NCBI GenBank assembly: GCA_945874765.1
Contig: CAMCHQ010000007.1
Span: 62,001-126,000, forward strand
DNA length: 64,000 nucleotides
Reading direction: 5' to 3'
Source of the DNA: an uncultured Clostridia bacterium
GTDB lineage: Bacteria; Bacillota; Clostridia; Oscillospirales; Acutalibacteraceae
Below, one piece after another: positions 1 through 64,000 of this stretch. Within the stretch, counting starts at the first letter, position 1. Every line of letters begins with the position of its first letter. The notes beneath the pieces were generated by a model, which worked only from the letters and a program-made list of their open reading frames with translations, was not told the origin of the DNA and searched no databases. The position numbers and the translations under genes were made by a program.

Positions 1-40
1 CAACACAAATTGCAACTGTAACTGAAATTAATTTTTTCAT
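1..40 (-). CDS. Start of an exported protein (truncated by window edge)
   Basis: Only the first 13 codons are present: they read MKKLISVTVAICV, a positively charged start followed by a hydrophobic run, which is the beginning of a signal peptide, possibly with a lipobox just beyond the edge. A strong ribosome binding site (GGAGG, 9 bases before the ATG) supports the start. It lies 24 bases after the DUF4430 lipoprotein on the same strand, so it is probably the second gene of the cobalamin-riboswitch transcript. Its function cannot be read from what is here. Confidence 0.7.
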   Translation of the reverse strand, partial: MKKLISVTVAICV

Positions 41-64
41 ATTTATTAACCTCCTAATATGAAA

Positions 65-907
65 TTATTTTTTATATGAACAGGTGTATGTAAATACAAC
101 CTTATCACCGTCTTTAAGCTTTTTTGAATCTACGCTTATATTTGGATATTTGCCGTTGACATTATACATCCAACCGCTTTGCTTGCCGCAGTCAAATTCG
201 TCAATGTTATTTATCCCGACAATATAAACACTATACATCGTATCCTTTGCAGTATAGGTTATGCCTTTATCATTACACGCTTTTTTCAGCAAATCGTAAA
301 CCGTGCTGCCGCTTTTAAGGGTGGTTTTGTAATTTTCAAGCATAATTCCGTTTTTTGGAACATAGCTTTCGTGCCCTTTTTTCAAATCGTCCATATTATC
401 AAGAATAGATTTACATTCAATGGTAATTGAACAGTTGATTTCCGACGAAGTGGTATGGGTTACTTTGCCGTTATTTTCTTTTGGGGAAGTTGTTTTCGGC
501 TTGTCCGCCTTAGCTTCTATGGCTGATTTTTCAGCTTCGGTCTTTACATATTTCTTTTTATCTTTAGAATTATTTTTTGAATTGCTGCTTGATTTTTTCG
601 CGGCAGTAGTTTCTTTATTATCTTTTTTTGAAACCGACTTAGCAGTAGTTGAGGTCTTTTCGCCTTTTTTGGTTGTTTCTTTTTTTGCTTTTTCCTTGTC
701 TGCTTTTTTCTTTTCTGCCTTTGTAATTTGAGCCTCGGTTGCCGTTACCGTTACTTCTCCGGCGTCCGTCGTCTGCTCACTCGAAGTTGATGAGGTAATG
801 CCCGTGCTCTCCGGCACAGCACTGTTTTGACCGTTTGAGCAGGCACAAAACAAGGTGAGGCTCAATATTATTGATATTAAAACGCATAAATATTTGCGCA
901 TACGCAT
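65..907 (-). CDS. DUF4430 (transcobalamin-like) lipoprotein
   Basis: Probable surface lipoprotein of 280 residues. The signal peptide ends in a lipobox (LFCAC, about residue 23), followed by a long Lys/Thr/Ser-rich linker to about residue 150 and a C-terminal DUF4430 domain (about 190-280, with GSTVYDLLKKAC and the aromatic SGWMYNVNGKYP). DUF4430 is the fold shared with the C-terminal domain of intrinsic factor/transcobalamin, and proteins with it in Firmicutes are often linked to corrinoid uptake; this is family knowledge. Here the gene follows a cobalamin riboswitch, which supports corrinoid binding at the surface (inference). The ATG at 907 was chosen because GGAGG sits 8 bases upstream; a GTG at 925 would start inside that site. 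The SD lies in a terminator-like hairpin. Confidence 0.85.
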   Translation of the reverse strand: MRMRKYLCVLISIILSLTLFCACSNGQNSAVPESTGITSSTSSEQTTDAGEVTVTATEAQITKAEKKKADKEKAKKETTKKGEKTSTTAKSVSKKDNKETTAAKKSSSNSKNNSKDKKKYVKTEAEKSAIEAKADKPKTTSPKENNGKVTHTTSSEINCSITIECKSILDNMDDLKKGHESYVPKNGIMLENYKTTLKSGSTVYDLLKKACNDKGITYTAKDTMYSVYIVGINNIDEFDCGKQSGWMYNVNGKYPNISVDSKKLKDGDKVVFTYTCSYKK

Positions 908-937
908 AAAAAAATCCTCCGTCACTTAGGACAGAGG
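908..937 (-). terminator. Expression-platform hairpin containing the SD of the DUF4430 gene
   Basis: On the minus strand CCTCTGTC (930-937) pairs with GACGGAGG (916-923), 8 pairs with one G-U and a 6-base loop, followed by ATTTTTTT and then directly by the ATG at 907. The 3' arm is the Shine-Dalgarno site, so the same hairpin could stop transcription and hide the ribosome binding site. It is the obvious output module of the cobalamin aptamer just upstream. Confidence 0.75.
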
Positions 938-1005
938 AAACGGCGCAACAATAGTACGGACTTTTAAATCATTGCTTTCCCTTGCCCAAAAGCTGAATTT
1001 AAATT

Positions 1006-1147
1006 TGCGGCAGGTCTCCCGACTTATGATATAGCTAAGCGTGAAAAATCGCCTTCTCGGTTTCCCAATGGCTGATGATTTTCCTTCATCAAATACGGTA
1101 ATGGCTGTTGCTTGGGATTCTGACCCAATTCCCTTTTAATTTCTCGC
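1006..1147 (-). promoter_or_regulatory. Cobalamin (B12) riboswitch aptamer
   Basis: Read on the minus strand the segment shows the conserved landmarks of the adenosylcobalamin aptamer in order: GGGAAT/GGTCAGAATCCC near 1112-1131, GCCATTACCGT near 1094-1106, the GCCATTGGGAAACCGAGAAGG core near 1053-1075, and the 3' B12 box GTCGGGAGACCTGCC near 1009-1023. It sits between hpt and the DUF4430 gene and points at the latter. High corrinoid should reduce expression (family knowledge). Confidence 0.93.
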
Positions 1148-1187
1148 AAAGGAGAAAACCGTCTTTTATTTAATTATATATAATTTA

Positions 1188-1727
1188 TTATTTTTCGTAA
1201 ATGCTCTTTTTAAGAACACCGATATACGGCAAGTTACGGTAATACTGGTCATAGTCAAGACCGTAGCCGACAACGAAAGCGTCAGGCACATCGGTACCCA
1301 CATAGTCAGCCTTGATATCCGCAACACGTCTTGCCGGTTTATCAAGAAGAGTGACAACGCCGATAGATTCGGGGTTGCGCTTAGAAAGCATATCGTGAAT
1401 ATATTTAAGCGTATTGCCGGTATCGAGAATATCCTCAACAAGCAAAACGTCAAATCCTGTCAAATCATCTGCAATATCCTTAATAATATTGATATTACCG
1501 CTTGAAACGGTACCCGAGCCGTAGCTTGAAGCCTGAATAAAGTCAATATTGCAAGGCAAGTCGATATATCTTGTAAGGTCTGTAAAAAAGTAAATCGAGC
1601 CTTTAAGAACTCCTACGAGCAAAAGCTTTTTGCCCTCATAATCCTTAGTAATCTGCGCTGCCAAACGATGTGCGATTTTGTTAAGCTCTTCCTCTGTTAC
1701 GAGTATCTTTTCAACATCCTGATGCAT
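1188..1727 (-). CDS. hpt: Hypoxanthine phosphoribosyltransferase
   Basis: Purine salvage enzyme of 179 residues, the usual length, converting hypoxanthine (and usually guanine) plus PRPP to IMP/GMP in the cytoplasm. The PRPP-binding loop VEDILDTGNTL lies at about residues 97-107, and LLVGVLKGSIYFFTDL near residue 36 is the family's N-terminal motif; the C-terminal VGYGLDY is the purine-contacting segment. A GAGAGG site precedes the ATG. It is flanked by a terminator upstream (1833-1867) and the B12 riboswitch downstream, so it is probably monocistronic. In many Firmicutes it sits beside tilS/ftsH; not so here. Confidence 0.95.
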   Translation of the reverse strand: MHQDVEKILVTEEELNKIAHRLAAQITKDYEGKKLLLVGVLKGSIYFFTDLTRYIDLPCNIDFIQASSYGSGTVSSGNINIIKDIADDLTGFDVLLVEDILDTGNTLKYIHDMLSKRNPESIGVVTLLDKPARRVADIKADYVGTDVPDAFVVGYGLDYDQYYRNLPYIGVLKKSIYEK

Positions 1728-1832
1728 AGTAATACCTCTCTCTTTTTATTACCGTTAAAGTATAGCATTGTTTAGATATAAAGTAAAGTGTAAATTAAGT
1801 TTTAAAAGATTAAATCTGCCGTATTTCGACAA

Positions 1833-1867
1833 AAAAGACATTCACTTGAAAAAAGCGAATGTCTTTT
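1833..1867. terminator. Terminator after the YhgE/Pip gene
   Basis: Inverted repeat AAAAGACATTC (1833-1843) / GAATGTCTTTT (1857-1867), 11 pairs with a 13-base loop. On the minus strand it is followed by a T-rich run, so it ends the transcript of the 1872-4510 pair. Confidence 0.85.
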
Positions 1868-1871
1868 GAAT

Positions 1872-4010
1872 TTAAAACAGACCGGTTTCTTCAACCTTCT
1901 TCTCAAAGAAGCGCATAGGCTTGCGGAAGAGATATCTGAAGAGTGTACCGATAAGAAGACCGATAAAGAAGTAAATAAAGAGCTTACCGAGACAAATCCA
2001 ATAATTATTGCCGTATGTGCCGCAAACACATTCTCTGAATGCGTCGATAACAAATGTATAAGGCAAGTAAGGATTGATTGCCCTAAAGAAAGCAGGTGTA
2101 ACGTCAATCGGGAATGTACCGCCGCAGCCGCCAAGCTGAACAACAAGCAAGATAACGGCAACAGCTTTACCGATATCGCCCCAAGCGGCAACAAGTGAAT
2201 AAATAAAGAATGTAAATACAAACGAAGCACACAGACCTGCAAAAATAAACTTAGCAGGGTGATAGCATTGTATCTTCAAGAAGTAAAGGTCACCGAGACA
2301 GATGATAAGACCTTGAACAAGCGATATGGTAATAAATATAAGCGACCTGCCGAAATATTCCTCTCTCGGCTTAATGTTACCGAGTTCTTTCTTATTTACA
2401 ACATTCGGTTTGATAAGGGCTACAAGGATAATTGCGCCAACCCAAAGCGCAAGGGTACTGTAGAACGGTGCCATTGCCGAGCCGTAATTATCAATGCCGT
2501 AAACCTTATCCGTATCAACTTTAACGGGACATGCGATAAATGCACCAAGCTCATCAGAATTGCCGTCAGTCAAATTAACAAGGGTATTGACAATTTCGCT
2601 GTCGCTCAAACCGTTGAGTTTCTTTGAAAGATTGTCAAGCTGCTTTGCACAATTGCTGATAAGAGAATGAAGTGTGGATAAAAGGTCATCGCCCGCCTCA
2701 ACAGAACTGTTAAGGGATTTAACAAGTGTATTAAGCTGAGGTGATTGATTTTCAACAGTAGTCAAAAGATTTGATATATCAAAAAGTACATCAAGCAAAC
2801 TGTCAACCGTCTTATCAAGCTGCGGCTTAATTTCTTTAGTATATGTTGAAAGGCTTGAGTCAAGTGTTGTTGAAATACTTGTAAGCTTATCGGCAACATC
2901 ATTTATTTTCTTAGAACTGTCGCCCCGAAGTATCTTGTTAAGCTCGTTTTCAACACCGCCGAGCCTTGAATCCGCTGTTTTAAGAACCTTGATAAGTGCT
3001 TCAACTGCGCTTAAAGGCTTCGGCAAATTATTATTTACCTTTTCAAGAGCCGGAACGATTGCCTGAAGCTCTTTTCTTGCCTGAGCACATTCTGCAAGAA
3101 CCGACTTGATTTCTGCCTGCGCCTTATCCGAGGTTGTATCATTTATTTTTTTAAGATTACTTGCCGAATTTGTAAGCTTCTTACTTGATGATTTAAGCAC
3201 GTCGCCTACAGATGAGGTAACAACGTCAATACTGCTTTCCGCTACTTTGATTGCGTCCTCAGTATCACTGACAGCAGTTTTTGTATCGCCCAAAATCGAG
3301 CTAAGGTCGGATTTGCTCAAACTTTTATTAAGGTCCTGAGCAACTGACATAACGCCCTCAAAACCGTCAATTGTTTTTTCAACCGACTTTACTGCCGACT
3401 GTGCCGAATCGATTTGATTTTGAATATTTTGGAATATATTTGCTCCGTCCTTCTTGCCCTGCTCAATAACAGTGCCGAGAAGCTTATTTACAAGGTTAAT
3501 TACAGTTGTGACAAACGATTCGTTTACCTCTGTTTGAACTGTTTGAACTACCTTATCGGTAATCTTTGTGGCAATTGCGTTTTTCTTTTCATTGGCATAA
3601 TAAGTAATTTTCGGCTGCTTAAAGTTTTTGGTCATAATACTTGTAAGCGATTTACTGAAGCCCTTTGGAATTTCAATGCCGGCATAGTAGTCGCCCGCCT
3701 TAATTCCGTTAAGTGCTCTTTCCTTAGAAACGAACTGCCAATCTATAATGTCGTTGGCTTTCAAATTACTTTTAATTTGGTCGCCGACGTTAATTTCAAC
3801 TCCCTTAAATTCGTAACCCTCGTCATTAATAACAACCGCTACTTTCATATTGCCGGTGCTTGCAGGGCCGTACGGGTCCCAGTTGGCATAAATATTAAAC
3901 CAAGCGTAAAGCGACGGCAAAACAGCTATACCGACAGCAAGAATAATTGCCATCGAATTAGTAAAAATTTTCTTTAAATCACGCTTATATATCTTAAAAA
4001 TGTTTTTCAC
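1872..4010 (-). CDS. YhgE/Pip-family membrane protein
   Basis: Polytopic membrane protein of 712 residues. The N-terminus (IFKIYKRDLKKIF, one membrane helix, then YAWFNIYANWDPYG at about 35-48) is diagnostic of the YhgE/Pip family. Residues about 180-500 form a long extracellular coiled-coil-like region, and about 510-700 hold five or six membrane helices of the ABC-2 permease type with FPIDVTPAFFRAINPYLPYTF. Family members include the phage infection protein Pip of lactococci and relatives of EsaA; the biochemical role is not settled. The start is GTG, overlapping the TGA of the preceding small gene by 4 bases, with GGGAGGG 7 bases upstream. No type VII secretion genes are visible, so an EsaA-like role has no contextual support. 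Confidence 0.9.
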   Translation of the reverse strand: MKNIFKIYKRDLKKIFTNSMAIILAVGIAVLPSLYAWFNIYANWDPYGPASTGNMKVAVVINDEGYEFKGVEINVGDQIKSNLKANDIIDWQFVSKERALNGIKAGDYYAGIEIPKGFSKSLTSIMTKNFKQPKITYYANEKKNAIATKITDKVVQTVQTEVNESFVTTVINLVNKLLGTVIEQGKKDGANIFQNIQNQIDSAQSAVKSVEKTIDGFEGVMSVAQDLNKSLSKSDLSSILGDTKTAVSDTEDAIKVAESSIDVVTSSVGDVLKSSSKKLTNSASNLKKINDTTSDKAQAEIKSVLAECAQARKELQAIVPALEKVNNNLPKPLSAVEALIKVLKTADSRLGGVENELNKILRGDSSKKINDVADKLTSISTTLDSSLSTYTKEIKPQLDKTVDSLLDVLFDISNLLTTVENQSPQLNTLVKSLNSSVEAGDDLLSTLHSLISNCAKQLDNLSKKLNGLSDSEIVNTLVNLTDGNSDELGAFIACPVKVDTDKVYGIDNYGSAMAPFYSTLALWVGAIILVALIKPNVVNKKELGNIKPREEYFGRSLIFITISLVQGLIICLGDLYFLKIQCYHPAKFIFAGLCASFVFTFFIYSLVAAWGDIGKAVAVILLVVQLGGCGGTFPIDVTPAFFRAINPYLPYTFVIDAFRECVCGTYGNNYWICLGKLFIYFFIGLLIGTLFRYLFRKPMRFFEKKVEETGLF

Positions 4011-4510
4011 TTAGTCGCCCTCCCGTTTTTATGTTTATTTTCCTTGTTCTTTTTCTTCTGTTCTTTCTTGAGCTTCTTTTTCAGCTTCTTTTCTTCCTGC
4101 TCTTTTTCAAACTCTTTGTCGTCCTCGTCCTCTTCTTCCTCGTCATCATCTGAGAAAATGGAATACTCACCGAATTCTATTTGATTATCGTCCTCAAGAT
4201 ACGGAATGACTTTTGACTTAACAAGATATTTGCAATAATCGGTAATCAAAAAGATATTGACAAGTACGAAAATTAAAATTATCCACAGCACGAGCCAAAA
4301 AGATTTACTGCCGCCGTTTGAGCAAACAGCAACGCCGACTGCCGTGAAAATCAGGAAAAATACTGCGCAAACAACCTTGGCAATTTCAAGATATTTGCAA
4401 CCACGATTATAATGCTTAATTATCAAACTGCGCAGAAGCTTATATTTAATTACGATATTTTCTTCATTTTCTTCAAAAAGAAACTCTTCTTCCTTCTGAA
4501 ATTCGTCCAT
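4007..4510 (-). CDS. Small two-helix membrane protein with charged tail
   Basis: Protein of 167 residues that I do not recognise. It has two hydrophobic helices at about 42-62 and 70-92, and a C-terminal tail that is first strongly acidic (SDDDEEEEDEDDKEFEKE, about 120-137) and then almost pure Lys/Glu/Asn. The TGA overlaps the GTG of the YhgE gene, so the two are translationally coupled and likely form a unit in the membrane. It could be an accessory or assembly partner of the YhgE protein; that is inference from coupling alone. Confidence 0.8.
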   Translation of the reverse strand: MDEFQKEEEFLFEENEENIVIKYKLLRSLIIKHYNRGCKYLEIAKVVCAVFFLIFTAVGVAVCSNGGSKSFWLVLWIILIFVLVNIFLITDYCKYLVKSKVIPYLEDDNQIEFGEYSIFSDDDEEEEDEDDKEFEKEQEEKKLKKKLKKEQKKKNKENKHKNGRATK

Positions 4511-4636
4511 ACAAACTTCCCTTTCTAAATTATTACAATTAGTATATCACTACAATACTATTTGTCAATACCTTTAACAATTCTTTTACAGTTTTTTGTA
4601 TATTTGTATAAATAAGATGATTAAAAATTCTCAAAA

Positions 4637-4738
4637 TTAGTAAAAATTAAGTGAAAACAATCAAAAATAGGGCATATTTTCCGTTTGTTACTAAAAATCA
4701 CCGAGTCAAAGATTATTTTCACTTAACTAAAATTACTA
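4637..4738. repeat. Imperfect inverted repeat 3' of purB, probable terminator with long loop
   Basis: The ends TTAAGTGAAAA (about 4647-4657) and TTTTCACTTAA (about 4716-4726) are exact 11-base inverted copies, and TAGTAA-type sequences extend the match outward. The loop of about 58 bases holds a small hairpin around TATGCCCTA. Read from purB, the 3' arm is followed by TTTTTA, so it may end the purine transcript. The size and terminal repeats also allow a tiny MITE-like element. The rest of 4511-4751 is AT-rich and otherwise empty. Confidence 0.5.
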
Positions 4739-4751
4739 TATTAATACTATA

Positions 4752-6185
4752 TTATACATTGATTTCAACATCAATGCCGAGAAGGTCCTTTTCCTTGTCA
4801 AGAATAGGCTTAATTACCTCGTTTAAGAAATCCGCCGTTTGCTCAGGTGCTCTGCCGACAAAGTTGGCAGGTTTGAGAATAGCCAAAATTTCTTCCTTTG
4901 TAGTCATAAATGCAGGGTCGGCTGCGATACGGTCAACAAGGTCATTCTTTCCGCCTTCAACCTTAACAACAGCGCCTGCTGCCATTGAGTGCTGACGGAT
5001 TTTTTCGTGAAGTTCCTGTCTGTCGCCGCCTTTTTTAACTGCGTCCATCATAATATTTTCCGTTGCCATAAACGGAAGCTCACTCATAAGTCTTGCCTCA
5101 ATCACTTTAGGATATACTACAAGACCCGAGGTTACGTTGATATATAAATCAAGAATACCGTCTGTTGCAAGAAATGCTTCTGCAATAGATACACGCTTAT
5201 TAGCCGAGTCATCAAGTGTTCTTTCAAACCACTGAGCAGACGCAGTCCAAGCAGGATTAAGCGTATCAATCATAACGTAACGTGAAAGCGACGCAATTCT
5301 TTCGCTTCTCATAGGGTTACGCTTATAAGCCATAGCAGATGAACCGATTTGGTTCTTTTCAAACGGCTCTTCAATTTCTTTAAGATTTTGAAGAAGTCTT
5401 AAATCGTTTGAAAACTTGCAACAGGATTGCGCAATAAGACCCAAGCAGTTGCAAACGATTGTATCAAGTTTTCTTGCGTAAGTTTGACCGCTTACAGGGA
5501 AGCAAGATTTAAAATTCATCTTTTCAGCAATTTTACGGTCAAGCTCCTTGCATTTCTCGTGGTCGCCGTCAAAAAGTTCAAGGAATGATGCCTGAGTACC
5601 TGTTGTGCCCTTAGAACCTAAAAGCATAAGGCTGTCGATAACGTGGCAAATTTCGTTATAATCCATTACCAAATCCATAAGCCAAAGCGTAGCTCTCTTG
5701 CCGACGGTTGTAGGCTGAGCCGGCTGGAAATGGGTAAAGCCGAGACAAGGCATATCCTTGTATTCATTGGCAAACTTAGACACAGAAGCAATAGCGTTTA
5801 CAAGCTTTTTCTTAATAAGATAAAGTGCCTCACGCATTGTGATTACGTCTGTATTGTCACCTACATAGCAACTTGTTGCGCCGAGATGAATGATAGGCTT
5901 TGCCTTTGGGCACTGCTCACCGTAAGCGTGAACGTGGCTCATTACATCGTGGCGAAACTTCTTTTCATACTCTCTTGCAACATCGTAATTTATATTATCC
6001 GCATTTGCCTTAAGCTCGTCAATCTGCTCCTGAGTGATATCAAGACCGAGTTCCTTTTCAGCTTCGGCAAGCGCAATCCAAAGCTTTCTCCAAGTTTTGA
6101 ATTTAAAATCGGGTGAATAGATATACTGCATTTCCTTTGATGCATAACGGGCATTAAAGGGTGAATTATATGTATCGTTTGGCAT
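4752..6185 (-). CDS. purB: Adenylosuccinate lyase
   Basis: Enzyme of 477 residues of the fumarase/aspartase superfamily, the length of the longer (human-like) PurB form. It cleaves SAICAR to AICAR and adenylosuccinate to AMP, both releasing fumarate. The signature loop GSSAMAYKRNPMRSE lies at about residues 283-297, with THFQPAQPTTVGKR (about 157-170) as the active-site His segment. The ATG shares its A with the purC stop (TAATG), so the two genes are translationally coupled and supply consecutive steps of IMP synthesis. Confidence 0.96.
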   Translation of the reverse strand: MPNDTYNSPFNARYASKEMQYIYSPDFKFKTWRKLWIALAEAEKELGLDITQEQIDELKANADNINYDVAREYEKKFRHDVMSHVHAYGEQCPKAKPIIHLGATSCYVGDNTDVITMREALYLIKKKLVNAIASVSKFANEYKDMPCLGFTHFQPAQPTTVGKRATLWLMDLVMDYNEICHVIDSLMLLGSKGTTGTQASFLELFDGDHEKCKELDRKIAEKMNFKSCFPVSGQTYARKLDTIVCNCLGLIAQSCCKFSNDLRLLQNLKEIEEPFEKNQIGSSAMAYKRNPMRSERIASLSRYVMIDTLNPAWTASAQWFERTLDDSANKRVSIAEAFLATDGILDLYINVTSGLVVYPKVIEARLMSELPFMATENIMMDAVKKGGDRQELHEKIRQHSMAAGAVVKVEGGKNDLVDRIAADPAFMTTKEEILAILKPANFVGRAPEQTADFLNEVIKPILDKEKDLLGIDVEINV

Positions 6186-6895
6186 TAGTCAAGTCCTACT
6201 CTCTTCATCATTTCTGCATAAGCGTCCTCTACACCGCCGAGGTCACGACGGAAACGGTCCTTATCAAGCTTTTCGTGAGTTTTGCTGTCCCAAAAACGAC
6301 AGGTGTCAGGGCTGATTTCGTCAGCAAGAACGATTTTGCCGTCTGAGGTTTTACCGAATTCAAGTTTAAAGTCGATAAGTTCAACACCGATTGAAAGGAA
6401 ATATTCTTTTAAAACTTCGTTTACCTTGAAGGCATACTTTTTAATTGTGTCAATGTCCTCCTGAGTTGCAAAACCGCAGGCAATAGCATGGTAACTGTTG
6501 ATAAGCGGATCGCCGAGTTCGTCGTCTTTATATGAAAATTCGATTGAAGGGCAAACAAAATCCATACCCTCTTCAAGACCGAGTCTCTTACAGATTGAGC
6601 CTGCTGCACGGTTACGGATAATAACTTCAAGCGGAACAATCTTAACCTTCTTTACTGCTGTTTCTCTGTCTGAAAGCTCTTTTACGAAATGGGTAGGAAC
6701 ACCGTGCTTTTCAAGAAGTTGCATAAGATAGTTAGACATCTTATTGTTTACAACGCCTTTACCCACAATAGTACCCTTTTTAAGACCGTTGAATGCTGTT
6801 GCGTCGTCTTTATAATCAACGATTACGATATCAGGGTCGTCGGTTGCCCAAACCTTTTTTGCCTTGCCTTCATAAAGCTGTTCAGTCTTTTCCAT
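6185..6895 (-). CDS. purC: SAICAR synthetase (phosphoribosylaminoimidazole-succinocarboxamide synthase)
   Basis: ATP-dependent ligase of 236 residues joining CAIR and aspartate. [10 protein letters not shown] at the N-terminus is the nucleotide-binding motif, and [14 protein letters not shown] at about 191-204 is the second PROSITE-type signature. AAGGAGAT precedes the ATG. It is the first gene of a purC-purB pair that runs behind a terminator-like hairpin separating it from dapL, so it may have its own promoter or be read by readthrough. Confidence 0.96.
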
Positions 6896-6924
6896 AGTTT
6901 AAATATCTCCTTTATTTTAAAAAT

Positions 6925-6960
6925 CCTTTAGGGCAAGGACATCACATCCCCGCCCAAAGG
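6925..6960 (-). terminator. Terminator-like hairpin between dapL and purC
   Basis: On the minus strand CCTTTGGGC pairs with GCCCTAAAGG (one bulged base), loop of about 17 bases, followed by ATTTTT. It ends the dapL transcript or attenuates purC. I saw no purine riboswitch in this 90-base gap. Confidence 0.7.
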
Positions 6961-6985
6961 TTATATAATTGATTGAAAAATCAAA

Positions 6986-8203
6986 TTATTTCTTGTAAGC
7001 CTTCTTAATTCTCTCAATAGCCTCAACTGTCTTTTCGTCATTACCGAATGAGGTTAAGCGGAAGTAACCCTCACCTGCAGGGCCGAAACCTGAACCCGGA
7101 GTACCTACTACCTGGCATTTTTCAAGAAGTTCATCAAAGAATTCCCAAGAGGTGTAGCCCTCAGGAACTCTGAGCCATACGTAAGGTGAATTTACACCGC
7201 CGTAACATTCAAAGCCTGCGTCGCAAAGTCCGTCATAAATAACTCTTGCATTCTTCTGATAATAAGCAAGTGTTTCTTTGATTTCTTTCTGTCCCTCTTC
7301 TGTATAAATAGCCTCGGCAGCTCTTTGGGTGATATATGATACACCGTTGAACTTTGTAGCCTGACGTCTTGCCCAAAGCGGATTAAGGCTTGTTCCGTCA
7401 AATACAAGCTCCTTAGGAACTACGGTATAACCGCAGCGCATACCCGTAAAGCCTGCTGTTTTAGAAAATGAACGAAGCTCGATAGCACAAGTCTTTGCAC
7501 CCTCGATTTCATAAATTGACTTTGGAATATCGTCCTCTACTACGAATGCCTCATAAGCAGAGTCAAAAAGGATAAGTGAATGATGCTCGTTTGCATAATC
7601 AACCCACTTTTTAAGCTGTTCCTTAGTAGCAACCATACCGGTTGGGTTATTAGGGAAGCAAAGATAAATTACATCAGGCACTTCTTTAGGAAGGTCGGGT
7701 GTAAAGTTATTTTCAGCGGTACAAGGCATATAGATAATGTTTGACCAAAGACCGTTTTCATCTTTGTCACCGCTTCTGCCTGCCATAACGTTTGTGTCAA
7801 CATATACAGGATAAACAGGGTCGCAAATAGCAACCTTATTGTCAACAGAAAAGATATCGCCGATATTACCGCAGTCACTCTTAGCGCCGTCGGAAAGGAA
7901 AATTTCGTCCTTTGCAATATCAATTCCTCTGTCTGTATAATCGTGCTTTTGAATAGCCTCAAGAATAAAATCATAACCGTACTCAGGCGGATATCCTCTG
8001 AATGTAGCCTCGTCTGCCATTTCGTCAACAGCCTTGTGCATAGCCTTGATAACAGCAGGTGCAAGCGGCTTTGTTACGTCACCGATTGAAAGACGGATAA
8101 CGTCAGCCTCAGGGTGAGCAGCCTGATATTCTCTCTGCTTTTTAGCAACGGTTGAGAAAAGATAGCTTGACTCAATCTTCAAAAAGTTTTCATTAATCTT
8201 CAT
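6986..8203 (-). CDS. dapL: LL-diaminopimelate aminotransferase
   Basis: PLP enzyme of 405 residues that converts tetrahydrodipicolinate directly to LL-diaminopimelate, replacing the DapD/DapC/DapE steps. The Schiff-base lysine lies in [15 protein letters not shown] (about 244-258), and [10 protein letters not shown] near 187 is the fold-I aminotransferase motif. The next gene downstream in the pathway, dapF, lies 31 bases upstream on the same strand, so the two work together in lysine and peptidoglycan precursor synthesis. The DapL route is common in anaerobic Clostridia. Confidence 0.95.
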
Positions 8204-8234
8204 ATTATTTTAAACCTCCATTTAATACAAAACA

Positions 8235-9089
8235 TTAATCAAATTTATTCAAATCGACTTCGCCCGTAAATACTTCCTTTGCAGGACCCATCATAAATAT
8301 GCTGTCATTTACGTCACCGCTCCAGTTTATATCAAGGTCACCGCCCAAAAGATGAACGGTAACGTCATTGTCGCAAAGACCTAAAGTAATTGCGGCGGCG
8401 GCAGTGGCACAAGAACCTGTTCCGCAGGCAAGTGTTTCACCCGAGCCACGCTCATAAACACGCATTTCTATATTATGTCTGTCGATTATTTTTGCGAATT
8501 CGGCATTAACTCTGTCAGGGAAAATATCCGTATTACCCTCGCAAGCTTTGCCGTATTTTTCAAGGTCAAAATCCTTAGGGTGTTCGTCAATAAACATAAC
8601 GGCGTGAGGATTACCCATAGAAACGCAGGTCATTTTAAACTCTCTATCGAGAATTTTAATCGGCTCGTCAATTGCCTTATCCCCGCTTACATTAACAGGA
8701 ATATCGCTTGCCTTAAGCGACGGCTTACCCATATCAACCTTAGCACTTACAACCTCACCGTTTTCAACATTAACATCAATATATTTTACCGCACCCATTG
8801 ACTCAATGGAAAAAGTGGTTTTATCCGTCATATTATGGTCATAGCAATATTTTGCAACACATCTTATTCCGTTGCCGCACATTGCGCCTCTTGAACCGTC
8901 GGCATTATACATAACCATCTCAAAATCAGCCTTAGTGCCTTTTTTGATAAGAATTATTCCGTCACCGCCGATACCGAAATGACGGTCTGATAAAATAATT
9001 GCCGCCTTTTCCTCATTTTCGACAAATTCTTTGGTGCAATCAATGTATATATAGTCATTGCCGCAACCGTGCATCTTAGTAAATTTCAT
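8235..9089 (-). CDS. dapF: Diaminopimelate epimerase
   Basis: Epimerase of 284 residues converting LL- to meso-diaminopimelate without a cofactor. Both catalytic cysteines are visible: NADGSRGAMCGNGIRC (about 63-78) and ETLACGTGSCA (about 213-223). It is transcribed with dapL. Length and motifs are normal. Confidence 0.96.
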   Translation of the reverse strand: MKFTKMHGCGNDYIYIDCTKEFVENEEKAAIILSDRHFGIGGDGIILIKKGTKADFEMVMYNADGSRGAMCGNGIRCVAKYCYDHNMTDKTTFSIESMGAVKYIDVNVENGEVVSAKVDMGKPSLKASDIPVNVSGDKAIDEPIKILDREFKMTCVSMGNPHAVMFIDEHPKDFDLEKYGKACEGNTDIFPDRVNAEFAKIIDRHNIEMRVYERGSGETLACGTGSCATAAAAITLGLCDNDVTVHLLGGDLDINWSGDVNDSIFMMGPAKEVFTGEVDLNKFD

Positions 9090-9133
9090 AAAATAAATCA
9101 GTCCGTTTCAAAAAATATTGCAATAAATATTTA

Positions 9134-9649
9134 CTACATAAAATCGTTAATTATTTCCTGAGCAAGCACCGCTATTTTCTTGCCCATTTTCATACTTTCA
9201 CGTTGAAGATATTTGTGAGCCTGAAGTTCGGAAAAGCCGTTTGTTTCTTTAAGAATAAGCTTCGCCTTTGATATAACGTCATCATCGCCGTCATTTCTTT
9301 CGGTAAAACTCGAAACACTGTTTACAAGAACGCCGACCGTACTTAAAAACTCCTGCCTGTCAACCGGCAAAGGAAGATAAATAAGATTACTCCTGAAACT
9401 TTCGGTATCGCCTCTTGTAAGCGCAACAATATCAAATCCCGGCGGAAGATGCTCGGCGATATTGCCTGCCGTCATATCCCTCAAACTTTCGGCACAAACC
9501 ACAACGCCCTCACTCATATCCTGAGCAATGCTCAAAACGCTTGCACCCGTTGCGCAAACATACGGCACGCTGTACCCTTCACATTCGAGAAGAGAGCGCA
9601 ATTTAAGCGCAGTATCCTTTGACGGATACGCAACCAAAATCTCACGCAT
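9134..9649 (-). CDS. ANTAR-domain regulator with degenerate receiver
   Basis: Protein of 171 residues. The N-terminal half (about 1-110) is a CheY-like fold lacking a clear phospho-acceptor aspartate triad, and the C-terminal part (about 112-171, ISKAKLILKETNGFSELQAH...) is an ANTAR three-helix domain. ANTAR proteins bind paired hexaloop RNA hairpins and prevent termination (family knowledge). The start was placed at 9649 because GGTGGAGAG precedes that ATG; the upstream extension to 9715 looks untranslated. No kinase partner is adjacent. It may be co-transcribed with dapF, or serve the neighbouring glycogen operon; neither is shown. Confidence 0.85.
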   Translation of the reverse strand: MREILVAYPSKDTALKLRSLLECEGYSVPYVCATGASVLSIAQDMSEGVVVCAESLRDMTAGNIAEHLPPGFDIVALTRGDTESFRSNLIYLPLPVDRQEFLSTVGVLVNSVSSFTERNDGDDDVISKAKLILKETNGFSELQAHKYLQRESMKMGKKIAVLAQEIINDFM

Positions 9650-9983
9650 ACTCTCCACCCCTGCTAACAAATATCTGACAAAAGCATTATAACATATATA
9701 ATACTTATTATACAATAGAAAACATTAACTTTTATTATACAAAATAGAAGCATAAATCAAAGGTGTTTATTGTTTAAAATGGCAGAAGTTTGTTTTTTAC
9801 GCTCTTATACATTTCTAACATTTTACACAGATTTTGAATTTTTTTAACGTTTTTTTGTAACAAAGTAACCAAAAACCGCTTGATTATTTGTTATAAAGGT
9901 GATATGATATGATTATATAAAAATTATAATAGCGCCAAAATTTTGTTTTTGACGCTTTTCGATAAAATAAAGGAGATGAAATT
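9650..9983 (+). promoter_or_regulatory. Divergent spacer with glycogen operon promoter
   Basis: AT-rich, 334 bases between the ANTAR gene and glgB. A good sigma-A type promoter points at glgB: TTGATT (9880-9885), 17-base spacer, TATGAT (9903-9908). A ribosome site AGGAG (9971-9975) precedes the glgB start. I see no riboswitch or strong hairpin here. Confidence 0.7.
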
Positions 9984-12107
9984 TTGGTGAAATTAGACAA
10001 AGATTATGAATTCCCTTTGTATATTTTCCACAGCGGAAAGAATTATAAGGCATATGAATTTTTCGGCTGTCATAGAATTAAGGGAGATACATTTGCATTT
10101 CGTGTTTGGGCACCTCATGCTCAAAGCGTGTCAACAGTCGGCGATTTTAACGATTGGGACGAAAATGCCAACGTTATGGAAAAAATCAGCGACGGTATTT
10201 TTGAAGCTAAGATTGACAATGTAAAGATTTACGATTGCTATAAATATGCCATTAAGACGAGAAACGGCGACACAATTTTGAAAGCCGACCCTTATGCTTT
10301 CCACGCAGAGACAAGACCGGGTACAGCTTCCAAGGTTTATGAAACGAACAAATACCGCTGGAACGATTCGGCTTGGAAAAAGGAAAATTCAGGCAACATT
10401 CTTGAAAAACCCGTTAATATTTATGAAATTCATTTCGGAAGCTGGAAAAGGCACGAAAACGGTGATTTCTTATCCTACAGGCAAATGGCGGAAGAACTTG
10501 TGCCTTACGTAAAAGATATGGGATACACTCATATTGAAATGATGCCGATTATGGAATATCCGTTTGACGGCTCGTGGGGATATCAGGTTACAGGCTATTT
10601 TGCACCGACCTCACGTTACGGCACTCCCGATGACCTTATGTATTTTGTCGACACTTGCCACAAGGCAGGAATAGGCGTAATTCTTGACTGGGTACCGGCT
10701 CACTTCCCTAAAGACGCATACGGTCTTTACGAGTTTGACGGAGAATGCACATATGAATACTCCGATATGAAAAAAGGCGAGCATAAGGAATGGGGTACAA
10801 GAGTTTTTGACTACGGCAAAAACGAGGTTAAATCTTTCCTCATCTCGTCTGCAATGTATTGGGTTGACAATTTCCACTTCGACGGACTTAGGGTAGACGC
10901 AGTTGCGTCGATGCTTTATCTCGACTACGGTCGTGAGGACGGCGAGTGGACACCGAACAAAAACGGCGGAAGAGAAAATCTTGAGGCAGTTGAATTTCTT
11001 AAAGAACTCAACTGTGCTATGTTCAAAGAGCACCCCGAGGTTATGATGATTGCCGAGGAGTCGACCGCTTGGCCTATGATTACTATGCCGACAAATATCG
11101 GCGGTTTAGGATTTAATTTCAAGTGGAATATGGGCTGGATGAACGATATGCTCAGATACATTTCGCTCGACCCGTTATTCAGAAAAGGCAACCACAACTG
11201 TATCACTTTCAGTTTCTATTATGCATTCAGTGAAAACTTTATTTTACCTATCAGTCACGACGAAGTGGTACACGGCAAATGCAGTCTTATCAATAAAATG
11301 CCGGGCGAATATGAAATGAAGTTTGACGGCTTAAGACTGTTTCTTGCATATATGTTTGCTCACCCGGGCAAAAAGCTTTTATTTATGGGCAGTGAATTCG
11401 GTCAGTTTATCGAATGGAACTATAAGCAAGGACTTGACTGGCTTCTTCTTGATTATGAGATGCACAGGAAAATGCTCGGCTTCTCTAAAACACTTAATAA
11501 ACTTTACAAGGACACACCTGCACTTTGGCAGATTGATTACAGCTGGGACGGCTTCCAATGGATTTCAAGTGAGGACAATGCCAACAGCGTAATCGCATTC
11601 AGAAGAATCGATAAAAACGGCAAGGAAATTATTGCAATATTCAATTTCACGCCTAACAGCTTTGACGAATACAGAATCGGCGTTCCCGAAGAGGGCAGTT
11701 ACAAGGTTGTGCTTGACACTTCGCTCGAACAGTTCGGCGGTTCCACAATTTCAAAACACCCTGCTTACAAAACCAAGAAAAAAGCAATGCACGGTTTTGA
11801 GCAGAGTATCGGCTTAAAGCTTGCCGGTCTTTCGGGTCTTTATCTTGAAAAAGTCGCTAAAAAGCCGGCGAAATCAAAAGCTAAAGAAAAAAGTGAAAAG
11901 GTAAAAAAGCCTGAAAAAGCAGAGCCTAAAAAGGAAACAAAGGCAGAAAAGGCAAAAGCCGAAAAGGAAATAAAAAAAGAGGTAAAAAAAGAGACCTCAA
12001 AGGCAGCGCCTAAGACTGAAAAGCCTAAGAAAGAAAAGGCTCAGCCCGTTCAAAAAGCAAAAAAGGTCGGCAAAAAGCCGGCACTTTCCAATAAAAAGAA
12101 CAAATAA
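9984..12107 (+). CDS. glgB: 1,4-alpha-glucan branching enzyme with histone-like C-terminal tail
   Basis: GH13 enzyme that makes alpha-1,6 branches in glycogen. An N-terminal carbohydrate module (about 25-115) is followed by the catalytic barrel with GSWGYQVTGYFAPTSRYG (about 195), DGLRVDAVASMLY (about 300, nucleophile Asp) and AEESTAWP (about 357, acid Glu), and ISHDEVVHGK near 423. The catalytic part ends near 620. Residues about 622-707 are an odd tail rich in Lys, Ala, Glu and Pro, like histone H1 or a low-complexity linker; the family normally stops before it. The start is TTG (9984) or the next codon GTG (9987). First gene of glgBCDA, 12 bases from glgC. Confidence 0.95.
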   Translation: MVKLDKDYEFPLYIFHSGKNYKAYEFFGCHRIKGDTFAFRVWAPHAQSVSTVGDFNDWDENANVMEKISDGIFEAKIDNVKIYDCYKYAIKTRNGDTILKADPYAFHAETRPGTASKVYETNKYRWNDSAWKKENSGNILEKPVNIYEIHFGSWKRHENGDFLSYRQMAEELVPYVKDMGYTHIEMMPIMEYPFDGSWGYQVTGYFAPTSRYGTPDDLMYFVDTCHKAGIGVILDWVPAHFPKDAYGLYEFDGECTYEYSDMKKGEHKEWGTRVFDYGKNEVKSFLISSAMYWVDNFHFDGLRVDAVASMLYLDYGREDGEWTPNKNGGRENLEAVEFLKELNCAMFKEHPEVMMIAEESTAWPMITMPTNIGGLGFNFKWNMGWMNDMLRYISLDPLFRKGNHNCITFSFYYAFSENFILPISHDEVVHGKCSLINKMPGEYEMKFDGLRLFLAYMFAHPGKKLLFMGSEFGQFIEWNYKQGLDWLLLDYEMHRKMLGFSKTLNKLYKDTPALWQIDYSWDGFQWISSEDNANSVIAFRRIDKNGKEIIAIFNFTPNSFDEYRIGVPEEGSYKVVLDTSLEQFGGSTISKHPAYKTKKKAMHGFEQSIGLKLAGLSGLYLEKVAKKPAKSKAKEKSEKVKKPEKAEPKKETKAEKAKAEKEIKKEVKKETSKAAPKTEKPKKEKAQPVQKAKKVGKKPALSNKKNK

Positions 12108-12119
12108 AGGAGAAATGAA

Positions 12120-13328
12120 ATGGCACACAAAACAGAAGTTGTAGCAATGCTCCTTGCAGGAGGACAGGGCAGCCGTCTCGGTGTACTTACAAAAAATATC
12201 GCTAAGCCGGCAGTTCCCTACGGCGGTAATTACAGAATTATTGACTTCCCGTTGTCAAACTGCGTAAACAGCGGTATTTACACCGTCGGCGTACTTACTC
12301 AGTATCAGCCGCTTGAGTTAAACGACTATCTCGGAAACGGACAGCCTTGGGATTTAGACAGGCAGGACGGCGGTATTCATATTTTGTCACCGTATGAAGC
12401 AATAGGCGGTGCGGAATGGTACAAGGGTACTGCAAACGCTATTTATCAAAACATTAATTTCATTGAAAAATATGACCCTGAATACGTTGTAATTCTTTCG
12501 GGCGACCATATTTACAAAATGAATTACGCAAAGATGGTTGATTTCCATAAAAAGAACAATGCGGACTGCACAATCGCAGTTCTTGAAGTTCCGTGGGAAG
12601 AGGCTTCACGTTTCGGAATTCTTGCAACAAAAGATGATGACAGAATTTACGAATTTGCGGAAAAACCGAAAGAGCCGAAGAGCAACAAAGCTTCAATGGG
12701 CGTTTACGTTTTCAGTTGGGATAAGCTTAAAAAATATCTTATTCAGGACGAAAACACCGAGGGTTCGGCTAACGACTTCGGCAAGAACATTATTCCTACA
12801 ATGCTTGACGCAGGCGAAAGACTTTTTGCCTTTCCGTTTAAAGGATATTGGAAAGACGTAGGAACAATCGACTCTCTTTGGGAAGCAAACCTTGATATTA
12901 TCAATCCTAATGTTGACCTTGATTTAAGCGATACAAGCTGGAGGATTTATTCAAGAAATCCTATGGCTCCGCCGCATTACATAGGCAAAAATGCCGTTGT
13001 TGAAAATTCATCTGTCAGCGAGGGATGTGAAATCGAAGGCAACGTTGATTACTCCGTTATTTCTCCGAACTGCTTGGTTGAAGAGGGTGCAGACGTAAGA
13101 TACAGCGTTATTATGCCGGGCGCTAAAATCAAAAAAGGCGCTAAGGTTTATTATTCGATAGTTGCGGAAGACGCAGTAATCGAGCCTGACGCAAAAGTAG
13201 GCGAAATCCCTGAACTTCTTGAAAAGCCTGAAGATTGGGGTATTGCGGTTATCGGCTCGGGTGCAACAATTAAAACAGGAACTCACATTGCCCCCGGGGT
13301 AATGGTAAATGCAGGAGAGGAGGTATAA
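12120..13328 (+). CDS. glgC: Glucose-1-phosphate adenylyltransferase, catalytic subunit
   Basis: ADP-glucose pyrophosphorylase of 402 residues. [21 protein letters not shown] at the N-terminus is the nucleotide-binding signature with the catalytic Arg/Lys, PLSNCVNSG follows, and the C-terminal third is a left-handed beta helix. It makes ADP-glucose for glycogen synthase. The next gene encodes the GlgD partner only 3 bases on, as in other Firmicutes where GlgC/GlgD form a hetero-oligomer with higher activity. Confidence 0.97.
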
Positions 13329-13331
13329 GCG

Positions 13332-14450
13332 ATGAACGGAAAATCAGTACTTGGTATGATATTTGCAAACATTCACGAGGAGGCTCTCGATTCGCTTACG
13401 GCAATGAGAACTATGGGCTCTGTTCCGTTTTGCTCACGCTTTCGTTTAATCGACTTCCCTCTTTCCAATCTTGTTGAAAGCGGAGTTACGAAAATCGGCG
13501 TTGTAACAAATGCCAACTTCCGTTCGCTTATGGACCATATCGGCACAGGTAAGCCTTGGGATTTGAGCAGAAAGAGCGACGGACTTTTCTTACTTCCTCC
13601 TTTTTCGGCAGGAAGCACAAATATTTGGGGCAACCGTATTGACGCAATTTTCGGCAATATGAATTTTCTCCATCAGTCGCACCAAACTTATGTCTTGATG
13701 ACGGATTGCAACAACATTGTAAACATTGATTATTCTAAACTTTTCGATGTGCACGAACAAAGCGGTGCAGATATCACAATCGTCGGCGTAAAGAGCAAAA
13801 TGCCTAAAAATATCGGCTCTGTTCTTTGCTTTGACAAGGTTGACGAAAACGGCAGAATTACGGAAATGAGCCTTGACCGTGATGTTGACGAGGAAGTATT
13901 TTATTCCTGCAACATTATGATTATGAAAAAATATCTTCTTGAAACTCTTATTCAGACGGCTCATTCAAAAAATGAAATTTCTTATCAGAGAAATATCATT
14001 ATGTCAAACGTTAAAAGCCTTAAAATCCACGCTTATGACGCAACCGACAGTTTTGTGGGAACGATTGATTCAATTCAAAGCTACTACAAAATTTCCATGT
14101 CGCTTCTTGAAAAAGAAAACAGAGATAAACTTTTCTCTTCTCCTATTTCGACTAAAGAAAGAGACGATATGCCTACTCTTTACGGTCCTGAATCGGTTAC
14201 TAAAAATTCACTTGTTGCCGACGGCTGTATTATTGACGGTAATGTTGAAAACTGCATTATTTTCAAAGGCGTTAAGGTTGAAAAAGGCGCAGTGGTTAAA
14301 AATTCAATTCTTATGCAGGATACCGTTATCGGCGAAAACTCAAAGGTAAACTGTGTAATTGCAGATAAGAATGTAAGTATCAGAAGCTCAGCTGAACTTT
14401 CGAGTGCAGAAACATTCCCTGTTTGCCTTGCTAAAAATACAAGGGTATAA
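13332..14450 (+). CDS. glgD: Glucose-1-phosphate adenylyltransferase regulatory subunit
   Basis: Paralogue of GlgC, 372 residues, with the N-terminal motif changed (LGMIFANIHEEALDSLTA in place of the GGxGxRL loop), so it lacks the catalytic nucleotide loop and is expected to be regulatory. RLIDFPLSNLVESG and the C-terminal beta-helix repeats (VADGCIIDGNVENCIIF) remain. GAGGAGG before the ATG overlaps the end of glgC, so translation is coupled. Family knowledge: GlgD modulates GlgC in Firmicutes. Confidence 0.95.
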   Translation: MNGKSVLGMIFANIHEEALDSLTAMRTMGSVPFCSRFRLIDFPLSNLVESGVTKIGVVTNANFRSLMDHIGTGKPWDLSRKSDGLFLLPPFSAGSTNIWGNRIDAIFGNMNFLHQSHQTYVLMTDCNNIVNIDYSKLFDVHEQSGADITIVGVKSKMPKNIGSVLCFDKVDENGRITEMSLDRDVDEEVFYSCNIMIMKKYLLETLIQTAHSKNEISYQRNIIMSNVKSLKIHAYDATDSFVGTIDSIQSYYKISMSLLEKENRDKLFSSPISTKERDDMPTLYGPESVTKNSLVADGCIIDGNVENCIIFKGVKVEKGAVVKNSILMQDTVIGENSKVNCVIADKNVSIRSSAELSSAETFPVCLAKNTRV

Positions 14451-14467
14451 TTTTTGGAGGAACAAAA

Positions 14468-15886
14468 ATGAAAGTATTATATGTTGCATCCGAAGCGCTT
14501 CCGTTTATGGCTTCGGGTGGATTGGGAGACGTTGCAGGCTCACTTCCTGTAGCACTTCGCAAAAGACTTATCGGCTGCCGTGTCGTTATGCCGCTTTATG
14601 ACGGAATCAAGCAGGAATTTAAGGACCAGATGAAGTTTATAACATCAATTTCCGTTCCTGTTTCTTGGAGACGTCAATATTGCGGAATATTTGAAGCAAA
14701 GGCAAACGGCGTTATTTACTATTTCCTTGACAATCAATATTATTTCAAGCGTGACGGAATTTACGGTCACTACGATGACGCAGAACGTTTCGCATTTTTT
14801 GCAAGAGCAGTGCTTGAAATTATCCCCGCTATCGATTGGAAGCCGGATATCATTCACTGTAACGATTGGCAAAGTGCATTGACTCCGCTTTACTACAGTT
14901 GCTATTACGCTAACAGAATGGGATATGAAAACATCAAAACCGTTTTCACTATCCACAACATTCAATATCAGGGCAAATACGGCGACGAGCTTCTTAACGA
15001 CGTTCTCGGCATTGCACCTGAATACAGCAATCTTATTATGTATGACGGTCTTGTAAACTTTATGAAAGCAGGCATTGAATGTGCTAATAAAGTTACAACC
15101 GTTTCCCCTACATATGCAAAAGAGATTCTCGACCCGTGGTACAGTTACGGTCTTGACTCTATTTTAAATCAGCGCAGTTGGAAACTTTGCGGAATTTTAA
15201 ACGGCATTGATACAGACAGTTACAATCCCGAAACAGATAAGGACATTTGGGCTAACTACAATGCGGACGATTTTTCAAACAAAGCTAAGAATAAGGCTGA
15301 ACTTCAAAAGATGATGGGTATGAACGTTGACCCTGATGTTCCGCTTGTCGGCATTGTTTCAAGACTTGTAGGCCACAAGGGTATTGACCTTATGAAAGAA
15401 GTTCTTGAAAAGAGCCTTTATGAACGCAACATTCAATATGTTGTTCTCGGCAGCGGCGAATGGGAATATGAAAACTATTTCCGCTATCTCCACGATAAGC
15501 ACCCTGACAAGGTCGGTATCACTATCGGCTTTGTGCCTGACCTTGCAAGAAAGATTTACGCAGGCGCAGATTTATTCCTTATGCCGAGTAAGAGTGAGCC
15601 GTGCGGTCTTTCACAAATGGTTGCGCTTCGCTACGGTACAGTTCCTATCGTTCGTGAAACAGGCGGTCTTAAAGATTCAATCACAGACTGCGGCGACGGA
15701 CAGGGCAACGGCTTTACATTCAAAACATATAACGCTTACGATATGCTCGGCGCTATCTACAGAGGTGTTGACGCATACAACAGCAAGGATTGGAACGTTC
15801 TTGTTAAGCGTGCGCTTGAATGTGATATGAGCTGGGGCAAGAGTGCAAACGAATATATTAAAATGTACCGATCACTTCTTAAATAA
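14468..15886 (+). CDS. glgA: Glycogen synthase (ADP-glucose)
   Basis: GT5 retaining glucosyltransferase of 472 residues that extends alpha-1,4 chains. The N-terminal LPFMASGGLGDVAGSLP corresponds to the KTGGLADV loop of the family, with Lys replaced by Ala-Ser sequence (the usual KxGGL lysine is absent, which is worth noting). The C-terminal GT-B domain holds LFLMPSKSEPCGLSQMVALRYG (about 370-391) with the EPCG motif. Last gene of the operon, followed by a strong bidirectional terminator. Confidence 0.95.
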   Translation: MKVLYVASEALPFMASGGLGDVAGSLPVALRKRLIGCRVVMPLYDGIKQEFKDQMKFITSISVPVSWRRQYCGIFEAKANGVIYYFLDNQYYFKRDGIYGHYDDAERFAFFARAVLEIIPAIDWKPDIIHCNDWQSALTPLYYSCYYANRMGYENIKTVFTIHNIQYQGKYGDELLNDVLGIAPEYSNLIMYDGLVNFMKAGIECANKVTTVSPTYAKEILDPWYSYGLDSILNQRSWKLCGILNGIDTDSYNPETDKDIWANYNADDFSNKAKNKAELQKMMGMNVDPDVPLVGIVSRLVGHKGIDLMKEVLEKSLYERNIQYVVLGSGEWEYENYFRYLHDKHPDKVGITIGFVPDLARKIYAGADLFLMPSKSEPCGLSQMVALRYGTVPIVRETGGLKDSITDCGDGQGNGFTFKTYNAYDMLGAIYRGVDAYNSKDWNVLVKRALECDMSWGKSANEYIKMYRSLLK

Positions 15887-15902
15887 TAAATCTAAACAAA
15901 AC

Positions 15903-15938
15903 AAAACCCGTATTCAATTCAGTTTGAATACGGGTTTT
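15903..15938. terminator. Bidirectional terminator between glgA and araC-type gene
   Basis: AAAACCCGTATTCAA (15903-15917) pairs with TTGAATACGGGTTTT (15924-15938), a 15-base perfect stem with a 6-base loop and T/A runs on both sides, placed between converging genes. Confidence 0.93.
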
Positions 15939-15941
15939 ATA

Positions 15942-16790
15942 TTATCTGAATCTTTTTCTGTAATTACTCGGCGTTACACCCTTACTGCGTTTGAAAAGAC
16001 GGTTAAAATAACTTAAATCGTTAAAACCGCACGAAAGGGCAATATCCGTTATCGACAAATAAGAAAGGCTCAACTGCTCGGCGGCGCACTCAATACGGTA
16101 ATAATTAAGATAATCTATCGGCGTTTTGCCAGTTGCCTGCCTGAAAGCACGGCAAAAATATTGCTTGTTAAGCTGTGCCTCTTCTGCCAAATCATCAAGC
16201 GTAAGCGGTTTTGAATAATCGTTTCTAATCTTTGTAAGTACCTTTTTTATCTGCTTATTTTTGCGATAAACGGCATTTTGCGATGACGGTGCAATTTGTG
16301 ACTTTTGTTCTAATATATATCCCGTAAGTTGCCACAAAAGACCTGTAGTTGTAAACGTATAAGCAACGCTTTCTTTTTCCATACTTTCAAAAAGGGAGTC
16401 GACAATTTTGCCTGCCTTGCTTTTAGGCTCAAATATCATTTCGCTGATAACTCCGCTTTCAAGTGCATTGTTATATTTTTCAATACACTGAGGCGACTGC
16501 GCAAGAAAGGAGTCCATATCAAACACAACGCACTCATAAATACAATTCTCAGGTGTTCCGCCGTGGATATACTCACTTGGAATAAACACGCTTTGACCGC
16601 CTTCAAGCGTATAATTGACGCCGTTTACGGACAAATGGAACTTGCCGGCAAGCACTAAAATAAGCTCACATTCCATATGCCAATGAAACGGCATTTCGTA
16701 CTGCGGATGATTGGCGTCGACGTAATAAAGCTGAATCGGAAAACCGAATGTACCCCTGCTTTTATTCTCTTGATATCCTGTATATCGCAT
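15942..16790 (-). CDS. AraC-family transcriptional regulator of the fucose operon
   Basis: Regulator of 282 residues: N-terminal cupin-like sensing domain (about 20-140; HWHMECELILVLAG, FIPSEYIHGG) and C-terminal AraC double helix-turn-helix (about 180-282; LDDLAEEAQLNKQYFCRAFRQ and ALSCGFNDLSYFNRLFKRSKG). It is divergent from fucA across 142 bases in which both promoters overlap, so control of the fucose genes and itself is likely (inference). The natural ligand could be L-fucose, fuculose or fuculose-1-phosphate. Confidence 0.92.
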   Translation of the reverse strand: MRYTGYQENKSRGTFGFPIQLYYVDANHPQYEMPFHWHMECELILVLAGKFHLSVNGVNYTLEGGQSVFIPSEYIHGGTPENCIYECVVFDMDSFLAQSPQCIEKYNNALESGVISEMIFEPKSKAGKIVDSLFESMEKESVAYTFTTTGLLWQLTGYILEQKSQIAPSSQNAVYRKNKQIKKVLTKIRNDYSKPLTLDDLAEEAQLNKQYFCRAFRQATGKTPIDYLNYYRIECAAEQLSLSYLSITDIALSCGFNDLSYFNRLFKRSKGVTPSNYRKRFR

Positions 16791-16858
16791 AGTTTCTCCC
16801 CTGATGTTATATTTTTATCAAAAAGTCAATATCGTCATATTTTTTCACATTATACACC

Positions 16859-16887
16859 TTGCCCGTGCAAAAAATCAACAGTATAAT
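16859..16887 (+). promoter_or_regulatory. fuc operon promoter
   Basis: TTGCCC (16859-16864), 17-base spacer, TATAAT (16882-16887). The poor -35 fits a promoter that needs an activator. On the other strand a second TATAAT (about 16848-16853) with TTGATT 18 bases upstream would serve the araC-type gene, so the two overlap. Confidence 0.65.
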
Positions 16888-16932
16888 TGAAATTAGAAAA
16901 ATATTTAATTTTTTACAAGAAAGGAATTAATT

Positions 16933-17643
16933 ATGGATATCGAAGTAATTAAAGACCAAATTTGCGACGTTTGCCATAAAATGTGGCAGCTCGGCTGGGT
17001 TGCGGCTAATGACGGTAACGTAAGCGCTAAGCTTGATGACGGCACAATTCTTGCAACACCTACGGGCATGAGCAAGTCATTTATCACACCCGACAAGCTT
17101 ATCAGAATTGACTCAAAGGGAAATGTTCTTGAAGCTGCCGAGGGACTTCGTCCGTCAAGCGAAATCAAAATGCACCTTAGATGCTATGATAAAAGAGATG
17201 ACGTTATGAGCGTTATCCATGCTCACCCACCCGGAGCAACAGGCTTTGCAGTGGCTCACAAAGCAATGGATATGTATAATATGATTGAGGACGTTGCAGC
17301 AATCGGTGCAGTTCCGCTTACACCTTACGGAACTCCGTCAACTACAGAAGTTCCCGACGCTATTGAGCCTTACCTTGAAGACCACGACGTAATGCTTCTT
17401 GAAAACCACGGCGCACTCGCAGTCGGCAGTGATGTTATTACTGCATTTTACCGTATGGAAAGCCTTGAGCTTTGGGCTAAAATCACTATCAATGCGGTTA
17501 TTCTCGGCGGAAGCCACGATATTGACGAGAAGAATATTCAAAAACTTATCGACCTTAGAAGCTACTACAGAATTACAGGACGTCACCCGGGTTATAAAAT
17601 GTATAATCCCGATGATGATATGCTTCACAAAAAGGAGGACTGA
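16933..17643 (+). CDS. fucA: L-fuculose-1-phosphate aldolase (class II aldolase/adducin family)
   Basis: Zinc aldolase of 236 residues splitting fuculose-1-phosphate to dihydroxyacetone phosphate and lactaldehyde. AANDGNVSAKLDD (about 26) is the substrate loop, VIHAHPPGATGFA (about 94) gives zinc histidines, and LLENHGALAVG (about 155) the third. It uses TGA as stop. It overlaps nothing but is 2 bases from fucU. A rhamnulose-phosphate aldolase reading is possible in isolation; the fucI and fucU neighbours favour fucose. Confidence 0.88.
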   Translation: MDIEVIKDQICDVCHKMWQLGWVAANDGNVSAKLDDGTILATPTGMSKSFITPDKLIRIDSKGNVLEAAEGLRPSSEIKMHLRCYDKRDDVMSVIHAHPPGATGFAVAHKAMDMYNMIEDVAAIGAVPLTPYGTPSTTEVPDAIEPYLEDHDVMLLENHGALAVGSDVITAFYRMESLELWAKITINAVILGGSHDIDEKNIQKLIDLRSYYRITGRHPGYKMYNPDDDMLHKKED

Positions 17644-17645
17644 AT

Positions 17646-18086
17646 ATGCTGAAAGGAATTAATCCTATCGTTTCACCCGAACTTTTAAAGGCTCTTTGCG
17701 AAATGGGACACGGCGACGAACTTGTTATTGCAGACGGCAATTTCCCTTGCGAAAGCGTAGGCAAGAATGCAATTGTTATCCGTGCAGACGGCCATTCGAC
17801 AACAGATATTCTCGACGCTGTTCTTTCTCTCATTCCGCTTGATACATATACGGAAAAACCTGTAGCGCTTATGGAAGTTGTTAAAGGCGACAACACTCCT
17901 ACCCCTGCGATTTGGGCTGATTACGACAAACTTTTAAACAAATACGAGCCTGAACATCACGATATTGAGATGACCGAGCGTTTCGCTTTTTACGAACGTG
18001 CAAAAAAGGCTTATCTCATTATCGCAACAGGTGAAACGGCAATTTACGCCAACGTTTTGCTTAAAAAAGGAGTAGTCAAAGTATGA
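17646..18086 (+). CDS. fucU: L-fucose mutarotase
   Basis: RbsD/FucU-family protein of 146 residues that interconverts the alpha and beta anomers of L-fucose before isomerisation. MLKGINPIVSPELLKALCEMGHGDELVIADGN-type N-terminus (GHGDEL with the catalytic His) and the C-terminal ATGETAIYANVLLKKG are typical. The stop overlaps the start of the kinase gene (ATGA), so translation is coupled. Confidence 0.92.
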   Translation: MLKGINPIVSPELLKALCEMGHGDELVIADGNFPCESVGKNAIVIRADGHSTTDILDAVLSLIPLDTYTEKPVALMEVVKGDNTPTPAIWADYDKLLNKYEPEHHDIEMTERFAFYERAKKAYLIIATGETAIYANVLLKKGVVKV

Positions 18087-19495
18087 GCCGAGTATTAGCA
18101 TTCGACTTTGGTGCGTCAACAGGCAGGGCAATACTTGCCGAGTACGAAAACGGCAAATTAAGCTACAATGAAGTTCACCGCTTTGACAATAATCTTGTTG
18201 AAAAAGACGGACTTTTGTGCTGGGATTTTGACTGTCTTTTAAACGAAGTTAAAAAGGCAATCGATATGTGCGAAAATGTCGACTCTCTTGCGTTTGACAC
18301 GTGGGGCGTTGACTACGGTATGCTTGACAAGGACGGCAAACTGATATCGCTTCCCGTTTGCTACCGTGACGAGAGGACTAAAGATGAGGTTACAAAGGTA
18401 TATGAAAAAATGCCTGCCGAAAAACTTTATTCACTCACGGGAAATCAAATTATGGCTATCAATACTCTTTTCCAACTTTGCAGTGAAAAGATTGAAAATG
18501 CCGACACATTTATATTTATGCCTGACCTTTTCGCTTACTTTCTTTGCGGCGCAAAAACAGCGGAGCAAACCATTGCTTCCACCTCTCAAATGCTTGACCT
18601 TGAAAACGTAAAATGGCAAAAAGAGGTATTCAAATTAACAGGCAAGAGCGAAAATATTTTACCGCCTATAGTTAAAAGCGCAACGCAAGCGGGAGAATAC
18701 AAGGGTATTAAAGTTATCAAGGTTGCAGGTCACGATACGCAATGCGCAGTGTGTGCAATGCCGGCTGAGCCTAATAAAACGCCCGCCTTTCTTTCCTGCG
18801 GAACGTGGTCGCTTATCGGCTGTGAAAACGATAAACCGATACTTACCGAAAAAAGTATGAATGACGAGCTTTCAAACGAGCTTGGCGCAAACGGCAAGAT
18901 AAATTATCTTAAAAACATAAGCGGTTTATGGCTTATTCAGGAAATAAGGCGCAATTTTAAAAGCGAGGGCAAGGAATATTCATATAACGATATGGAGCAG
19001 CTCGCAAGAGGGGCAAAAGCTTTTGAATTTTTCATTGACCCCGATGACGCAAGTTTTGCAACTCCTAAAAATATGCCTCAAAAAATTTGTGCCTTTTGTG
19101 AAAAAACAGGTCAGGGCAAACCCGAATCGGACGGAGCAATGATCAGATGCATTTATGAAAGTCTTGCTATGAAATATCGCTTTGCAATTGAGCAGATTGA
19201 GGAAAACACAGGCAAAAAATTCGACGTGCTTCACTTGCTCGGCGGCGGTACTAAGGACAGTTTTCTTTGCCAAATGACAGCCGACAGTCTTAATATGGAC
19301 GTAATTGCCGGCCCTACGGAGGCAACGGCTCTCGGCAATATCATTTTGCAGCTTGTTGCACTCGGCGATATCAAAGACGTTGACGAAGGCAGAGAAATCA
19401 TTAAATCAAGCGAAAAACTTTCGACATACAAAAGTGAAAACGCAGACGCATTTGCAAGCGCCTATGATAAATTTGTCAAAATATTAAATAAGTAA
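18083..19495 (+). CDS. fucK: FGGY-family sugar kinase (fuculokinase, rhamnulokinase-like)
   Basis: ATP-dependent kinase of 470 residues. The N-terminal phosphate loop LAFDFGASTGRAILAEYE and the middle AGHDTQCAVCAMP (about 214) with SCGTWSLIG (about 235) are the FGGY/RhaB signatures; HLLGGGTKDSFLCQMTAD near 380 is the ATP-site motif. By sequence type it is closer to rhamnulokinases than to E. coli FucK, but here it lies between fucU and fucI, so the likely substrate is L-fuculose. Substrate specificity is inferred from context. Confidence 0.88.
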   Translation: MSRVLAFDFGASTGRAILAEYENGKLSYNEVHRFDNNLVEKDGLLCWDFDCLLNEVKKAIDMCENVDSLAFDTWGVDYGMLDKDGKLISLPVCYRDERTKDEVTKVYEKMPAEKLYSLTGNQIMAINTLFQLCSEKIENADTFIFMPDLFAYFLCGAKTAEQTIASTSQMLDLENVKWQKEVFKLTGKSENILPPIVKSATQAGEYKGIKVIKVAGHDTQCAVCAMPAEPNKTPAFLSCGTWSLIGCENDKPILTEKSMNDELSNELGANGKINYLKNISGLWLIQEIRRNFKSEGKEYSYNDMEQLARGAKAFEFFIDPDDASFATPKNMPQKICAFCEKTGQGKPESDGAMIRCIYESLAMKYRFAIEQIEENTGKKFDVLHLLGGGTKDSFLCQMTADSLNMDVIAGPTEATALGNIILQLVALGDIKDVDEGREIIKSSEKLSTYKSENADAFASAYDKFVKILNK

Positions 19496-19515
19496 TATAT
19501 AAAGGAGTAAAATTT

Positions 19516-21300
19516 ATGAAATATCCAAAGATTGGTATTCGTCCCGTAATCGACGGAAGATGGGGCGGTGTACGTGAAAGCCTTGAAGAACAGACAATGG
19601 GTATGGCTAAGGCTGCGGCTAAGCTTATCAGCGAAAATGTTTGCTATCCCGACGGTACACCTGCTCAGTGCGTAGTATGTGACACCACTATCGGCGGCGG
19701 TGCGGAAGCCGCTAAGTGCGAAGAGCAGTTTTCGACTGAAAATGTTGTCGCTACCCTTTCGGTTACACCTTGCTGGTGCTACGGTTCGGAAACATTCGAT
19801 ATGAACCCTAACACAATCAAAGCCGTTTGGGGACTTAATGCTACAGAGCGTCCGGGCGCTGTTTATCTTGCAGCAGTCATGGCAGCTTATGCTCAAAAGG
19901 GTATGCCTGCTTTCTCAATTTACGGCCACGATGTTCAGGAAAAGGACGACAGCGAAATCCCCGAGGACGTTGCAAAGAAAATTCTTCGTTTTGCAAAATG
20001 TGCAATTTCCGTCGGCTGGATGAAAAATAAGTCATACGTTAATGTCGGCGGTGTGGCAATGGGTATTGCAGGCGCATATTGCAACGCTTCTTTCTTCCAA
20101 AAGTATCTCGGCATTCGTCCTGAATGGGTTGATATGACAGAAATTTGCAGAAGAATTACACTCGGCATTTATGACCACGAAGAATATGACAAGGCACTTG
20201 CTTGGGTTAAGGCAAACTGCAAGGAGGGCTTCGACCTCAACGAAGGTAAAGATTTACCTGAAATCATCAGAAAGTCAAAGGTTGTTGACCCTGATAAAGA
20301 TTGGGAATTTATCACAAAAATGACGCTCATTATTCGTGACATTCTCTTTGGAAATAAGAAACTTGACGAAATGGGCTGGCACGAAGAGGCACTCGGCAAA
20401 AATGCAGTTGCAGGCGGCTTCCAAGGACAGAGAAACTGGACAGACTGGCTTCCTAACGCAGACTTTACGGAAGCAATTATGGCTTCTTCATTTGACTGGA
20501 ACGGCAAGAAAATGCCTACTCCGTTTGCGACCGAAAACGATACATTAAACGGCGCTTCAATGCTTCTCGGTTTACTCGTATCCGACACTGCGCCTTGCTT
20601 CCACGATGTTCGTACATATTGGAGCCCTGACGCTTGCGAAAGAGTAACAGGCAAAAGACCCGAAGGAGTTGCAAAGAACGGATTTATCCACCTTATCAAC
20701 TCGGGCGCAACCGCACTTGACGGTTCGGGCGCATCAAAGAATGCAGACGGCAAGGGTTGTATGAAACCGTTCTGGGAAATGACAAACGACGATATCAAGG
20801 CTTGCCTTGACGCTACAGATTGGTGCAGGGCAAACTATGAATATTTCCGTGGCGGCGGATTTTCTTCTCACTTCCGTTGCAAATCGGAAATGCCTGTAAC
20901 AATGCTTCGAGTAAATATAGTTGACGGTATCGGCCCTGTTCTTCAAATTGCAGAGGGATACACCGTTGATTTACCTGACGATATCCATAAAACTCTTGAT
21001 AAACGTACCGACCCGTCATGGCCTACAACTTGGTTTGCACCAAAACTTACAGGCAAAGGTGCATTCAAAGACGTTTACAGCGTTATGGCTAATTGGGGCG
21101 CTAACCACGGCGTAACAGTTTACGGTCACGTAGGCGGTGAGCTTATCACTCTTGCTTCAATGCTTCGTATTCCTGTAAATATGCACAACGTTGACGAGGA
21201 TAAGATTTTCCGTCCTCATTGCTGGGCATCATTCGGCACAGACGATACACAAGCCGCAGATTATTCGGCATGCAAGACATACGGTCCGCTTTATAAATAA
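19516..21300 (+). CDS. fucI: L-fucose isomerase
   Basis: Manganese-dependent ketol isomerase of 594 residues, full length, converting L-fucose to L-fuculose. IGIRPVIDGRWGGVRESLEEQT at the N-terminus and the conserved metal-site region (PAFSIYGHDVQEKDDSEIPED; GHVGGELITLASMLRIPV near the C-terminus) identify it. Last gene of the operon before a terminator. No fucose permease, propanediol dehydrogenase or microcompartment genes are in the window, so uptake and lactaldehyde disposal must be elsewhere. Confidence 0.95.
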   Translation: MKYPKIGIRPVIDGRWGGVRESLEEQTMGMAKAAAKLISENVCYPDGTPAQCVVCDTTIGGGAEAAKCEEQFSTENVVATLSVTPCWCYGSETFDMNPNTIKAVWGLNATERPGAVYLAAVMAAYAQKGMPAFSIYGHDVQEKDDSEIPEDVAKKILRFAKCAISVGWMKNKSYVNVGGVAMGIAGAYCNASFFQKYLGIRPEWVDMTEICRRITLGIYDHEEYDKALAWVKANCKEGFDLNEGKDLPEIIRKSKVVDPDKDWEFITKMTLIIRDILFGNKKLDEMGWHEEALGKNAVAGGFQGQRNWTDWLPNADFTEAIMASSFDWNGKKMPTPFATENDTLNGASMLLGLLVSDTAPCFHDVRTYWSPDACERVTGKRPEGVAKNGFIHLINSGATALDGSGASKNADGKGCMKPFWEMTNDDIKACLDATDWCRANYEYFRGGGFSSHFRCKSEMPVTMLRVNIVDGIGPVLQIAEGYTVDLPDDIHKTLDKRTDPSWPTTWFAPKLTGKGAFKDVYSVMANWGANHGVTVYGHVGGELITLASMLRIPVNMHNVDEDKIFRPHCWASFGTDDTQAADYSACKTYGPLYK

Positions 21301-21314
21301 ATATAATCCGTATA

Positions 21315-21350
21315 AAAAAGGAAGTTGAGTAAAATCAACTTCCTTTTTGT
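21315..21350. terminator. Bidirectional terminator between fucI and deacetylase gene
   Basis: AAAAAGGAAGTTGA (21315-21328) / TCAACTTCCTTTTT (21335-21348), 14 pairs with a 6-base loop; T-run on the plus strand and A-run on the other side, between converging genes. Confidence 0.93.
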
Positions 21351-22232
21351 TTACACATTCGTTGTGAATTTATAACCCTGTTTTTGTGCCTCGTCTATGA
21401 CATCGCCGAGAATTGCGGCATTTGTTTGGCTGACGGCGTGAAGGAGCATTATTTCACCCGGGTGAAGATATTTTGTAACCTCATTTAAAGCTGTTTTTTC
21501 ATCTGTTTGGTTTTGCGTATCCCAATCGGCATAAGCGAAGCTCCAAAATACGCTTTTATATCCCAAATCCTTGGCAAGTGCAAGTGTACTCTGGCTGAAC
21601 TCACCTTTTGGGAAGCGGAAAAGTTTCATTTCATAATTAAAATTCTTTTTAATGAAATTGTGAAGAAATGTGATTTCTTCTTTGGCAGTATCGGTATCAA
21701 CCTCGTCCATTGTGTAGTGGCGATAGGTGTGGTTGCCGACGATATGACCCTCGTCAATCATTCGCTTTATAAGTTTCGGATTATCCTTTGCGAAATCATA
21801 CGTTACAAAGAAAATCGCCTTTACTTTTTTCTCTTTAAGCGTATCCAAAATTGCAGGGGTAAAGCCGTTTTCGTACCCCTCGTCAAAAGTTAGGCAAATA
21901 GATTTTTTATCATCAAGAATGAAACGTGCGCCGAGATTTTTATATTGAGCATTAAGCATTACGGGGTCTGTCGGCTGACGGTGATTTTCTGCCCTGCCCG
22001 GTCCCCAAACAACTTTTTCGTTGCTCAAACCGTCAACACCCATATTATCCGCTTCAACAGATGTATCGGCAACGTTTGTAGTGGAATTTTCGGTCGTTTC
22101 GGCTTTAGCCGATGTTGTGCTTGATGATTTCGTTTGAGTTAAAGTTTCATCTTTTTGTGTTGATTTTGTGCAGCCCCAAATTACCGAAAGCGCACAAATA
22201 ACAAGACCTAATGTTAATATGATTTTTTTCAT
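21351..22232 (-). CDS. Polysaccharide deacetylase lipoprotein (PdaA-like)
   Basis: Exported protein of 293 residues. The N-terminus is a lipoprotein signal (VIWGC, about residue 20), then a Ser/Thr-rich linker to about 70, then a NodB-type carbohydrate esterase domain: CLTFDEGYENG (about 117, metal/base Asp), VGNHTYRHYTMDE (about 163, metal His pair) and FRFPKGEFS (about 205). EIMLLHAVS near the C-terminus supplies the last catalytic His. The arrangement resembles PdaA, which deacetylates muramic acid in spore cortex peptidoglycan (family knowledge). The ATG at 22232 was chosen because GGGAGG sits exactly 7 bases upstream; that site lies in a terminator-like hairpin. Confidence 0.9.
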   Translation of the reverse strand: MKKIILTLGLVICALSVIWGCTKSTQKDETLTQTKSSSTTSAKAETTENSTTNVADTSVEADNMGVDGLSNEKVVWGPGRAENHRQPTDPVMLNAQYKNLGARFILDDKKSICLTFDEGYENGFTPAILDTLKEKKVKAIFFVTYDFAKDNPKLIKRMIDEGHIVGNHTYRHYTMDEVDTDTAKEEITFLHNFIKKNFNYEMKLFRFPKGEFSQSTLALAKDLGYKSVFWSFAYADWDTQNQTDEKTALNEVTKYLHPGEIMLLHAVSQTNAAILGDVIDEAQKQGYKFTTNV

Positions 22233-22269
22233 AAAAAAACCTCCCGACATTATTTTTAGTCAGGAGGTT
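22233..22269 (-). terminator. Terminator of mgtC-like gene that carries the SD of the deacetylase gene
   Basis: On the minus strand an 11-pair stem (22259-22269 with 22238-22248, one G-U, 10-base loop) is followed by seven T and then immediately by the deacetylase ATG. The 3' arm includes GGGAGG, the ribosome site. The hairpin thus ends the upstream message and, if read through, would mask translation of the next. Confidence 0.8.
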
Positions 22270-22285
22270 ATTAATATGTTTGGTA

Positions 22286-23026
22286 TTACTCGGTAATTTT
22301 CCAGCCTGCAGAAATAATGCCCTCATCTTTACCGATATGAACGATTATACTCTCTACAACGTCATTATTCTTTTTGGCTGTTGTTATGTACGCTTTAATC
22401 TTAACGTCACCGTTTACAGCGTCATTACTTTCAAGATTATGTAAAAGAACGTCATTTTTCTCCCTGATAGTTTTAATCAAATGAGAACGAATATCGATTT
22501 CCGAATTTTCTTTACACAAAATCGAAATTTTATACGTTGTCTCTTCCCTGTCTCGCCAGTCTTTATTGTAGTGGCTCTTTTTGTTGATATAATCCGAGAA
22601 AGGATGCAAAACAAGGTGAACGATAACTATTGCGGCGGCAACAATCATTGCATAATAAATATTATCAAGTGTGCACAAAATACCGATAGCCGCAGTTGTC
22701 CATATTGTAGCCGCAGTTGAAAGACCGCTTATTTTAGTTCCGTCACGCAAAATAAGACCGGCACCGAGAAAGCCGACACCGCTTACAACCTGAGCCGCAA
22801 TACGTGTTACATCAATGTTACCGCCCTTTGCGATATATGAAAAAGCAGTATAAGCATAAGCACCGACGCACACAATAACATTAGTCAGTATTCCTGCCTG
22901 ATGCTTAGTCCACTGGCGCTCAAAGCCAACGATAAAGCCTAAAAATATTGCAAGTGCAAGCCTGATAGTAAATCCCGAAAACGCAGTTATATCAAGTATT
23001 GCTTCCACATTATTCAACTCCCTCAA
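22286..23026 (-). CDS. MgtC/SapB-family membrane protein
   Basis: Protein of 246 residues with four or five N-terminal helices (about 15-150) carrying the family motif LGFIVGFERQWTKHQAGILTN (residues about 28-48) and VVSGVGFLGAGLILRDG (about 86), and a soluble ACT-like C-terminal domain (about 165-246). MgtC proteins act in magnesium limitation and virulence by affecting F-ATPase or membrane potential; the SapB branch is less defined. Its start overlaps the end of prfB by 17 bases, so it is probably expressed with it. Confidence 0.9.
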   Translation of the reverse strand: MRELNNVEAILDITAFSGFTIRLALAIFLGFIVGFERQWTKHQAGILTNVIVCVGAYAYTAFSYIAKGGNIDVTRIAAQVVSGVGFLGAGLILRDGTKISGLSTAATIWTTAAIGILCTLDNIYYAMIVAAAIVIVHLVLHPFSDYINKKSHYNKDWRDREETTYKISILCKENSEIDIRSHLIKTIREKNDVLLHNLESNDAVNGDVKIKAYITTAKKNNDVVESIIVHIGKDEGIISAGWKITE

Positions 23027-24125
23027 CAGATTTCATTTTTAAGTAAGCGTTAATGAAACCGTCGAGGTCGCCGTCCATAACAGCGGAGATATTGCCCATT
23101 TCATAATTTGTTCTGTGGTCTTTAACCATTGTATAAGGCATAAAGACGTATGAACGAATTTGACTGCCCCAAGCGATTTCTTTTTGGTCGCCCTTAATAT
23201 CTTCAATTCTTTCAAGGTTTTCTCTTTCCTTGATTTCAACAAGTTTGGATTTGAGCATACGCATTGCAACCTCACGGTTTTGGTGCTGACTGCGCTCAAT
23301 TTGGCACGATACAACAATGCCTGTAGGTATATGAGTAAGACGAACGGCTGAAGACGTTTTATTAACCTTCTGTCCGCCTGCGCCCGACGCTCTGTAAACG
23401 TCCATTTTGATATCTTCGTCACGAATTTCAACATTAACGTCATCATCAATTTCCGGCATAACCTCAACAGATGCAAATGAGGTATGACGTCTGCCCGAAG
23501 AGTCAAACGGTGAAACTCTTACAAGACGGTGAATACCCATTTCGCCTTTAAGATATCCGTAAGCGTTTTCACCCTCAACAAGAATTGTTGCACTCTTGAT
23601 ACCGGCAACATCGCCGTCAAGATAATCAAGAGTTGAAACCTTATATCCGTGGCGCTCACCCCAGCGGTTATACATTCTGAAAAGCATTTCAGCCCAGTCC
23701 TGAGCCTCTGTTCCGCCTGCACCTGCGTGGAATGTAAGAAGTGCATTTTTGCTGTCAAATTCACCGTTTAAAAGAGTTGAAAGAGTAAGCGATTCAAGCT
23801 TTTTCTCAATTTCCTCAACGGATGCGGTACAATCCTCAAGCAAATCCCCGTCTTCTTCCTCGTTTGCAAGCTCAATCATAACAAGTGCGTCGTCAAACTC
23901 GTTTTTAACATTTTCATATGACTGAACTTTGGATTTAAGCGAGCCGATTTTTTGCATAACTTTTTGACTGTTTTCCATATCGTCCCAAAAATCAGGCTTC
24001 GAGCTTTCCTTTTCAAGCTCTTCTATTTCTTTTTTAAGAGTATCAATAGCAAGCGCTTCTTTTAAATTTTCGACTGTTTTTTCAGACTCCAAAAGTCTTA
24101 ATCTTAATTCCTCGTATTCTACCAT
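23010..24125 (-). CDS. prfB: Peptide chain release factor 2
   Basis: RF2 of 371 residues recognising UGA and UAA. The SPF stop-codon motif is in VRVSPFDSSGRRH (about 205), and the catalytic GGQ in RASGAGGQKVNKTSSAVR (about 250). The reading frame is open from the N-terminal coiled coil (LLESEKTVENLKEAL) to the end: the programmed +1 frameshift found in many prfB genes is absent. It starts with ATG after a weak AGAAATTGTA region, with no good SD visible. Confidence 0.95.
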   Translation of the reverse strand: MVEYEELRLRLLESEKTVENLKEALAIDTLKKEIEELEKESSKPDFWDDMENSQKVMQKIGSLKSKVQSYENVKNEFDDALVMIELANEEEDGDLLEDCTASVEEIEKKLESLTLSTLLNGEFDSKNALLTFHAGAGGTEAQDWAEMLFRMYNRWGERHGYKVSTLDYLDGDVAGIKSATILVEGENAYGYLKGEMGIHRLVRVSPFDSSGRRHTSFASVEVMPEIDDDVNVEIRDEDIKMDVYRASGAGGQKVNKTSSAVRLTHIPTGIVVSCQIERSQHQNREVAMRMLKSKLVEIKERENLERIEDIKGDQKEIAWGSQIRSYVFMPYTMVKDHRTNYEMGNISAVMDGDLDGFINAYLKMKSVEGVE

Positions 24126-24307
24126 TACAATTTCTCCGAAATAAATTATTCTCTTTATGTATATATTATCAATATATTATATACAATAATTTTAATTCTT
24201 GTCAAGTTTAAAATAGATTTACAATATTTTAATTAAAATATTGATTTATTATGGTAATTTAGATATAATAAATTGAATGGGTATTCCCAAAATGAAAGGA
24301 AAAAATT

Positions 24308-25390
24308 ATGCCTTCATACAAAAATCAAAAATGCCCTGTTTGCAATCAGGAATTTAAAGACGGCGACGATATCGTAACCTGCCCTATTTGCGGAACACCG
24401 CACCACAGAGAGTGTTACAACAAAATAGGTCACTGCTTTAATGAGGATAAGCACGCACAAGGCTATGAATTTAAAAAATCAAATGAAGTAAAAAGTGAAG
24501 AAAAGGCTTCTCCTGCAGATAAGAGCACGCCTGTAAGCTCATATTTTTCACCGCAAAACAGCGCAAATGAAGAAAACGGCGAGAGTGCAAAAAGCGAGAA
24601 TGCAGAGCACAAAAGCAACACAAAAAAATGTGTAAACTGCGGTGAGGAAATTAACAAGAATGCTCCGTTTTGCAACAAATGCGGCGCAAGGCAGCCGATG
24701 GATAATCCGTCAAATTCTCAATCGTTTATTCCGAATTTCAACACGGGATATGAGCACAGCAATTTGACAATCGACGGTGAAAGTGCCGAAGATGTCGCAG
24801 GGGTTATTAAAACAAATATTCCTAAATTTATTGATAAGTTTAAATCCGGCAAAAAGTTTTCTTGGAACTGGGCAGGATTTATATTCGGACCGTATTATCT
24901 TTTCTTTAGGAAAATGTATAAAGAAGGTTCAATCTTCCTTGCACTCCAGCTTATTGTAAGCCTTGTGGCGCAGGGATTTTATGCAAAGCCTTATGCAAAA
25001 CTTATGCAATTTGTGTCTGACAATGCGGCGGCTATTTCATCGGGCAAATTAAGTTCTGACCTTGTAAGCAAATTCAGCACTCTTTATGAGAAAATTTTGC
25101 CGATGATGCTTATTATGACCGTTGCAAATTTAGTATTTCATATCATTATTGCACTTTGCAGTAATAATTTTTATAAAGCAACCGTAATCAAAAAGGTTAA
25201 AGATGTCAATCAAAAAATTGACGAGGGCGGTATGCTCGAACAAATGATGCCGTTTAATAACAGCGCACCGTTATCGCAAGATGACCTTAAAAAATTATAT
25301 TTAAATAAAGTCGGCGGAACGACCTTTTTCGCTCCCGTTATGGCATTTTGCATACTCGATATTATCACATCGATTATATCACAACTTTAA
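24308..25390 (+). CDS. RING-like/zinc-ribbon membrane protein (DUF2628-type)
   Basis: Protein of 360 residues with three parts. Residues about 8-45 form a cross-brace zinc site like Prok-RING (CPVC, CPIC, HHRECYNKIGHC). Residues about 100-125 are a zinc ribbon (KKCVNCGEEI...FCNKCG). The rest is membrane: FSWNWAGFIFGPYYLFFRKMYKEG (about 184) is the DUF2628 motif, with four helices following. The two zinc modules would face the cytoplasm. Function is unknown; such proteins are common single genes in Clostridia. It has its own start region (AAAGGAAAAAATT before ATG) divergent from prfB and is followed by galU 15 bases on. Confidence 0.82.
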   Translation: MPSYKNQKCPVCNQEFKDGDDIVTCPICGTPHHRECYNKIGHCFNEDKHAQGYEFKKSNEVKSEEKASPADKSTPVSSYFSPQNSANEENGESAKSENAEHKSNTKKCVNCGEEINKNAPFCNKCGARQPMDNPSNSQSFIPNFNTGYEHSNLTIDGESAEDVAGVIKTNIPKFIDKFKSGKKFSWNWAGFIFGPYYLFFRKMYKEGSIFLALQLIVSLVAQGFYAKPYAKLMQFVSDNAAAISSGKLSSDLVSKFSTLYEKILPMMLIMTVANLVFHIIIALCSNNFYKATVIKKVKDVNQKIDEGGMLEQMMPFNNSAPLSQDDLKKLYLNKVGGTTFFAPVMAFCILDIITSIISQL

Positions 25391-25405
25391 ATAAGGGGAA
25401 TAATA

Positions 25406-26278
25406 ATGAAAGTCAGAAAAGCAATAATTCCTGCTGCCGGTTTGGGCACAAGAGTGTTGCCTGCTTCAAAGGCGATACCTAAGGAAATGCTGAATATTGT
25501 TGACAAGCCTGCTATTCAGTACATAGTTGAAGAGGCTTTTAATTCAGGCATTGAAGAAGTGCTCATCATTACCAACAGGGGCAAGGGTGCCATTGAGGAC
25601 CATTTTGACCACGCATACGAGCTTGAAAGCAAGCTTAAAGACAATAAAGACAAGCAGGATATTTATAACGACGTTCTTGCCTGCTCAAAATTCGGCAATA
25701 TCTTTTTCATCAGGCAAAAGGAAACAAAAGGCTTAGGTCACGCTGTCCTTTGTGCAAAAACATTTGTAGGAAACGAGCCTTTCGCAGTTCTTTACGGTGA
25801 CGACGTCATAATTTCCGACAATCCTGTTACAAAACAGCTTTGTGACGCTTATGAAAAATACGGCAAGGGTTGCGTCGGCGTTAAAGAAGTACCGAAAAAA
25901 GACGTGCCTAAGTATTGTTCACTGGCTGTTGAAAAAATCGAGGGAAACTGCTTTAACTGCACGGATATGATTGAAAAGCCGAAGCCTGAGGAAATTATGT
26001 CTAACTATTCGATTTTGGGCAGAGTTGTTTTACCGCCCGAGATTTTTGACATTCTTGAAAAAACTCCGCTCGGTGCGGGAAATGAGCTTCAGCTTACCGA
26101 CGCTATGAAAACGCTTGCTCAAAATCAGGGTGTTATCGCTGTTGATTATGAGGGCAAAAGATACGATATGGGCAACAAGTTCGGCATTTTGCAAGCAAAT
26201 ATCGAAGTTGGGCTTAGGCATCCCGATACAAGAGATGAATTGAAAAAGTATCTTAAAGAGCTGGCAAAAAATCTTTAA
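25406..26278 (+). CDS. galU: UTP-glucose-1-phosphate uridylyltransferase
   Basis: Enzyme of 290 residues making UDP-glucose for wall and capsule sugars. AIIPAAGLGTRVLPASKAIPKEML is the N-terminal nucleotide loop, and IEKPKPEE (about 191) and GKRYDMGNKFG (about 252) are conserved sugar-nucleotide contacts. GGGGAATAATA precedes the ATG. Placed behind the RING-like gene, probably co-transcribed. Confidence 0.95.
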   Translation: MKVRKAIIPAAGLGTRVLPASKAIPKEMLNIVDKPAIQYIVEEAFNSGIEEVLIITNRGKGAIEDHFDHAYELESKLKDNKDKQDIYNDVLACSKFGNIFFIRQKETKGLGHAVLCAKTFVGNEPFAVLYGDDVIISDNPVTKQLCDAYEKYGKGCVGVKEVPKKDVPKYCSLAVEKIEGNCFNCTDMIEKPKPEEIMSNYSILGRVVLPPEIFDILEKTPLGAGNELQLTDAMKTLAQNQGVIAVDYEGKRYDMGNKFGILQANIEVGLRHPDTRDELKKYLKELAKNL

Positions 26279-26310
26279 TACAATATTTTTTTAATTGACA
26301 AAATATTGTA
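26279..26310. repeat. Perfect 11-bp inverted repeat around a -35-like sequence
   Basis: TACAATATTTT (26279-26289) and AAAATATTGTA (26300-26310) start immediately after the galU stop; the loop contains TTGACA (ending 26300). It may be a weak AT terminator for galU or an operator for a promoter of the following protease gene. Confidence 0.5.
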
Positions 26311-26342
26311 ATATTTTATACATTAATTTGGTATATTATTTA

Positions 26343-26374
26343 GGCTGACATCAAAAAAGGTAGTCAGCCTTTTT
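26343..26374 (+). terminator. Terminator-like hairpin upstream of the CPBP gene
   Basis: GGCTGAC (26343-26349) / GTCAGCC (26363-26369) followed by TTTTT. It ends galU transcripts or, if the TATATT-type promoter at about 26332 is used, attenuates the protease gene. Confidence 0.75.
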
Positions 26375-26400
26375 ATAAATAAACGAAAGAAGAAAAACAT

Positions 26401-27432
26401 ATGGCAGGGCAATATTACTATAATCCTAATTTTAACGAACAGCAAAGTGAATATATGAGACGTCAAATTGAACGTGACAACATTGCTAAAAAGCAGAAAA
26501 GCGAGCTTAAAAAAATCAGTTCTTGGCTCGGCGGTGCAATAATTTTATATTTGGTGTTGCAGGTTATCGTGTCTTTTGCAATGGCTAAAATAACTACCGC
26601 CTCCGGTCAAACCCTTTATGATATTTACCAAACCAGCGCTTCATTCAGTTATGCCGTCAACATTCTTTTTATTTCAATTTTGTCGGTTGCGGCTCCGTTT
26701 GGCTTGGTTGCGCTTATTAACAGAAAAAAATACAGAACTCCGATTGTACCTACAAAGTCCTTAAAATTCAGTGAAGCCGTGATTTGGATTTGCTTTGGTA
26801 TGGGTGTTTGCGTTATTGCTAATGCGGCAACAAGCTATCTTGTAGCTTTCCTTAAAACAGTCGGAATAACACTTACGCAAGGCGAGGTTGCAAATCCAAC
26901 CTCTGTTTTAGACTGCGTACTCGATATCGTCGGAATTGCAATAGTTCCTGCAATTTGCGAGGAATTTGCCATGAGATGCTGTTCACTCGGTCTTTTGAAA
27001 AATTACGGCAAAGCATTCGGCGTTGTTGCCGTAAGCGTTGTTTTCGGTCTTCTTCACGGCAACGTAATTCAGTTTATATTTGCTTTTCTTGTAGGCTTGG
27101 TACTTGCTTATGTCACAATTAAAACAGACAGCATTATCCCTGCAATGTGTATCCACGCACTTAATAACGGTATGTCGGCAGTAAGCGATACGGTCAATTT
27201 TGCTGCCGGAAAGGAAATAAACATTACCGTTGCACTCTTCGCTTTCTGGCTTATCGTCGGCATCGTTGCCGCAATTTATTTGGGAGTTAAGCATCAGCTC
27301 ACTATTCCAAAAGACGACGGCACTTGCGTACTTACAACGGGTGAAAAAATCTCATCATTCCTCTTCCCCGGTATGATTGTACCGTTCCTTCTTTTAATTA
27401 TTATGACTGCACAGACAGTTAAGATTGGATAA
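26401..27432 (+). CDS. CPBP-family intramembrane metalloprotease
   Basis: Protein of 343 residues with about eight membrane helices. The family motif EEFAMRCCSLG (EExxxR, about 181) and FGLLHGNVIQF (about 218, FxxxH) supply the presumed active-site Glu and His residues within the membrane. The family (Rce1/CAAX-like, abortive infection or bacteriocin immunity) cleaves prenylated or signal-like substrates in some members; the substrate here is unknown. The N-terminal 35 residues are charged and cytoplasmic. tadA starts 3 bases after its stop, so the two are likely translated together. Confidence 0.88.
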   Translation: MAGQYYYNPNFNEQQSEYMRRQIERDNIAKKQKSELKKISSWLGGAIILYLVLQVIVSFAMAKITTASGQTLYDIYQTSASFSYAVNILFISILSVAAPFGLVALINRKKYRTPIVPTKSLKFSEAVIWICFGMGVCVIANAATSYLVAFLKTVGITLTQGEVANPTSVLDCVLDIVGIAIVPAICEEFAMRCCSLGLLKNYGKAFGVVAVSVVFGLLHGNVIQFIFAFLVGLVLAYVTIKTDSIIPAMCIHALNNGMSAVSDTVNFAAGKEINITVALFAFWLIVGIVAAIYLGVKHQLTIPKDDGTCVLTTGEKISSFLFPGMIVPFLLLIIMTAQTVKIG

Positions 27433-27435
27433 AAT

Positions 27436-27921
27436 ATGACAGACGAAGAAATAATGAAAGAGGCAATAAAGCTTGCCAAAATAAGCGGTGACGAGGGTGA
27501 GGTTCCCGTCGGTGCGGTTGTTACAAAAGACGGCGAAATAATTGCAACAGGCAGGAACAGACGTGAGCTTGGCAAAAACGCACTTTATCACGCAGAAATC
27601 GAAGCGATAGACAATGCCTGCAAAGTACTCGGCGGCTGGAGGCTTTGGCAATGCGAGCTTTTTGTCACTCTTGAACCGTGCCCTATGTGCGCCGGCGCAA
27701 TAATCAATTCAAGAATTAAACGTGTTGTTTTCGGCGCAAGCGATACAAAAGCAGGCTCGTTCGGTTCTGTCGTTGATTTCAATAATTTGCCGTATAACCA
27801 CAAACCCGAAATAACGGGCGGAGTGTTAAAAGAAGAGTGTTCATCTCTTTTAAGCGACTTTTTTACAAGGCTTCGTGAACAGAGAGCCAAAAACAAAAAT
27901 ATTGACAATGTTAATAAATAG
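27436..27921 (+). CDS. tadA: tRNA-specific adenosine deaminase
   Basis: Zinc deaminase of 161 residues converting A34 to inosine in tRNA-Arg(ACG). The zinc motifs are HAEIEAI (about 54, with the proton-shuttle Glu) and LEPCPMCAGAI (about 82). Size and motifs are normal. It follows the CPBP gene closely. Confidence 0.93.
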   Translation: MTDEEIMKEAIKLAKISGDEGEVPVGAVVTKDGEIIATGRNRRELGKNALYHAEIEAIDNACKVLGGWRLWQCELFVTLEPCPMCAGAIINSRIKRVVFGASDTKAGSFGSVVDFNNLPYNHKPEITGGVLKEECSSLLSDFFTRLREQRAKNKNIDNVNK

Positions 27922-27940
27922 TTATATAATTTATTTAACT

Positions 27941-28026
27941 TAATAAGTCAGGGGTGCTTTGATTTTTCAAGGCTGAGATTATACCCTTCTAACCTGTTTG
28001 ATAATGCAAGCGTAGGAAGACGGAAG
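27941..28026 (+). promoter_or_regulatory. TPP riboswitch
   Basis: Contains the thi-box landmarks in order: GGGGTGC (27951), GGCTGAGAT with ATACCC (27971-27985), AACCTG (27991) and ATAATGCAAGCGTAGGAAG (28001-28019). It lies 84 bases before thiT. It should reduce thiT expression when thiamine pyrophosphate is plentiful. Confidence 0.95.
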
Positions 28027-28041
28027 ATTTTATAAATATCG

Positions 28042-28075
28042 GCACCTTTGCGTTTTGCTTAGGTGCTTTTTCTTT
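28042..28075 (+). terminator. TPP riboswitch terminator
   Basis: GCACCT (28042-28047) / AGGTGC (28061-28066) with TTTTTCTTTT after it, between aptamer and thiT; the transcriptional output of the switch. Confidence 0.88.
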
Positions 28076-28109
28076 TGACTTATTAAAATAAATAAGAAAG
28101 GAGAATATT

Positions 28110-28706
28110 ATGGCTGAATCATCAATCAAAACAACAAGAAAGCTTTGCGAAACAGCAATTATGATTGCACTTGCAACCGCTCTTTCTTATGTAACACTGT
28201 TCAGCTTGCCACACGGTGGTTCAATCACACTTTTCAGCCAGGTTCCGATTATCATTATCGGCTATCGCTACGGCGCAAAATGGGGCTGTTCAACAGGTAT
28301 TATCTACGGCGTGCTCCAAATGCTCCTTCAAGGTCTCGGTAACTTCGCTTATGTAAAAGGCATCGGCGCTTACCTTATCCTTATTTTAGCCGACTATGTG
28401 CTCGCATTTATGTCACTCGGTCTCGGCGGTGCAATGTTTAAAAAGGTTATCAAAAACCAAACCGTTGCTCTTGCCCTCGGTGCATTCGTAGGCTCACTTC
28501 TTCGTTTCATCTGCCACTTCGTATCAGGTGTAACAATTTGGGGTGACTATGCAGGCGGCTGGAAATCTGTTTGGGCATACAGCGCAGGCTATAACGGCGG
28601 CTATATGGCTGTTGAAGCAGCAATTTCCGTTGTTGCAGTTATCGCATTAAGCCTTGTTCTTGACTTCTCAAAAGAAAACCTCAAAAAAACCAAGAAGTCT
28701 AAATAA
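28110..28706 (+). CDS. thiT: Thiamine ECF transporter S-component
   Basis: Membrane substrate-binding subunit of 198 residues with six helices, binding thiamine for an energy-coupling factor transporter. LSYVTLFSLPHGGSITLFSQVPI (residues about 24-46) contains the ThiT family loop and GFGxY-like aromatic positions follow (WGDYAGGWKSVWAYSAGYNGGYM, residues about 148-170). The EcfA/EcfT energising genes are not in this window. Control by the upstream TPP riboswitch confirms the assignment. Confidence 0.95.
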   Translation: MAESSIKTTRKLCETAIMIALATALSYVTLFSLPHGGSITLFSQVPIIIIGYRYGAKWGCSTGIIYGVLQMLLQGLGNFAYVKGIGAYLILILADYVLAFMSLGLGGAMFKKVIKNQTVALALGAFVGSLLRFICHFVSGVTIWGDYAGGWKSVWAYSAGYNGGYMAVEAAISVVAVIALSLVLDFSKENLKKTKKSK

Positions 28707-28722
28707 TAGCTTATATAAACAA

Positions 28723-28760
28723 AAATCCTTCTGATTTTCTTTTCAGAAGGATTTTTTTAT
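28723..28760. terminator. Bidirectional terminator between thiT and the acetyltransferase
   Basis: AAATCCTTCTGA (28723-28734) / TCAGAAGGATTT (28743-28754), 12 pairs, followed by TTTTTT on the plus strand. Confidence 0.92.
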
Positions 28761-28777
28761 GCCTGTTTTCTTTTTGT

Positions 28778-29416
28778 TTATGTCAAATTCGCCATATTTA
28801 CGGGAGTGAAATAATCGTCGACGTCAAATTTTCTGTCCTTAAAATAGAAATGCCTGTCGTCCTCTGTTATCTCACGCAGAACCTTACACGGATTGCCAAC
28901 TGCAACAACATTTGACGGGATATCCTTAGTCACAACGCTTCCTGCACCGATAACAACGTTATCGCCTATATGTACTCCGGGGCAAATAACCGAACTTCCG
29001 CCTATCCAGCAATTACTGCCGATTGAAACATCAATCCCGTATTCGTAGCCCGAATTTCTGCTGTCAGGGTGAATAGGGTGGCCTGCCGTATAAATCGAAA
29101 CATTAGGCGCTATCAAAACATTATCGCCTACCGTAACCCTGCCGACGTCAAGCACGGTTAAATTATAATTAACCCAAAAGTTATCGCCGACAAATATATT
29201 TTCGCCGTAATCGCATCTAAACGGTTGTTCAATAGTAAGTCCCTTGCCGGCTTTGCCTAAAATAGAGCGCAAAAGTTCCTCCCTGCACTTTTCGTCATCA
29301 GGTTCAAGGTCGTTATATTTTTTAATCTTCTTTTTACATTCCATTCTCTTCTGAGCAAGTCCGTCAAGCCAAGCCTTGTAGGGAAGATTTGCTTTCATTC
29401 TTTCCTCTTGATTCAT
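28778..29416 (-). CDS. Sugar O-acetyltransferase (maltose/galactoside type)
   Basis: Left-handed beta-helix acetyltransferase of 212 residues with the N-terminal Mac domain (KANLPYKAWLDGL, about 9) and hexapeptide repeats (VGDNVLIAPNVSIYTAGHPIHPD, residues about 96-118; IGSNCWIGGSSVICPGVHIG). The catalytic His is in AGHPIH. Acetyl-CoA is the donor; the acceptor sugar cannot be told. It overlaps the MATE gene by 4 bases, so they form one transcript. Confidence 0.92.
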   Translation of the reverse strand: MNQEERMKANLPYKAWLDGLAQKRMECKKKIKKYNDLEPDDEKCREELLRSILGKAGKGLTIEQPFRCDYGENIFVGDNFWVNYNLTVLDVGRVTVGDNVLIAPNVSIYTAGHPIHPDSRNSGYEYGIDVSIGSNCWIGGSSVICPGVHIGDNVVIGAGSVVTKDIPSNVVAVGNPCKVLREITEDDRHFYFKDRKFDVDDYFTPVNMANLT

Positions 29417-30771
29417 TCTGCCTCTCCTCTAAATTTAATATTATCAAGTCTTTTAAATTCTTTTTTAAACACAAACAAAAGATAAATTGCACCCAAAGTC
29501 CAACTGAGCGGCTCTGCAATGCAAGCGCCTAAATATCCCCAAAGCGGAATGAAAAGATATGCCGCCGCAATTTTGGAGGCAAGCTCCATAGTGCTTGAAA
29601 TAATCGGCGGAGCTTTTCTGTCAATAGACTGAATGGAAAAGCGCAGGGTAAACAGCAATCCCAAAACAAAATAAAACGGAGCATTGACTCTGAGATAAAG
29701 CTGCGTATTTTCAAACACAATTTGCGATGAACTGCCCGTAACAAGCCTTGCGATTTGACCGCCGAAAAACCATAAAATAAAGAACGTAAATACAGACCAA
29801 ATGAGCGAGTAAAGGGTGCTGTATTTGATAGACGATTTAATTCTTTTAATCTTTCCCGCACCGTAATTTTGACCTACAAATGTGGAGCAAGCCGTGCCGA
29901 CAGTTACAAGCGGCTGCATAAACATTTCCGCAACCTTTCTTGAACCGAGATGTGCGGCAATAATATCGTCACCAAGCGCATTAATCGAACCTTGCATAAT
30001 GATTGAGCCGATTGAAAAGATAGAATTCATAACAGCCATTGCCATACCTGCGCCCATCATATTTTTAAAAAGCGATGAAGAAAATTTGAAATCGTCCTTA
30101 TTAAGCCTGATAATTTTAAAATTCTTCAATATGACAACAAAGCAGAGAATTACGGACAGAAGCTGAGCCAAAACGGTTGCCACAGCCGCACCCATAACGC
30201 CCATATTCGTAAATTTGATAAGTACATAATCAAGAACAATATTAAGTATGCTTGAAAAAATAAGAAAATAAAGCGGAGTTTTACTGTCACCGAGTGAACG
30301 CAAAATAACCGCTTCAAGATTGTAAAGCATAGGAACAATAATGCACGCCAAAATAACGACAATATAACTGTTTGCCTCATCAAGCCTTGCCGACGGAGTG
30401 TTGAGAAGCCTTAGCATAGGCTTACTTAAAAATATACTTGTAAAAAGCACAAAAATTGAAAAAACACCATTGATTAAAAGTGAAATCGCAACAGATTTTT
30501 TTAGCCTTTTATAGTCCTTTGCACCGAAACATTGCGCAATGATAATACCGAATCCGCCGTTAAGTCCCCACGCAAAACTCAAAACAAGACTGTTAATTGT
30601 GGAACTTGCACCTATTGCAACAAGCGCATTATCACCCAAAATATGACCTGCTATAGCCGTGTCGGCAAGATTATAAAATTGTTGAAAAACATTGCTCAAA
30701 AGAGTGGGAAGCGCAAATATCAATAAAAGCTTCCAAACACTCCCCTGCGTTAAATCTTTAGTTTTTGCCAT
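29413..30771 (-). CDS. MATE-family multidrug exporter
   Basis: Complete 12-helix MATE transporter of 452 residues. LSNVFQQFYNLADTAIAGHILG at the N-terminus and the repeat VTVGTACSTFVGQNYGAGK (about 290) mark the two half-domains. It exports cationic drugs or metabolites by Na+ or H+ exchange in characterised members. The C-terminus has the expected final two helices (IPLWGYLGACIAEPLSWTLGAIYLL), unlike the second MATE gene at 36131. It lies 3 bases from the 227-residue membrane protein. Confidence 0.94.
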   Translation of the reverse strand: MAKTKDLTQGSVWKLLLIFALPTLLSNVFQQFYNLADTAIAGHILGDNALVAIGASSTINSLVLSFAWGLNGGFGIIIAQCFGAKDYKRLKKSVAISLLINGVFSIFVLFTSIFLSKPMLRLLNTPSARLDEANSYIVVILACIIVPMLYNLEAVILRSLGDSKTPLYFLIFSSILNIVLDYVLIKFTNMGVMGAAVATVLAQLLSVILCFVVILKNFKIIRLNKDDFKFSSSLFKNMMGAGMAMAVMNSIFSIGSIIMQGSINALGDDIIAAHLGSRKVAEMFMQPLVTVGTACSTFVGQNYGAGKIKRIKSSIKYSTLYSLIWSVFTFFILWFFGGQIARLVTGSSSQIVFENTQLYLRVNAPFYFVLGLLFTLRFSIQSIDRKAPPIISSTMELASKIAAAYLFIPLWGYLGACIAEPLSWTLGAIYLLFVFKKEFKRLDNIKFRGEAE

Positions 30772-30774
30772 AAA

Positions 30775-31458
30775 TTATTTTTTCTTTCCCTTTTTCCTGT
30801 TTCTTAAAACAATCATAAATATCATTCCGATAATACCGCCGACAGCATTCATCATCATATCCGTCATAGTGTCGACAAGACCGAGATAGCCGTATTCGTT
30901 GTGATATTTTGAAAGGTCGAACATAGCCGTTTCTTCTCCGGCTCTTGAAAGCTGAAGATTCGTGCCGTGGAAATAATCCATCAAAAATTCGTAAAATTCC
31001 CAACCGACAGCAATTGAAAGCGCAAACATTATTGAAAAAAGTGCCGCAAGAGTGGCTGCACACTGCCCCTTTTTACGCTGAATTATGCACGCAAAGTCAT
31101 AGCCGAAAACCGCACATACGAGACCCGACATAATATGCATAAAATTATCAAACCAAGAAATTTTATCAAAAAAGCCGAAATACGAGCCGATAACTATTCC
31201 TATAAAAATAATAACATTAAGCATCGTTTGGGTGAGCGGCGGCACTTCTTCGATAAAACTGCCGTTACCGAACACCTGAAACATATCCCAAAGATGAGTA
31301 AATATAAAACAGAATACACTTTCAAATCCCATTACCAAGTCGCCGTGAATAAATGAATATCCTGCGCAAACAAGCATTGATATACGCACGATAATCCAAA
31401 AAACGAACTGCGCCTTAGGTATTTTATCGATAGGGTCTTTTTTTACTTTATAAGCCAT
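30775..31458 (-). CDS. Six-helix membrane protein, DUF2238-like
   Basis: Protein of 227 residues with about six membrane helices. DKISWFDNFMHIMSGLVCAVFGYD (about 96-119) and VGWEFYEFLMDYFHGTNLQ (about 150) with TMTDMMMNAVGGIIGMI (about 195) resemble the DUF2238/YjdF pattern, where conserved His and Asp residues lie in helices; no function is established. It is first in a three-gene transcript with the MATE exporter and acetyltransferase. Confidence 0.8.
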   Translation of the reverse strand: MAYKVKKDPIDKIPKAQFVFWIIVRISMLVCAGYSFIHGDLVMGFESVFCFIFTHLWDMFQVFGNGSFIEEVPPLTQTMLNVIIFIGIVIGSYFGFFDKISWFDNFMHIMSGLVCAVFGYDFACIIQRKKGQCAATLAALFSIMFALSIAVGWEFYEFLMDYFHGTNLQLSRAGEETAMFDLSKYHNEYGYLGLVDTMTDMMMNAVGGIIGMIFMIVLRNRKKGKKK

Positions 31459-31549
31459 TTTTTCACCGCCTGCATTTTATACGCCCTATTCTACCATATA
31501 TGCAAAAAAAGTCAATTTATTAAATAAAACTTAATTTATTTAATTTTTA

Positions 31550-31583
31550 TAGATTTAATTATTATTATTTGATATAATGAGGC
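31550..31583 (+). promoter_or_regulatory. Extended -10 promoter of the acyl-CoA synthetase gene
   Basis: TGATATAAT at about 31570-31578 is an extended -10; the -35 is poor. It precedes the start at 31648 by about 70 bases. Confidence 0.45.
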
Positions 31584-31647
31584 TATCAAATGAATAATGT
31601 ACATAATAGGACATTGTGCTCATTATCCTGAATGTATGGAGGACTAT

Positions 31648-33330
31648 ATGATAGAATATACAACAAGATACGATGTTAAAAAGACAATGTATTATAAGTT
31701 TGCGGATTCTGCCGCTCAGCACGCAAATGAGCCGTGCTTTTATTATTACAACAACACCATCACGTGGGCACAGGCTGAAAATATGGTTGACCTTTGTGCC
31801 GCAGGTATGCTTGCAAACGGTGTAAGAAAGGGTGACAGAGTTATCATTTGTGCACCTAATATGCCGCAGTGCATTACAGCCATTTATGCCGTAAACAAAA
31901 TCGGCGCTATTGCTTCAATGCTTCATCCTCTTTCGGTTGCGAGTGAAGCGCAATATGCTGTTGACCTTGTGGGAGCTAAATTTGCATTTTGCTTCGACGT
32001 TTCCGAAAAAGCATTTAAGGGTATGAAGCACCTTACACTTGTAAGATGCAAAACAGCCGAGTATTTTCCGAAAACTCCATACGGCTTTATTGCAAATCAG
32101 CTTTACAAAAAGAAAATTAAGGGCAAGACCGCTCCGGCAACAGATGTTAAGAAAAACATTGACTGGAAAGAGCTTTTAAGAGAGGGTAAAGAATATATTG
32201 CAAACGGCAATGAAATTCCTATTGCAGAGGACCCGCTTGCAGTTGCAGCAATTATGATGACCGGCGGAACAACAGGTAATCCAAAGGGTGTTCAGCTTTG
32301 CAACGAAGCTATCAATAATCTTTCATATCAGCTTTGCGACGTAGTAGAAAATGTTTTAGGTATGAAATGCGACGCTAAGACAGACGCTATGCTCACCGCA
32401 CTTCCTGTATTCCACGGCTTCGGTTTTGCACTTTGTATGCACGTTTCAATCTGCACGGGTATGCCTCAATCGCTCTTCCCGCAGTTTGACGCTAAAATGT
32501 GCTCCGACGCTATTAAGAAATACGGTATTAACTATATCTTCGGCGTTCCTGATTTCTTTGAAAAAGTTTATAAGGCAGGATATCTCAACGGAATTGATAT
32601 GTCCAATATGAAACTTATCGGCTCAGGCGGAGACGTTGTTCCTTATTCTCTTACAGAGAAAATGGATAGACTTCTTAAAGAAAACGGTGCTCACTGTCAC
32701 TTCGTTTCAGGTTACGGTCTTACGGAATGTGTAACCGTTTGCTCATTTACCGACCCGAGAAGAGAAGCTCCGCAGGGCTGTATCGGTATCCCTTGCTACA
32801 ATGTTGAGGCAATGACTGTTGCACCGGGAACTACAGACGAGGTTAAAGGTGAGGACGGCGAACTTTGTATTTACGCTCCTACTCTTATGGAGGGCTACTA
32901 TCACGACCCTGAGGAAACCGCAAAAGTTCTTGTTAAGCACCCTGACGGCAAAGTATGGCTTCATACCGGCGATATGTGCTATATCGACCAAGAAACAGGC
33001 GATATTTACTACCGTCAAAGACTTAAGAGAGTTTACAAAATCAGCGGTTATCTTGTTTACCCTTCATTTATCGAAGAGGCTTACAGAGCAATGGCAGAAA
33101 TTTACGACTGCTGTGTTATCGGCGTAGGCGAAGAGGGAAAGACTAAACTTAAACTTTTCGTTGTTAAGAATAAAAAGTATAAAAATGACGATGAGGAAGA
33201 GCTTAGAGAAAAAATCATTGAATTCGGTCAGCAAAACCTTTCAAAATGGTCTGTACCTAAAATTATTGAATTTATCGACGCACTTCCGAGAACAAAAATC
33301 GGCAAGGTAGATTTCAAAGTATTAAAATAA
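31648..33330 (+). CDS. AMP-binding acyl-CoA synthetase/ligase
   Basis: Adenylate-forming enzyme of 560 residues. The P-loop-like motif MMTGGTTGNPKGVQ lies at about 207-220, GYGLTECVTVC at about 355, and the hinge/lysine region YRQRLKRVYKISGYLVYP at about 455; GKVDFK at the C-terminus has the catalytic Lys. It activates a carboxylic acid as acyl-AMP and transfers it to CoA or a carrier; chain length cannot be predicted. The start was placed at 31648 (GGAGG 5 bases upstream); an in-frame ATG at 31597 lacks a ribosome site. No acyl carrier or thiolase genes are adjacent, so it may be a housekeeping fatty acid or lipid-recycling enzyme. Confidence 0.9.
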   Translation: MIEYTTRYDVKKTMYYKFADSAAQHANEPCFYYYNNTITWAQAENMVDLCAAGMLANGVRKGDRVIICAPNMPQCITAIYAVNKIGAIASMLHPLSVASEAQYAVDLVGAKFAFCFDVSEKAFKGMKHLTLVRCKTAEYFPKTPYGFIANQLYKKKIKGKTAPATDVKKNIDWKELLREGKEYIANGNEIPIAEDPLAVAAIMMTGGTTGNPKGVQLCNEAINNLSYQLCDVVENVLGMKCDAKTDAMLTALPVFHGFGFALCMHVSICTGMPQSLFPQFDAKMCSDAIKKYGINYIFGVPDFFEKVYKAGYLNGIDMSNMKLIGSGGDVVPYSLTEKMDRLLKENGAHCHFVSGYGLTECVTVCSFTDPRREAPQGCIGIPCYNVEAMTVAPGTTDEVKGEDGELCIYAPTLMEGYYHDPEETAKVLVKHPDGKVWLHTGDMCYIDQETGDIYYRQRLKRVYKISGYLVYPSFIEEAYRAMAEIYDCCVIGVGEEGKTKLKLFVVKNKKYKNDDEEELREKIIEFGQQNLSKWSVPKIIEFIDALPRTKIGKVDFKVLK

Positions 33331-33341
33331 TTGTATATAAC

Positions 33342-33378
33342 AAAACAGTCACGAACTTTAAGTTTGTGACTGTTTTTT
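33342..33378. terminator. Terminator of the acyl-CoA synthetase gene
   Basis: AAAACAGTCACGAAC (33342-33356) / GTTTGTGACTGTTTT (33362-33376), 15 pairs with one G-U, then TT. Its GTCACGAAC core recurs in the neighbouring 125-bp repeats and 5S terminator. Confidence 0.92.
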
Positions 33379-33422
33379 CTTATGTTTAGAATTCAAAAAT
33401 AAAGTCGCCGCAAGCGATATAA

Positions 33423-33672
33423 AGTCCGTGACCGGAAAAGTTCGGGGACCCCGAAAAGCGTCAGCTTTTTGGGGAGAGGAGGAACGACGGAATAAGTGAG
33501 CTGATGACTTTTTCTAAGCAATAAAAAAGTCGTCACGAACGATATGCAGTCCGTGACCGGAAAAGTTCGGGGACCCCGAAAAGCGTTAGCTTTTTGGGGA
33601 GAGGAGGAACGACGGAATAAGTGAGCTGATGACTTTTTCTAAGCAATAAAAAAGTCGTCACGAACGATATGC
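33423..33672. repeat. Two tandem 125-bp direct repeats 3' of the 5S gene
   Basis: Unit 1 is 33423-33547 and unit 2 is 33548-33672. They differ at one base (GCGTCAGC versus GCGTTAGC). A degenerate copy edge precedes unit 1 (from about 33395) and the first bases of a third unit follow, running into the 5S terminator. Each unit holds a stable hairpin (CCCCGAAAAGC/GCTTTTTGGGG) and a second one (TGATGACTTTTT/AAAAAAGTCGTCA). No open reading frame is convincing. Confidence 0.93.
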
Positions 33673-33688
33673 AGTCCGTGACGACGAT
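33650..33688 (-). terminator. 5S rRNA terminator
   Basis: Directly after the 5S 3' end, on the minus strand, GTCGTCACG pairs with CGTGACGAC across a loop of about 13 bases and is followed by TTTTTT. Part of this hairpin lies in the partial third copy of the 125-bp repeat. Confidence 0.88.
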
Positions 33689-33803
33689 GTCGGCATTACT
33701 TATCTTCCCGGCAGGCTGCCCTGCAAGTATTTTCAGCGCAGACGAGCTTAACTACCGTGTTCGGGATGGGAACGGGTGGACCCTCGCTGCAATCAATACC
33801 GAC
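33689..33803 (-). rRNA. rrf: 5S ribosomal RNA, stand-alone
   Basis: About 115 bases. The closing helix is GTCGGTATT (5', 33795-33803) with AATGCCGAC (3', 33689-33697). The internal conserved CCCGTTCCCATCCCGAACACGG (22 bases around 33752-33774, quoted only in part: CCATCCCGAACACGG) and TAGTTAAGC are present. No 16S or 23S sequence lies nearby; a GNAT gene ends 39 bases upstream and the repeat array follows. The gene has its own promoter and terminator. Confidence 0.95.
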
Positions 33804-33810
33804 GGTTGAT

Positions 33811-33839
33811 ATATTATCACAACAAATAATAAAAGTCAA
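33811..33839 (-). promoter_or_regulatory. Dedicated 5S promoter
   Basis: On the minus strand TTGACT (33834-33839), exactly 17 bases, TATAAT-like TAATAT (33811-33816), 7 bases before the 5S 5' end. It sits just past the stop codon of the GNAT gene. Confidence 0.82.
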
Positions 33840-33841
33840 CA

Positions 33842-34393
33842 CTACTCGCTTAATTTCTTATAAAGAGGATACATAACAGGTCCGAGATACGCCTTAATTA
33901 AAGCGATGTATTCCTCTTTTGTTACAGGCTTATCGCTTGCACCAAAACACATATTCTCATAAACTACGCTATATTCCCTGACGTTATAGCCGGCGCCGAA
34001 AAATCCGTTTTTGACATAGAACTCACGGCGGCGAATACGTTCGGCATTGTTTGGCGCATTATCGTCAAGCGCTTCAATATTAAGCACCAGACGGCAAGCG
34101 GGAAATTCGTTTTTAATAAGCGTAAGAATTTGAGAGCCGATACCGTTACCCCTTGCCTGTTTTTCAACCGCAAGATAGAAGATAAAAACAATATCATTAT
34201 ACCAAACGGTATAGGTAAGCCCTTTAAATTCAGCCCCGTCAACAACTGCAAAAAATGTTACGTTACTGCCTCTTGCTTTAAAAAGCAAAATATCAAACGG
34301 TACACGCTCAGCACTTGGAAAAGCCGAGTTATAAAGTGTTCTTGCCCTTTTAATATATTCCTTATTTTCTTTAATATTTTTAAGTTCTAACAT
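33842..34393 (-). CDS. GNAT-family N-acetyltransferase
   Basis: Protein of 183 residues. The acetyl-CoA site is AVEKQARGNGIGSQIL (about 75-90, Q/RxxGxG/A). Substrate unknown. The start at 34393 (AAAGGTGATATT before ATG) is preferred over an upstream in-frame ATG at 34438, which has no ribosome site and lies upstream of a TTGCCT-17-TATAAT promoter (34433-34438 and 34410-34415). Its stop is directly upstream of the 5S promoter. Confidence 0.85.
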   Translation of the reverse strand: MLELKNIKENKEYIKRARTLYNSAFPSAERVPFDILLFKARGSNVTFFAVVDGAEFKGLTYTVWYNDIVFIFYLAVEKQARGNGIGSQILTLIKNEFPACRLVLNIEALDDNAPNNAERIRRREFYVKNGFFGAGYNVREYSVVYENMCFGASDKPVTKEEYIALIKAYLGPVMYPLYKKLSE

Positions 34394-34717
34394 AATATCA
34401 CCTTTGAGCATTATATCACAGTATATCTTTTTAGGCAAACAGAAAAGCAGCCTAAAGACGAACTTTAAACTGCTTTTCTGTCATTGTTTCTCATTCAATT
34501 TATAAAATACTCCAAACAATGCGCTTTATTAAGGTGGATTAAATATAACATAATTATAAATTTAATACAAGTGATTTTGTACGAATATAACCGTTGTTGT
34601 CACGAAACGTCATTTTTGAGCGTTTTTCGACTATTTTTTATGTATTGTTTATTGATTTAATTTTATGAATATATTATACTAAAATTGATAGCAGAAATTA
34701 TTGAGGAGTATAATGTT
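34394..34717. promoter_or_regulatory. Divergent spacer between GNAT and LytTR genes
   Basis: Contains a hairpin CAGAAAAGCAG (34440-34450) / CTGCTTTTCTG (34470-34480) that no neighbouring transcript explains, since the genes diverge. For the LytTR gene there is TTGATT (34652-34657), 17 bases, TATACT (34675-34680), and GAGGAG 11 bases before the ATG. ACCGTTGTT (about 34590) and AACGTCATT (about 34606) are spaced like imperfect LytTR-binding repeats; the latter is weak evidence. Confidence 0.6.
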
Positions 34718-35446
34718 ATGTTAAATATTGTTATTTGCGACGACAATAAAACATATTTACAAGCGGCAGTTTCGGTTATTCAAAATTATTTCGACCAAAG
34801 AAAAGAAAACGTGCACATTTTCAAATTTACCAATGAGCACGAGATGAAAACCTGATTTGAAAACTTTGACGAAGAAATCGACATTTTGGTGCTTGATATC
34901 TGCATTGACGAAAACACCAACGGAATTGACATTGCAAAAAAGGCACATATCCAAAACTCTTCAACTAAAATCATTTATATGACTGCGTTTCTTGAACAGG
35001 CGGCTGATATTTGCGAAACCGATTTCACTTATTTTGTTTATAAGAGAAGCGACTGGATTGAGAAGCTTGAAAAAGCGCTTGATAAAGCAATCAGCCAAAT
35101 CGGAAACGATACTGAAAAGACGATTGAAATAGGCGCAAAAACCGTATATTTTGATGAGATTATCTGCCTTGAAGCGCAAAAGAAAAATACCGTTTTTTAT
35201 CTCGAAAATAAAGAAAATATCACCGTTTCAAAAGGGATTAATTCATTTGCTTTGTCGCTTCCTCAAAATTTTTATGCCTGTCACAGAAGTTACATTGTAA
35301 ACCTTGACAAAATAGAAAGGCTTAATAAAAGCGATAAAACGATTGCGCTTAAAAACGGAATGATTATTCCTATCCCGAGGGCAAAATACAAGGAATTTTC
35401 AGATATTTACTATGCTTATTTGGAAAAGAAAGCGATGTGGCAATAA
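34718..35446 (+). pseudogene. LytTR response regulator interrupted by an in-frame UGA
   Basis: From ATG 34718 the frame encodes a receiver domain (MLNIVICDDN, with the acidic pair) for 45 codons, meets TGA at 34853-34855, and continues in the same frame with the rest of the receiver (ILVLDICID phospho-acceptor, IIYMTAF, FVYKRS) and a complete LytTR DNA-binding domain (ETIEIG... to CHRSYIVNLDKIERLNKS). The TGA replaces what looks like a Trp codon (KT-W-FENF). The promoter and ribosome site are intact. A TTG at 34886 could restart translation but would give a receiver without its first strand. Either a recent pseudogene or a readthrough product. Confidence 0.85.
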
Positions 35447-36085
35447 TTGAAGTATATAATAATTTTCATTTTGATTGCCGCATTATTTTTAATTATTGCA
35501 GGCGTGTTGATAATTCAAAATATCAAGCTCAAAAAAGAAAACGAAGCGCTTGAAATCAGAAATATTTTAGCCGAATGTGAAAATAACAAACGTCTGAGAA
35601 AACTCAGGCACGACGTTATAAATCAAAACTTCACGGTTGATATGCTCCTTCAAAAAGGCGACAGTAAAGCGGCAAGGGATTTTCTTTCCGGCAGGGAAAG
35701 CAGGCTTGAAGGAATAATTCCCAAAAACTTTTGCGCAAATTATATAATCAACAGTATTCTCCTTTTTGAAAACAATAAGTGCGAAGAAAATAAAGTTACG
35801 CTTAATTGCAAGGCAAACGTTGCAAATGACGATTTAAAGCCGAGCGGTGAGGAACTTTGCATTATTTTTGACACACTTTTTAATTTGGCAATTAAAAACA
35901 CAAAAGATAACAGCATTGACCTTATTTGCAAAAGTGTAAACAGTACTTTATTTATAAATCTCGCATTTTACGGCAAATCAGAGAAAAGCAAATTAAAAAA
36001 AGCAGTCGCAATTGTCAACAAATATAACGGCAAAATTGAAATTAATAATAATGATAGCGAAGCAAAAATAAAGATATTCATATAA
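35447..36085 (+). CDS. Degenerate sensor histidine kinase (AgrC/ComD type)
   Basis: Protein of 212 residues beginning with TTG directly after the response regulator stop. One membrane helix (about 1-25), then a coiled coil and the phospho-acceptor region KLRHDVINQNF (about 53), as in HPK10 kinases. The ATP domain is damaged: the N-box reads FDTLFNLAIKNTKDN, and the G-box segment (GxGxxN) is missing, with SEKSKLKKAVAIVNKYNGKI (about 180) continuing directly. No multi-helix sensor domain is present, although this kinase class normally has six. It is probably inactive as a kinase; a role as a histidine phosphotransfer or binding partner is possible. Confidence 0.75.
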   Translation: MKYIIIFILIAALFLIIAGVLIIQNIKLKKENEALEIRNILAECENNKRLRKLRHDVINQNFTVDMLLQKGDSKAARDFLSGRESRLEGIIPKNFCANYIINSILLFENNKCEENKVTLNCKANVANDDLKPSGEELCIIFDTLFNLAIKNTKDNSIDLICKSVNSTLFINLAFYGKSEKSKLKKAVAIVNKYNGKIEINNNDSEAKIKIFI

Positions 36086-36122
36086 AAAACGTCACACATT
36101 TTTTGAAGTGTGACGTTTTCTT
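36085..36122. terminator. Bidirectional terminator between kinase and MATE genes
   Basis: AAAAACGTCACAC (36085-36097) / GTGTGACGTTTT (36108-36119), then T-run; placed between converging genes. Confidence 0.9.
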
Positions 36123-36130
36123 TTGTATTT

Positions 36131-37498
36131 TTACTTAATTCTTTTTCCCATTTCATAAGCTTTGAGCATTGCGTCGCTTTGCCTGATATCGCCCACGGCG
36201 CTTGCATTTACACCCAAAACCGTTCCGCCTTCAATACTGTTTGGCACACAGCAGGTGAAGCCACGAAGCGACTCAATCATTGTTTTTGTAAACGATTCGT
36301 CAGGTGCGGCACAAGTTATTATAAAATAAAATGTTTTGCCGTCATTAAGTGCGGTAAACCAGCCGGAAGCGAAAATGTTGTATGCCATCATAATAAAACT
36401 TATCGCAACTATTTTAAAGCCGTGAAGAGAAATCTCTGCAACCTCACGATTGCCCTTTGCAAAGAAATCAACAATATACGGCGAACCCAAGAAGCTTACA
36501 ATCATAACAACTATTGCCGTGGCTCCGAGCAAAATTACGCTGATTTTGAATAGTTTTGACAGTCTTTTTTTATCCTGCTTTCCGAAATTATAGCTTACGA
36601 CAGAAGAAATACCGTTAATATATCCCCTGAAAAGTCCGCCGAAAAGACCTTGCGCATACCAAATAATACTAAGCGAAGCAACACCGTTTGAGCCTGCTAT
36701 ACTCATTAAAATTCTGTTAAACAGAATAGTTACAACGCTGAATGCCAAAACGCTGACCATTTCAGACGAGCCGTTGACACAACTGTTTAAAATAGTTTTA
36801 AATCTCCACTTAGGACGAACAACATATATAACCTGATGTCTGTTTACGCAAAACCATATAACGCCGACAACCGACGGTAATGCATAGCCGAGACCTGTTG
36901 CAATTGCCGCACCTGCAAGCCCCCAATCGAATACGGATATAAAAAGCCAATCGAGTACAATGTTGAGCACGCCGCCCATAACATTAAGCGCCGCACCAAG
37001 CCCCGCTTTGCCTACCGTAATAAAGCTTAACTGAAAAACCATACCGAAAACGGCAAATGGAACCGTAAAAAGCACAGGAATCATATATTGCCTGCAATAA
37101 ACCAAAAGTTCATCGTTCGAGCCTAAAAATTTACACAATGGATTTAAAAATATAAAGCAGAGTATTGCAAGAACAACGCTGAAAAGAAATGCAACAAGCA
37201 TTAAAAGTGAAAAATCCTCTCTCGCTTCCTGCCTTTTACCCTCACCTATTTTACGTGACACAAGTGCATTGCCGCCGGTGCCGAACATCATTCCGAGTGC
37301 CGTTGAAAGATATATAAGCGGCATTGTTATATTTATTGCCGACAATGCGTCGGTATTAACCCACCTTGCGACAAATATTCCGTCAACCGTTGAATAAAGG
37401 CTTGAAAACACGCTTGAAAAAATAGTCGGAAGCGCAAAGCCTATAAGCCACGGAAATGTTATTTTATGTTCTAATTTAAGTCTTTTTTCTTTGTCCAC
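36131..37498 (-). CDS. MATE exporter fused to a flavodoxin-reductase tail (chimera)
   Basis: ORF of 455 residues. Residues about 1-388 are a MATE transporter (LPTIFSSVFSSLYSTVDGIFVARWV at the start; IFASGWFTALNDGK at about 375-388), but the last two helices are missing. From residue about 389 (nucleotide about 36334) the sequence is instead TFYFIITCAAPDESF...ESLRGFTCCVPNS...GVNASAVGDI...AMLKAYEMGK, which matches the C-terminal part of NADPH-dependent FMN reductase/flavodoxin-family proteins. Its FMN-binding first half is absent. This looks like a deletion that joined two neighbouring genes. The start is GTG with GAGAGG upstream. It lies behind marR. Confidence 0.85.
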   Translation of the reverse strand: MDKEKRLKLEHKITFPWLIGFALPTIFSSVFSSLYSTVDGIFVARWVNTDALSAINITMPLIYLSTALGMMFGTGGNALVSRKIGEGKRQEAREDFSLLMLVAFLFSVVLAILCFIFLNPLCKFLGSNDELLVYCRQYMIPVLFTVPFAVFGMVFQLSFITVGKAGLGAALNVMGGVLNIVLDWLFISVFDWGLAGAAIATGLGYALPSVVGVIWFCVNRHQVIYVVRPKWRFKTILNSCVNGSSEMVSVLAFSVVTILFNRILMSIAGSNGVASLSIIWYAQGLFGGLFRGYINGISSVVSYNFGKQDKKRLSKLFKISVILLGATAIVVMIVSFLGSPYIVDFFAKGNREVAEISLHGFKIVAISFIMMAYNIFASGWFTALNDGKTFYFIITCAAPDESFTKTMIESLRGFTCCVPNSIEGGTVLGVNASAVGDIRQSDAMLKAYEMGKRIK

Positions 37499-37561
37499 AT
37501 TAACCTCTCATTTTACTGTTTTGTTATGTTTATAACTCATTTGCCGTCAATTTTAACAACG

Positions 37562-37999
37562 TTATTCATCATTTACTTTTTCAATCAGTCCGTTTGCAAA
37601 ATCATTTTCAACTTTAACGGCGATTTCAAGTTCTTTTTCATCAATTTTTGACACAATCTCATTTTCATACTCAAAAAGCGGCAAAACCAAATTGTTTGCA
37701 AACTTTTCCCCCTCTTTTGTAAGAGTAATCACTTTTTCCCTTTTGTTAAGAGGATTTACGCTCATTTCTATTCTGTTTGTTTTAAGCTGTTTTTTAATAA
37801 TGCTGTTAATTGAAGTTTTCGGTGCGTCAAGCTGAGTACACAAGTCCTTTTGAGTTATTGCACCGCCTCCGTTTTCGACAATCACATAATAAATCTGCAT
37901 TTCATAAAGCGTTAAGCCGTGCTTCGCTGCCCAAATTTCATATGCACGGTTCACTTTTTTTACAGCGTCATATATCTTATTAATCTTTATTCTTTCCAT
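37562..37999 (-). CDS. MarR-family transcriptional regulator
   Basis: Winged helix repressor of 145 residues. The core is VENGGGAITQKDLCTQLDAPKTSINSIIKKQ (residues about 48-78, helix-turn-helix) and the wing NPLNKREKVITLTKEG (about 97). It lies upstream of the MATE gene by 63 bases and its own promoter carries two identical palindromes, so it probably represses itself and the exporter and responds to a phenolic or toxic ligand (family knowledge). Confidence 0.92.
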   Translation of the reverse strand: MERIKINKIYDAVKKVNRAYEIWAAKHGLTLYEMQIYYVIVENGGGAITQKDLCTQLDAPKTSINSIIKKQLKTNRIEMSVNPLNKREKVITLTKEGEKFANNLVLPLFEYENEIVSKIDEKELEIAVKVENDFANGLIEKVNDE

Positions 38000-38017
38000 T
38001 AATCGCTCACCCTTTCG

Positions 38018-38067
38018 GTACGATTTCGTACTGTTGATAGTATAGTACGATTTCGTACCGTTGTCAA
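38018..38067 (-). promoter_or_regulatory. marR promoter with two operator palindromes
   Basis: On the minus strand TTGACA (38062-38067), 17-base spacer, TATACT (38039-38044). The perfect palindrome GTACGATTTCGTAC (6+2+6) occurs at 38045-38058, inside the spacer, and again at 38018-38031, covering the expected start of transcription. The centres are 27 bases apart. Confidence 0.88.
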
Positions 38068-38092
38068 GAATAAAATCTATTTTATTTTGCTA

Positions 38093-38212
38093 TTGACAAA
38101 CAATACTCTATTTGGTATAATTTGAGCATAATACTTTAGCGCTTAAAAGCGTTACGCTTTTAAGTGCTAAATCGTAACTGAAAGTTGACAAATTCAAATT
38201 GTCAACTATAAT
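38093..38212 (+). promoter_or_regulatory. Two stacked promoters with hairpins upstream of DAHP synthase
   Basis: P1: TTGACA (38093-38098), 17 bases, TATAAT (38116-38121). P2: TTGACA (38185-38190), 16 bases, TATAAT (38207-38212). Between them lies a 17-pair hairpin (38135-38151 with 38155-38171, TTA loop, one G-U). P2 is spanned by the palindrome AGTTGACAA / TTGTCAACT (38183-38191 and 38199-38207), which would act as operator or RNA hairpin. No T-box or leader peptide was seen. Confidence 0.8.
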
Positions 38213-38235
38213 AGTTATTATCGGAGGACAAAACT

Positions 38236-39276
38236 ATGGATATGATGACAAATACCAATTTCAAAAGAAAACTTCCTGTTCCGCAGGAGATAAAAAAAGA
38301 AATGCCGCTTTCAAAAGAGGCAGAGGAGATTAAAGCTAAAAGAGATAAGGAAATCGCAAAAGTTTTCAAAGGTGAAAGTGATAAGTTTTTGCTCATTATC
38401 GGTCCTTGCTCTGCTGACAGGCACGATGCTGTTCTTGACTACATCCACCGCCTTGCAGTAGTTCAGACTGACGTTGAGGACAAAATTTTAATTATCCCGA
38501 GAATTTACACAGGTAAGCCGAGAACAACGGGCGCAGGCTACAAGGGTATGCTTCACCAGCCGGACCCTGACAAGAAGCCCGATATGCTTGAGGGTATCAA
38601 AGCTATTCGTGCGCTTCACAAAAACGCTATTGAGCAGACAGGCTTAACTTGTGCGGACGAAATGCTTTATCCTGAAAATCACAGATATCTTTCAGACCTT
38701 CTTTCATACGTTGCAGTAGGTGCAAGAAGTGTTGAAAATCAAGAGCACAGACTTGTATCGTCAGGTCTTGACATTCCGGTAGGTATGAAAAACCCGACAA
38801 GCGGCGACCTTTCAATTATGCTTAATTCTATCAAAGCTGCTCAGGGTGACCACACATTCCTTTACAGAGGCTGGGAAGTTGAATCAAAGGGCAACGAACT
38901 TGCACATGCAATTCTCAGAGGCAGTGTAAGTAAGCACGGCAACAACCACGCCAACTATCACTACGAGGATTTAAGGCAGCTTCACGACGCATATTGCACA
39001 GGAAATTACAAAAATCCGGCTGTTATTGTTGATACGAACCATTCAAACTCAGGCAAGAAATATCTTGAACAGGTTAGAATTGCGAATGAGGTTCTCCACT
39101 CAATGCGCCACAGCGACGATATTAAAAATATGGTTAAAGGCTTTATGGTTGAATCTTATATCGAGGACGGCAACCAAAAGGTTGAAGACGGCGTTTACGG
39201 AAAGTCAATTACCGACCCTTGCCTCGGCTGGGAAAAGACAAAGGAAATGATTTACACAATCGCAGACCAGCTTTAA
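38236..39276 (+). CDS. aroF: 3-deoxy-7-phosphoheptulonate (DAHP) synthase, class I
   Basis: First enzyme of the shikimate pathway, 346 residues, AroF/AroG/AroH type, joining PEP and erythrose-4-phosphate. LLIIGPCSADRHDA (about 51), IPRIYTGKPRTTGAGYKG (about 82) and VSKHGNNHANYHYEDL (about 225) are the active-site segments; DTNHSNSGKK (about 264) carries a metal ligand. GGAGGA lies 7 bases before the ATG. Feedback specificity cannot be told. The gene stands alone, under two strong promoters. Confidence 0.94.
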   Translation: MDMMTNTNFKRKLPVPQEIKKEMPLSKEAEEIKAKRDKEIAKVFKGESDKFLLIIGPCSADRHDAVLDYIHRLAVVQTDVEDKILIIPRIYTGKPRTTGAGYKGMLHQPDPDKKPDMLEGIKAIRALHKNAIEQTGLTCADEMLYPENHRYLSDLLSYVAVGARSVENQEHRLVSSGLDIPVGMKNPTSGDLSIMLNSIKAAQGDHTFLYRGWEVESKGNELAHAILRGSVSKHGNNHANYHYEDLRQLHDAYCTGNYKNPAVIVDTNHSNSGKKYLEQVRIANEVLHSMRHSDDIKNMVKGFMVESYIEDGNQKVEDGVYGKSITDPCLGWEKTKEMIYTIADQL

Positions 39277-39303
39277 CAATTTCATATAAACAAAAAAAGC
39301 AAA

Positions 39304-39334
39304 GAGCACGAACAAATAAAGTTCGTGCCCTTTT
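39304..39334 (+). terminator. Terminator of DAHP synthase gene
   Basis: GCACGAAC (39307-39313 region) pairs with GTTCGTGC (39321-39328), followed by CCTTTT. Confidence 0.8.
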
Positions 39335-39350
39335 ACATTTACGGTGTTTC

Positions 39351-39443
39351 CTATAAAAATTTAACATATACTATTGCCAAAATGAACACCAAAAGAAACA
39401 AAGATACAAGTATCAGGATTTCTTTTTTATTATTCGTTTTCAT
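39351..39443 (-). CDS. Candidate 30-residue single-helix membrane peptide
   Basis: Too short for usual gene calling. ATG at 39443, TAG at 39351-39353. It starts MKTNNKKE and continues as one uninterrupted hydrophobic helix of about 20 residues ending YVKFL: positive inside, then membrane. The upstream sequence GAGTGATGAG is a weak ribosome site. It lies between the DAHP synthase terminator and an XRE repressor, on the opposite strand. It may be a toxin-like or small regulatory membrane peptide, or chance. Confidence 0.45.
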   Translation of the reverse strand: MKTNNKKEILILVSLFLLVFILAIVYVKFL

Positions 39444-39481
39444 CTCATCACTCTTTAAAATTCCATAATTTTAGTTTTGTC

Positions 39482-39557
39482 TTATGATAGGACATAATTT
39501 TTTCGGTCTTATCATAAAATATATATTGTCCTATGTCAAGACAATATATGTTGGGAG
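39482..39557 (+). promoter_or_regulatory. Inverted repeats upstream of the XRE regulator
   Basis: TTATGATAGGAC (39482-39493) and GTCTTATCATAA (39506-39517) match as inverted repeats at 11 of 12 positions; a third partial copy, GTCCTAT, is near 39529-39535, and ATATATTGTC/GACAATATAT forms another dyad around 39521-39549. These are likely operators for self-repression. GGGAG (39553-39557) is the ribosome site. Confidence 0.6.
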
Positions 39558-39564
39558 ATTGGTA

Positions 39565-39819
39565 ATGGCACGAATAATAGACGGCGAAAAAATGAATTTA
39601 ATCGGTGAAAATGTCAAAAAATACAGGAAAAATCATAAATTAAGCCAGCAGGAATTATCTAACAGACTTGAACTTTTAGGCGTTTATATTTGCCGTGGCT
39701 CGGTTTCCAGAATTGAGGACGGTTCGAGAACTGTAACGGATATTGAACTTTTAGCATTATCAAAAGTTTTAAACGTAGAAATCAAAGATTTATATAATAA
39801 AGAAAGCACGGAATTTTAA
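39565..39819 (+). CDS. XRE-family (Cro/CI type) regulator
   Basis: Small DNA-binding protein of 84 residues consisting almost only of a helix-turn-helix: IGENVKKYRKNHKLSQQELSNRLEL (residues about 11-35), SRIEDGSRTVTDIELLALSKVL. The start at 39565 is set by GGGAG 7 bases upstream; the longer frame from 39484 runs through the operator repeats. No toxin partner is adjacent except the tiny membrane peptide on the other strand. Hairpin bases of its terminator overlap its last codons. Confidence 0.85.
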   Translation: MARIIDGEKMNLIGENVKKYRKNHKLSQQELSNRLELLGVYICRGSVSRIEDGSRTVTDIELLALSKVLNVEIKDLYNKESTEF

Positions 39820-39836
39820 CTCCGTGCTTTTTGTTT
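39803..39836. terminator. Bidirectional terminator of XRE and DUF134 genes
   Basis: AAAGCACGGA (39803-39812) / TCCGTGCTTT (39821-39830) followed by TTG TTTTG; the XRE stop is in its loop. Confidence 0.88.
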
Positions 39837-39839
39837 TGT

Positions 39840-40247
39840 TCAATTTAAAAAATCGCATTCCTGTCCTTTGGGGTGGAATACTCCGGTGCACCTTTCGCAA
39901 GCACCGTGATTGCATCTGCCGCACGTGTTAGTACCGCATTTGCCGCAGCAATGTTTTCTGTTTGCGCAAAGATTATAATCTCCGCCGCCTATTTTAATTG
40001 ATTTGCCGTTGACAAGAGAATCCGAAATCTTATACCTTGCATTTTCGTAAATGGACGCAATGGTTGAACGTGCAACCTGCATTTGAAGGGCACATTCAAG
40101 TTGAGTAAGCCCCATATAATCAATCAGTCGCAACGTTTCATATTCGTCAACAGTCAATTCGACAAATTCTTTATTGTTTTTTATTTTCACAAATTCCGTG
40201 ATATTGGGTTCAAAGCAAACCGTTCTCGATTTTTTTGGTCTTGCCAT
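39840..40247 (-). CDS. DUF134/UPF0251-family DNA-binding protein
   Basis: Protein of 135 residues: N-terminal MARPKKSRTVCFEP and a sigma-70 region 4-like helix-turn-helix (VDEYETLRLIDYMGLTQLECALQMQVARSTI, residues about 33-63) as in UPF0251, followed by a Cys/His-rich tail (CANRKHCCGKCGTNTCGRCNHGACERC, residues about 93-119). The tail may bind iron-sulfur or zinc. Members sit near molybdenum/iron-sulfur genes in other genomes; here it stands alone between a terminator and the RAYT remnant. Function not established. Confidence 0.88.
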   Translation of the reverse strand: MARPKKSRTVCFEPNITEFVKIKNNKEFVELTVDEYETLRLIDYMGLTQLECALQMQVARSTIASIYENARYKISDSLVNGKSIKIGGGDYNLCANRKHCCGKCGTNTCGRCNHGACERCTGVFHPKGQECDFLN

Positions 40248-40347
40248 AAGCGCTCCTTAATTAAAACTTCAATGTTTTAATTATACACGATATATATGAC
40301 ATATGTCAAATAATTTATAAAAAAAGCAAGGCACCGTTGTACCTTGC

Positions 40348-40669
40348 TTATTGTTGATATAATTCATCTTCTGCCCATTTAATCGGATTTTCGTCAATAT
40401 ATTTCCATTTCGTTTGATAATCATTATCGTCCCGAATTATATGGTCATAAAATCCTTTTTGCCAAACAGAACAACTGAGGTGTTTGGTTATTGAACCTTT
40501 GAATTGCTTAATTATACGACTTATCGTAGGGGCGAACTGCGTTCGCCCCTACGTCAATACGTGATAATATCGGCTTTCGCTCACAGGTACATACGGTTAT
40601 AAAATATGCCCCGCTTTGCGAATAATCGTAATTTTTAAGTCTATTTGGTTTCCTTTTAATTTTTTCCAT
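40348..40669 (-). pseudogene. Remnant of a REP-associated tyrosine transposase (RAYT, Y1/Transposase_17)
   Basis: Two ends of a RAYT are recognisable on the minus strand. From ATG 40669: MEKIKRKPNRLKNYDYSQSG then AYFITVCTCERKPIL (N-terminus of the family), running to a TAA at 40505-40507. In another frame from about 40515 down to TAA 40348: SRIIKQFKGSITKH, then SVWQKGFYDHIIRDDNDY and KWKYIDENPIKWAEDELYQ (the C-terminus). The core with the HxH metal site and catalytic Tyr helix is gone, and a REP-like palindrome lies at the junction. The ATG directly abuts the stop of the TetR gene. Confidence 0.85.
40525..40553. repeat. REP-like palindrome inside the RAYT remnant
   Basis: CGTAGGGGCGAAC TGC GTTCGCCCCTACG: 13 perfect pairs with a 3-base loop. 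GC-rich compared with its surroundings. A related but shorter palindrome occurs at 60512-60528 and a half-copy at about 54050-54070. Confidence 0.9.
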
Positions 40670-41206
40670 TTATTCCTTTGATGATTTGAGCATTGCGACG
40701 ATTACTCTTCCGAGATCTTCCTTATCAAAAACGGGAAGCGGCTCAATAAGAGCGTCGATACAGCCGGCAACAGCAAAGGTAATGGTTGAAACCTCAAAAT
40801 AATTTTCCTCAATAGTGAAGCCGTTGCTTTGAGAAATAGATGAAACAAGATTTTCTTTAAGCATCTTAATTGCCGGTGCACAAATACTGCTTGACTTGAA
40901 CTTTGAAAGATATTCAATATTTTTCTCTACCTCGTCAAGAAGTTTGTCAACGGCAGGTTGGGGATTGTGCTTAATTTCGTTGTAATTGATTTTTTTTGAA
41001 ATGTCAATAATGCCATTCATAATGATTTGGAAACAATTTTGCAAGCAATCGTCCATACTTTTGTAATGCAAATAAAACGTGCTTTTATTAATATCCGCAC
41101 GCTTGCAAAGTTCAAGAACAGTAATCTTACTTGTGTCCTTTTCGACCATAAGGTCAAGAACGGCATTAAACACGGCTGTGCGTGTCCTTTTAATTCTTCT
41201 GTCCAT
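40670..41206 (-). CDS. TetR-family transcriptional regulator
   Basis: Protein of 178 residues. The N-terminal helix-turn-helix is MDRRIKRTRTAVFNAVLDL then ITVLELCKRADINKSTFYLHYKSMDD (residues about 24-49). The C-terminal domain is of the TetR_C type with unknown ligand. The start at 41206 (GGAGT upstream) is preferred over the frame's first ATG at 41317. It follows mgtE on the same strand with 170 bases between. The target is not evident; mgtE or a gene lost at the RAYT insertion are candidates. Confidence 0.86.
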   Translation of the reverse strand: MDRRIKRTRTAVFNAVLDLMVEKDTSKITVLELCKRADINKSTFYLHYKSMDDCLQNCFQIIMNGIIDISKKINYNEIKHNPQPAVDKLLDEVEKNIEYLSKFKSSSICAPAIKMLKENLVSSISQSNGFTIEENYFEVSTITFAVAGCIDALIEPLPVFDKEDLGRVIVAMLKSSKE

Positions 41207-41375
41207 TTTGGTTTTACTCCTATTAATTAATAAAGCGCAAAAAATAATTAGGATTCTATTTTGACATATAACAAGATAAATTGCAACATTTTGCCGTAAA
41301 ATCGACATATCGTACAAATTAGTTTATAACTCTTTGTGCAAAAAGACAACAAATTTACACAAAATGTTAATTATT

Positions 41376-42770
41376 TCAACCGACGATATGCATTGTTTGG
41401 ATTAAAAATACCCACGCAAGACCGTAATAAATAACAACTGCAACCAAGTCATTGACAGTCGTGATAAGCGGACCGGAAGCTACGGCGGGGTCAACTTTAA
41501 TCTTTTTAAAGAATATCGGCACAAGAGTTCCGACAAGACTTGAAACAATCATTGCAAGAAGAAGCGATACCCCGACGCAAAGCGAAATCAAAAATGCGTG
41601 TTTAATATCATATCCCTTATAAAGGAAAACATACAAACCAAGGAATATTACCGCTAAAATACCGAGCAAAAAGCCGTTGCTGAAACCGACCTTCGCCTCT
41701 TTAAACACTAATTTCAGCTTATCCTTAGGTGTCAGCTCTTCATCCATTAAAACACGAATTGTAACGGCAAGCGACTGCGTTCCGACATTGCCTGCCATAT
41801 CGAGAATAAGCGACTGAAAGCAAATGACAATCGGCAAAATCGCAACAACATTTTCAAATGCACCGACTACTGCGGAAACGCCCATACCCAAAACAAGAAG
41901 AATTACAAGCCAAGGCAAACGCTTTTTGATACTCTGCGCTGTTGTTTCCTGCAAATCCTCCTCGGCAGTCAAACCGGCAAGCTTAGCATAGTCCTCACCC
42001 ATCTCATCATCAACCGCCTCAACAACGTCCTGAGCCGTGATGATACCTATAATTTCGTTGTTTCTGTTTAAAACCGGCAACGAATCTTCGGCGTAATCCT
42101 TGATTTTTTCAATACTTTCGGATATTTTTTCATCGGCATAAAAATAAGGATAAGAATAAATAATTATGGAATCAAGCGTGTCACTCTGCCTTGCTATAAT
42201 CAAATCTTTCAAATCAATGGCACCGCTGAATTTTCCGTTTTCGTCAACAACATAAATGGTGGAAATATTGTCATTATCCCCTGCCTGCCTAATAAGCTCG
42301 TGCATAGCCCCACGAATATCAAGCGTTTTTGAAATGCAAATATAATTAGTTGTAATTAAACTGCCGACTTCGTCCTCGTCATAAGAATTGATAAGCTGAA
42401 TATCCGCCTTAACGTCATCATCAAGACTTGCACGAAGTTTTTCTTTAACACTGTCATCAACCTTTTCAAGCAAATCGGCAGCGTCGTCGGAATCCATTTC
42501 GTTAATGATATCGGCAAGTTTTTCAACACCAAGCTCGTTAATATACTGCTGCGGCTCTTCAACATAAGAGAGAATTTCAGAAACCCATTCGTCGCCCAAA
42601 ATATCATAAAGTGACAAACGTTCTTCTTTGGTTAAATATTCCAAGCTTTGCGCTATATCGTTTGCATGGTAGTCATCAAGCTTTTCTAATAATTTGTCTT
42701 TATCCAAATTGCTTCTGATAACAGAAACAATCTCATCAATAAGCTTATTTGCTTTTAAATCAAATTCCAT
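41376..42770 (-). CDS. mgtE: Magnesium transporter MgtE
   Basis: Magnesium-gated channel of 464 residues. Residues about 15-135 form the MgtE N domain (helical, LEYLTKEERLSLYDIL), about 140-265 hold two CBS domains (TNYICISKTLDIRGAMHEL; VLNRNNEIIGIITAQDVVE), and about 290-464 hold five helices with the pore motif (LDMAGNVGTQSLAVTIRVL, about 325). It takes up Mg2+ and closes at high internal Mg2+. The start at 42770 has GGAGG 5 bases before it. It is preceded by a leader of about 215 bases with a small ORF and hairpins. Confidence 0.94.
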   Translation of the reverse strand: MEFDLKANKLIDEIVSVIRSNLDKDKLLEKLDDYHANDIAQSLEYLTKEERLSLYDILGDEWVSEILSYVEEPQQYINELGVEKLADIINEMDSDDAADLLEKVDDSVKEKLRASLDDDVKADIQLINSYDEDEVGSLITTNYICISKTLDIRGAMHELIRQAGDNDNISTIYVVDENGKFSGAIDLKDLIIARQSDTLDSIIIYSYPYFYADEKISESIEKIKDYAEDSLPVLNRNNEIIGIITAQDVVEAVDDEMGEDYAKLAGLTAEEDLQETTAQSIKKRLPWLVILLVLGMGVSAVVGAFENVVAILPIVICFQSLILDMAGNVGTQSLAVTIRVLMDEELTPKDKLKLVFKEAKVGFSNGFLLGILAVIFLGLYVFLYKGYDIKHAFLISLCVGVSLLLAMIVSSLVGTLVPIFFKKIKVDPAVASGPLITTVNDLVAVVIYYGLAWVFLIQTMHIVG

Positions 42771-43018
42771 TTCAGCCTCCGTTCTCCCAAAAATGGGTAT
42801 AAAAAATCCATCGTGCAAAATACACAATCAATTAAATAGTTGTGACATTCTCCTACGATGGAAAGGCTTAAATATATTAAAGCGAAATCATAAAGACATT
42901 TGCAATTTTCAAATCCTGCCCATCGCCAAAGATACTTCGATTATCACAACTGTCCATATATTTCGCCTCCTTATTTCTAAATCTGCAAAGATTATAGCAC
43001 CAAAAAACAATTTGTCTA
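42771..43018 (-). promoter_or_regulatory. mgtE leader: promoter, small ORF and competing hairpins
   Basis: Promoter on the minus strand: TAGACA (43013-43018), 16 bases, TATAAT (42991-42996). The transcript then carries a 26-codon ORF (42957 to 42877). A helix between AAATATAT (next to the ORF start) and ATATATTT (3' of the ORF) would enclose it. Downstream, CCATCGT (42855-42861) can pair with ACGATGG (42808-42814), with an inner CACAA/TTGTG stem, followed by ATTTTTTA: a terminator. AGTTGTGA inside the ORF is complementary to TCACAACT in the terminator's inner arm, so the two folds exclude each other. It does not match the M-box (ykoK) consensus as I know it. Confidence 0.65.
42877..42957 (-). 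CDS. 26-residue leader peptide upstream of mgtE
   Basis: ATG 42957, TAA 42877-42879. The peptide starts MDSCDNRSIFGDGQDL and ends NVFMISL. AAGGAGG lies 8 bases before the ATG, a near-perfect ribosome site and better than that of most genes in this window, which argues that it is translated. Its codons 3-5 (AGTTGTGA) are complementary to the arm of the downstream terminator. A regulatory rather than enzymatic role is likely. No stretch of a single amino acid suggests a classic amino acid attenuator. Confidence 0.6.
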   Translation of the reverse strand: MDSCDNRSIFGDGQDLKIANVFMISL

Positions 43019-43052
43019 CCATAAAATCAAACGGCATAAGGAAAAAATTTTT

Positions 43053-43868
43053 CTACACACGCATTGCCCACAAATTATTAATTTGAGACGATATATCATC
43101 AAAATCCCACAGCTTATTTGAATTTTCAAAACTGTTCGGATCGTTAATTTTTATCTTGCCGTCCTCTATACCCGTCATTACGATAAAATGACCTTTTTTG
43201 GTGAAATCCCCCGGTCCCATTATGCAAACAACAGGGTTGCCAACCTCAAGATTATTAATCACTCTTTGTTTGTCAAGCGGAAGCTCGGTTGAATCAATGC
43301 CGAGCTTTTCTGCACCCTCACTCATAAGTGTCCAAAGCGAACCGCCGCCGTCAACACAATAGCCGTTTTTATCTGCCCAATCAATCATATAATCGGGTGA
43401 ATATTTCGTATCATGCAAAAGATAAACCGCCACCATTGAAAGACAGGTAGGTCCGCAAGCTGTCAAACCTGCCACGTCGTCGCCGTAAATTTTATAACCC
43501 CACCTGATATCCCATTGCATAAAAAGAGGAACACTCGTGCAGTTTTTGTACTCTTTCATATTAATTTTGAAATCCTTGTCCTTATATTTAGGATAATTGA
43601 GCACAAATTCCTTTGTCTCCTTATTTCTTTCAAGCATATCGACAAGGCTTTGGGGATAATCGTCCGATGTGTATCCGTTTTCATTCGCATAATCTTCAAT
43701 CATTTTTTTAGCTGAAATGTTTTTGTCCTCATCACTTATCTCGCCCGAACCCGAATAAGCCACCCTATTGTCATCAATCGACCTTTGCGCAATTGAAACA
43801 GCCGAAATTAATAATACTATTATCATCACAAAGCTGAACATTAATTTTGATATTTTCTTCCTTACCAT
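43053..43868 (-). CDS. C39-family (papain-like) peptidase, secreted or membrane anchored
   Basis: Protein of 271 residues. One N-terminal membrane helix or signal (KLMFSFVMIIVLLISAVSIA, about 8-27), a helical region, and a peptidase C39-like domain from about 125: QWDIRWGYKIYGDD, LTACGPTCLSMVAVYLL (catalytic Cys) and KKGHFIVMTGIEDGKIKINDP (catalytic His, about 228). The family includes bacteriocin leader peptidases, but this is the free-standing C39_2 type often in exported proteins of unknown substrate. The start at 43868 has AAAGGAGG 9 bases upstream, inside a terminator-like hairpin. Confidence 0.86.
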   Translation of the reverse strand: MVRKKISKLMFSFVMIIVLLISAVSIAQRSIDDNRVAYSGSGEISDEDKNISAKKMIEDYANENGYTSDDYPQSLVDMLERNKETKEFVLNYPKYKDKDFKINMKEYKNCTSVPLFMQWDIRWGYKIYGDDVAGLTACGPTCLSMVAVYLLHDTKYSPDYMIDWADKNGYCVDGGGSLWTLMSEGAEKLGIDSTELPLDKQRVINNLEVGNPVVCIMGPGDFTKKGHFIVMTGIEDGKIKINDPNSFENSNKLWDFDDISSQINNLWAMRV

Positions 43869-43913
43869 AAATAAAAACCTCCTTTGACTTATTAAAATAT
43901 AAATCAAAAGAGG
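43869..43913 (-). terminator. Terminator of the glucosidase gene carrying the SD of the C39 peptidase gene
   Basis: On the minus strand 43900-43913 (CCTCTTTTGATTTA) pairs with 43878-43891 (TAAGTCAAAGGAGG): 14 pairs with two G-U, 8-base loop, followed by TTTTTATTT and then the ATG. AAAGGAGG in the 3' arm is the ribosome site. Same design as at 908-937 and 22233-22269. Confidence 0.8.
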
Positions 43914-43951
43914 ATTTTTTGCTTTAATATTAACTTTCAAAATTCTTAAGA

Positions 43952-45613
43952 TTATTCAAAAGTATATACTCTTGTTTCGTAAGGTCTGAGTTTAAAACCG
44001 TTGCCCTGAACGAAATTATTTTCATAATTGCAAAGAATAGGCGTTCCCTTTTCAAGGTCAAATCCTTTCGGCGCTTCAAACGGCACACGTTCATCTGAAA
44101 ACGAATTGATAACCAAAATACTTTTGCCGTTATACGAACGTGAATAAACATAAAGTTTATCGGAATTTTTATAATATTCCTTATAATCGCCCCATTTTGC
44201 GACTTCGTTTTCTTTCTTAAACTTAATGAGCTTTTTATAATGGTTATAAATAGAATCCGGGTCTGCCATTTCGGCTTTTGCATTAATTTCTTTATAGTTT
44301 TTATTAACAGGGAACCACGGCGTACCGGTAGTAAATCCTGCGTTTTCACTGTCATCCCACTGAACAGGAGTACGTGAATTATCTCTTGTTGATTTAACGG
44401 CAAATTCAAAAGCCTTTTCCTTATTCATATGAAGTTTATTAATTGCAACGTCATAATTATTTTTTACGAAACAGTCAACGTAATCGTCAATGGAATTAAG
44501 GCGGGTGTTGAGCATACCGAGTTCCTGACCTTGATAAACAAACGGTGTTCCCTGCTGGAGCATATACATATTAGCAAGCATTTTGCCCGACTGAACACGG
44601 TATTTTTCACTTCCGTAACGGCTGATAATCCTCGGGTGGTCGTGATTTTCAATATAAAGGGTATTCCAAGCCCTGCCGTTTAGCTTATTTTGCCAAGTGG
44701 TAAAGGCTTTTTTCATCTCTTTGAGCCTAAACTTAGTCTGCAGAAAATCTATCAAAAATGCGTCTGCTTCGATATGCTGAAAATGGAACATCATATCAAG
44801 TTCCTTATGTCTTTCGTCAACATATTTAAGTGCATTATCCGGCGTCATCATGGGTGCTTCGCCGACTGTAAAGCAATCGTATTTATCGGTTACCTCTCTG
44901 TATTCCTTCAAATATTTATGAATATTGGGACCGTCCATATAATGCTCAATTCCGCAGCCGATAGGGAGAGGAAAACCGTCGGGAAGCCCCGGTCTTTTGG
45001 AAATAAACGTTATAACGTCCTCTCTGAAACCGTCAACGCCCATATCAAGCCAGAATTTCATTATATCCTTAACCTCTTGCCTTACCTTTGGGTTATCGTG
45101 GTTAAGGTCGGGTTGTTTTTTGGCAAATACGTGAAGATAATATTCTCCGCTTTTTTCGTCCTTTTCCCAAGCCTTGCCCTCAAAGCAGGAAAGCCAATTG
45201 TTAGGAGGAAGCTTACCGCCGAGCCTGCCCTTGCGCCAAAAATAATAATCGTGATAAGGCGATGACGGGTCTTTTGACTTAATAAACCATTCGTGCTCAT
45301 CGGACGTATGATTAACAACAAGGTCCATAATGACTTTCATTCCACGCTTATGTGCGCCGTCGAGCACCTGCTTAAACAAGTCGAGATTGCCGTATTCCTT
45401 ATGTATATTACGGTAATCGGCAATGTCATAGCCAAAGTCTGCATTAGGTGACGGATAAAGCGGTGAAAACCAAATACAGTTTATTCCCAAATCCTGCAAA
45501 TAATCAAGCTTTGAGAGCACACCTTCAAGGTCGCCTATTCCGTCACCGTTGCCGTCGCAAAACGAACGAGGCCATATTTGATAAACTACTAATTCCTTGT
45601 ACCAATCTTTCAT
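43952..45613 (-). CDS. GH13 alpha-glucosidase / oligo-1,6-glucosidase
   Basis: Cytoplasmic enzyme of 553 residues (no signal peptide), GH13 subfamily 31 type. The conserved regions are MDLVVNHTSDEH (about 97), GVDGFREDVITFIS (about 195, nucleophile Asp), FTVGEAPMM (about 248, acid Glu) and IENHDHPRIISRYG (about 323). The residue after VNHTSDEH and the EDV in place of MDV suit an alpha-1,6 or alpha-1,4 oligosaccharide hydrolase (isomaltose, maltose or trehalose-6-phosphate); which one is not certain. It may degrade imported maltodextrin and pair functionally with the glycogen genes. It precedes the C39 gene, separated by the SD-terminator. Confidence 0.9.
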   Translation of the reverse strand: MKDWYKELVVYQIWPRSFCDGNGDGIGDLEGVLSKLDYLQDLGINCIWFSPLYPSPNADFGYDIADYRNIHKEYGNLDLFKQVLDGAHKRGMKVIMDLVVNHTSDEHEWFIKSKDPSSPYHDYYFWRKGRLGGKLPPNNWLSCFEGKAWEKDEKSGEYYLHVFAKKQPDLNHDNPKVRQEVKDIMKFWLDMGVDGFREDVITFISKRPGLPDGFPLPIGCGIEHYMDGPNIHKYLKEYREVTDKYDCFTVGEAPMMTPDNALKYVDERHKELDMMFHFQHIEADAFLIDFLQTKFRLKEMKKAFTTWQNKLNGRAWNTLYIENHDHPRIISRYGSEKYRVQSGKMLANMYMLQQGTPFVYQGQELGMLNTRLNSIDDYVDCFVKNNYDVAINKLHMNKEKAFEFAVKSTRDNSRTPVQWDDSENAGFTTGTPWFPVNKNYKEINAKAEMADPDSIYNHYKKLIKFKKENEVAKWGDYKEYYKNSDKLYVYSRSYNGKSILVINSFSDERVPFEAPKGFDLEKGTPILCNYENNFVQGNGFKLRPYETRVYTFE

Positions 45614-45863
45614 AATGATATCCCCTTAAAAATAATAAAATTGAGTATAATTTCGCTGATTTTATAATAACACAAAACGAATAAATAGTAAATAATTTTA
45701 TGATATAAAAAAGCAGGCGGCCGTCGGTCGCATCTGAGCATTCAAGAAATACCGAACGAGCACAAAAATTAATACTTAATTAAATTACAAAAGCCATCTC
45801 ATTGAGACACCTTTATTAAAAGGCACTTTCAAACGAGATGGCTTTCGGTTTTATAAAATCAAA
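45614..45863. other. Spacer with terminator and a small GC-rich hairpin
   Basis: The terminator of the LRR protein gene is here (separate entry). GCGGCC GTC GGTCGC at about 45718-45732 is a short GC-rich hairpin standing out from the AT-rich surroundings, without an evident role. A promoter for the glucosidase gene (TATACT near 45650) is plausible. Confidence 0.5.
45789..45845 (-). terminator. Terminator of the LRR/dockerin gene
   Basis: AAAAGCCATCTC (45789-45800) / GAGATGGCTTT (45835-45845), with an inner hairpin in the loop (CCTTT..AAAGG) and a T-rich run on the minus strand. Confidence 0.85.
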
Positions 45864-47174
45864 TTATTTCATTTTATTAAGAAGAGCATAATCCTTTGCA
45901 TTGATTACGCTGTCTTTTGTAACGTCAAGATACGAGCTGTACTTTTCGTCACCTTTCTTTGAGTTGACTGCGTTAATAAAGCTTAAAGTAAATGTGTCAC
46001 CGCAAACGGAGCACTTAACTGTTGCCGTATCACCTGAGAAAGATGAAAGGCTGTATGTATGAGCGTCCTTCCAATTAGCATAAATGCTCTTATCCTCGGT
46101 TACGTTGTCAAGCGAATCGCTCCACGTGTCAAGCGCCTTGCACTGCGGCGGATTTTTAATTTCAGGTGCAGTTACCGACTGACCGTCATTTGCAAAACCT
46201 CTACCGATAAGCGAAGTATGCTCACTGTCGGTATAAAAATCGACCTGATGGAAATCTCTTGAAACGGTAACGTCAACCTTCATATTTTCGCTTCCTGCAA
46301 GCTTGGTATTACAATAGTAAACAATACCGCTGTCAATCTCATTCACATTATAAGCAACAAAGCTTTCAAAATTGAAGCCTGAGCCGTCGCCGTAATCTTC
46401 AAGTGTGCTTGAAACGTAATTTGACGGGTCGAGACCGTGATTAGTAAACGGAATGAGAATTGTTGAGCCTTGGAATGTTGCTTTAAGGCTGACTGTTTGA
46501 TTACCTATCATCGCATTTGTTATATCTTTAAGAAGAGTATTTTTGCTCAAATCAAGCGAAGTCAAATGATTGTATGTGCAATTAAGCGTTTGAAGCTTTG
46601 TATTTGCAGTAAGGTCAATATTTGAAAGCTCGTTTTGATAGCATATCAATTTTTGAAGATTAGTAACCAATGATAAATCAAGACTTGTTATTTTGTTTGA
46701 ATGACAGTCAAGATTTAACAGTGAACTTGATATAAGATTAATCGTTGTAAGCTGATTTCTCGCACAGTTAAGTGTTTGAAGCTTATTGTTATTAGTCAAA
46801 TCAAGAGTTTGAAGTTTATTGCCCTGACAGGTAAGGTCTGTCAAATTTTTAAGCGCCGATACGTCAAGCTCTTCAAGCTTAATATTACCTACACGAAGTT
46901 TTTCAACACTTGTGAAATATTCAATGCCTTTAAGAGTTTTAATATCATTATTTGAAAGAGAAATGATTGTTACGTTTCTCTCCTCCGGGCTTAAATATCC
47001 GTTGTGGTCTGTATCATATTTTTCAGATACGTATGTTCTGAAATTTGCGTCTGTGAAATTTGCCTCGTTAATCTCAACATTATCATCGGCATAGGCCACG
47101 GCTGCCGAAAGGCAGCCTGTAGCCAAAACTGTTGCAAGAAGCACAGATAAACATTTTTTAATCCTTTTATTCAT
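45864..47174 (-). CDS. Secreted leucine-rich repeat protein with dockerin-like end
   Basis: Protein of 436 residues. Signal peptide (about 1-29, LATGCLSAAVAYA), an EF-hand-like calcium segment (FRTYVSEKYDTDHNGYLSPEERN, residues about 45-67), eight or so short leucine-rich repeats of the form L-x-x-L-x-C-x-x-N-x-L (about 85-215), a beta-rich InlB-like region, a CxxC pair (VKCSVCGDTF), and at the end one dockerin-like repeat YSSYLDVTKDSVINAKDYALLNKM (about 410-434). Dockerins bind cohesins on a scaffold; only half of the usual duplicated repeat is clear, so binding is uncertain. Second gene of a transcript with the giant protein, 12 bases after its stop. Confidence 0.86.
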   Translation of the reverse strand: MNKRIKKCLSVLLATVLATGCLSAAVAYADDNVEINEANFTDANFRTYVSEKYDTDHNGYLSPEERNVTIISLSNNDIKTLKGIEYFTSVEKLRVGNIKLEELDVSALKNLTDLTCQGNKLQTLDLTNNNKLQTLNCARNQLTTINLISSSLLNLDCHSNKITSLDLSLVTNLQKLICYQNELSNIDLTANTKLQTLNCTYNHLTSLDLSKNTLLKDITNAMIGNQTVSLKATFQGSTILIPFTNHGLDPSNYVSSTLEDYGDGSGFNFESFVAYNVNEIDSGIVYYCNTKLAGSENMKVDVTVSRDFHQVDFYTDSEHTSLIGRGFANDGQSVTAPEIKNPPQCKALDTWSDSLDNVTEDKSIYANWKDAHTYSLSSFSGDTATVKCSVCGDTFTLSFINAVNSKKGDEKYSSYLDVTKDSVINAKDYALLNKMK

Positions 47175-47186
47175 ATGTGCCTCCTA

Positions 47187-50100
47187 TTATGCTCTTGTAA
47201 GTGCGAACTTAAATGTTGATTGTGCGGTTGAACCGTCGGCATTTGTAACTGTAACCGTTACGTTAGTTGTAAGTTGAGAAAGTACACTGATCTTTCCTAA
47301 ACCTGTAAGCGTAAGTTTACCGTTTGAATCAATTTCAAAATTCGTAGCATTATCTGCGGTATATGTTACCGAAGTAATAGCGTTTGCATCGGCAGGAGTA
47401 GGAATATAGCCTACCGTTACACCTGTAAACTTACTGTATCTTCCGCCTGCGCTTGCAGTGTACTTGCCGTCTGTTACGGCATTGCCGTCAACAGTAAGTT
47501 CAAGCGAGGTAACAGGAATAACAATATTAATAACATTAATTGTATATTCCTTATTGTATTCTCTGCCCCATTCGTCAACAACCTTAACAGCAAGCTTAAA
47601 CGAACCTGTATCAGCAGTCTTTGTAACATTGATGTCATTACCGCTTACAGTAACATTTACACCGTTTTGATCACTTACGGATATATCGGTTGATTTAACC
47701 ATTGCGCCGTCATTAAGTGCAAGAGAAAGCGTAGTCTTTTGAGTATCTTCCGGAACCTGAACAAGCGCTGTTTCGTCAAGAACGGTATCGCCGTTTTTAA
47801 CATTGATTTCAGGTACGATAAATTCGTGACCTTCAAGCGCATTTGTTGCTGCTACAAGTGCCTCACAAGCCTCATCAATCTCTGTCTGAGAAGCCTCCAT
47901 ATTTGCATAAACCTTGTTAGCCTTATCAAGCGCTGCGGTAAATGCGTTTGCATAAGATACCTCATAATCTGTAGGGGTAATCTTATCAGCTTCGTCAATA
48001 GCCGCTTTAAGTGCAGTTGTATCCCAAGTTGTATATGCTTTAATTGTAGCTGTATAACCGCCGTCTTTAGCAGTAGCCGTAATGTTTGCACAACCCTGAG
48101 AAATAAATGTAACAACGCCGTTATCATCTACTGTTGCAACATCTTTATTATCGGATACGTATGTGCAGTCCTTGATTACCGAAAGGCTTCCGCCGATTTC
48201 AAATTTAGGTGAAAGAGTAACTGTCTGTGCAGGAGCACCGAATACCTTTTCATCAGCAAAGCTGATACCTGTTACACCGTATCTTACAAATGTAACCGTT
48301 ACGGTTGATGAATAAGTTTCATCCTTTTCATTTGTAATCTTGCAAGTGATTTGGGCAGCTTCTGCGGTTGCGGAATTATTTGTTACAACACCGCTTTCGC
48401 TTACAGATACCTTGTCATTTGATGAAGTCCATTCAATTGACTTATAAATAGAATCCTTAGGCTGTTCGTTTGCGATAAGGCTGATACTCTTACCGTTTAA
48501 GAACGAACCTGTATAACGGAAGTAACCCGGATTTGGATTGGTTACGCCTGTTTCCTCATAATAACCGATTTCTACACCCTCGGTTGCAACATAAAGAACA
48601 AGTGAATTATAAGCGTCGTTAAGCTTTTTAAGCATTGCGTCTGCTTCAGCCTGAGTAGCCTTGCCCTCGTCAATCATTGTCTTAGCTTCAGCCACTGCGG
48701 CACTCAATACATCAAGGCTTGCCTTAGTATATGTATATGAGTCCTTAACCTCTTCGATAAGAGAATTATACTCATTCTGCTTTGCGGCAAGAGCGTTAAA
48801 GTCTGTCAAAACAGTAACCTTAACCTTATCTGTAAAGCCGCCGTCAAATGTTGTACCTGTAATTACAGCCTCACCCTTTTCAACAAAGGTAAGTTTGCCG
48901 TCCTGAGATACCTTTACAGCATCCTCGTTGCTTGAGGTCCAAGTGATATTTGAAAATTCAGGTGAACCGGAAAGAGTATATTCAAGCTGAGTTTCATTAT
49001 CGGTTACATAATAAGTAAGAGCCGATTCCTTAATGTCAAATCCTGTAGTGATTTTATCACTCATAGTAACATTAATTGTTCTTTCAAATGTTCTGCCGTA
49101 CTCATCGGTGTACGTCATCTTAACCTTAGCCCAGCCGCCGCTGTTTCTGCTCTTAGGCTGAACCGTAATTGTTTGGTCATTAATTGAAGTATCTACTCCG
49201 CTTGAATCAACAACACTCCATTCAGCCGTCTTATACATTGCGCCTGACGGAAGAGCTGCCGAAGTTAAAGTAATCTTATTATAATCATTATAATTTGAAT
49301 ACTTATCGCTTGAAAGGTTTACGGAAATTGAATTGTTATCTCCGATTGTTCCGCTTTCAACATCTTTGTATCCGCCGATAAGCGGTTTAGCGGCAGTTTG
49401 ATAAGTGATATCAGCGCCTGTTACGTGAACATACGGATGCTCAATCATAGCATCGTGAGCAGCAATAAGAGCCGCTGTTATTTCATCAATATTATCCTGA
49501 GTTAATGTATCGTCTGTAAGTGCGTCATTTGCCGCATCATATGCCGACTTGAACGCCTGACCGTAGCTGTAAGCATAGTCCTTATAATCAATATCCTTAT
49601 ATTCGTCGACCGCCGCTTTAAGTGCCGTACGGTCACCGTCGGAGGATACGTGACATTCGCCGTAAATACCGCCGTCATACGATACGCAGCGAACAGTTGT
49701 TGCACCGGCTGAAACGAATGTTACAAGACCGTTTTCGTCAACTGTTGCAATACTTTCATCATCGGATTCCCAATAAACGTCTTGAATACTTGCCTTGCCG
49801 ATATGAGGCGGAAGGCTTGAACCCTCAGGCTTAATAGTCTTAGAAAGCTGAGCAGTTGTGCCGAGTGCGCCGGCAATGCTTGACGGGCTTACAACAACTT
49901 CTGTTACAGGATTGAATGCATATGATACCCAAACAGTATCCTGATACTTATTGCCGAAATGGTCCTCAACAGTACATGTAATCAAGCCGTAGCAAGATTT
50001 GTTTTGAGTAGGAGTACATTTACCGTCCTGAGTTACGCTGATAAGCTCATTAGATGACTCCCAAGTAACAGATTTATATGAGCCGTTATTAGGATAAAGC

Positions 50101-53100
50101 CTTACGTTAAGGTCAAGTACGGCATTCTTATAACTGATACCGTCTTTGAGCACGCTAAGATCATACTGATAGAAGTCCTTAGTAGGCTCGCCGTCAAGAT
50201 AAAGCTCAATCTTTTGAATGTAATTATACTTAACAAGACCGTTAAACGCTTCCTCAAGTTCTGTTACCATTGCATTAACCTGAGCCTGTGAATAACCGCC
50301 CTTATCAATCATATCCTGTGCCTTATTCAAAGCATTCTGATATGTTTCCCAACTGTCTGGATAATAGTTTACCTGATTGAGTTGCTGGTCTTTATATGAT
50401 TTAACAAGATTTTCAAGTTCCGTATAGTTAGTTACAACATTTACGTTACATTTTGCCTCATAACCGCCGTCATAAGTTTGGCAGGTGATTACGCAATCGC
50501 CGCCCTCTTTAAAGGTAACAACACCGTTTTGGTCAACCGTTGCAATATTTTCATCGCTTGATGACCAGTAAACGTCGGTACAGCTTGCGCCGATACCCGG
50601 TGTGCCCTTAGGAGTAACCGTAGCCGTAAGTGTTTGAGTTTCGCCAATCTTACCGCCCTCGATAGTGTCGGTATTAAGTGAAACGCCTGTTGCCGGAACT
50701 TTTGCAAATGTGACAAATGCGTTTGTACTTGTCTTTGTACCCATATAGTCGGTAACCGTACAAGTAATCATAGCAGAGCAAGCCTCATTTTTTGTAGGTC
50801 TTGCAATACCGTTTTTATCAATAGTAATGTTTGGATTTGATGATGTCCAATTAATGCTGTTATACATTGCGTTTTCCGGCTTTAATTGCATATCAAAATC
50901 ATATTTATAATTAGTATAGATACCCATAGCAGGAACTTTAACCGTTACGTGATTGTTTGAAAGCGGTGTTTTGTTTGTTCCTAAAATATCTACACCCAAA
51001 ATTCCTACAAAACCGCCGAGCTTATAGAAATCATAAAGAAGCTGAGATGCATATGTGTCACAAGTGTCCTGACTTGCCATAGGTGAATCGTAAAGAACAT
51101 AGTATGCAAGGTCAAGCGAACCGCAATAATTATCATATTGCTCTGAGTTTTCATCTGTTGCCAAAACAGTTGTTGAATCGCAAAGAGAAACTATATTCTT
51201 AAGATAATCCTTATCGGGATATACCGTAACCTGAGCCGTGTCAACATAACCGCCGTCAGCAGATACGCAGTAAAGAGTAGCAGTACCTACGTCAACACCA
51301 GTTATTGTTGCGTCTCTGTTATCATTGTTCTTTGTTTCAACAGTGAATACGTTTTCATCGCTTGAATACCAATTACATTTATAGCAAGCGGAATATGTAC
51401 CGTCGGCACCGCTGAAATCCATTGTATGAGTAGCGTCAACCGTTTGACCTCTTGTTAACGAATACGAATCCTCATCAATTGTGTTTGATTTGGTTGTGTT
51501 CTTAGCAACGGTGACCGTAATCTCGTTTGATTTCGTCTTGCCGTCGGCAGAAACCGCATAAATATTAAATGAATCTGCGTTTTCGTGACCTTCCTTTTGC
51601 TTAACCTTAATTGTATGGGTATCATCGGAAATATTCTGTGAATAATAGCTGTTATCAACTACCCAAGTAAGGTTTTTGTTTGAAGCGTTCTCCGGCTCAA
51701 CGGTTGCCGAAAGCTGAGCGCCTAAGCCGGCATACTGAGTACCCGCTTTAATAGACACATATTTATATGTTCTGTCGCCTACATTGACATCTGTCGTTTT
51801 GTTGATACTGCTTGCAATACCGAGAGCATCATCAACACTTATTGTAATATTTTCAACAGGTATGCCGTTTGACATATCAAATGTTGCTGTTTTAGAGGAG
51901 ATTTCATAAAATTTACTGCTTGAAAGGTAATAACCGGTCTGTGCTTTCAAAACTACGGTTGAGTTACCGCCGGACACTACTTTGTAATGACCTGTTTTGT
52001 CAATTTGACCTCTGCCGTCGGTAGCCGGAGCATCATCGGTAGCCCAAGAGTAAGTTGTGTTGCCGTCTTCATCTTCACCCGTTACCATACCCCAAGTGAC
52101 GTAGAGATTATTACTTTCAGCAACACGCTTTGGAAATACCTGATACGAAAGGTCGGTTTCCTGCCCCATTTCAAGATAATTCGTACCAGTTATCTCAACG
52201 TCGGACAGATATTTACCTGTTTTACCCGTTACGGTAAGCTGAATTTCCCTTGTAACGCCGTTAGCCGCCGAGGTGGCAGTGATAGTACATTTTTGAGATG
52301 AAAGACTGCCCAATGAACCGCCTGCGTCTCTGCCGGTAATAGTACCTGTTACCGGGTCAACAGAAGCGATTTCAGGATTAGATGATGTCCAAGTAATATC
52401 GGAGGTGTCACCTGTTGTCGGCTGAATATTTGTGATTGAAAGCTGAATTTGCGAGCCTTCCTGAACGGTATTGGCGCCCTCAATATCAAAACTTTCAAGC
52501 GGTTGAGCATCAACAACCTCAAATGTGATTGAATCGTTATAAGCAAACTGAAGAACAAGGTTACTGATAAGCTTAACTGCCGTAGCCGTAAGCTGAACCG
52601 GGTCAGTTGAACCGCCTACAATATCTTTAATAGCAAAGCAAGCGTCGAGAATTGCCGCAAGAACCGCTCGGTTCATATCAATTCCGACATAGTCTATAAG
52701 TATGCCCGCCAGCTTATCCGAATCAATCGTTCCGCTTACCTGATAGAATTTATTTACAAGACCGAGGATACCGTTAATGATATCGTCTGTATCGGGCGAC
52801 GCCAAAATGGTAACCTTACCCTTATTTTTAAACGTAACAAGACCGCTGTCATTTACAGTTGCAACAACCTTACCCTGTGTAAAGATTGAAGAACTCTTAA
52901 CGGAATACATTGTTCCGTAATGCAAACGAAGAGGTGTTGTGATAGCCGAAAGCTGAACGGTTGAACCGACAGCTACGGTAGTAGGAACCTGTGACTTATT
53001 TGTGATATGAGTACCGTTTGGAAGAAAAGCGGCATACCACTCGTCATTCTTAACAACGTTGATACGAAGCGAATCGTTATCAAGTTCCTTTCCGTCTTTA

Positions 53101-53729
53101 TCATAAAGAGCAACGTGAATAACAGAGTTAATGTTATTAAGATACTTACGAAGAGAATCGATAAGTTCGCCCTTATATGAATCGACTAAACCTGCGATAG
53201 GAGAATCGGAACCGAATGCAGCCTCAACAATATCAATAATTGCCTCGGTATCCATCGAGTCGATATCTACCTTATCGTTAAAGAGTGCCTTTTCAAGAAC
53301 GGTAGCCATAAGCTTACCTACAAGCGGAATAGGCTTAACTTCGTTATCAATCCAGTTTTGGATTACCGCACCCTTTGATGAGTCAAATGCCTTAACAACG
53401 CCGTTTTGGTCAATGTCAACCAAAGTAGGCATATCGCTGTACCATTTAACATAGCCGTTATCAGGCATTTCGGTATCGATGAGCTTATATGTAAGGTTGA
53501 GCTTTTGGCCCTCCTTCATAGTCTCAACATATACTTCCTTTTCTTCTGCCGATTCGTCAACATACGACGGTACTATTGTATCGGTGTCTTTATAGAAAAG
53601 CTCGATATCCCAATAGCCCTCAACACCGTCGCCGGCGAAAGCAGACGCTGCGGGTATCACACTTGTAACAGCCATAAGAACCGCAAGTAATACGCTAAGC
53701 AGCTTTTTGCTTTTTCTTTTCATTTGCAA
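47187..53729 (-). CDS. Giant BIG2/FIVAR repeat surface protein
   Basis: Secreted protein of 2,180 residues with a signal peptide (about 1-31). It contains at least ten bacterial Ig-like group 2 domains, marked by WTSSN/D...IATVDQNGVVTF...V.C..YDGG motifs, and helical FIVAR-like blocks at about residues 843 (degenerate), 1100, 1368, 1645 and 1905. From about 780 on, the unit [Ig with CTVTD..G, Ig ending YDGG, FIVAR] repeats with a period of about 265. No LPxTG, SLH or cell-wall anchor motif is seen, and the C-terminus ends TFKFALTRA. It probably mediates adhesion to host or fibre. The LRR/dockerin gene follows. Confidence 0.9.
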   Translation of the reverse strand: MQMKRKSKKLLSVLLAVLMAVTSVIPAASAFAGDGVEGYWDIELFYKDTDTIVPSYVDESAEEKEVYVETMKEGQKLNLTYKLIDTEMPDNGYVKWYSDMPTLVDIDQNGVVKAFDSSKGAVIQNWIDNEVKPIPLVGKLMATVLEKALFNDKVDIDSMDTEAIIDIVEAAFGSDSPIAGLVDSYKGELIDSLRKYLNNINSVIHVALYDKDGKELDNDSLRINVVKNDEWYAAFLPNGTHITNKSQVPTTVAVGSTVQLSAITTPLRLHYGTMYSVKSSSIFTQGKVVATVNDSGLVTFKNKGKVTILASPDTDDIINGILGLVNKFYQVSGTIDSDKLAGILIDYVGIDMNRAVLAAILDACFAIKDIVGGSTDPVQLTATAVKLISNLVLQFAYNDSITFEVVDAQPLESFDIEGANTVQEGSQIQLSITNIQPTTGDTSDITWTSSNPEIASVDPVTGTITGRDAGGSLGSLSSQKCTITATSAANGVTREIQLTVTGKTGKYLSDVEITGTNYLEMGQETDLSYQVFPKRVAESNNLYVTWGMVTGEDEDGNTTYSWATDDAPATDGRGQIDKTGHYKVVSGGNSTVVLKAQTGYYLSSSKFYEISSKTATFDMSNGIPVENITISVDDALGIASSINKTTDVNVGDRTYKYVSIKAGTQYAGLGAQLSATVEPENASNKNLTWVVDNSYYSQNISDDTHTIKVKQKEGHENADSFNIYAVSADGKTKSNEITVTVAKNTTKSNTIDEDSYSLTRGQTVDATHTMDFSGADGTYSACYKCNWYSSDENVFTVETKNNDNRDATITGVDVGTATLYCVSADGGYVDTAQVTVYPDKDYLKNIVSLCDSTTVLATDENSEQYDNYCGSLDLAYYVLYDSPMASQDTCDTYASQLLYDFYKLGGFVGILGVDILGTNKTPLSNNHVTVKVPAMGIYTNYKYDFDMQLKPENAMYNSINWTSSNPNITIDKNGIARPTKNEACSAMITCTVTDYMGTKTSTNAFVTFAKVPATGVSLNTDTIEGGKIGETQTLTATVTPKGTPGIGASCTDVYWSSSDENIATVDQNGVVTFKEGGDCVITCQTYDGGYEAKCNVNVVTNYTELENLVKSYKDQQLNQVNYYPDSWETYQNALNKAQDMIDKGGYSQAQVNAMVTELEEAFNGLVKYNYIQKIELYLDGEPTKDFYQYDLSVLKDGISYKNAVLDLNVRLYPNNGSYKSVTWESSNELISVTQDGKCTPTQNKSCYGLITCTVEDHFGNKYQDTVWVSYAFNPVTEVVVSPSSIAGALGTTAQLSKTIKPEGSSLPPHIGKASIQDVYWESDDESIATVDENGLVTFVSAGATTVRCVSYDGGIYGECHVSSDGDRTALKAAVDEYKDIDYKDYAYSYGQAFKSAYDAANDALTDDTLTQDNIDEITAALIAAHDAMIEHPYVHVTGADITYQTAAKPLIGGYKDVESGTIGDNNSISVNLSSDKYSNYNDYNKITLTSAALPSGAMYKTAEWSVVDSSGVDTSINDQTITVQPKSRNSGGWAKVKMTYTDEYGRTFERTINVTMSDKITTGFDIKESALTYYVTDNETQLEYTLSGSPEFSNITWTSSNEDAVKVSQDGKLTFVEKGEAVITGTTFDGGFTDKVKVTVLTDFNALAAKQNEYNSLIEEVKDSYTYTKASLDVLSAAVAEAKTMIDEGKATQAEADAMLKKLNDAYNSLVLYVATEGVEIGYYEETGVTNPNPGYFRYTGSFLNGKSISLIANEQPKDSIYKSIEWTSSNDKVSVSESGVVTNNSATAEAAQITCKITNEKDETYSSTVTVTFVRYGVTGISFADEKVFGAPAQTVTLSPKFEIGGSLSVIKDCTYVSDNKDVATVDDNGVVTFISQGCANITATAKDGGYTATIKAYTTWDTTALKAAIDEADKITPTDYEVSYANAFTAALDKANKVYANMEASQTEIDEACEALVAATNALEGHEFIVPEINVKNGDTVLDETALVQVPEDTQKTTLSLALNDGAMVKSTDISVSDQNGVNVTVSGNDINVTKTADTGSFKLAVKVVDEWGREYNKEYTINVINIVIPVTSLELTVDGNAVTDGKYTASAGGRYSKFTGVTVGYIPTPADANAITSVTYTADNATNFEIDSNGKLTLTGLGKISVLSQLTTNVTVTVTNADGSTAQSTFKFALTRA

Positions 53730-54081
53730 ATCTCCTTTTCAATCATTTTGCCTGAAAATCCTCTGAGTAATATAGTCCTATTCCCCAAAGTAATAAAGTA
53801 ATACACATTATAATTATAATATTATTTATATATAATTTCAATAAACTAAGCCTAAAAATATTTCGTGATTATTAACAAAATTTTAATAAAGCGTTTGGTT
53901 ATATTTACCAAACTGTTCGATAATATACAAAAATCGAACTACTTGTCGATTAAAAAAGCAAAAACGGTTGCGAAAACCACAACCGTTTAAAAAATGCATA
54001 ATTATGTGTATATTTATACCGACCGATGCACAAATTCACATTCAAAAAGTATAGGGGCAAACTTCGTTTTCCTCACTTTAT
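53730..54081. promoter_or_regulatory. Spacer holding adhesin promoter region and PAS terminator
   Basis: 352 bases. AAAGGAGATTTG precedes the giant protein's ATG; several TATAAT-like sequences (about 53800-53830) could be its -10. AAACGGTTG (53962-53970) / CAACCGTTT (53980-53988) with a T-run on the minus strand ends the PAS gene. Near 54050 lies TATAGGGGCAAACTTCG, a degenerate half of the REP-like palindrome. Nothing else is evident. Confidence 0.6.
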
Positions 54082-55191
54082 CTAAAACATTTCGGAATAT
54101 GAATTTGTCATATTTTTAAGCCTGCAAATCATAGAATACGAGCCGTCTGCCTGTTTGACAAGTTTTCTCCTGTCCTCAACAACAAGAAATCTGCCCGATT
54201 TTGTCCTGACGCTGTAGCGTGAAACCGTGGTGCTTTTACCGTCGGCAATCTGCTTTTTTATCTGCGCTTCAATGAATTTTGCTTCTCTTTCACTTACAAA
54301 ATCATCAAGCCTGCCCTTATGTTCCTCAAAAATATGAGAACGTGTAAAGCCTAAAAACTTGATAAAATCCTCACTGACAATTTGAAGCTGCCAAATATCG
54401 TCCGTGCTTGTGCAAAAGATTGGGTCGGGCAGATTTTTAAACATTTCAACAAGCATATCGCTCATTTTATCCGCCGACTCCTCCGCCTCTTTTATCTGCG
54501 TAATATCGGTTATCATAGCGTGGAAAATAGGGGTATTATCCTCGTCGTATCGCTGAATTGCGGCATTGAATTTGCACCACCTGTATTCGCCCTTATGTAC
54601 TATGGTTCTAATCTCCAAATCGCACTCGCCGTCGGTCGCCATAGCCTTGCCTATAGCCTGAAAAACAGTGCTTTTATCCTCCGGGTGAATAAGCTCGTCA
54701 AGACGGTAATTTCTGTTGGTGTACGCCTGCTTCGTAGTACCGAAAATACGGCACGCACCCTCGTTTAAATACTGCACTTCGATATGCATATCGCTCGTTA
54801 CTTTAAACAGACAGACGCCGCCTGTTACAAGGTCGATAAGATAGTTCATTTCCTTTGCTTTTTTGCGAAGTTTTTGCTGAAGTTCCTGCGATTTTGACAC
54901 ATCGGCAAGAGTGAGCCTGCAAAGGCTTGAATTTTCATAATTTTGACCTGTGCAATGAATAAAAATCTCGTTTTTGTCCTTATCGATAAACTCTGCGTCA
55001 AAGTAAACATACGGCGAATTTTTCTTGCAAAGCGCCCTCATAATTTCTTCCCTGTAAATCGGCTTGATTATGTTATGAAGAAAGAGCTTTCCCTGCTTAA
55101 TTTTCGACGGGTGAACGCCTGTAAACTCACAAAAATGATTATCGCAGTCAACAACTTTAAGCCCGTCTGCTTTATCAACAACAAGGTTCAT
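54082..55191 (-). CDS. Three-PAS protein without output domain
   Basis: Protein of 369 residues consisting of PAS domains at about 10-105 (ADGLKVVDCDNHFCEFTGV), 115-235 (NEGACRIFGTTKQAY; PAC end HAMITDITQIKEAEE) and 250-365 (NLPDPIFCTSTDD; PAC end MICRLKNMTN). No GGDEF, EAL, kinase, HD-GYP or DNA-binding region follows. It may be a stand-alone sensor that binds a partner, or the surviving part of a larger signalling protein. Upstream there is an alternative start: AUU at 55233, in frame, with a good SD (AAAGGGGGAG) 7 bases before it. ATG 55191 has GAGG 8 bases upstream and is kept as the conservative choice. Confidence 0.82.
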   Translation of the reverse strand: MNLVVDKADGLKVVDCDNHFCEFTGVHPSKIKQGKLFLHNIIKPIYREEIMRALCKKNSPYVYFDAEFIDKDKNEIFIHCTGQNYENSSLCRLTLADVSKSQELQQKLRKKAKEMNYLIDLVTGGVCLFKVTSDMHIEVQYLNEGACRIFGTTKQAYTNRNYRLDELIHPEDKSTVFQAIGKAMATDGECDLEIRTIVHKGEYRWCKFNAAIQRYDEDNTPIFHAMITDITQIKEAEESADKMSDMLVEMFKNLPDPIFCTSTDDIWQLQIVSEDFIKFLGFTRSHIFEEHKGRLDDFVSEREAKFIEAQIKKQIADGKSTTVSRYSVRTKSGRFLVVEDRRKLVKQADGSYSMICRLKNMTNSYSEMF

Positions 55192-55233
55192 AAAATCAAC
55201 CTCGTATACCTCATCATCATTAACGCTGTAAAT

Positions 55234-55508
55234 TTTTATCTCCCCCTTTAAAATACCGCAATAAATTCTATGTGATATTTAAAGTGTATATGAAATGCTG
55301 TGTCATATCTTTCCAAATAACAATTATAGCATAAATTGTGGTGTTAATGAATACGATTTGTAAACTTTTCTAAAATTTTATAAAGTTTTAAATTTATTTT
55401 TTATATAAAAATATTATTTTACTATATGAAAAGCGTTTGATTTGTGCTAAAATAGAGAAGTATTTATATACATCAAGTTTCAAAGATGAGTAAAAGGAGA
55501 ACATAAAT
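55234..55508. promoter_or_regulatory. Divergent spacer between PAS gene and purL
   Basis: Very AT-rich. GCTAAAAT (about 55449-55456) could be a -10 for purL; its -35 is unclear. AAAGGAGAAC lies 6-10 bases before the purL ATG. No purine (G-box) or other riboswitch signature was seen. Confidence 0.45.
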
Positions 55509-58500
55509 ATGTCAAAAGTTTTTCGTATTTTTGTTGAGAAGAAAAAAGGAAACGACATTGAAGCGGGTCAAACTCTTGCGGATTTGCGTGACAATGTAGG
55601 CTTAAGCGCTCTTGAAGATTTGAGAATTATCAATCGTTATTATGCGCAAGGTCTTACCGAGGAAGAATTTAACCTCGCCGTAAAGCAAATTCTTTCCGAA
55701 CCGAACCTTGACAATGTCTACACCGAGCTTTCAATCCCCGAGGATTACAGATATTTTGCAACGGAATATCTCCCCGGTCAATACGACCAAAGAGCCGATT
55801 CCGCCGCTCAGTGTATCCAGCTTCTCACGGCAGGCGAGCGCCCCGAGGTGCAAAGTGCAAAAATCATTGCCGTTAAGGGCGACATCACAGACGAGGAATT
55901 TGAAAAAATCAAACACTACATCATCAACCCTGTTGAATCGAGAGTTGCAAGCCTTGAAATGCCGGAGTCCCTTGATATTAAATCGGACGTTCCTGCAGAT
56001 ATTGCAAGAATTGACGGCTTTATCGATATGAGTGATGAGGAAATTAAGGCTTACCATTCATCAATGGGCTTTGCCATGAGCATTGCGGACTTATGCTGGG
56101 TAAGAGATTATTTCAAAAATGACGAAAACAGAAATCCGAGCCTTACGGAGCTTAAAGTTATCGATACATATTGGTCCGACCATTGCCGCCACACCACTTT
56201 TGCAACACAGCTTGACGAAATCAAGATTGACAGCGGCAAATATACCGACGCTATTAACAAGGCTTTGGAGCAATATTTTGACATAAGAAAAGAAGTTTAC
56301 GGCGACAGAGACAAGATTGTTTGCCTTATGGATATGGCTTGCATAGGCACAAAGGTACTCAAAAAGCGTGGCTATGTAAACAATCTTGACGAGAGTGAGG
56401 AAATCAATGCCTGCTCAATCGAAGTGCCCGTTGTTATTGACGGAAAAACAGAGCAATGGCTTGTTCAGTTTAAAAACGAAACTCACAACCACCCGACTGA
56501 AATCGAACCTTTCGGCGGTGCGGCTACCTGTCTCGGCGGTGCAATACGTGACCCGCTTTCAGGCAGAGCATACGTATATCAGGCTATGCGTGTTACAGGT
56601 TCGGGCGACCCTACTACTCCTTTTGAAGAAACACTTGATGCTAAATTACCTCAAAGCAAGATTACTACAGGTGCAGCTAACGGATATTCAAGCTACGGCA
56701 ACCAGATAGGTCTTGCAACAGGTCAGGTTACAGAGCTTTATGACGAGGGCTATGTAGCTAAGAGAATGGAAATCGGTGCTGTTATCGGCGCATCTCCTAA
56801 AGATAATGTTAAAAGAGAATGTCCGCAAAAAGACGATGTAATCGTACTCTTGGGCGGAAGAACGGGACGTGACGGCTGCGGCGGTGCGACAGGCTCGTCA
56901 AAGGCTCACAACTCTTCTTCCATTGAAACCTGCGGCGCAGAAGTACAAAAAGGTAATCCTCCTACGGAACGTAAAATTCAGCGTTTATTCCGCAAGGCAG
57001 AGGTTGCTAAGATGATTAAGCGCTGTAACGACTTCGGTGCCGGCGGTGTATCCGTTGCTATCGGCGAACTTGCAGACGGACTTAAAATCGACCTTGACAA
57101 AGTACCTAAGAAATATGACGGTCTTGACGGAACAGAGCTTGCCATTTCCGAATCACAGGAGAGAATGGCAGTGGTTCTTGACAAGGCAGACGTTGATAAA
57201 TTCATCAAGCTTTCCAATGAAGAAAACCTTGAAGCAACCCCTGTTGCCGTTGTAACAGACGAAAACAGACTTGAAATGACTTGGAGAGGCGACAAGATTG
57301 TTGACCTCAGCCGTGATTTTCTCAACACAAACGGTGTAACTCAGCACGCTAAGGTTGAAATCACCGCAGTTGACGAAAATAAGAATTACAGAAAAGAAGT
57401 GCCTGCTGCTCTTGATAATCTTTCACTTGCAAACGCACTCAAAGCAAACCTTTCACGCCTTGAAGTTTGCAGTCAAAAGGGACTTGTTGAACGTTTCGAC
57501 TCCTCAATCGGTGCGGCTACCGTTCTTATGCCTTATGCAGGCAAATATCAGCTCACACCCGAGGAAGCAATGGTAGCGAAAATTCCGCTTTTAGAGGGTG
57601 AAACAGACACGGCAACAGTTATGGCTTACGGCTTTATTCCTAAGCTTTCACGCTGGTCACCGTTCCATTCGGCAGCATTCGCAGTATCGGAATCGCTTGC
57701 TAAACTTGCCGCAGTAGGTTGCGACCCGTCGCAGGCAAGACTTACATTCCAAGAATATTTTGAAAGACTTAATGATGTTCCGTCACGTTGGGGCAAGCCG
57801 ACAGCCGCACTTTTAGGTGCACTCACGGCTCAGGTAGGTTACAAATGTCCGTCAATCGGCGGTAAAGACTCAATGAGCGGCAGTTTCAACGACCTTGACG
57901 TTCCACCTACTCTCGTCTCATTTGCAGTGGGTATGAGTGAGGCTTCAAAGACTGCTTCATCACAGTTTAAGCGCATTAATTCAACAGTTAAACTTCTTGA
58001 ACTTCCTGTTGACGAGGAAACCGGCTTACCGATTTACGACAAAGCTATGGAACTTATGGTAAGCGTTTATGAGGGAATAAGAAACGGCAAAATCCTTTCA
58101 GCTTCCGTTATCAAAGAGGGCGGTGCCGCTGCGTGCGTATGCAAAATGGCATTCGGTAACAAATTCGGTTTCACCTTTGCACAGGGACTTGACAAGGAAA
58201 CATTATTTGCCGCAAAAGAGGCTTCATTTGTTGTTGAGCTTGCAGACGAAAACGCTTATGACGGCGTAGTTCTCGGTAAAACAAACGATAACGGTGTATT
58301 CATCATTGACGGTGACGTACAGACTGTTGATGAGCTTATCGAGGCTTGGTGCGGCAAACTTGAAAAAGTATTAGCTACAGATTCGGGCAAGAGCGCCAAT
58401 ATGCCTTTTGACGTACCTCTTTATAAAGAACGTTCAATCTTTGTTGCCAAAAACAAGGTTGCAAAGCCAAAGGTATTTATCCCGGCATTCCCGGGCACTA

Positions 58501-59261
58501 ACTGCGAGGTTGACTCCGCAAGAGCATTTGAAAAAGCAGGAGCTAAGGCAAACATTCTTGTTGTAAACAACCTTTCGTCCTCGGCTATTAACGAAACAAT
58601 CGACAAAATGGTTGAAGAGATTGAATCGTCACAAATCATTATGCTTCCGGGCGGCTTTTCCGGCGGTGACGAGCCTGAGGGTTCGGGTAAATTTATTGCA
58701 ACAACATTCAGAAATCCTAAGGTTAAAGAGGCAGTTACAAAGCTTCTTAACAACCGTGACGGCTTGATGCTCGGTATTTGCAACGGCTTCCAGGCGCTTA
58801 TCAAACTCGGTCTTGTTCCTTACGGCGAAATTAAGGAAATCAAAGAAAACGACCCTACCCTTACATTTAATACTATCGGCAGACATATTTCTTCAATGGC
58901 ATATACGAGAGTTGCAAGCGTTAAATCTCCTTGGTTTAGCAGTGTTAATGCAGGCGATGTATTTGCAGTTCCTATCAGCCACGGTGAGGGACGTTTTGTT
59001 GCAAACGACGACGTTATGAAGAAACTTATCGAAAACGGTCAGGTTGCTACTCAGTATGTAAATCTTGACGGTGTACCGGTAAGCGATATGCCGTTTAACC
59101 CTAACGGTTCGGTTTGCGCAGTTGAGGGTATCACCTCTCCCGACGGACGTGTACTCGGCAAAATGGGTCACGTTGAAAGAAAGGGCAAGGACCTTTATGC
59201 TAATGTTCCGTTTGAAAAGGATATGAAAATCTTTGAAAGCGGCGTAAATTATTTTAAATAA
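55509..59261 (+). CDS. purL: Phosphoribosylformylglycinamidine synthase, single-chain
   Basis: Large FGAM synthase of 1,250 residues joining the PurL synthetase and the glutamine amidotransferase. The synthetase part has two AIR-synthase-like halves (THNHPTEIEPFGGAATCLGG at about 324; the second from about 640). The C-terminal amidotransferase runs from about 985: IPAFPGTNCEVDSARAFEKAG, the nucleophile in MLGICNGFQALIKLGL (about 1,085), and ISHGEGRFVA (about 1,157, His). It converts FGAR to FGAM with glutamine and ATP in IMP synthesis. It lies far from purBC in this window. The single-chain form is known in proteobacteria and in many Clostridia/Bacteroidetes. Confidence 0.96.
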   Translation: MSKVFRIFVEKKKGNDIEAGQTLADLRDNVGLSALEDLRIINRYYAQGLTEEEFNLAVKQILSEPNLDNVYTELSIPEDYRYFATEYLPGQYDQRADSAAQCIQLLTAGERPEVQSAKIIAVKGDITDEEFEKIKHYIINPVESRVASLEMPESLDIKSDVPADIARIDGFIDMSDEEIKAYHSSMGFAMSIADLCWVRDYFKNDENRNPSLTELKVIDTYWSDHCRHTTFATQLDEIKIDSGKYTDAINKALEQYFDIRKEVYGDRDKIVCLMDMACIGTKVLKKRGYVNNLDESEEINACSIEVPVVIDGKTEQWLVQFKNETHNHPTEIEPFGGAATCLGGAIRDPLSGRAYVYQAMRVTGSGDPTTPFEETLDAKLPQSKITTGAANGYSSYGNQIGLATGQVTELYDEGYVAKRMEIGAVIGASPKDNVKRECPQKDDVIVLLGGRTGRDGCGGATGSSKAHNSSSIETCGAEVQKGNPPTERKIQRLFRKAEVAKMIKRCNDFGAGGVSVAIGELADGLKIDLDKVPKKYDGLDGTELAISESQERMAVVLDKADVDKFIKLSNEENLEATPVAVVTDENRLEMTWRGDKIVDLSRDFLNTNGVTQHAKVEITAVDENKNYRKEVPAALDNLSLANALKANLSRLEVCSQKGLVERFDSSIGAATVLMPYAGKYQLTPEEAMVAKIPLLEGETDTATVMAYGFIPKLSRWSPFHSAAFAVSESLAKLAAVGCDPSQARLTFQEYFERLNDVPSRWGKPTAALLGALTAQVGYKCPSIGGKDSMSGSFNDLDVPPTLVSFAVGMSEASKTASSQFKRINSTVKLLELPVDEETGLPIYDKAMELMVSVYEGIRNGKILSASVIKEGGAAACVCKMAFGNKFGFTFAQGLDKETLFAAKEASFVVELADENAYDGVVLGKTNDNGVFIIDGDVQTVDELIEAWCGKLEKVLATDSGKSANMPFDVPLYKERSIFVAKNKVAKPKVFIPAFPGTNCEVDSARAFEKAGAKANILVVNNLSSSAINETIDKMVEEIESSQIIMLPGGFSGGDEPEGSGKFIATTFRNPKVKEAVTKLLNNRDGLMLGICNGFQALIKLGLVPYGEIKEIKENDPTLTFNTIGRHISSMAYTRVASVKSPWFSSVNAGDVFAVPISHGEGRFVANDDVMKKLIENGQVATQYVNLDGVPVSDMPFNPNGSVCAVEGITSPDGRVLGKMGHVERKGKDLYANVPFEKDMKIFESGVNYFK

Positions 59262-59294
59262 TTAATACATATTGAATTGAAAGGAAAATTTATT

Positions 59295-60503
59295 ATGAAA
59301 TATGTAGTTGTTTTATATGACGGTATGGCTGACTATCCGGTACCGGCACTCGGCGGCAAAACACCTATGATGTGTGCCAAAAAGCCTAATATGGACTACC
59401 TTGCAAAGAGAGCTGAGGTAGGACTTATCAAGACTGTAGCAGACGGATTAAAACCCGGCTCGGACGTTGCAAATATGAGCGTTTTAGGCTTTGACCCTAT
59501 GAAGTATTACACAGGAAGAAGCCCGCTTGAAGCCGCATCAATCGGTATTGATATGAAACCTACGGACGTATCGCTTCGTACAAACCTTGTTACTCTTTCA
59601 GAAGACGATTTGCCTTATGAGCAAAAGACAATTGAGGATTATTGCGCAGACGATATTTCAACTGAAGAGGCTGAAATTCTTATCAAGTATATTGACGAAA
59701 AGCTCGGCACAGACGAATTCAAGTTTTATCCGGGTGTATCGTACCGTCATTGCTTAATTTGGCACAACGGTACAACCGACCTTGGCAAGATGACTCCTCC
59801 TCACGATATCACAGGCAAAGTTATTACTGATTATCTTTCAACAAGTGAAAATGCAAAACCGCTTATCGAGCTTATGAAAAAGAGTTACGATTTACTCAAA
59901 GACCACCCTGTAAACATTGCAAGAAAAAAAGCAGGCAAAAGACCTGCAAACTCAATTTGGCTTTGGGGCGAGGGCAAAAGACCTGCTCTTTCACCGTTTG
60001 AGGAAATTTACGGCATCAAGGGTGCTGTTGTTTCAGCAGTTGACCTTATCAAGGGTATCGGCGGTTGCGCTAAAATGGAAGTTGCAGACGTTGAGGGTGC
60101 AACAGGTTATATCGACACTAACTTTGAGGGCAAGGCAAAAGCCGCTCTTGACTGCTTAGAGAGAAATGACCTTGTTTACATTCACTTTGAAGCACCTGAC
60201 GAATGCGGTCACAGAAACGAGCCTGAAAACAAGGTAAGAGCAATTGAACTTATTGATGAGAGAGTTTTGCCTATCCTTTTTGAAGGTCTTAAAAAGTATG
60301 ATGATTACAAAATTATGATTTTGCCTGACCATCCTACTCCTATTGTTACACGTACTCACGCAAGCGACCCTGTTCCTTACCTTATTTATCATAAGAACAA
60401 AGAGGTTGACGGCGTTGATACAATCAATGAGGAAACAGCAAAAGAGACGGGTAACTTTATTGACCACGGTCCAAGCATTATGAAACATTTTTTGAATGAT
60501 TAA
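59295..60503 (+). CDS. ApgM-type cofactor-independent phosphoglycerate mutase / homoserine kinase-like
   Basis: Alkaline phosphatase superfamily member of 402 residues. VVVLYDGMADYPVPALGGKTPM contains the N-terminal metal motif, PGSDVANMSVLGFDP (about 57) has the family's nucleophile Ser, and ILPDHPTPIVTRTHASDPVPY (about 345) the C-terminal metal His/Asp. The archaeal-type ApgM family includes true mutases and, in some bacteria, proteins annotated as homoserine kinase; the metY gene downstream makes a role in aspartate-family metabolism conceivable. The start at 59295 is supported by AAAGGAAA; the TTG at 59277 is inside that site. Confidence 0.88.
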   Translation: MKYVVVLYDGMADYPVPALGGKTPMMCAKKPNMDYLAKRAEVGLIKTVADGLKPGSDVANMSVLGFDPMKYYTGRSPLEAASIGIDMKPTDVSLRTNLVTLSEDDLPYEQKTIEDYCADDISTEEAEILIKYIDEKLGTDEFKFYPGVSYRHCLIWHNGTTDLGKMTPPHDITGKVITDYLSTSENAKPLIELMKKSYDLLKDHPVNIARKKAGKRPANSIWLWGEGKRPALSPFEEIYGIKGAVVSAVDLIKGIGGCAKMEVADVEGATGYIDTNFEGKAKAALDCLERNDLVYIHFEAPDECGHRNEPENKVRAIELIDERVLPILFEGLKKYDDYKIMILPDHPTPIVTRTHASDPVPYLIYHKNKEVDGVDTINEETAKETGNFIDHGPSIMKHFLND

Positions 60504-60511
60504 GAACGTAA

Positions 60512-60528
60512 GGCGAACAGTGTTCGCC
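60512..60528. repeat. REP-like palindrome downstream of apgM-type gene
   Basis: GGCGAAC AGT GTTCGCC, 7 pairs with a 3-base loop. It shares GGCGAAC/GTTCGCC with the palindrome at 40525-40553. Located 9 bases after the stop codon. Confidence 0.75.
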
Positions 60529-60545
60529 CGCAATATAAAATAATA

Positions 60546-60681
60546 AGGCTGTGAAGAAGTAGTCAGAATTGAGCATTTTGCGAGTGGGAGCTGTACGTGT
60601 GTACTGCCCCCGAGCAAAAGGCTCAAAGCACCTAACGATACGATTACGGTATCTTGATACCTAAAATCGTATCGTTACAAA
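60546..60681 (+). ncRNA. Candidate structured RNA or leader between apgM-type gene and metY
   Basis: Two strong hairpins. First: 60571-60581 (GAGCATTTTGC) with 60614-60624, one mismatch, enclosing a second stem with GTAC/GTAC and a GGG/CCC pair. Second: AACGATACGATT (60634-60645) / AATCGTATCGTT (60665-60676) with inner GGTATC/GATACC, 18 pairs in all. No U-tract follows, so this is not an ordinary terminator. It does not match SAM riboswitches or T-boxes as I know them. The rest of the spacer to 60801 is AT-rich and may hold the metY promoter. Confidence 0.45.
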
Positions 60682-60801
60682 GTTGTTGATATAGATTATT
60701 TAATTATACATATACTTTATTAAATAAAACGTGATAACATTAACAATTCAGGTGCGGTTATGGCTGCTTATTCACAACCTAAACAAAGGGAATATTATAT
60801 T

Positions 60802-62070
60802 ATGAAATTAGGTACTATTTGCGTGCAGGGTGCATATCGCCCGAAAAACGGTGAGCCGAGGGTTTTGCCCATCGTTCAAAGCACAACATACAAATACGAT
60901 TCAAGTGTAGAAATGGGAGACCTTTTCGACTTAAAGAAAAGCGGATATTTCTACTCTCGACTTCAAAACCCGACTAACGATACCGTTGCCGCTAAAATCA
61001 CTATGCTTGAGGGCGGCGTTGCGGGAATGCTTACATCAAGCGGTCAGGCTGCCAACTTTTACGCAGTATTTAATATTGCACAGGCAGGCGACCATATTGT
61101 AAGCTCATCTGCAATTTACGGCGGAACATACAATCTTTTTAACGTTACAATGAGAAAACTCGGAATTGACTTTACTTTTGTAAGTCCCAACGCTACAGAA
61201 GAAGAAATTCAAGCCGCATTCAAGCCGAACACAAAGGCAGTTTTCGGTGAAACAATTTCTAATCCGAGCCTTGATATTCTCGATATCGAACGTTTTGCAA
61301 AGGTTGCACATAAAAACGGTGTTCCGCTTATTGTTGACAATACATTCGCAACTCCTATTAACTGCCGTGCATTTGATTGGGGTGTTGATATCGTAACCCA
61401 TTCCACAACTAAATATATGGAAGGTCACGCTTCAACTATCGGCGGTGTAATTGTTGACAGCGGCAATTTCGACTGGACACAAAACGACAAATTCCCGGGA
61501 CTTACAACACCTGATGAAAGCTATCACGGAATAACATATACCGACGCTTTCGGCAAAGGCGCCTACATCACAAAGGCAACCGTTCAGCTTATGCGTGACC
61601 TCGGTTCTATGCCGTCGCCTCACGACGCATTTTTATTAAACGTCGGCTTGGAGTCGCTTCATCTTCGTGTTGCAAGGCACTGCGAAAATGCAAAAAAAGT
61701 GGCTGAATATCTTAAAAACAACGATAAAATCACTTGGGTAAACTGCCCTATGCTTGAAGGCGATAAGCAATATGCAAAAGCACAAAAGTATATGCCAAAC
61801 GGCACTTGCGGCGTAGTAAGTTTCGGAATTAAAGGCGGCAGAGAAGCGGCAACAAAGTTTATGGATTCGCTTAAACTTGCGGCAATCGTTACCCACGTGG
61901 CAGACGCAAGAAGCTGCTGTTTGCACCCTGCTTCAACTACCCACCGTCAGCTTACAGACGAACAGCTTGAAGAATGCGGCGTAAGCCCTGACCTTATCCG
62001 TTTCAGCTGCGGAATTGAGGACAGCGAGGACATCATTGCCGACATTGAGCAGGCACTTGCACAAATCTAA
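60802..62070 (+). CDS. metY: O-acetylhomoserine sulfhydrylase (aminocarboxypropyltransferase)
   Basis: Cys/Met metabolism PLP enzyme of 422 residues making homocysteine from O-acetylhomoserine and sulfide. The PLP lysine is in THSTTKYMEGHASTIGG (about 205), and YFYSRLQNPTNDTVAAKI (about 55) and VADARSCCLHPASTTHRQL (about 370) are family motifs. The start at 60802 (LGTICVQGAY follows) matches family length; an upstream ATG at 60760 adds 14 residues without conserved content. It is followed by the CsoR gene at 18 bases. Confidence 0.92.
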   Translation: MKLGTICVQGAYRPKNGEPRVLPIVQSTTYKYDSSVEMGDLFDLKKSGYFYSRLQNPTNDTVAAKITMLEGGVAGMLTSSGQAANFYAVFNIAQAGDHIVSSSAIYGGTYNLFNVTMRKLGIDFTFVSPNATEEEIQAAFKPNTKAVFGETISNPSLDILDIERFAKVAHKNGVPLIVDNTFATPINCRAFDWGVDIVTHSTTKYMEGHASTIGGVIVDSGNFDWTQNDKFPGLTTPDESYHGITYTDAFGKGAYITKATVQLMRDLGSMPSPHDAFLLNVGLESLHLRVARHCENAKKVAEYLKNNDKITWVNCPMLEGDKQYAKAQKYMPNGTCGVVSFGIKGGREAATKFMDSLKLAAIVTHVADARSCCLHPASTTHRQLTDEQLEECGVSPDLIRFSCGIEDSEDIIADIEQALAQI

Positions 62071-62088
62071 AACAAAAGGAGTGAGAGT

Positions 62089-62412
62089 ATGAGCGAAAAA
62101 GAAAATAATAAGCTTCAAAATGAGCAAAGCCATTCGCACACCCATACTCATTCCCACGAGCATACAAAAGAGGTTTCAAACCGCCTTGCACGTGCAATAG
62201 GTCATCTTCAAAAGGTTAAGCAAATGGTTGAAAACGGAGACGACTGTTCCGACGTTTTAATTCAGCTTGCGGCTGTTAAATCTGCGCTTAACAATACAGG
62301 CAAGGTTATTTTAAAAGACCACCTCGACCATTGCATCGTTCACGCTGTTGAGGAGGGTGACACCACTATGCTCGACGAATTTAACGACGCTATTGACAAA
62401 TTCGTAAAATAG
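62089..62412 (+). CDS. CsoR/RcnR-family metal repressor with His-rich N-terminus
   Basis: All-helical repressor of 107 residues. The core is RLARAIGHLQKVKQMVENGDDCSDVLIQLAAVKSAL (residues about 33-68) then DHLDHCIVHA (about 83-92). The Cys-His-Cys ligand set of CsoR is present (Cys at about 54, His about 84, Cys about 88). Residues about 14-27 are a His-rich extension (SHSHTHTHSHEH) that would bind Ni, Cu, Zn or Co. A copper or other metal sensor is likely; no transporter gene adjoins, and it lies between metY and the riboflavin gene. The last codons overlap the ribU promoter -35. Confidence 0.9.
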   Translation: MSEKENNKLQNEQSHSHTHTHSHEHTKEVSNRLARAIGHLQKVKQMVENGDDCSDVLIQLAAVKSALNNTGKVILKDHLDHCIVHAVEEGDTTMLDEFNDAIDKFVK

Positions 62413-62420
62413 AATATAAT
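62393..62420 (+). promoter_or_regulatory. ribU promoter, -35 inside the csoR gene
   Basis: TTGACA (62393-62398), 16-base spacer, TATAAT (62415-62420). The -35 is formed by the codons for the last residues of the CsoR-type protein, so ribU is independently transcribed. Confidence 0.8.
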
Positions 62421-62456
62421 GATTATAGATTTTTGAAAAATCAAATAAAATATTTC

Positions 62457-62570
62457 AGGGCGAGGTGCAATTCCTCACCGGCAGTAAAGTCTGCGAACCG
62501 CCACGGCGGCCGAAACGGTGAAATTCCGTTACCGACGGTTAAAGTCCGGATGAGAGAAATGTTTAGGCAA
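62457..62570 (+). promoter_or_regulatory. FMN riboswitch (RFN element)
   Basis: The RFN landmarks appear in order: AGGGCGAGGTGCAATTCC (about 62457-62474), CACCGGCAGTAAAGTCTGCGA, CCGCCACGGCGG region, CCGTTACCGACGGTTAAAGTCCGGATGAGAGA (to about 62557; quoted in pieces: CCGACGGTTAAAGTCCGGAT). It controls the riboflavin uptake gene below. Confidence 0.96.
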
Positions 62571-62604
62571 GGTATAATATATTTTGCAAAAATCGAAGCA
62601 TTAC

Positions 62605-62635
62605 GCCCCAACATATTTGTTGGGGCTTCTCTTTT
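62605..62635 (+). terminator. FMN riboswitch terminator
   Basis: GCCCCAACA (62605-62613) / TGTTGGGGC (62618-62626), 9 perfect pairs, 4-base loop, then TTCTCTTTT. Located between the aptamer and ribU. Confidence 0.95.
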
Positions 62636-62654
62636 GCCCAAAAAGGAGAAAATT

Positions 62655-63257
62655 ATGAAAACAAACCAAACAAACAAAATCAGACTTATTACAGGCACGG
62701 CAATGCTGACAGCTGTTGCGGTGGGGCTTCAATATATCGAAATTGCCATACCGATTATGCCGAGTTTTATAAAACTTGACTTTTCCGATTTGCCCGAACT
62801 TATTGGCGCATTCGCATACGGTCCGCTTGCAGGTGTTCTTATTGCGCTATTGAAAAATCTGATACATATGGCGGTAAGTCAAAGCGGATTTGTGGGTGAA
62901 CTTTCAAATTTCATTCTCGGCGCAACATTCGCACTTGTGGCAGGCTTGATTTATAAGCACAAAAAGACAAAAGGCGAAGCACTCGTTGCGGGAATTGCGG
63001 CTTCGCTTGTTATGGCGGTAATATGCGTTCCCGTTAATTACTTTATTATTTATCCTCTTTATTATAATGTTTTGGGATTTCCCGAAGCGGCAGTGCTTCA
63101 AATGTATCAATTGATTTTGCCTAAAACAAAAAATATTTTGCAGGCATTGATTATTTTCAATTTGCCGTTTACTTTTGTTAAAGGTTTAATCAGCGCAGGG
63201 GTAACAATGCTTATTTATAAGCCTCTCTCCCCTGTTTTAAAAGGAAAAAGCAATTAA
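62655..63257 (+). CDS. ribU: Riboflavin ECF transporter S-component
   Basis: Membrane protein of 200 residues with six helices, binding riboflavin for an energy-coupling factor transporter. MPSFIKLDFSDLPELIGAFAYGPLAG (about 36-61) is the RibU family motif. The ATG at 62655 has AAAGGAG 8 bases upstream; the longer frame from 62433 runs through the riboswitch and is not real. The energising EcfA/EcfT genes are not in the window. Confidence 0.95.
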   Translation: MKTNQTNKIRLITGTAMLTAVAVGLQYIEIAIPIMPSFIKLDFSDLPELIGAFAYGPLAGVLIALLKNLIHMAVSQSGFVGELSNFILGATFALVAGLIYKHKKTKGEALVAGIAASLVMAVICVPVNYFIIYPLYYNVLGFPEAAVLQMYQLILPKTKNILQALIIFNLPFTFVKGLISAGVTMLIYKPLSPVLKGKSN

Positions 63258-63325
63258 CACCTCTTTGTTGTAATATAATACAAATTATGCTAAAATGTAA
63301 CAGAATTTCTCAGAGGTATAATAAA

Positions 63326-64000
63326 ATGACAACAAAAAAGATAAAAAGAAAAAGCCTTGGTGGAAAAAACTGATTATATTTTTAGTAATAATTTTAGTTG
63401 TTTACTTAATATTCCACTTCGCTTTTGCCTATTTCAGCAATGTTATATGCGAAAATTTAACCTCAATTGCCGAAAGCGAGCAATATGTAAAAAACGGCAA
63501 TGAAAAGGTTAAACTCGGAACATATTTTGAAAGTTTCGATACAATTTTAGACCAAAGTATTGAGCTTTCAAAACTTGCATACGAGCCTGAAAACGAGGAC
63601 AAAAACAGAAAAGAGGAACTTGAAAAACTCGGATACGAAAACGTTATGCAATATAACAATAAACCGTCGCAATTATACAAGCACCTTTCAAAGAAAAATA
63701 AAAACGCTTCAATTATGATGTCTTCGGTCAATGCAACCGTGGCTACAAAGAAACTTGATGACGGCAAAACCCTCATAGCTGTCGCTTTTAAAGGTACGGA
63801 TTCGTCAAACATTAACGATGATTTATCCGATATGTATAAAGCGGTAGACAAAAACGGCTTTCATAAAGGCTTTATGTTCAACGCAAAGCAGTTTGATAAA
63901 AAGGCTGACAAGATTGAATTTACAATCGACAGCAAAAAAATCACCCTTTCTCAAATTCTTGACGAAATGAAAAAAGATGATTGTCCTTATAAAATGCTTG
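63326..64000 (+). CDS. Membrane-anchored lipase-like protein, start out of frame (partial)
   Basis: The coding frame that continues to the window edge begins with a Lys-rich stretch, a membrane helix (WWKKLIIFLVIILVVYLIF) and a soluble domain with KTLIAVAFKGTDSSNINDDLSDM, which resembles the oxyanion-side strand of lipase class 3/Mbeg1-like hydrolases. It has no ATG. The only suitable ATG (63326, AGAGG upstream) is one base out of frame and reads into TGA after 15 codons; adding one A in the A-rich region after it would restore MTNKKDKKKK. So there is a one-base slip, from sequencing, mutation or slippage. The GxSxG motif would lie past the edge. Confidence 0.6.

Follow-up and report, generated by a model that had tools for sequence, protein, structure and literature searches.

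A conserved small ORF with a near-invariant CGA codon in the mgtE leader of Clostridia, a candidate ribosome-controlled attenuator

In Bacillus subtilis, the gene of the Mg2+ transporter MgtE is governed by the M-box (RF00380), in which a leader terminator controls the gene (this element is also cited in PMC3641672). In the mgtA leader of Salmonella and E. coli, the decoding speed of codons in the leader ORF MgtL sets transcription, slow translation turning the gene on, and the conserved Pro codons of this ORF answer to Mg2+ through TrmD (both according to the parts of PMC6335274 used here). In Salmonella mgtQ, Asp2 and Glu5 are needed for MgtB in low Mg2+ (from the parts used of PMC8092293). 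Here, we describe an mgtE leader from Clostridia which we think is rather probably an attenuator controlled by the ribosome, in which a hold-up or loss of the ribosome at or before a conserved CGA codon, presumably at low Mg2+, would turn mgtE on. No description of such an mgtE leader was found in the literature covered by our search, outside of which lay most subscription journals, bioRxiv and supplements; PMC2965389 contains no occurrence of mgtE, magnesium or Mg2+.

The gene lies in a window of 64,000 nucleotides (the whole stretch of DNA that was analysed) from an uncultured Clostridia bacterium, and the features below are on the minus strand unless stated otherwise. It spans 464 codons (41376..42770, ATG at 42770), with its own ribosome site GGAGG at 42780-42776, and its product scores 290.3 bits against TIGR00400 (cutoff 232.75) and carries the domains MgtE, MgtE_N and CBS. 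The leader ahead of it is 220 bases long. The preliminary description of this DNA could not find the conserved motifs of the M-box, and the search with the Rfam model RF00380 is indeed empty for the leader and for the whole genome; the controls B. subtilis and L. lactis (2 of the 14 control genomes) do give a match. The model finds nothing either in the 34 loci scanned among 83 related mgtE loci, or in the 6 scanned among 28 paralogous ones. At the gathering score, 0 Rfam families match the leader, and the strongest sub-threshold matches are eukaryotic snoRNAs, so that neither the M-box nor another Rfam family was retained as the identity of the leader. The missing M-box does not reflect a general lack of riboswitches, since an FMN riboswitch (62447-62565, plus strand), a cobalamin riboswitch (992-1178, minus strand) and a TPP riboswitch (27940-28035, plus strand) occur in the window, all above the gathering score. 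The genome also has a second mgtE, 27% identical (L002, C2:117884-119212), with no M-box in the scanned locus and no leader motif.

The architecture of the leader is well supported. It begins with a predicted sigma-70-type promoter, TAGACA-16-TATAAT (42991..43018, with the -35 at 43018-43013 and the -10 at 42996-42991), which matches the consensus at 11 of 12 positions and carries a TG ahead of the -10 that makes it an extended -10; the scan for promoter-like sites found 4, vs a mean of 2.9 in shuffles. Then comes the Shine-Dalgarno sequence AAGGAGG (42966..42972) of an ORF of 26 codons, MDSCDNRSIFGDGQDLKIANVFMISL followed by a stop (42877..42957), the peptide of which matches 0 families of Pfam and NCBIfam at E values up to 10. 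Its codon 7 is a CGA arginine codon (42937..42939), which the comparison of leaders designates as a conserved candidate for a control codon. Directly ahead of mgtE lies an intrinsic terminator, predicted at -21.5 kcal/mol, the outer arms of which are CCATCGT (segment b', 42855..42861) and ACGATGG (segment b'', 42808..42814), the inner strands being segment a', TCACAACT (42838..42845), and TTGTGTA (42821..42827), and which ends in a U-tract of six T (42801..42806). The consensus terminator scan, restricted to loops of 3-8 bases, lists 0 terminators at this leader. The promoter, the 26-codon ORF with its strong ribosome site and the terminator had all been pointed out in the preliminary description, and all of them are present. 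As for the neighborhood, the product of the gene directly upstream of the leader (43053-43940, minus strand) has 295 residues, and we take its CGPTCLSM segment to be reminiscent of a cysteine-peptidase (C39-like) fold. Further on, the gene 45864-47174 (minus strand) adjoins that of a 2180-residue protein and encodes a 436-residue protein with DVTKDSVINAKDYALLNKMK at its C end; we presume the product to be leucine-rich-repeat-like and DVTKDSVINAKDYALLNKMK to be one dockerin-like stretch.

Two segments of the ORF can pair with the 5' arm of this terminator. Segment A, AGTTGTGA (42944..42951, codons 3-5), the complementarity of which to TCACAACT had already been noticed, is retained in the 7 closest leaders (alignment A1). 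Segment B, GCGATGG (42920..42926), had gone unnoticed; it complements the CCATCGT of the terminator, and it starts 13 nt past the first base of the CGA. Together, A and B would form a two-part antiterminator: in comparison with shuffled ORFs, the pairing of the ORF with the 5' arm, at -25.4 kcal/mol, has a z of -4.53 and a p of 0.003, and that with the 3' arm gives p 0.478. As b' has either B or b'' as its partner, and a' either A or the inner 3' strand, the terminator and antiterminator folds are predicted to be mutually exclusive, and b'' competes with B for b' with p 0.020 in the window leader. A second helix that had been proposed to enclose the ORF survives in part: an enclosing helix is predicted, but its exact pairing differs, GGCGAAAUAUAU being mainly paired with AUGAUUUCGCUU at the end of the ORF in the best fold.

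The small ORF is not a particularity of the window. We considered 83 related mgtE loci, which comprise the best 80 of 411 relatives, 2 close ones in the genus of the window (L003 and L004) and the window's own, and we looked within 650 bases upstream for an ORF with a ribosome site, Asp2 and the Arg of the motif that follows. Such an ORF was found at 39 of the 83 loci, against 3 of 83 on the opposite strand, 54 of 1660 shuffled upstream regions (3.3%) and 0 of the 28 paralogous mgtE loci. Looser versions, chosen by eye (e.g., V-T/A-N-G/S-D-S-x-G...R or MEDSSSRS), are found at 20 further loci, and 24 of the 83 loci have no leader by either criterion. The carriers include Ruminococcus bromii, Eubacterium ramulus, Butyribacter intestini, Angelakisella massiliensis (L036, L038, L047 and L056, respectively) and Blautia species (L061, L062, L065). 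Asp5 is present in 49 of 59 leaders and Asp2 in 47 of 59, although Asp2 was partly a selection criterion. A short ORF with a ribosome site, kept in relatives, is what one expects of a leader-peptide attenuator, and the conservation of both the ORF and the pairing segments bears out the point on which the preliminary description had staked its reading.

The comparison of genomes also ties this ORF family to mgtE. In a blind test, a codon-specific DNA pattern that ignores mgtE was run over 299 genomes belonging to a single family of this class, probably the Lachnospiraceae. It matched 17 genomes, with 1 match of the reversed-pattern control seen (G529), and all 17 matches sit 214-739 nt upstream of an mgtE match. 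The exact shorter pattern, over 345 genomes of the order, gave 2 matches, the window's own and that of L135, which also precedes an mgtE (56% identity over 154 residues). The strict 30-base pattern with two mismatches allowed was discarded at the scale of the class (391 genomes): 3 of its matches, in 6 genomes, precede mgtE, the 3 others lie inside or beside other genes, and the reversed-pattern matches (3 seen, in G284, G390 and G391) are nearly as many as the true ones.

In 43 of 45 leaders, the motif Arg that the pattern selects is encoded by CGA, and in the two others (L056 and L074) the pattern selected a later Arg, a CGA being present at codon 9. Since 14 of these 45 leaders were fetched with a pattern containing CGA, it is worth considering separately the 31 that were recognised by the peptide pattern alone: the motif has CGA in 31 of 31. 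Yet CGA makes up only 4.7% of the 615 Arg codons in the 45 leader-bearing mgtE genes, and 1.7% of the 462 Arg codons in 36 window ORFs of at least 200 codons, taken mechanically. The surrounding codons are free to vary in the 45 leaders, as the Asp2 codon is GAC in 29 and GAT in 16, the Gly before the Arg is written with each of the four Gly codons, and different codons follow the CGA (the Ser codon AGT in 32). We also considered CGAAGT as the arm of a helix and rejected it, as none of 62 downstream regions contains ACTTCG and only 1 contains ACTTC, and as the codon after CGA varies. The comparison of leaders makes of CGA a near-invariant, conserved candidate control codon.

Five of the looser leaders lack CGA (L064, L067, L076, L091 and L108). 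L108 has CAA in its place, L064 and L067 have AGA followed by the Pro codon CCA, and in L076 the Pro codon CCG replaces CGA, so that a Pro codon stands at or beside the CGA position in three leaders that amount to only two independent cases. As Pro is the codon by which Salmonella MgtL senses Mg2+, control codons may have been exchanged here. Among CGA leaders, a Pro is found within codons 2-12 in 5 of 59, and the window's is not one of them. The tRNA scan of the genome gave 41 matches, and, with about nine long ones without loci left out of the reading, the tRNA-Arg anticodons are TCT, CCT, CCG and ACG; CGA therefore presumably depends on the ACG (inosine) tRNA.

We then come to the pairing that follows this codon. 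Because the pairing segments hardly vary among the closest leaders (A1) and the distant leaders cannot be aligned, pairing was assessed against shuffled sequences. From 57 leaders, 11 near-identical ones were dropped by hand; a script found a terminator at or below -9 kcal/mol in 28 of the remaining 46 and none in the other 18. With the terminator 5' arm, the pairing of the real ORF is better than that of shuffled ORFs in 17 of these 28 leaders (p<0.05; Fisher 4e-14), compared with 2 of 28 for the 3' arm (Fisher 0.34). A second test took 59 leaders, with no terminator required and the region downstream of the ORF as the target, and was repeated on 29 leaders dereplicated at 70% identity (60% identity was useless, because the gapped alignment then leaves only 3 clusters). 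Downstream pairing at p<=0.05 is shown by the 30 nt after the CGA in 23 of 59 leaders (Fisher 7e-19; dereplicated 9 of 29, 2e-7), the 36 others remaining below significance. The codons up to the CGA show it in 5 of 59 (Fisher 0.012; dereplicated 2 of 29, 0.32), the following 30 nt in 5 of 59 (0.14; dereplicated 2 of 29, 0.071) and the upstream control in 1 of 59 (0.73; dereplicated 1 of 29, 0.7). Segment A, which lies ahead of the CGA, was accordingly weak as a family-wide switch (5 of 59, dereplicated 2 of 29) and was not retained as such. For 19 of the 59 leaders, the best helix begins 10-13 nt past the first base of the CGA, where 300 rounds of the null gave a mean of 3.4 and at most 9; after dereplication, it does so for 9 of 29 (null mean 1.9, maximum 6). 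Given the size of the ribosome footprint, this 10-13 nt start is about where a ribosome that has CGA in the A site would have its leading edge.

In those 23 of 59 leaders, the partner of the stretch after CGA is either the 5' arm of the terminator or a strand able to hide the ribosome site of mgtE. Among the 29 leaders where B/b' has p<=0.1, 19 have a terminator-like strand competing with B for b', 6 have the competitor at the mgtE ribosome site, and the remaining 4 have one of neither kind; the competition for b' itself reaches p<=0.05 in 14 of 29, including the ribosome-site cases L061, L113 and L118. In these three, the b' strand pairs with the region of the mgtE ribosome site (AGGATGAGAA, AGGATGAGA and AGGATAAGGAG, respectively), and they may represent a translational version of the switch. 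A terminator or a hidden ribosome site before the gene is accompanied by an alternative helix between the ORF and the 5' arm, as in an attenuator.

The sequences of B and b' change from one lineage to another: GCGATGG/CCATCGT, TGCGGTGG/CCACCGCA, GGGCAATGG/CCATTGCCC, TGCGGCAC/GTGCCGCA and AACAGTGTTTT/AAAGCACTGTT. The reading frame over B differs as well (AAC GAT GGA in L033, ACG ATG GAT in L135), and B is therefore conserved as RNA and not as peptide. This bears on whether the ORF could be incidental, the leader being an unrecognised metal riboswitch or a protein-bound RNA. The fold of the whole leader is stable (-65.2 kcal/mol, z -4.83, equalled by 0 of 200 shuffles) and conserved among the closest relatives, as one would expect of such an RNA; against this, the Rfam search is empty at the gathering score with snoRNAs of eukaryotes as best sub-threshold matches, the 5' part is kept as a peptide and a codon with synonymous change, and the 3' part is kept as a pairing of differing sequences and not as one aptamer, which makes this explanation very improbable in our eyes. 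With no M-box, a conserved ORF and pairing, and exclusive folds, the best reading is that of a translated small ORF choosing between the folds. This choice had been proposed in the preliminary description, the part to be amended being that the family-wide segment is the stretch right after the CGA, and not AGTTGTGA.

In the attenuator that we favor, the small ORF would be translated from its strong ribosome site, and its first codons would yield an acidic peptide (Asp2, Asp5) ending at the rare CGA. A ribosome held or lost at or before the CGA would leave B available to the terminator's 5' arm, and their pairing would allow the transcription of mgtE; a ribosome that decodes the CGA and advances would cover B, and the terminator would close and switch mgtE off. 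In L061, L113 and L118, which have no clear terminator, the same strand would pair with the mgtE ribosome site and the output would be translational. The RNA polymerase of B. subtilis is said to move faster than the ribosomes, which would weaken an attenuation run by the ribosome.

We approached the polarity of the switch with a crude equilibrium calculation, in which the stretch occupied by a ribosome is blocked and the remainder is folded. Of the 37 leaders, 29 are variable, and for these the terminator has a mean probability of 0.43-0.57 when the P site is 8 to 3 codons ahead of the CGA, 0.86 at the CGA, 0.86-0.92 up to 4 codons beyond, and it is down to 0.52 by 15 codons past the CGA. On average, then, a ribosome that has decoded the CGA would close the terminator. 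The opposite polarity should also be weighed: in the same attenuator, a stall at high Mg2+ would cover A and B and lead to termination, and at low Mg2+ a run to the end of the ORF would open a 5' hairpin and let A and B pair, turning mgtE on. The window leader lends itself to this. Its terminator probability is 0.60 for a ribosome at the start codon and 0.33-0.56 only for positions on codons 1-3; it is near 1 from codon 4 to codon 19 (0.97-0.98 when CGA occupies the A or P site) and near 0 over codons 21-26, reaching 0.00 at the stop codon, where A.a' plus B.b' come close to 1. When no ribosome is placed on it, the 5' hairpin is formed and the terminator prevails (0.98). L133 and L053 also drop to 0.00 once the ribosome reaches the stop codon. 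Over the 37 leaders, however, the mean is 0.54 with the ribosome on the stop codon vs 0.36 on the start codon, and the opposite polarity moreover needs segment A, which has little family-wide support, and a Mg2+-dependent arrest peptide, of which we know none. We therefore deem it unlikely, while the folding model of the window's own leader fits the preferred polarity only in part and does not place the switch at the CGA. The preferred polarity, in which hold-up or loss means on, is in line with the average over the family and with the position of B, as well as with MgtQ and MgtL, both of which are turned on by a slow or aborted translation at low Mg2+.

As to the signal, low Mg2+ would presumably cause the hold-up or loss through the acidic start of the peptide, through the poor reading of CGA by the inosine tRNA, or through both. 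The constraint rests on a decoding event, and the set of Arg anticodons (TCT, CCT, CCG, ACG) presumably leaves CGA to one inosine tRNA. It can thus be asked whether the leader responds to a general translation stress, to the supply of arginyl-tRNA (ICG) or to its modification, rather than to Mg2+ itself, mgtE being then induced because Mg2+ protects ribosomes. Some leader uORFs do sense ribosome-targeting antibiotics (abstract of PMC12121999). But in a sensor of starvation one would expect several copies of the codon and a tolerance for other Arg codons, when a single CGA is the rule here, and the blind matches lie upstream of mgtE in 17 of 17 cases; we would give such a signal a still smaller chance than the opposite polarity. 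Coming back to a leader that answers to Mg2+, a more specific and more speculative version, which we find possible without counting on it, is that the single CGA, read only through the weak inosine-adenine wobble, would be the Mg2+ sensor: together with the acidic nascent peptide, it would make the ribosome pause or drop off under Mg2+ scarcity, and the RNA lying immediately in front of the paused ribosome would reopen mgtE. This sensor would have arisen in gut Clostridia independently of the Pro-codon leader of Salmonella, replacing the M-box. Against a simple slow codon, translation of lacZ in B. subtilis was not slowed by four CGA codons (from the parts used of PMC10454642), so that CGA is not slow in all Firmicutes.

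Such a leader suggests how gut Clostridia devoid of M-box could control their Mg2+ import, and would be a Gram-positive counterpart to the ribosome sensors MgtL and MgtQ. With one peptide motif, one codon and one switch strand, it would make a minimal system for studying how the ribosome senses Mg2+, and it offers a handle to annotate a small-ORF family that Pfam, NCBIfam and Rfam have missed in the members tested.

Compared with the known systems, the leader shares with the M-box of B. subtilis the gene family and the leader terminator, but has no RF00380 match, be it in the leader or in the genome. With the tandem attenuators MgtM/MgtP of Salmonella mgtCBR, it has in common that the leader ORFs decide which stem-loops form ahead of the genes for Mg2+ transport; however, the signals there are ATP and proline (as given in the parts used of PMC3641672), and we saw no sequence likeness to the mgtE leader. 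The MgtQ uORF of mgtCBRU is likewise a short ORF with acidic residues 2 and 5, ahead of a transporter gene freed in low Mg2+, and here Asp2 and Asp5 occupy these positions (47 and 49 of 59 leaders, Asp2 partly by selection); MgtQ is however intergenic and acts on translation (as far as the parts used of PMC8092293 go), whereas ours is a 5' leader with a terminator in the window, plus the CGA and segment B. MgtL resembles it as a leader ORF with conserved codons ahead of a Mg2+ transporter gene, but its Pro codons are read by m1G37 tRNAs and its termination depends on Rho (in the parts used of PMC6335274), whereas here we find a single CGA, an intrinsic terminator, MgtE and clostridial hosts, and Pro codons in only 5 of 59 CGA leaders and not in the window's. 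The mgtE leader is probably a variant of leader-peptide attenuation, and is neither a member of the M-box family nor, with its intrinsic terminator and no conserved Pro, an MgtL.
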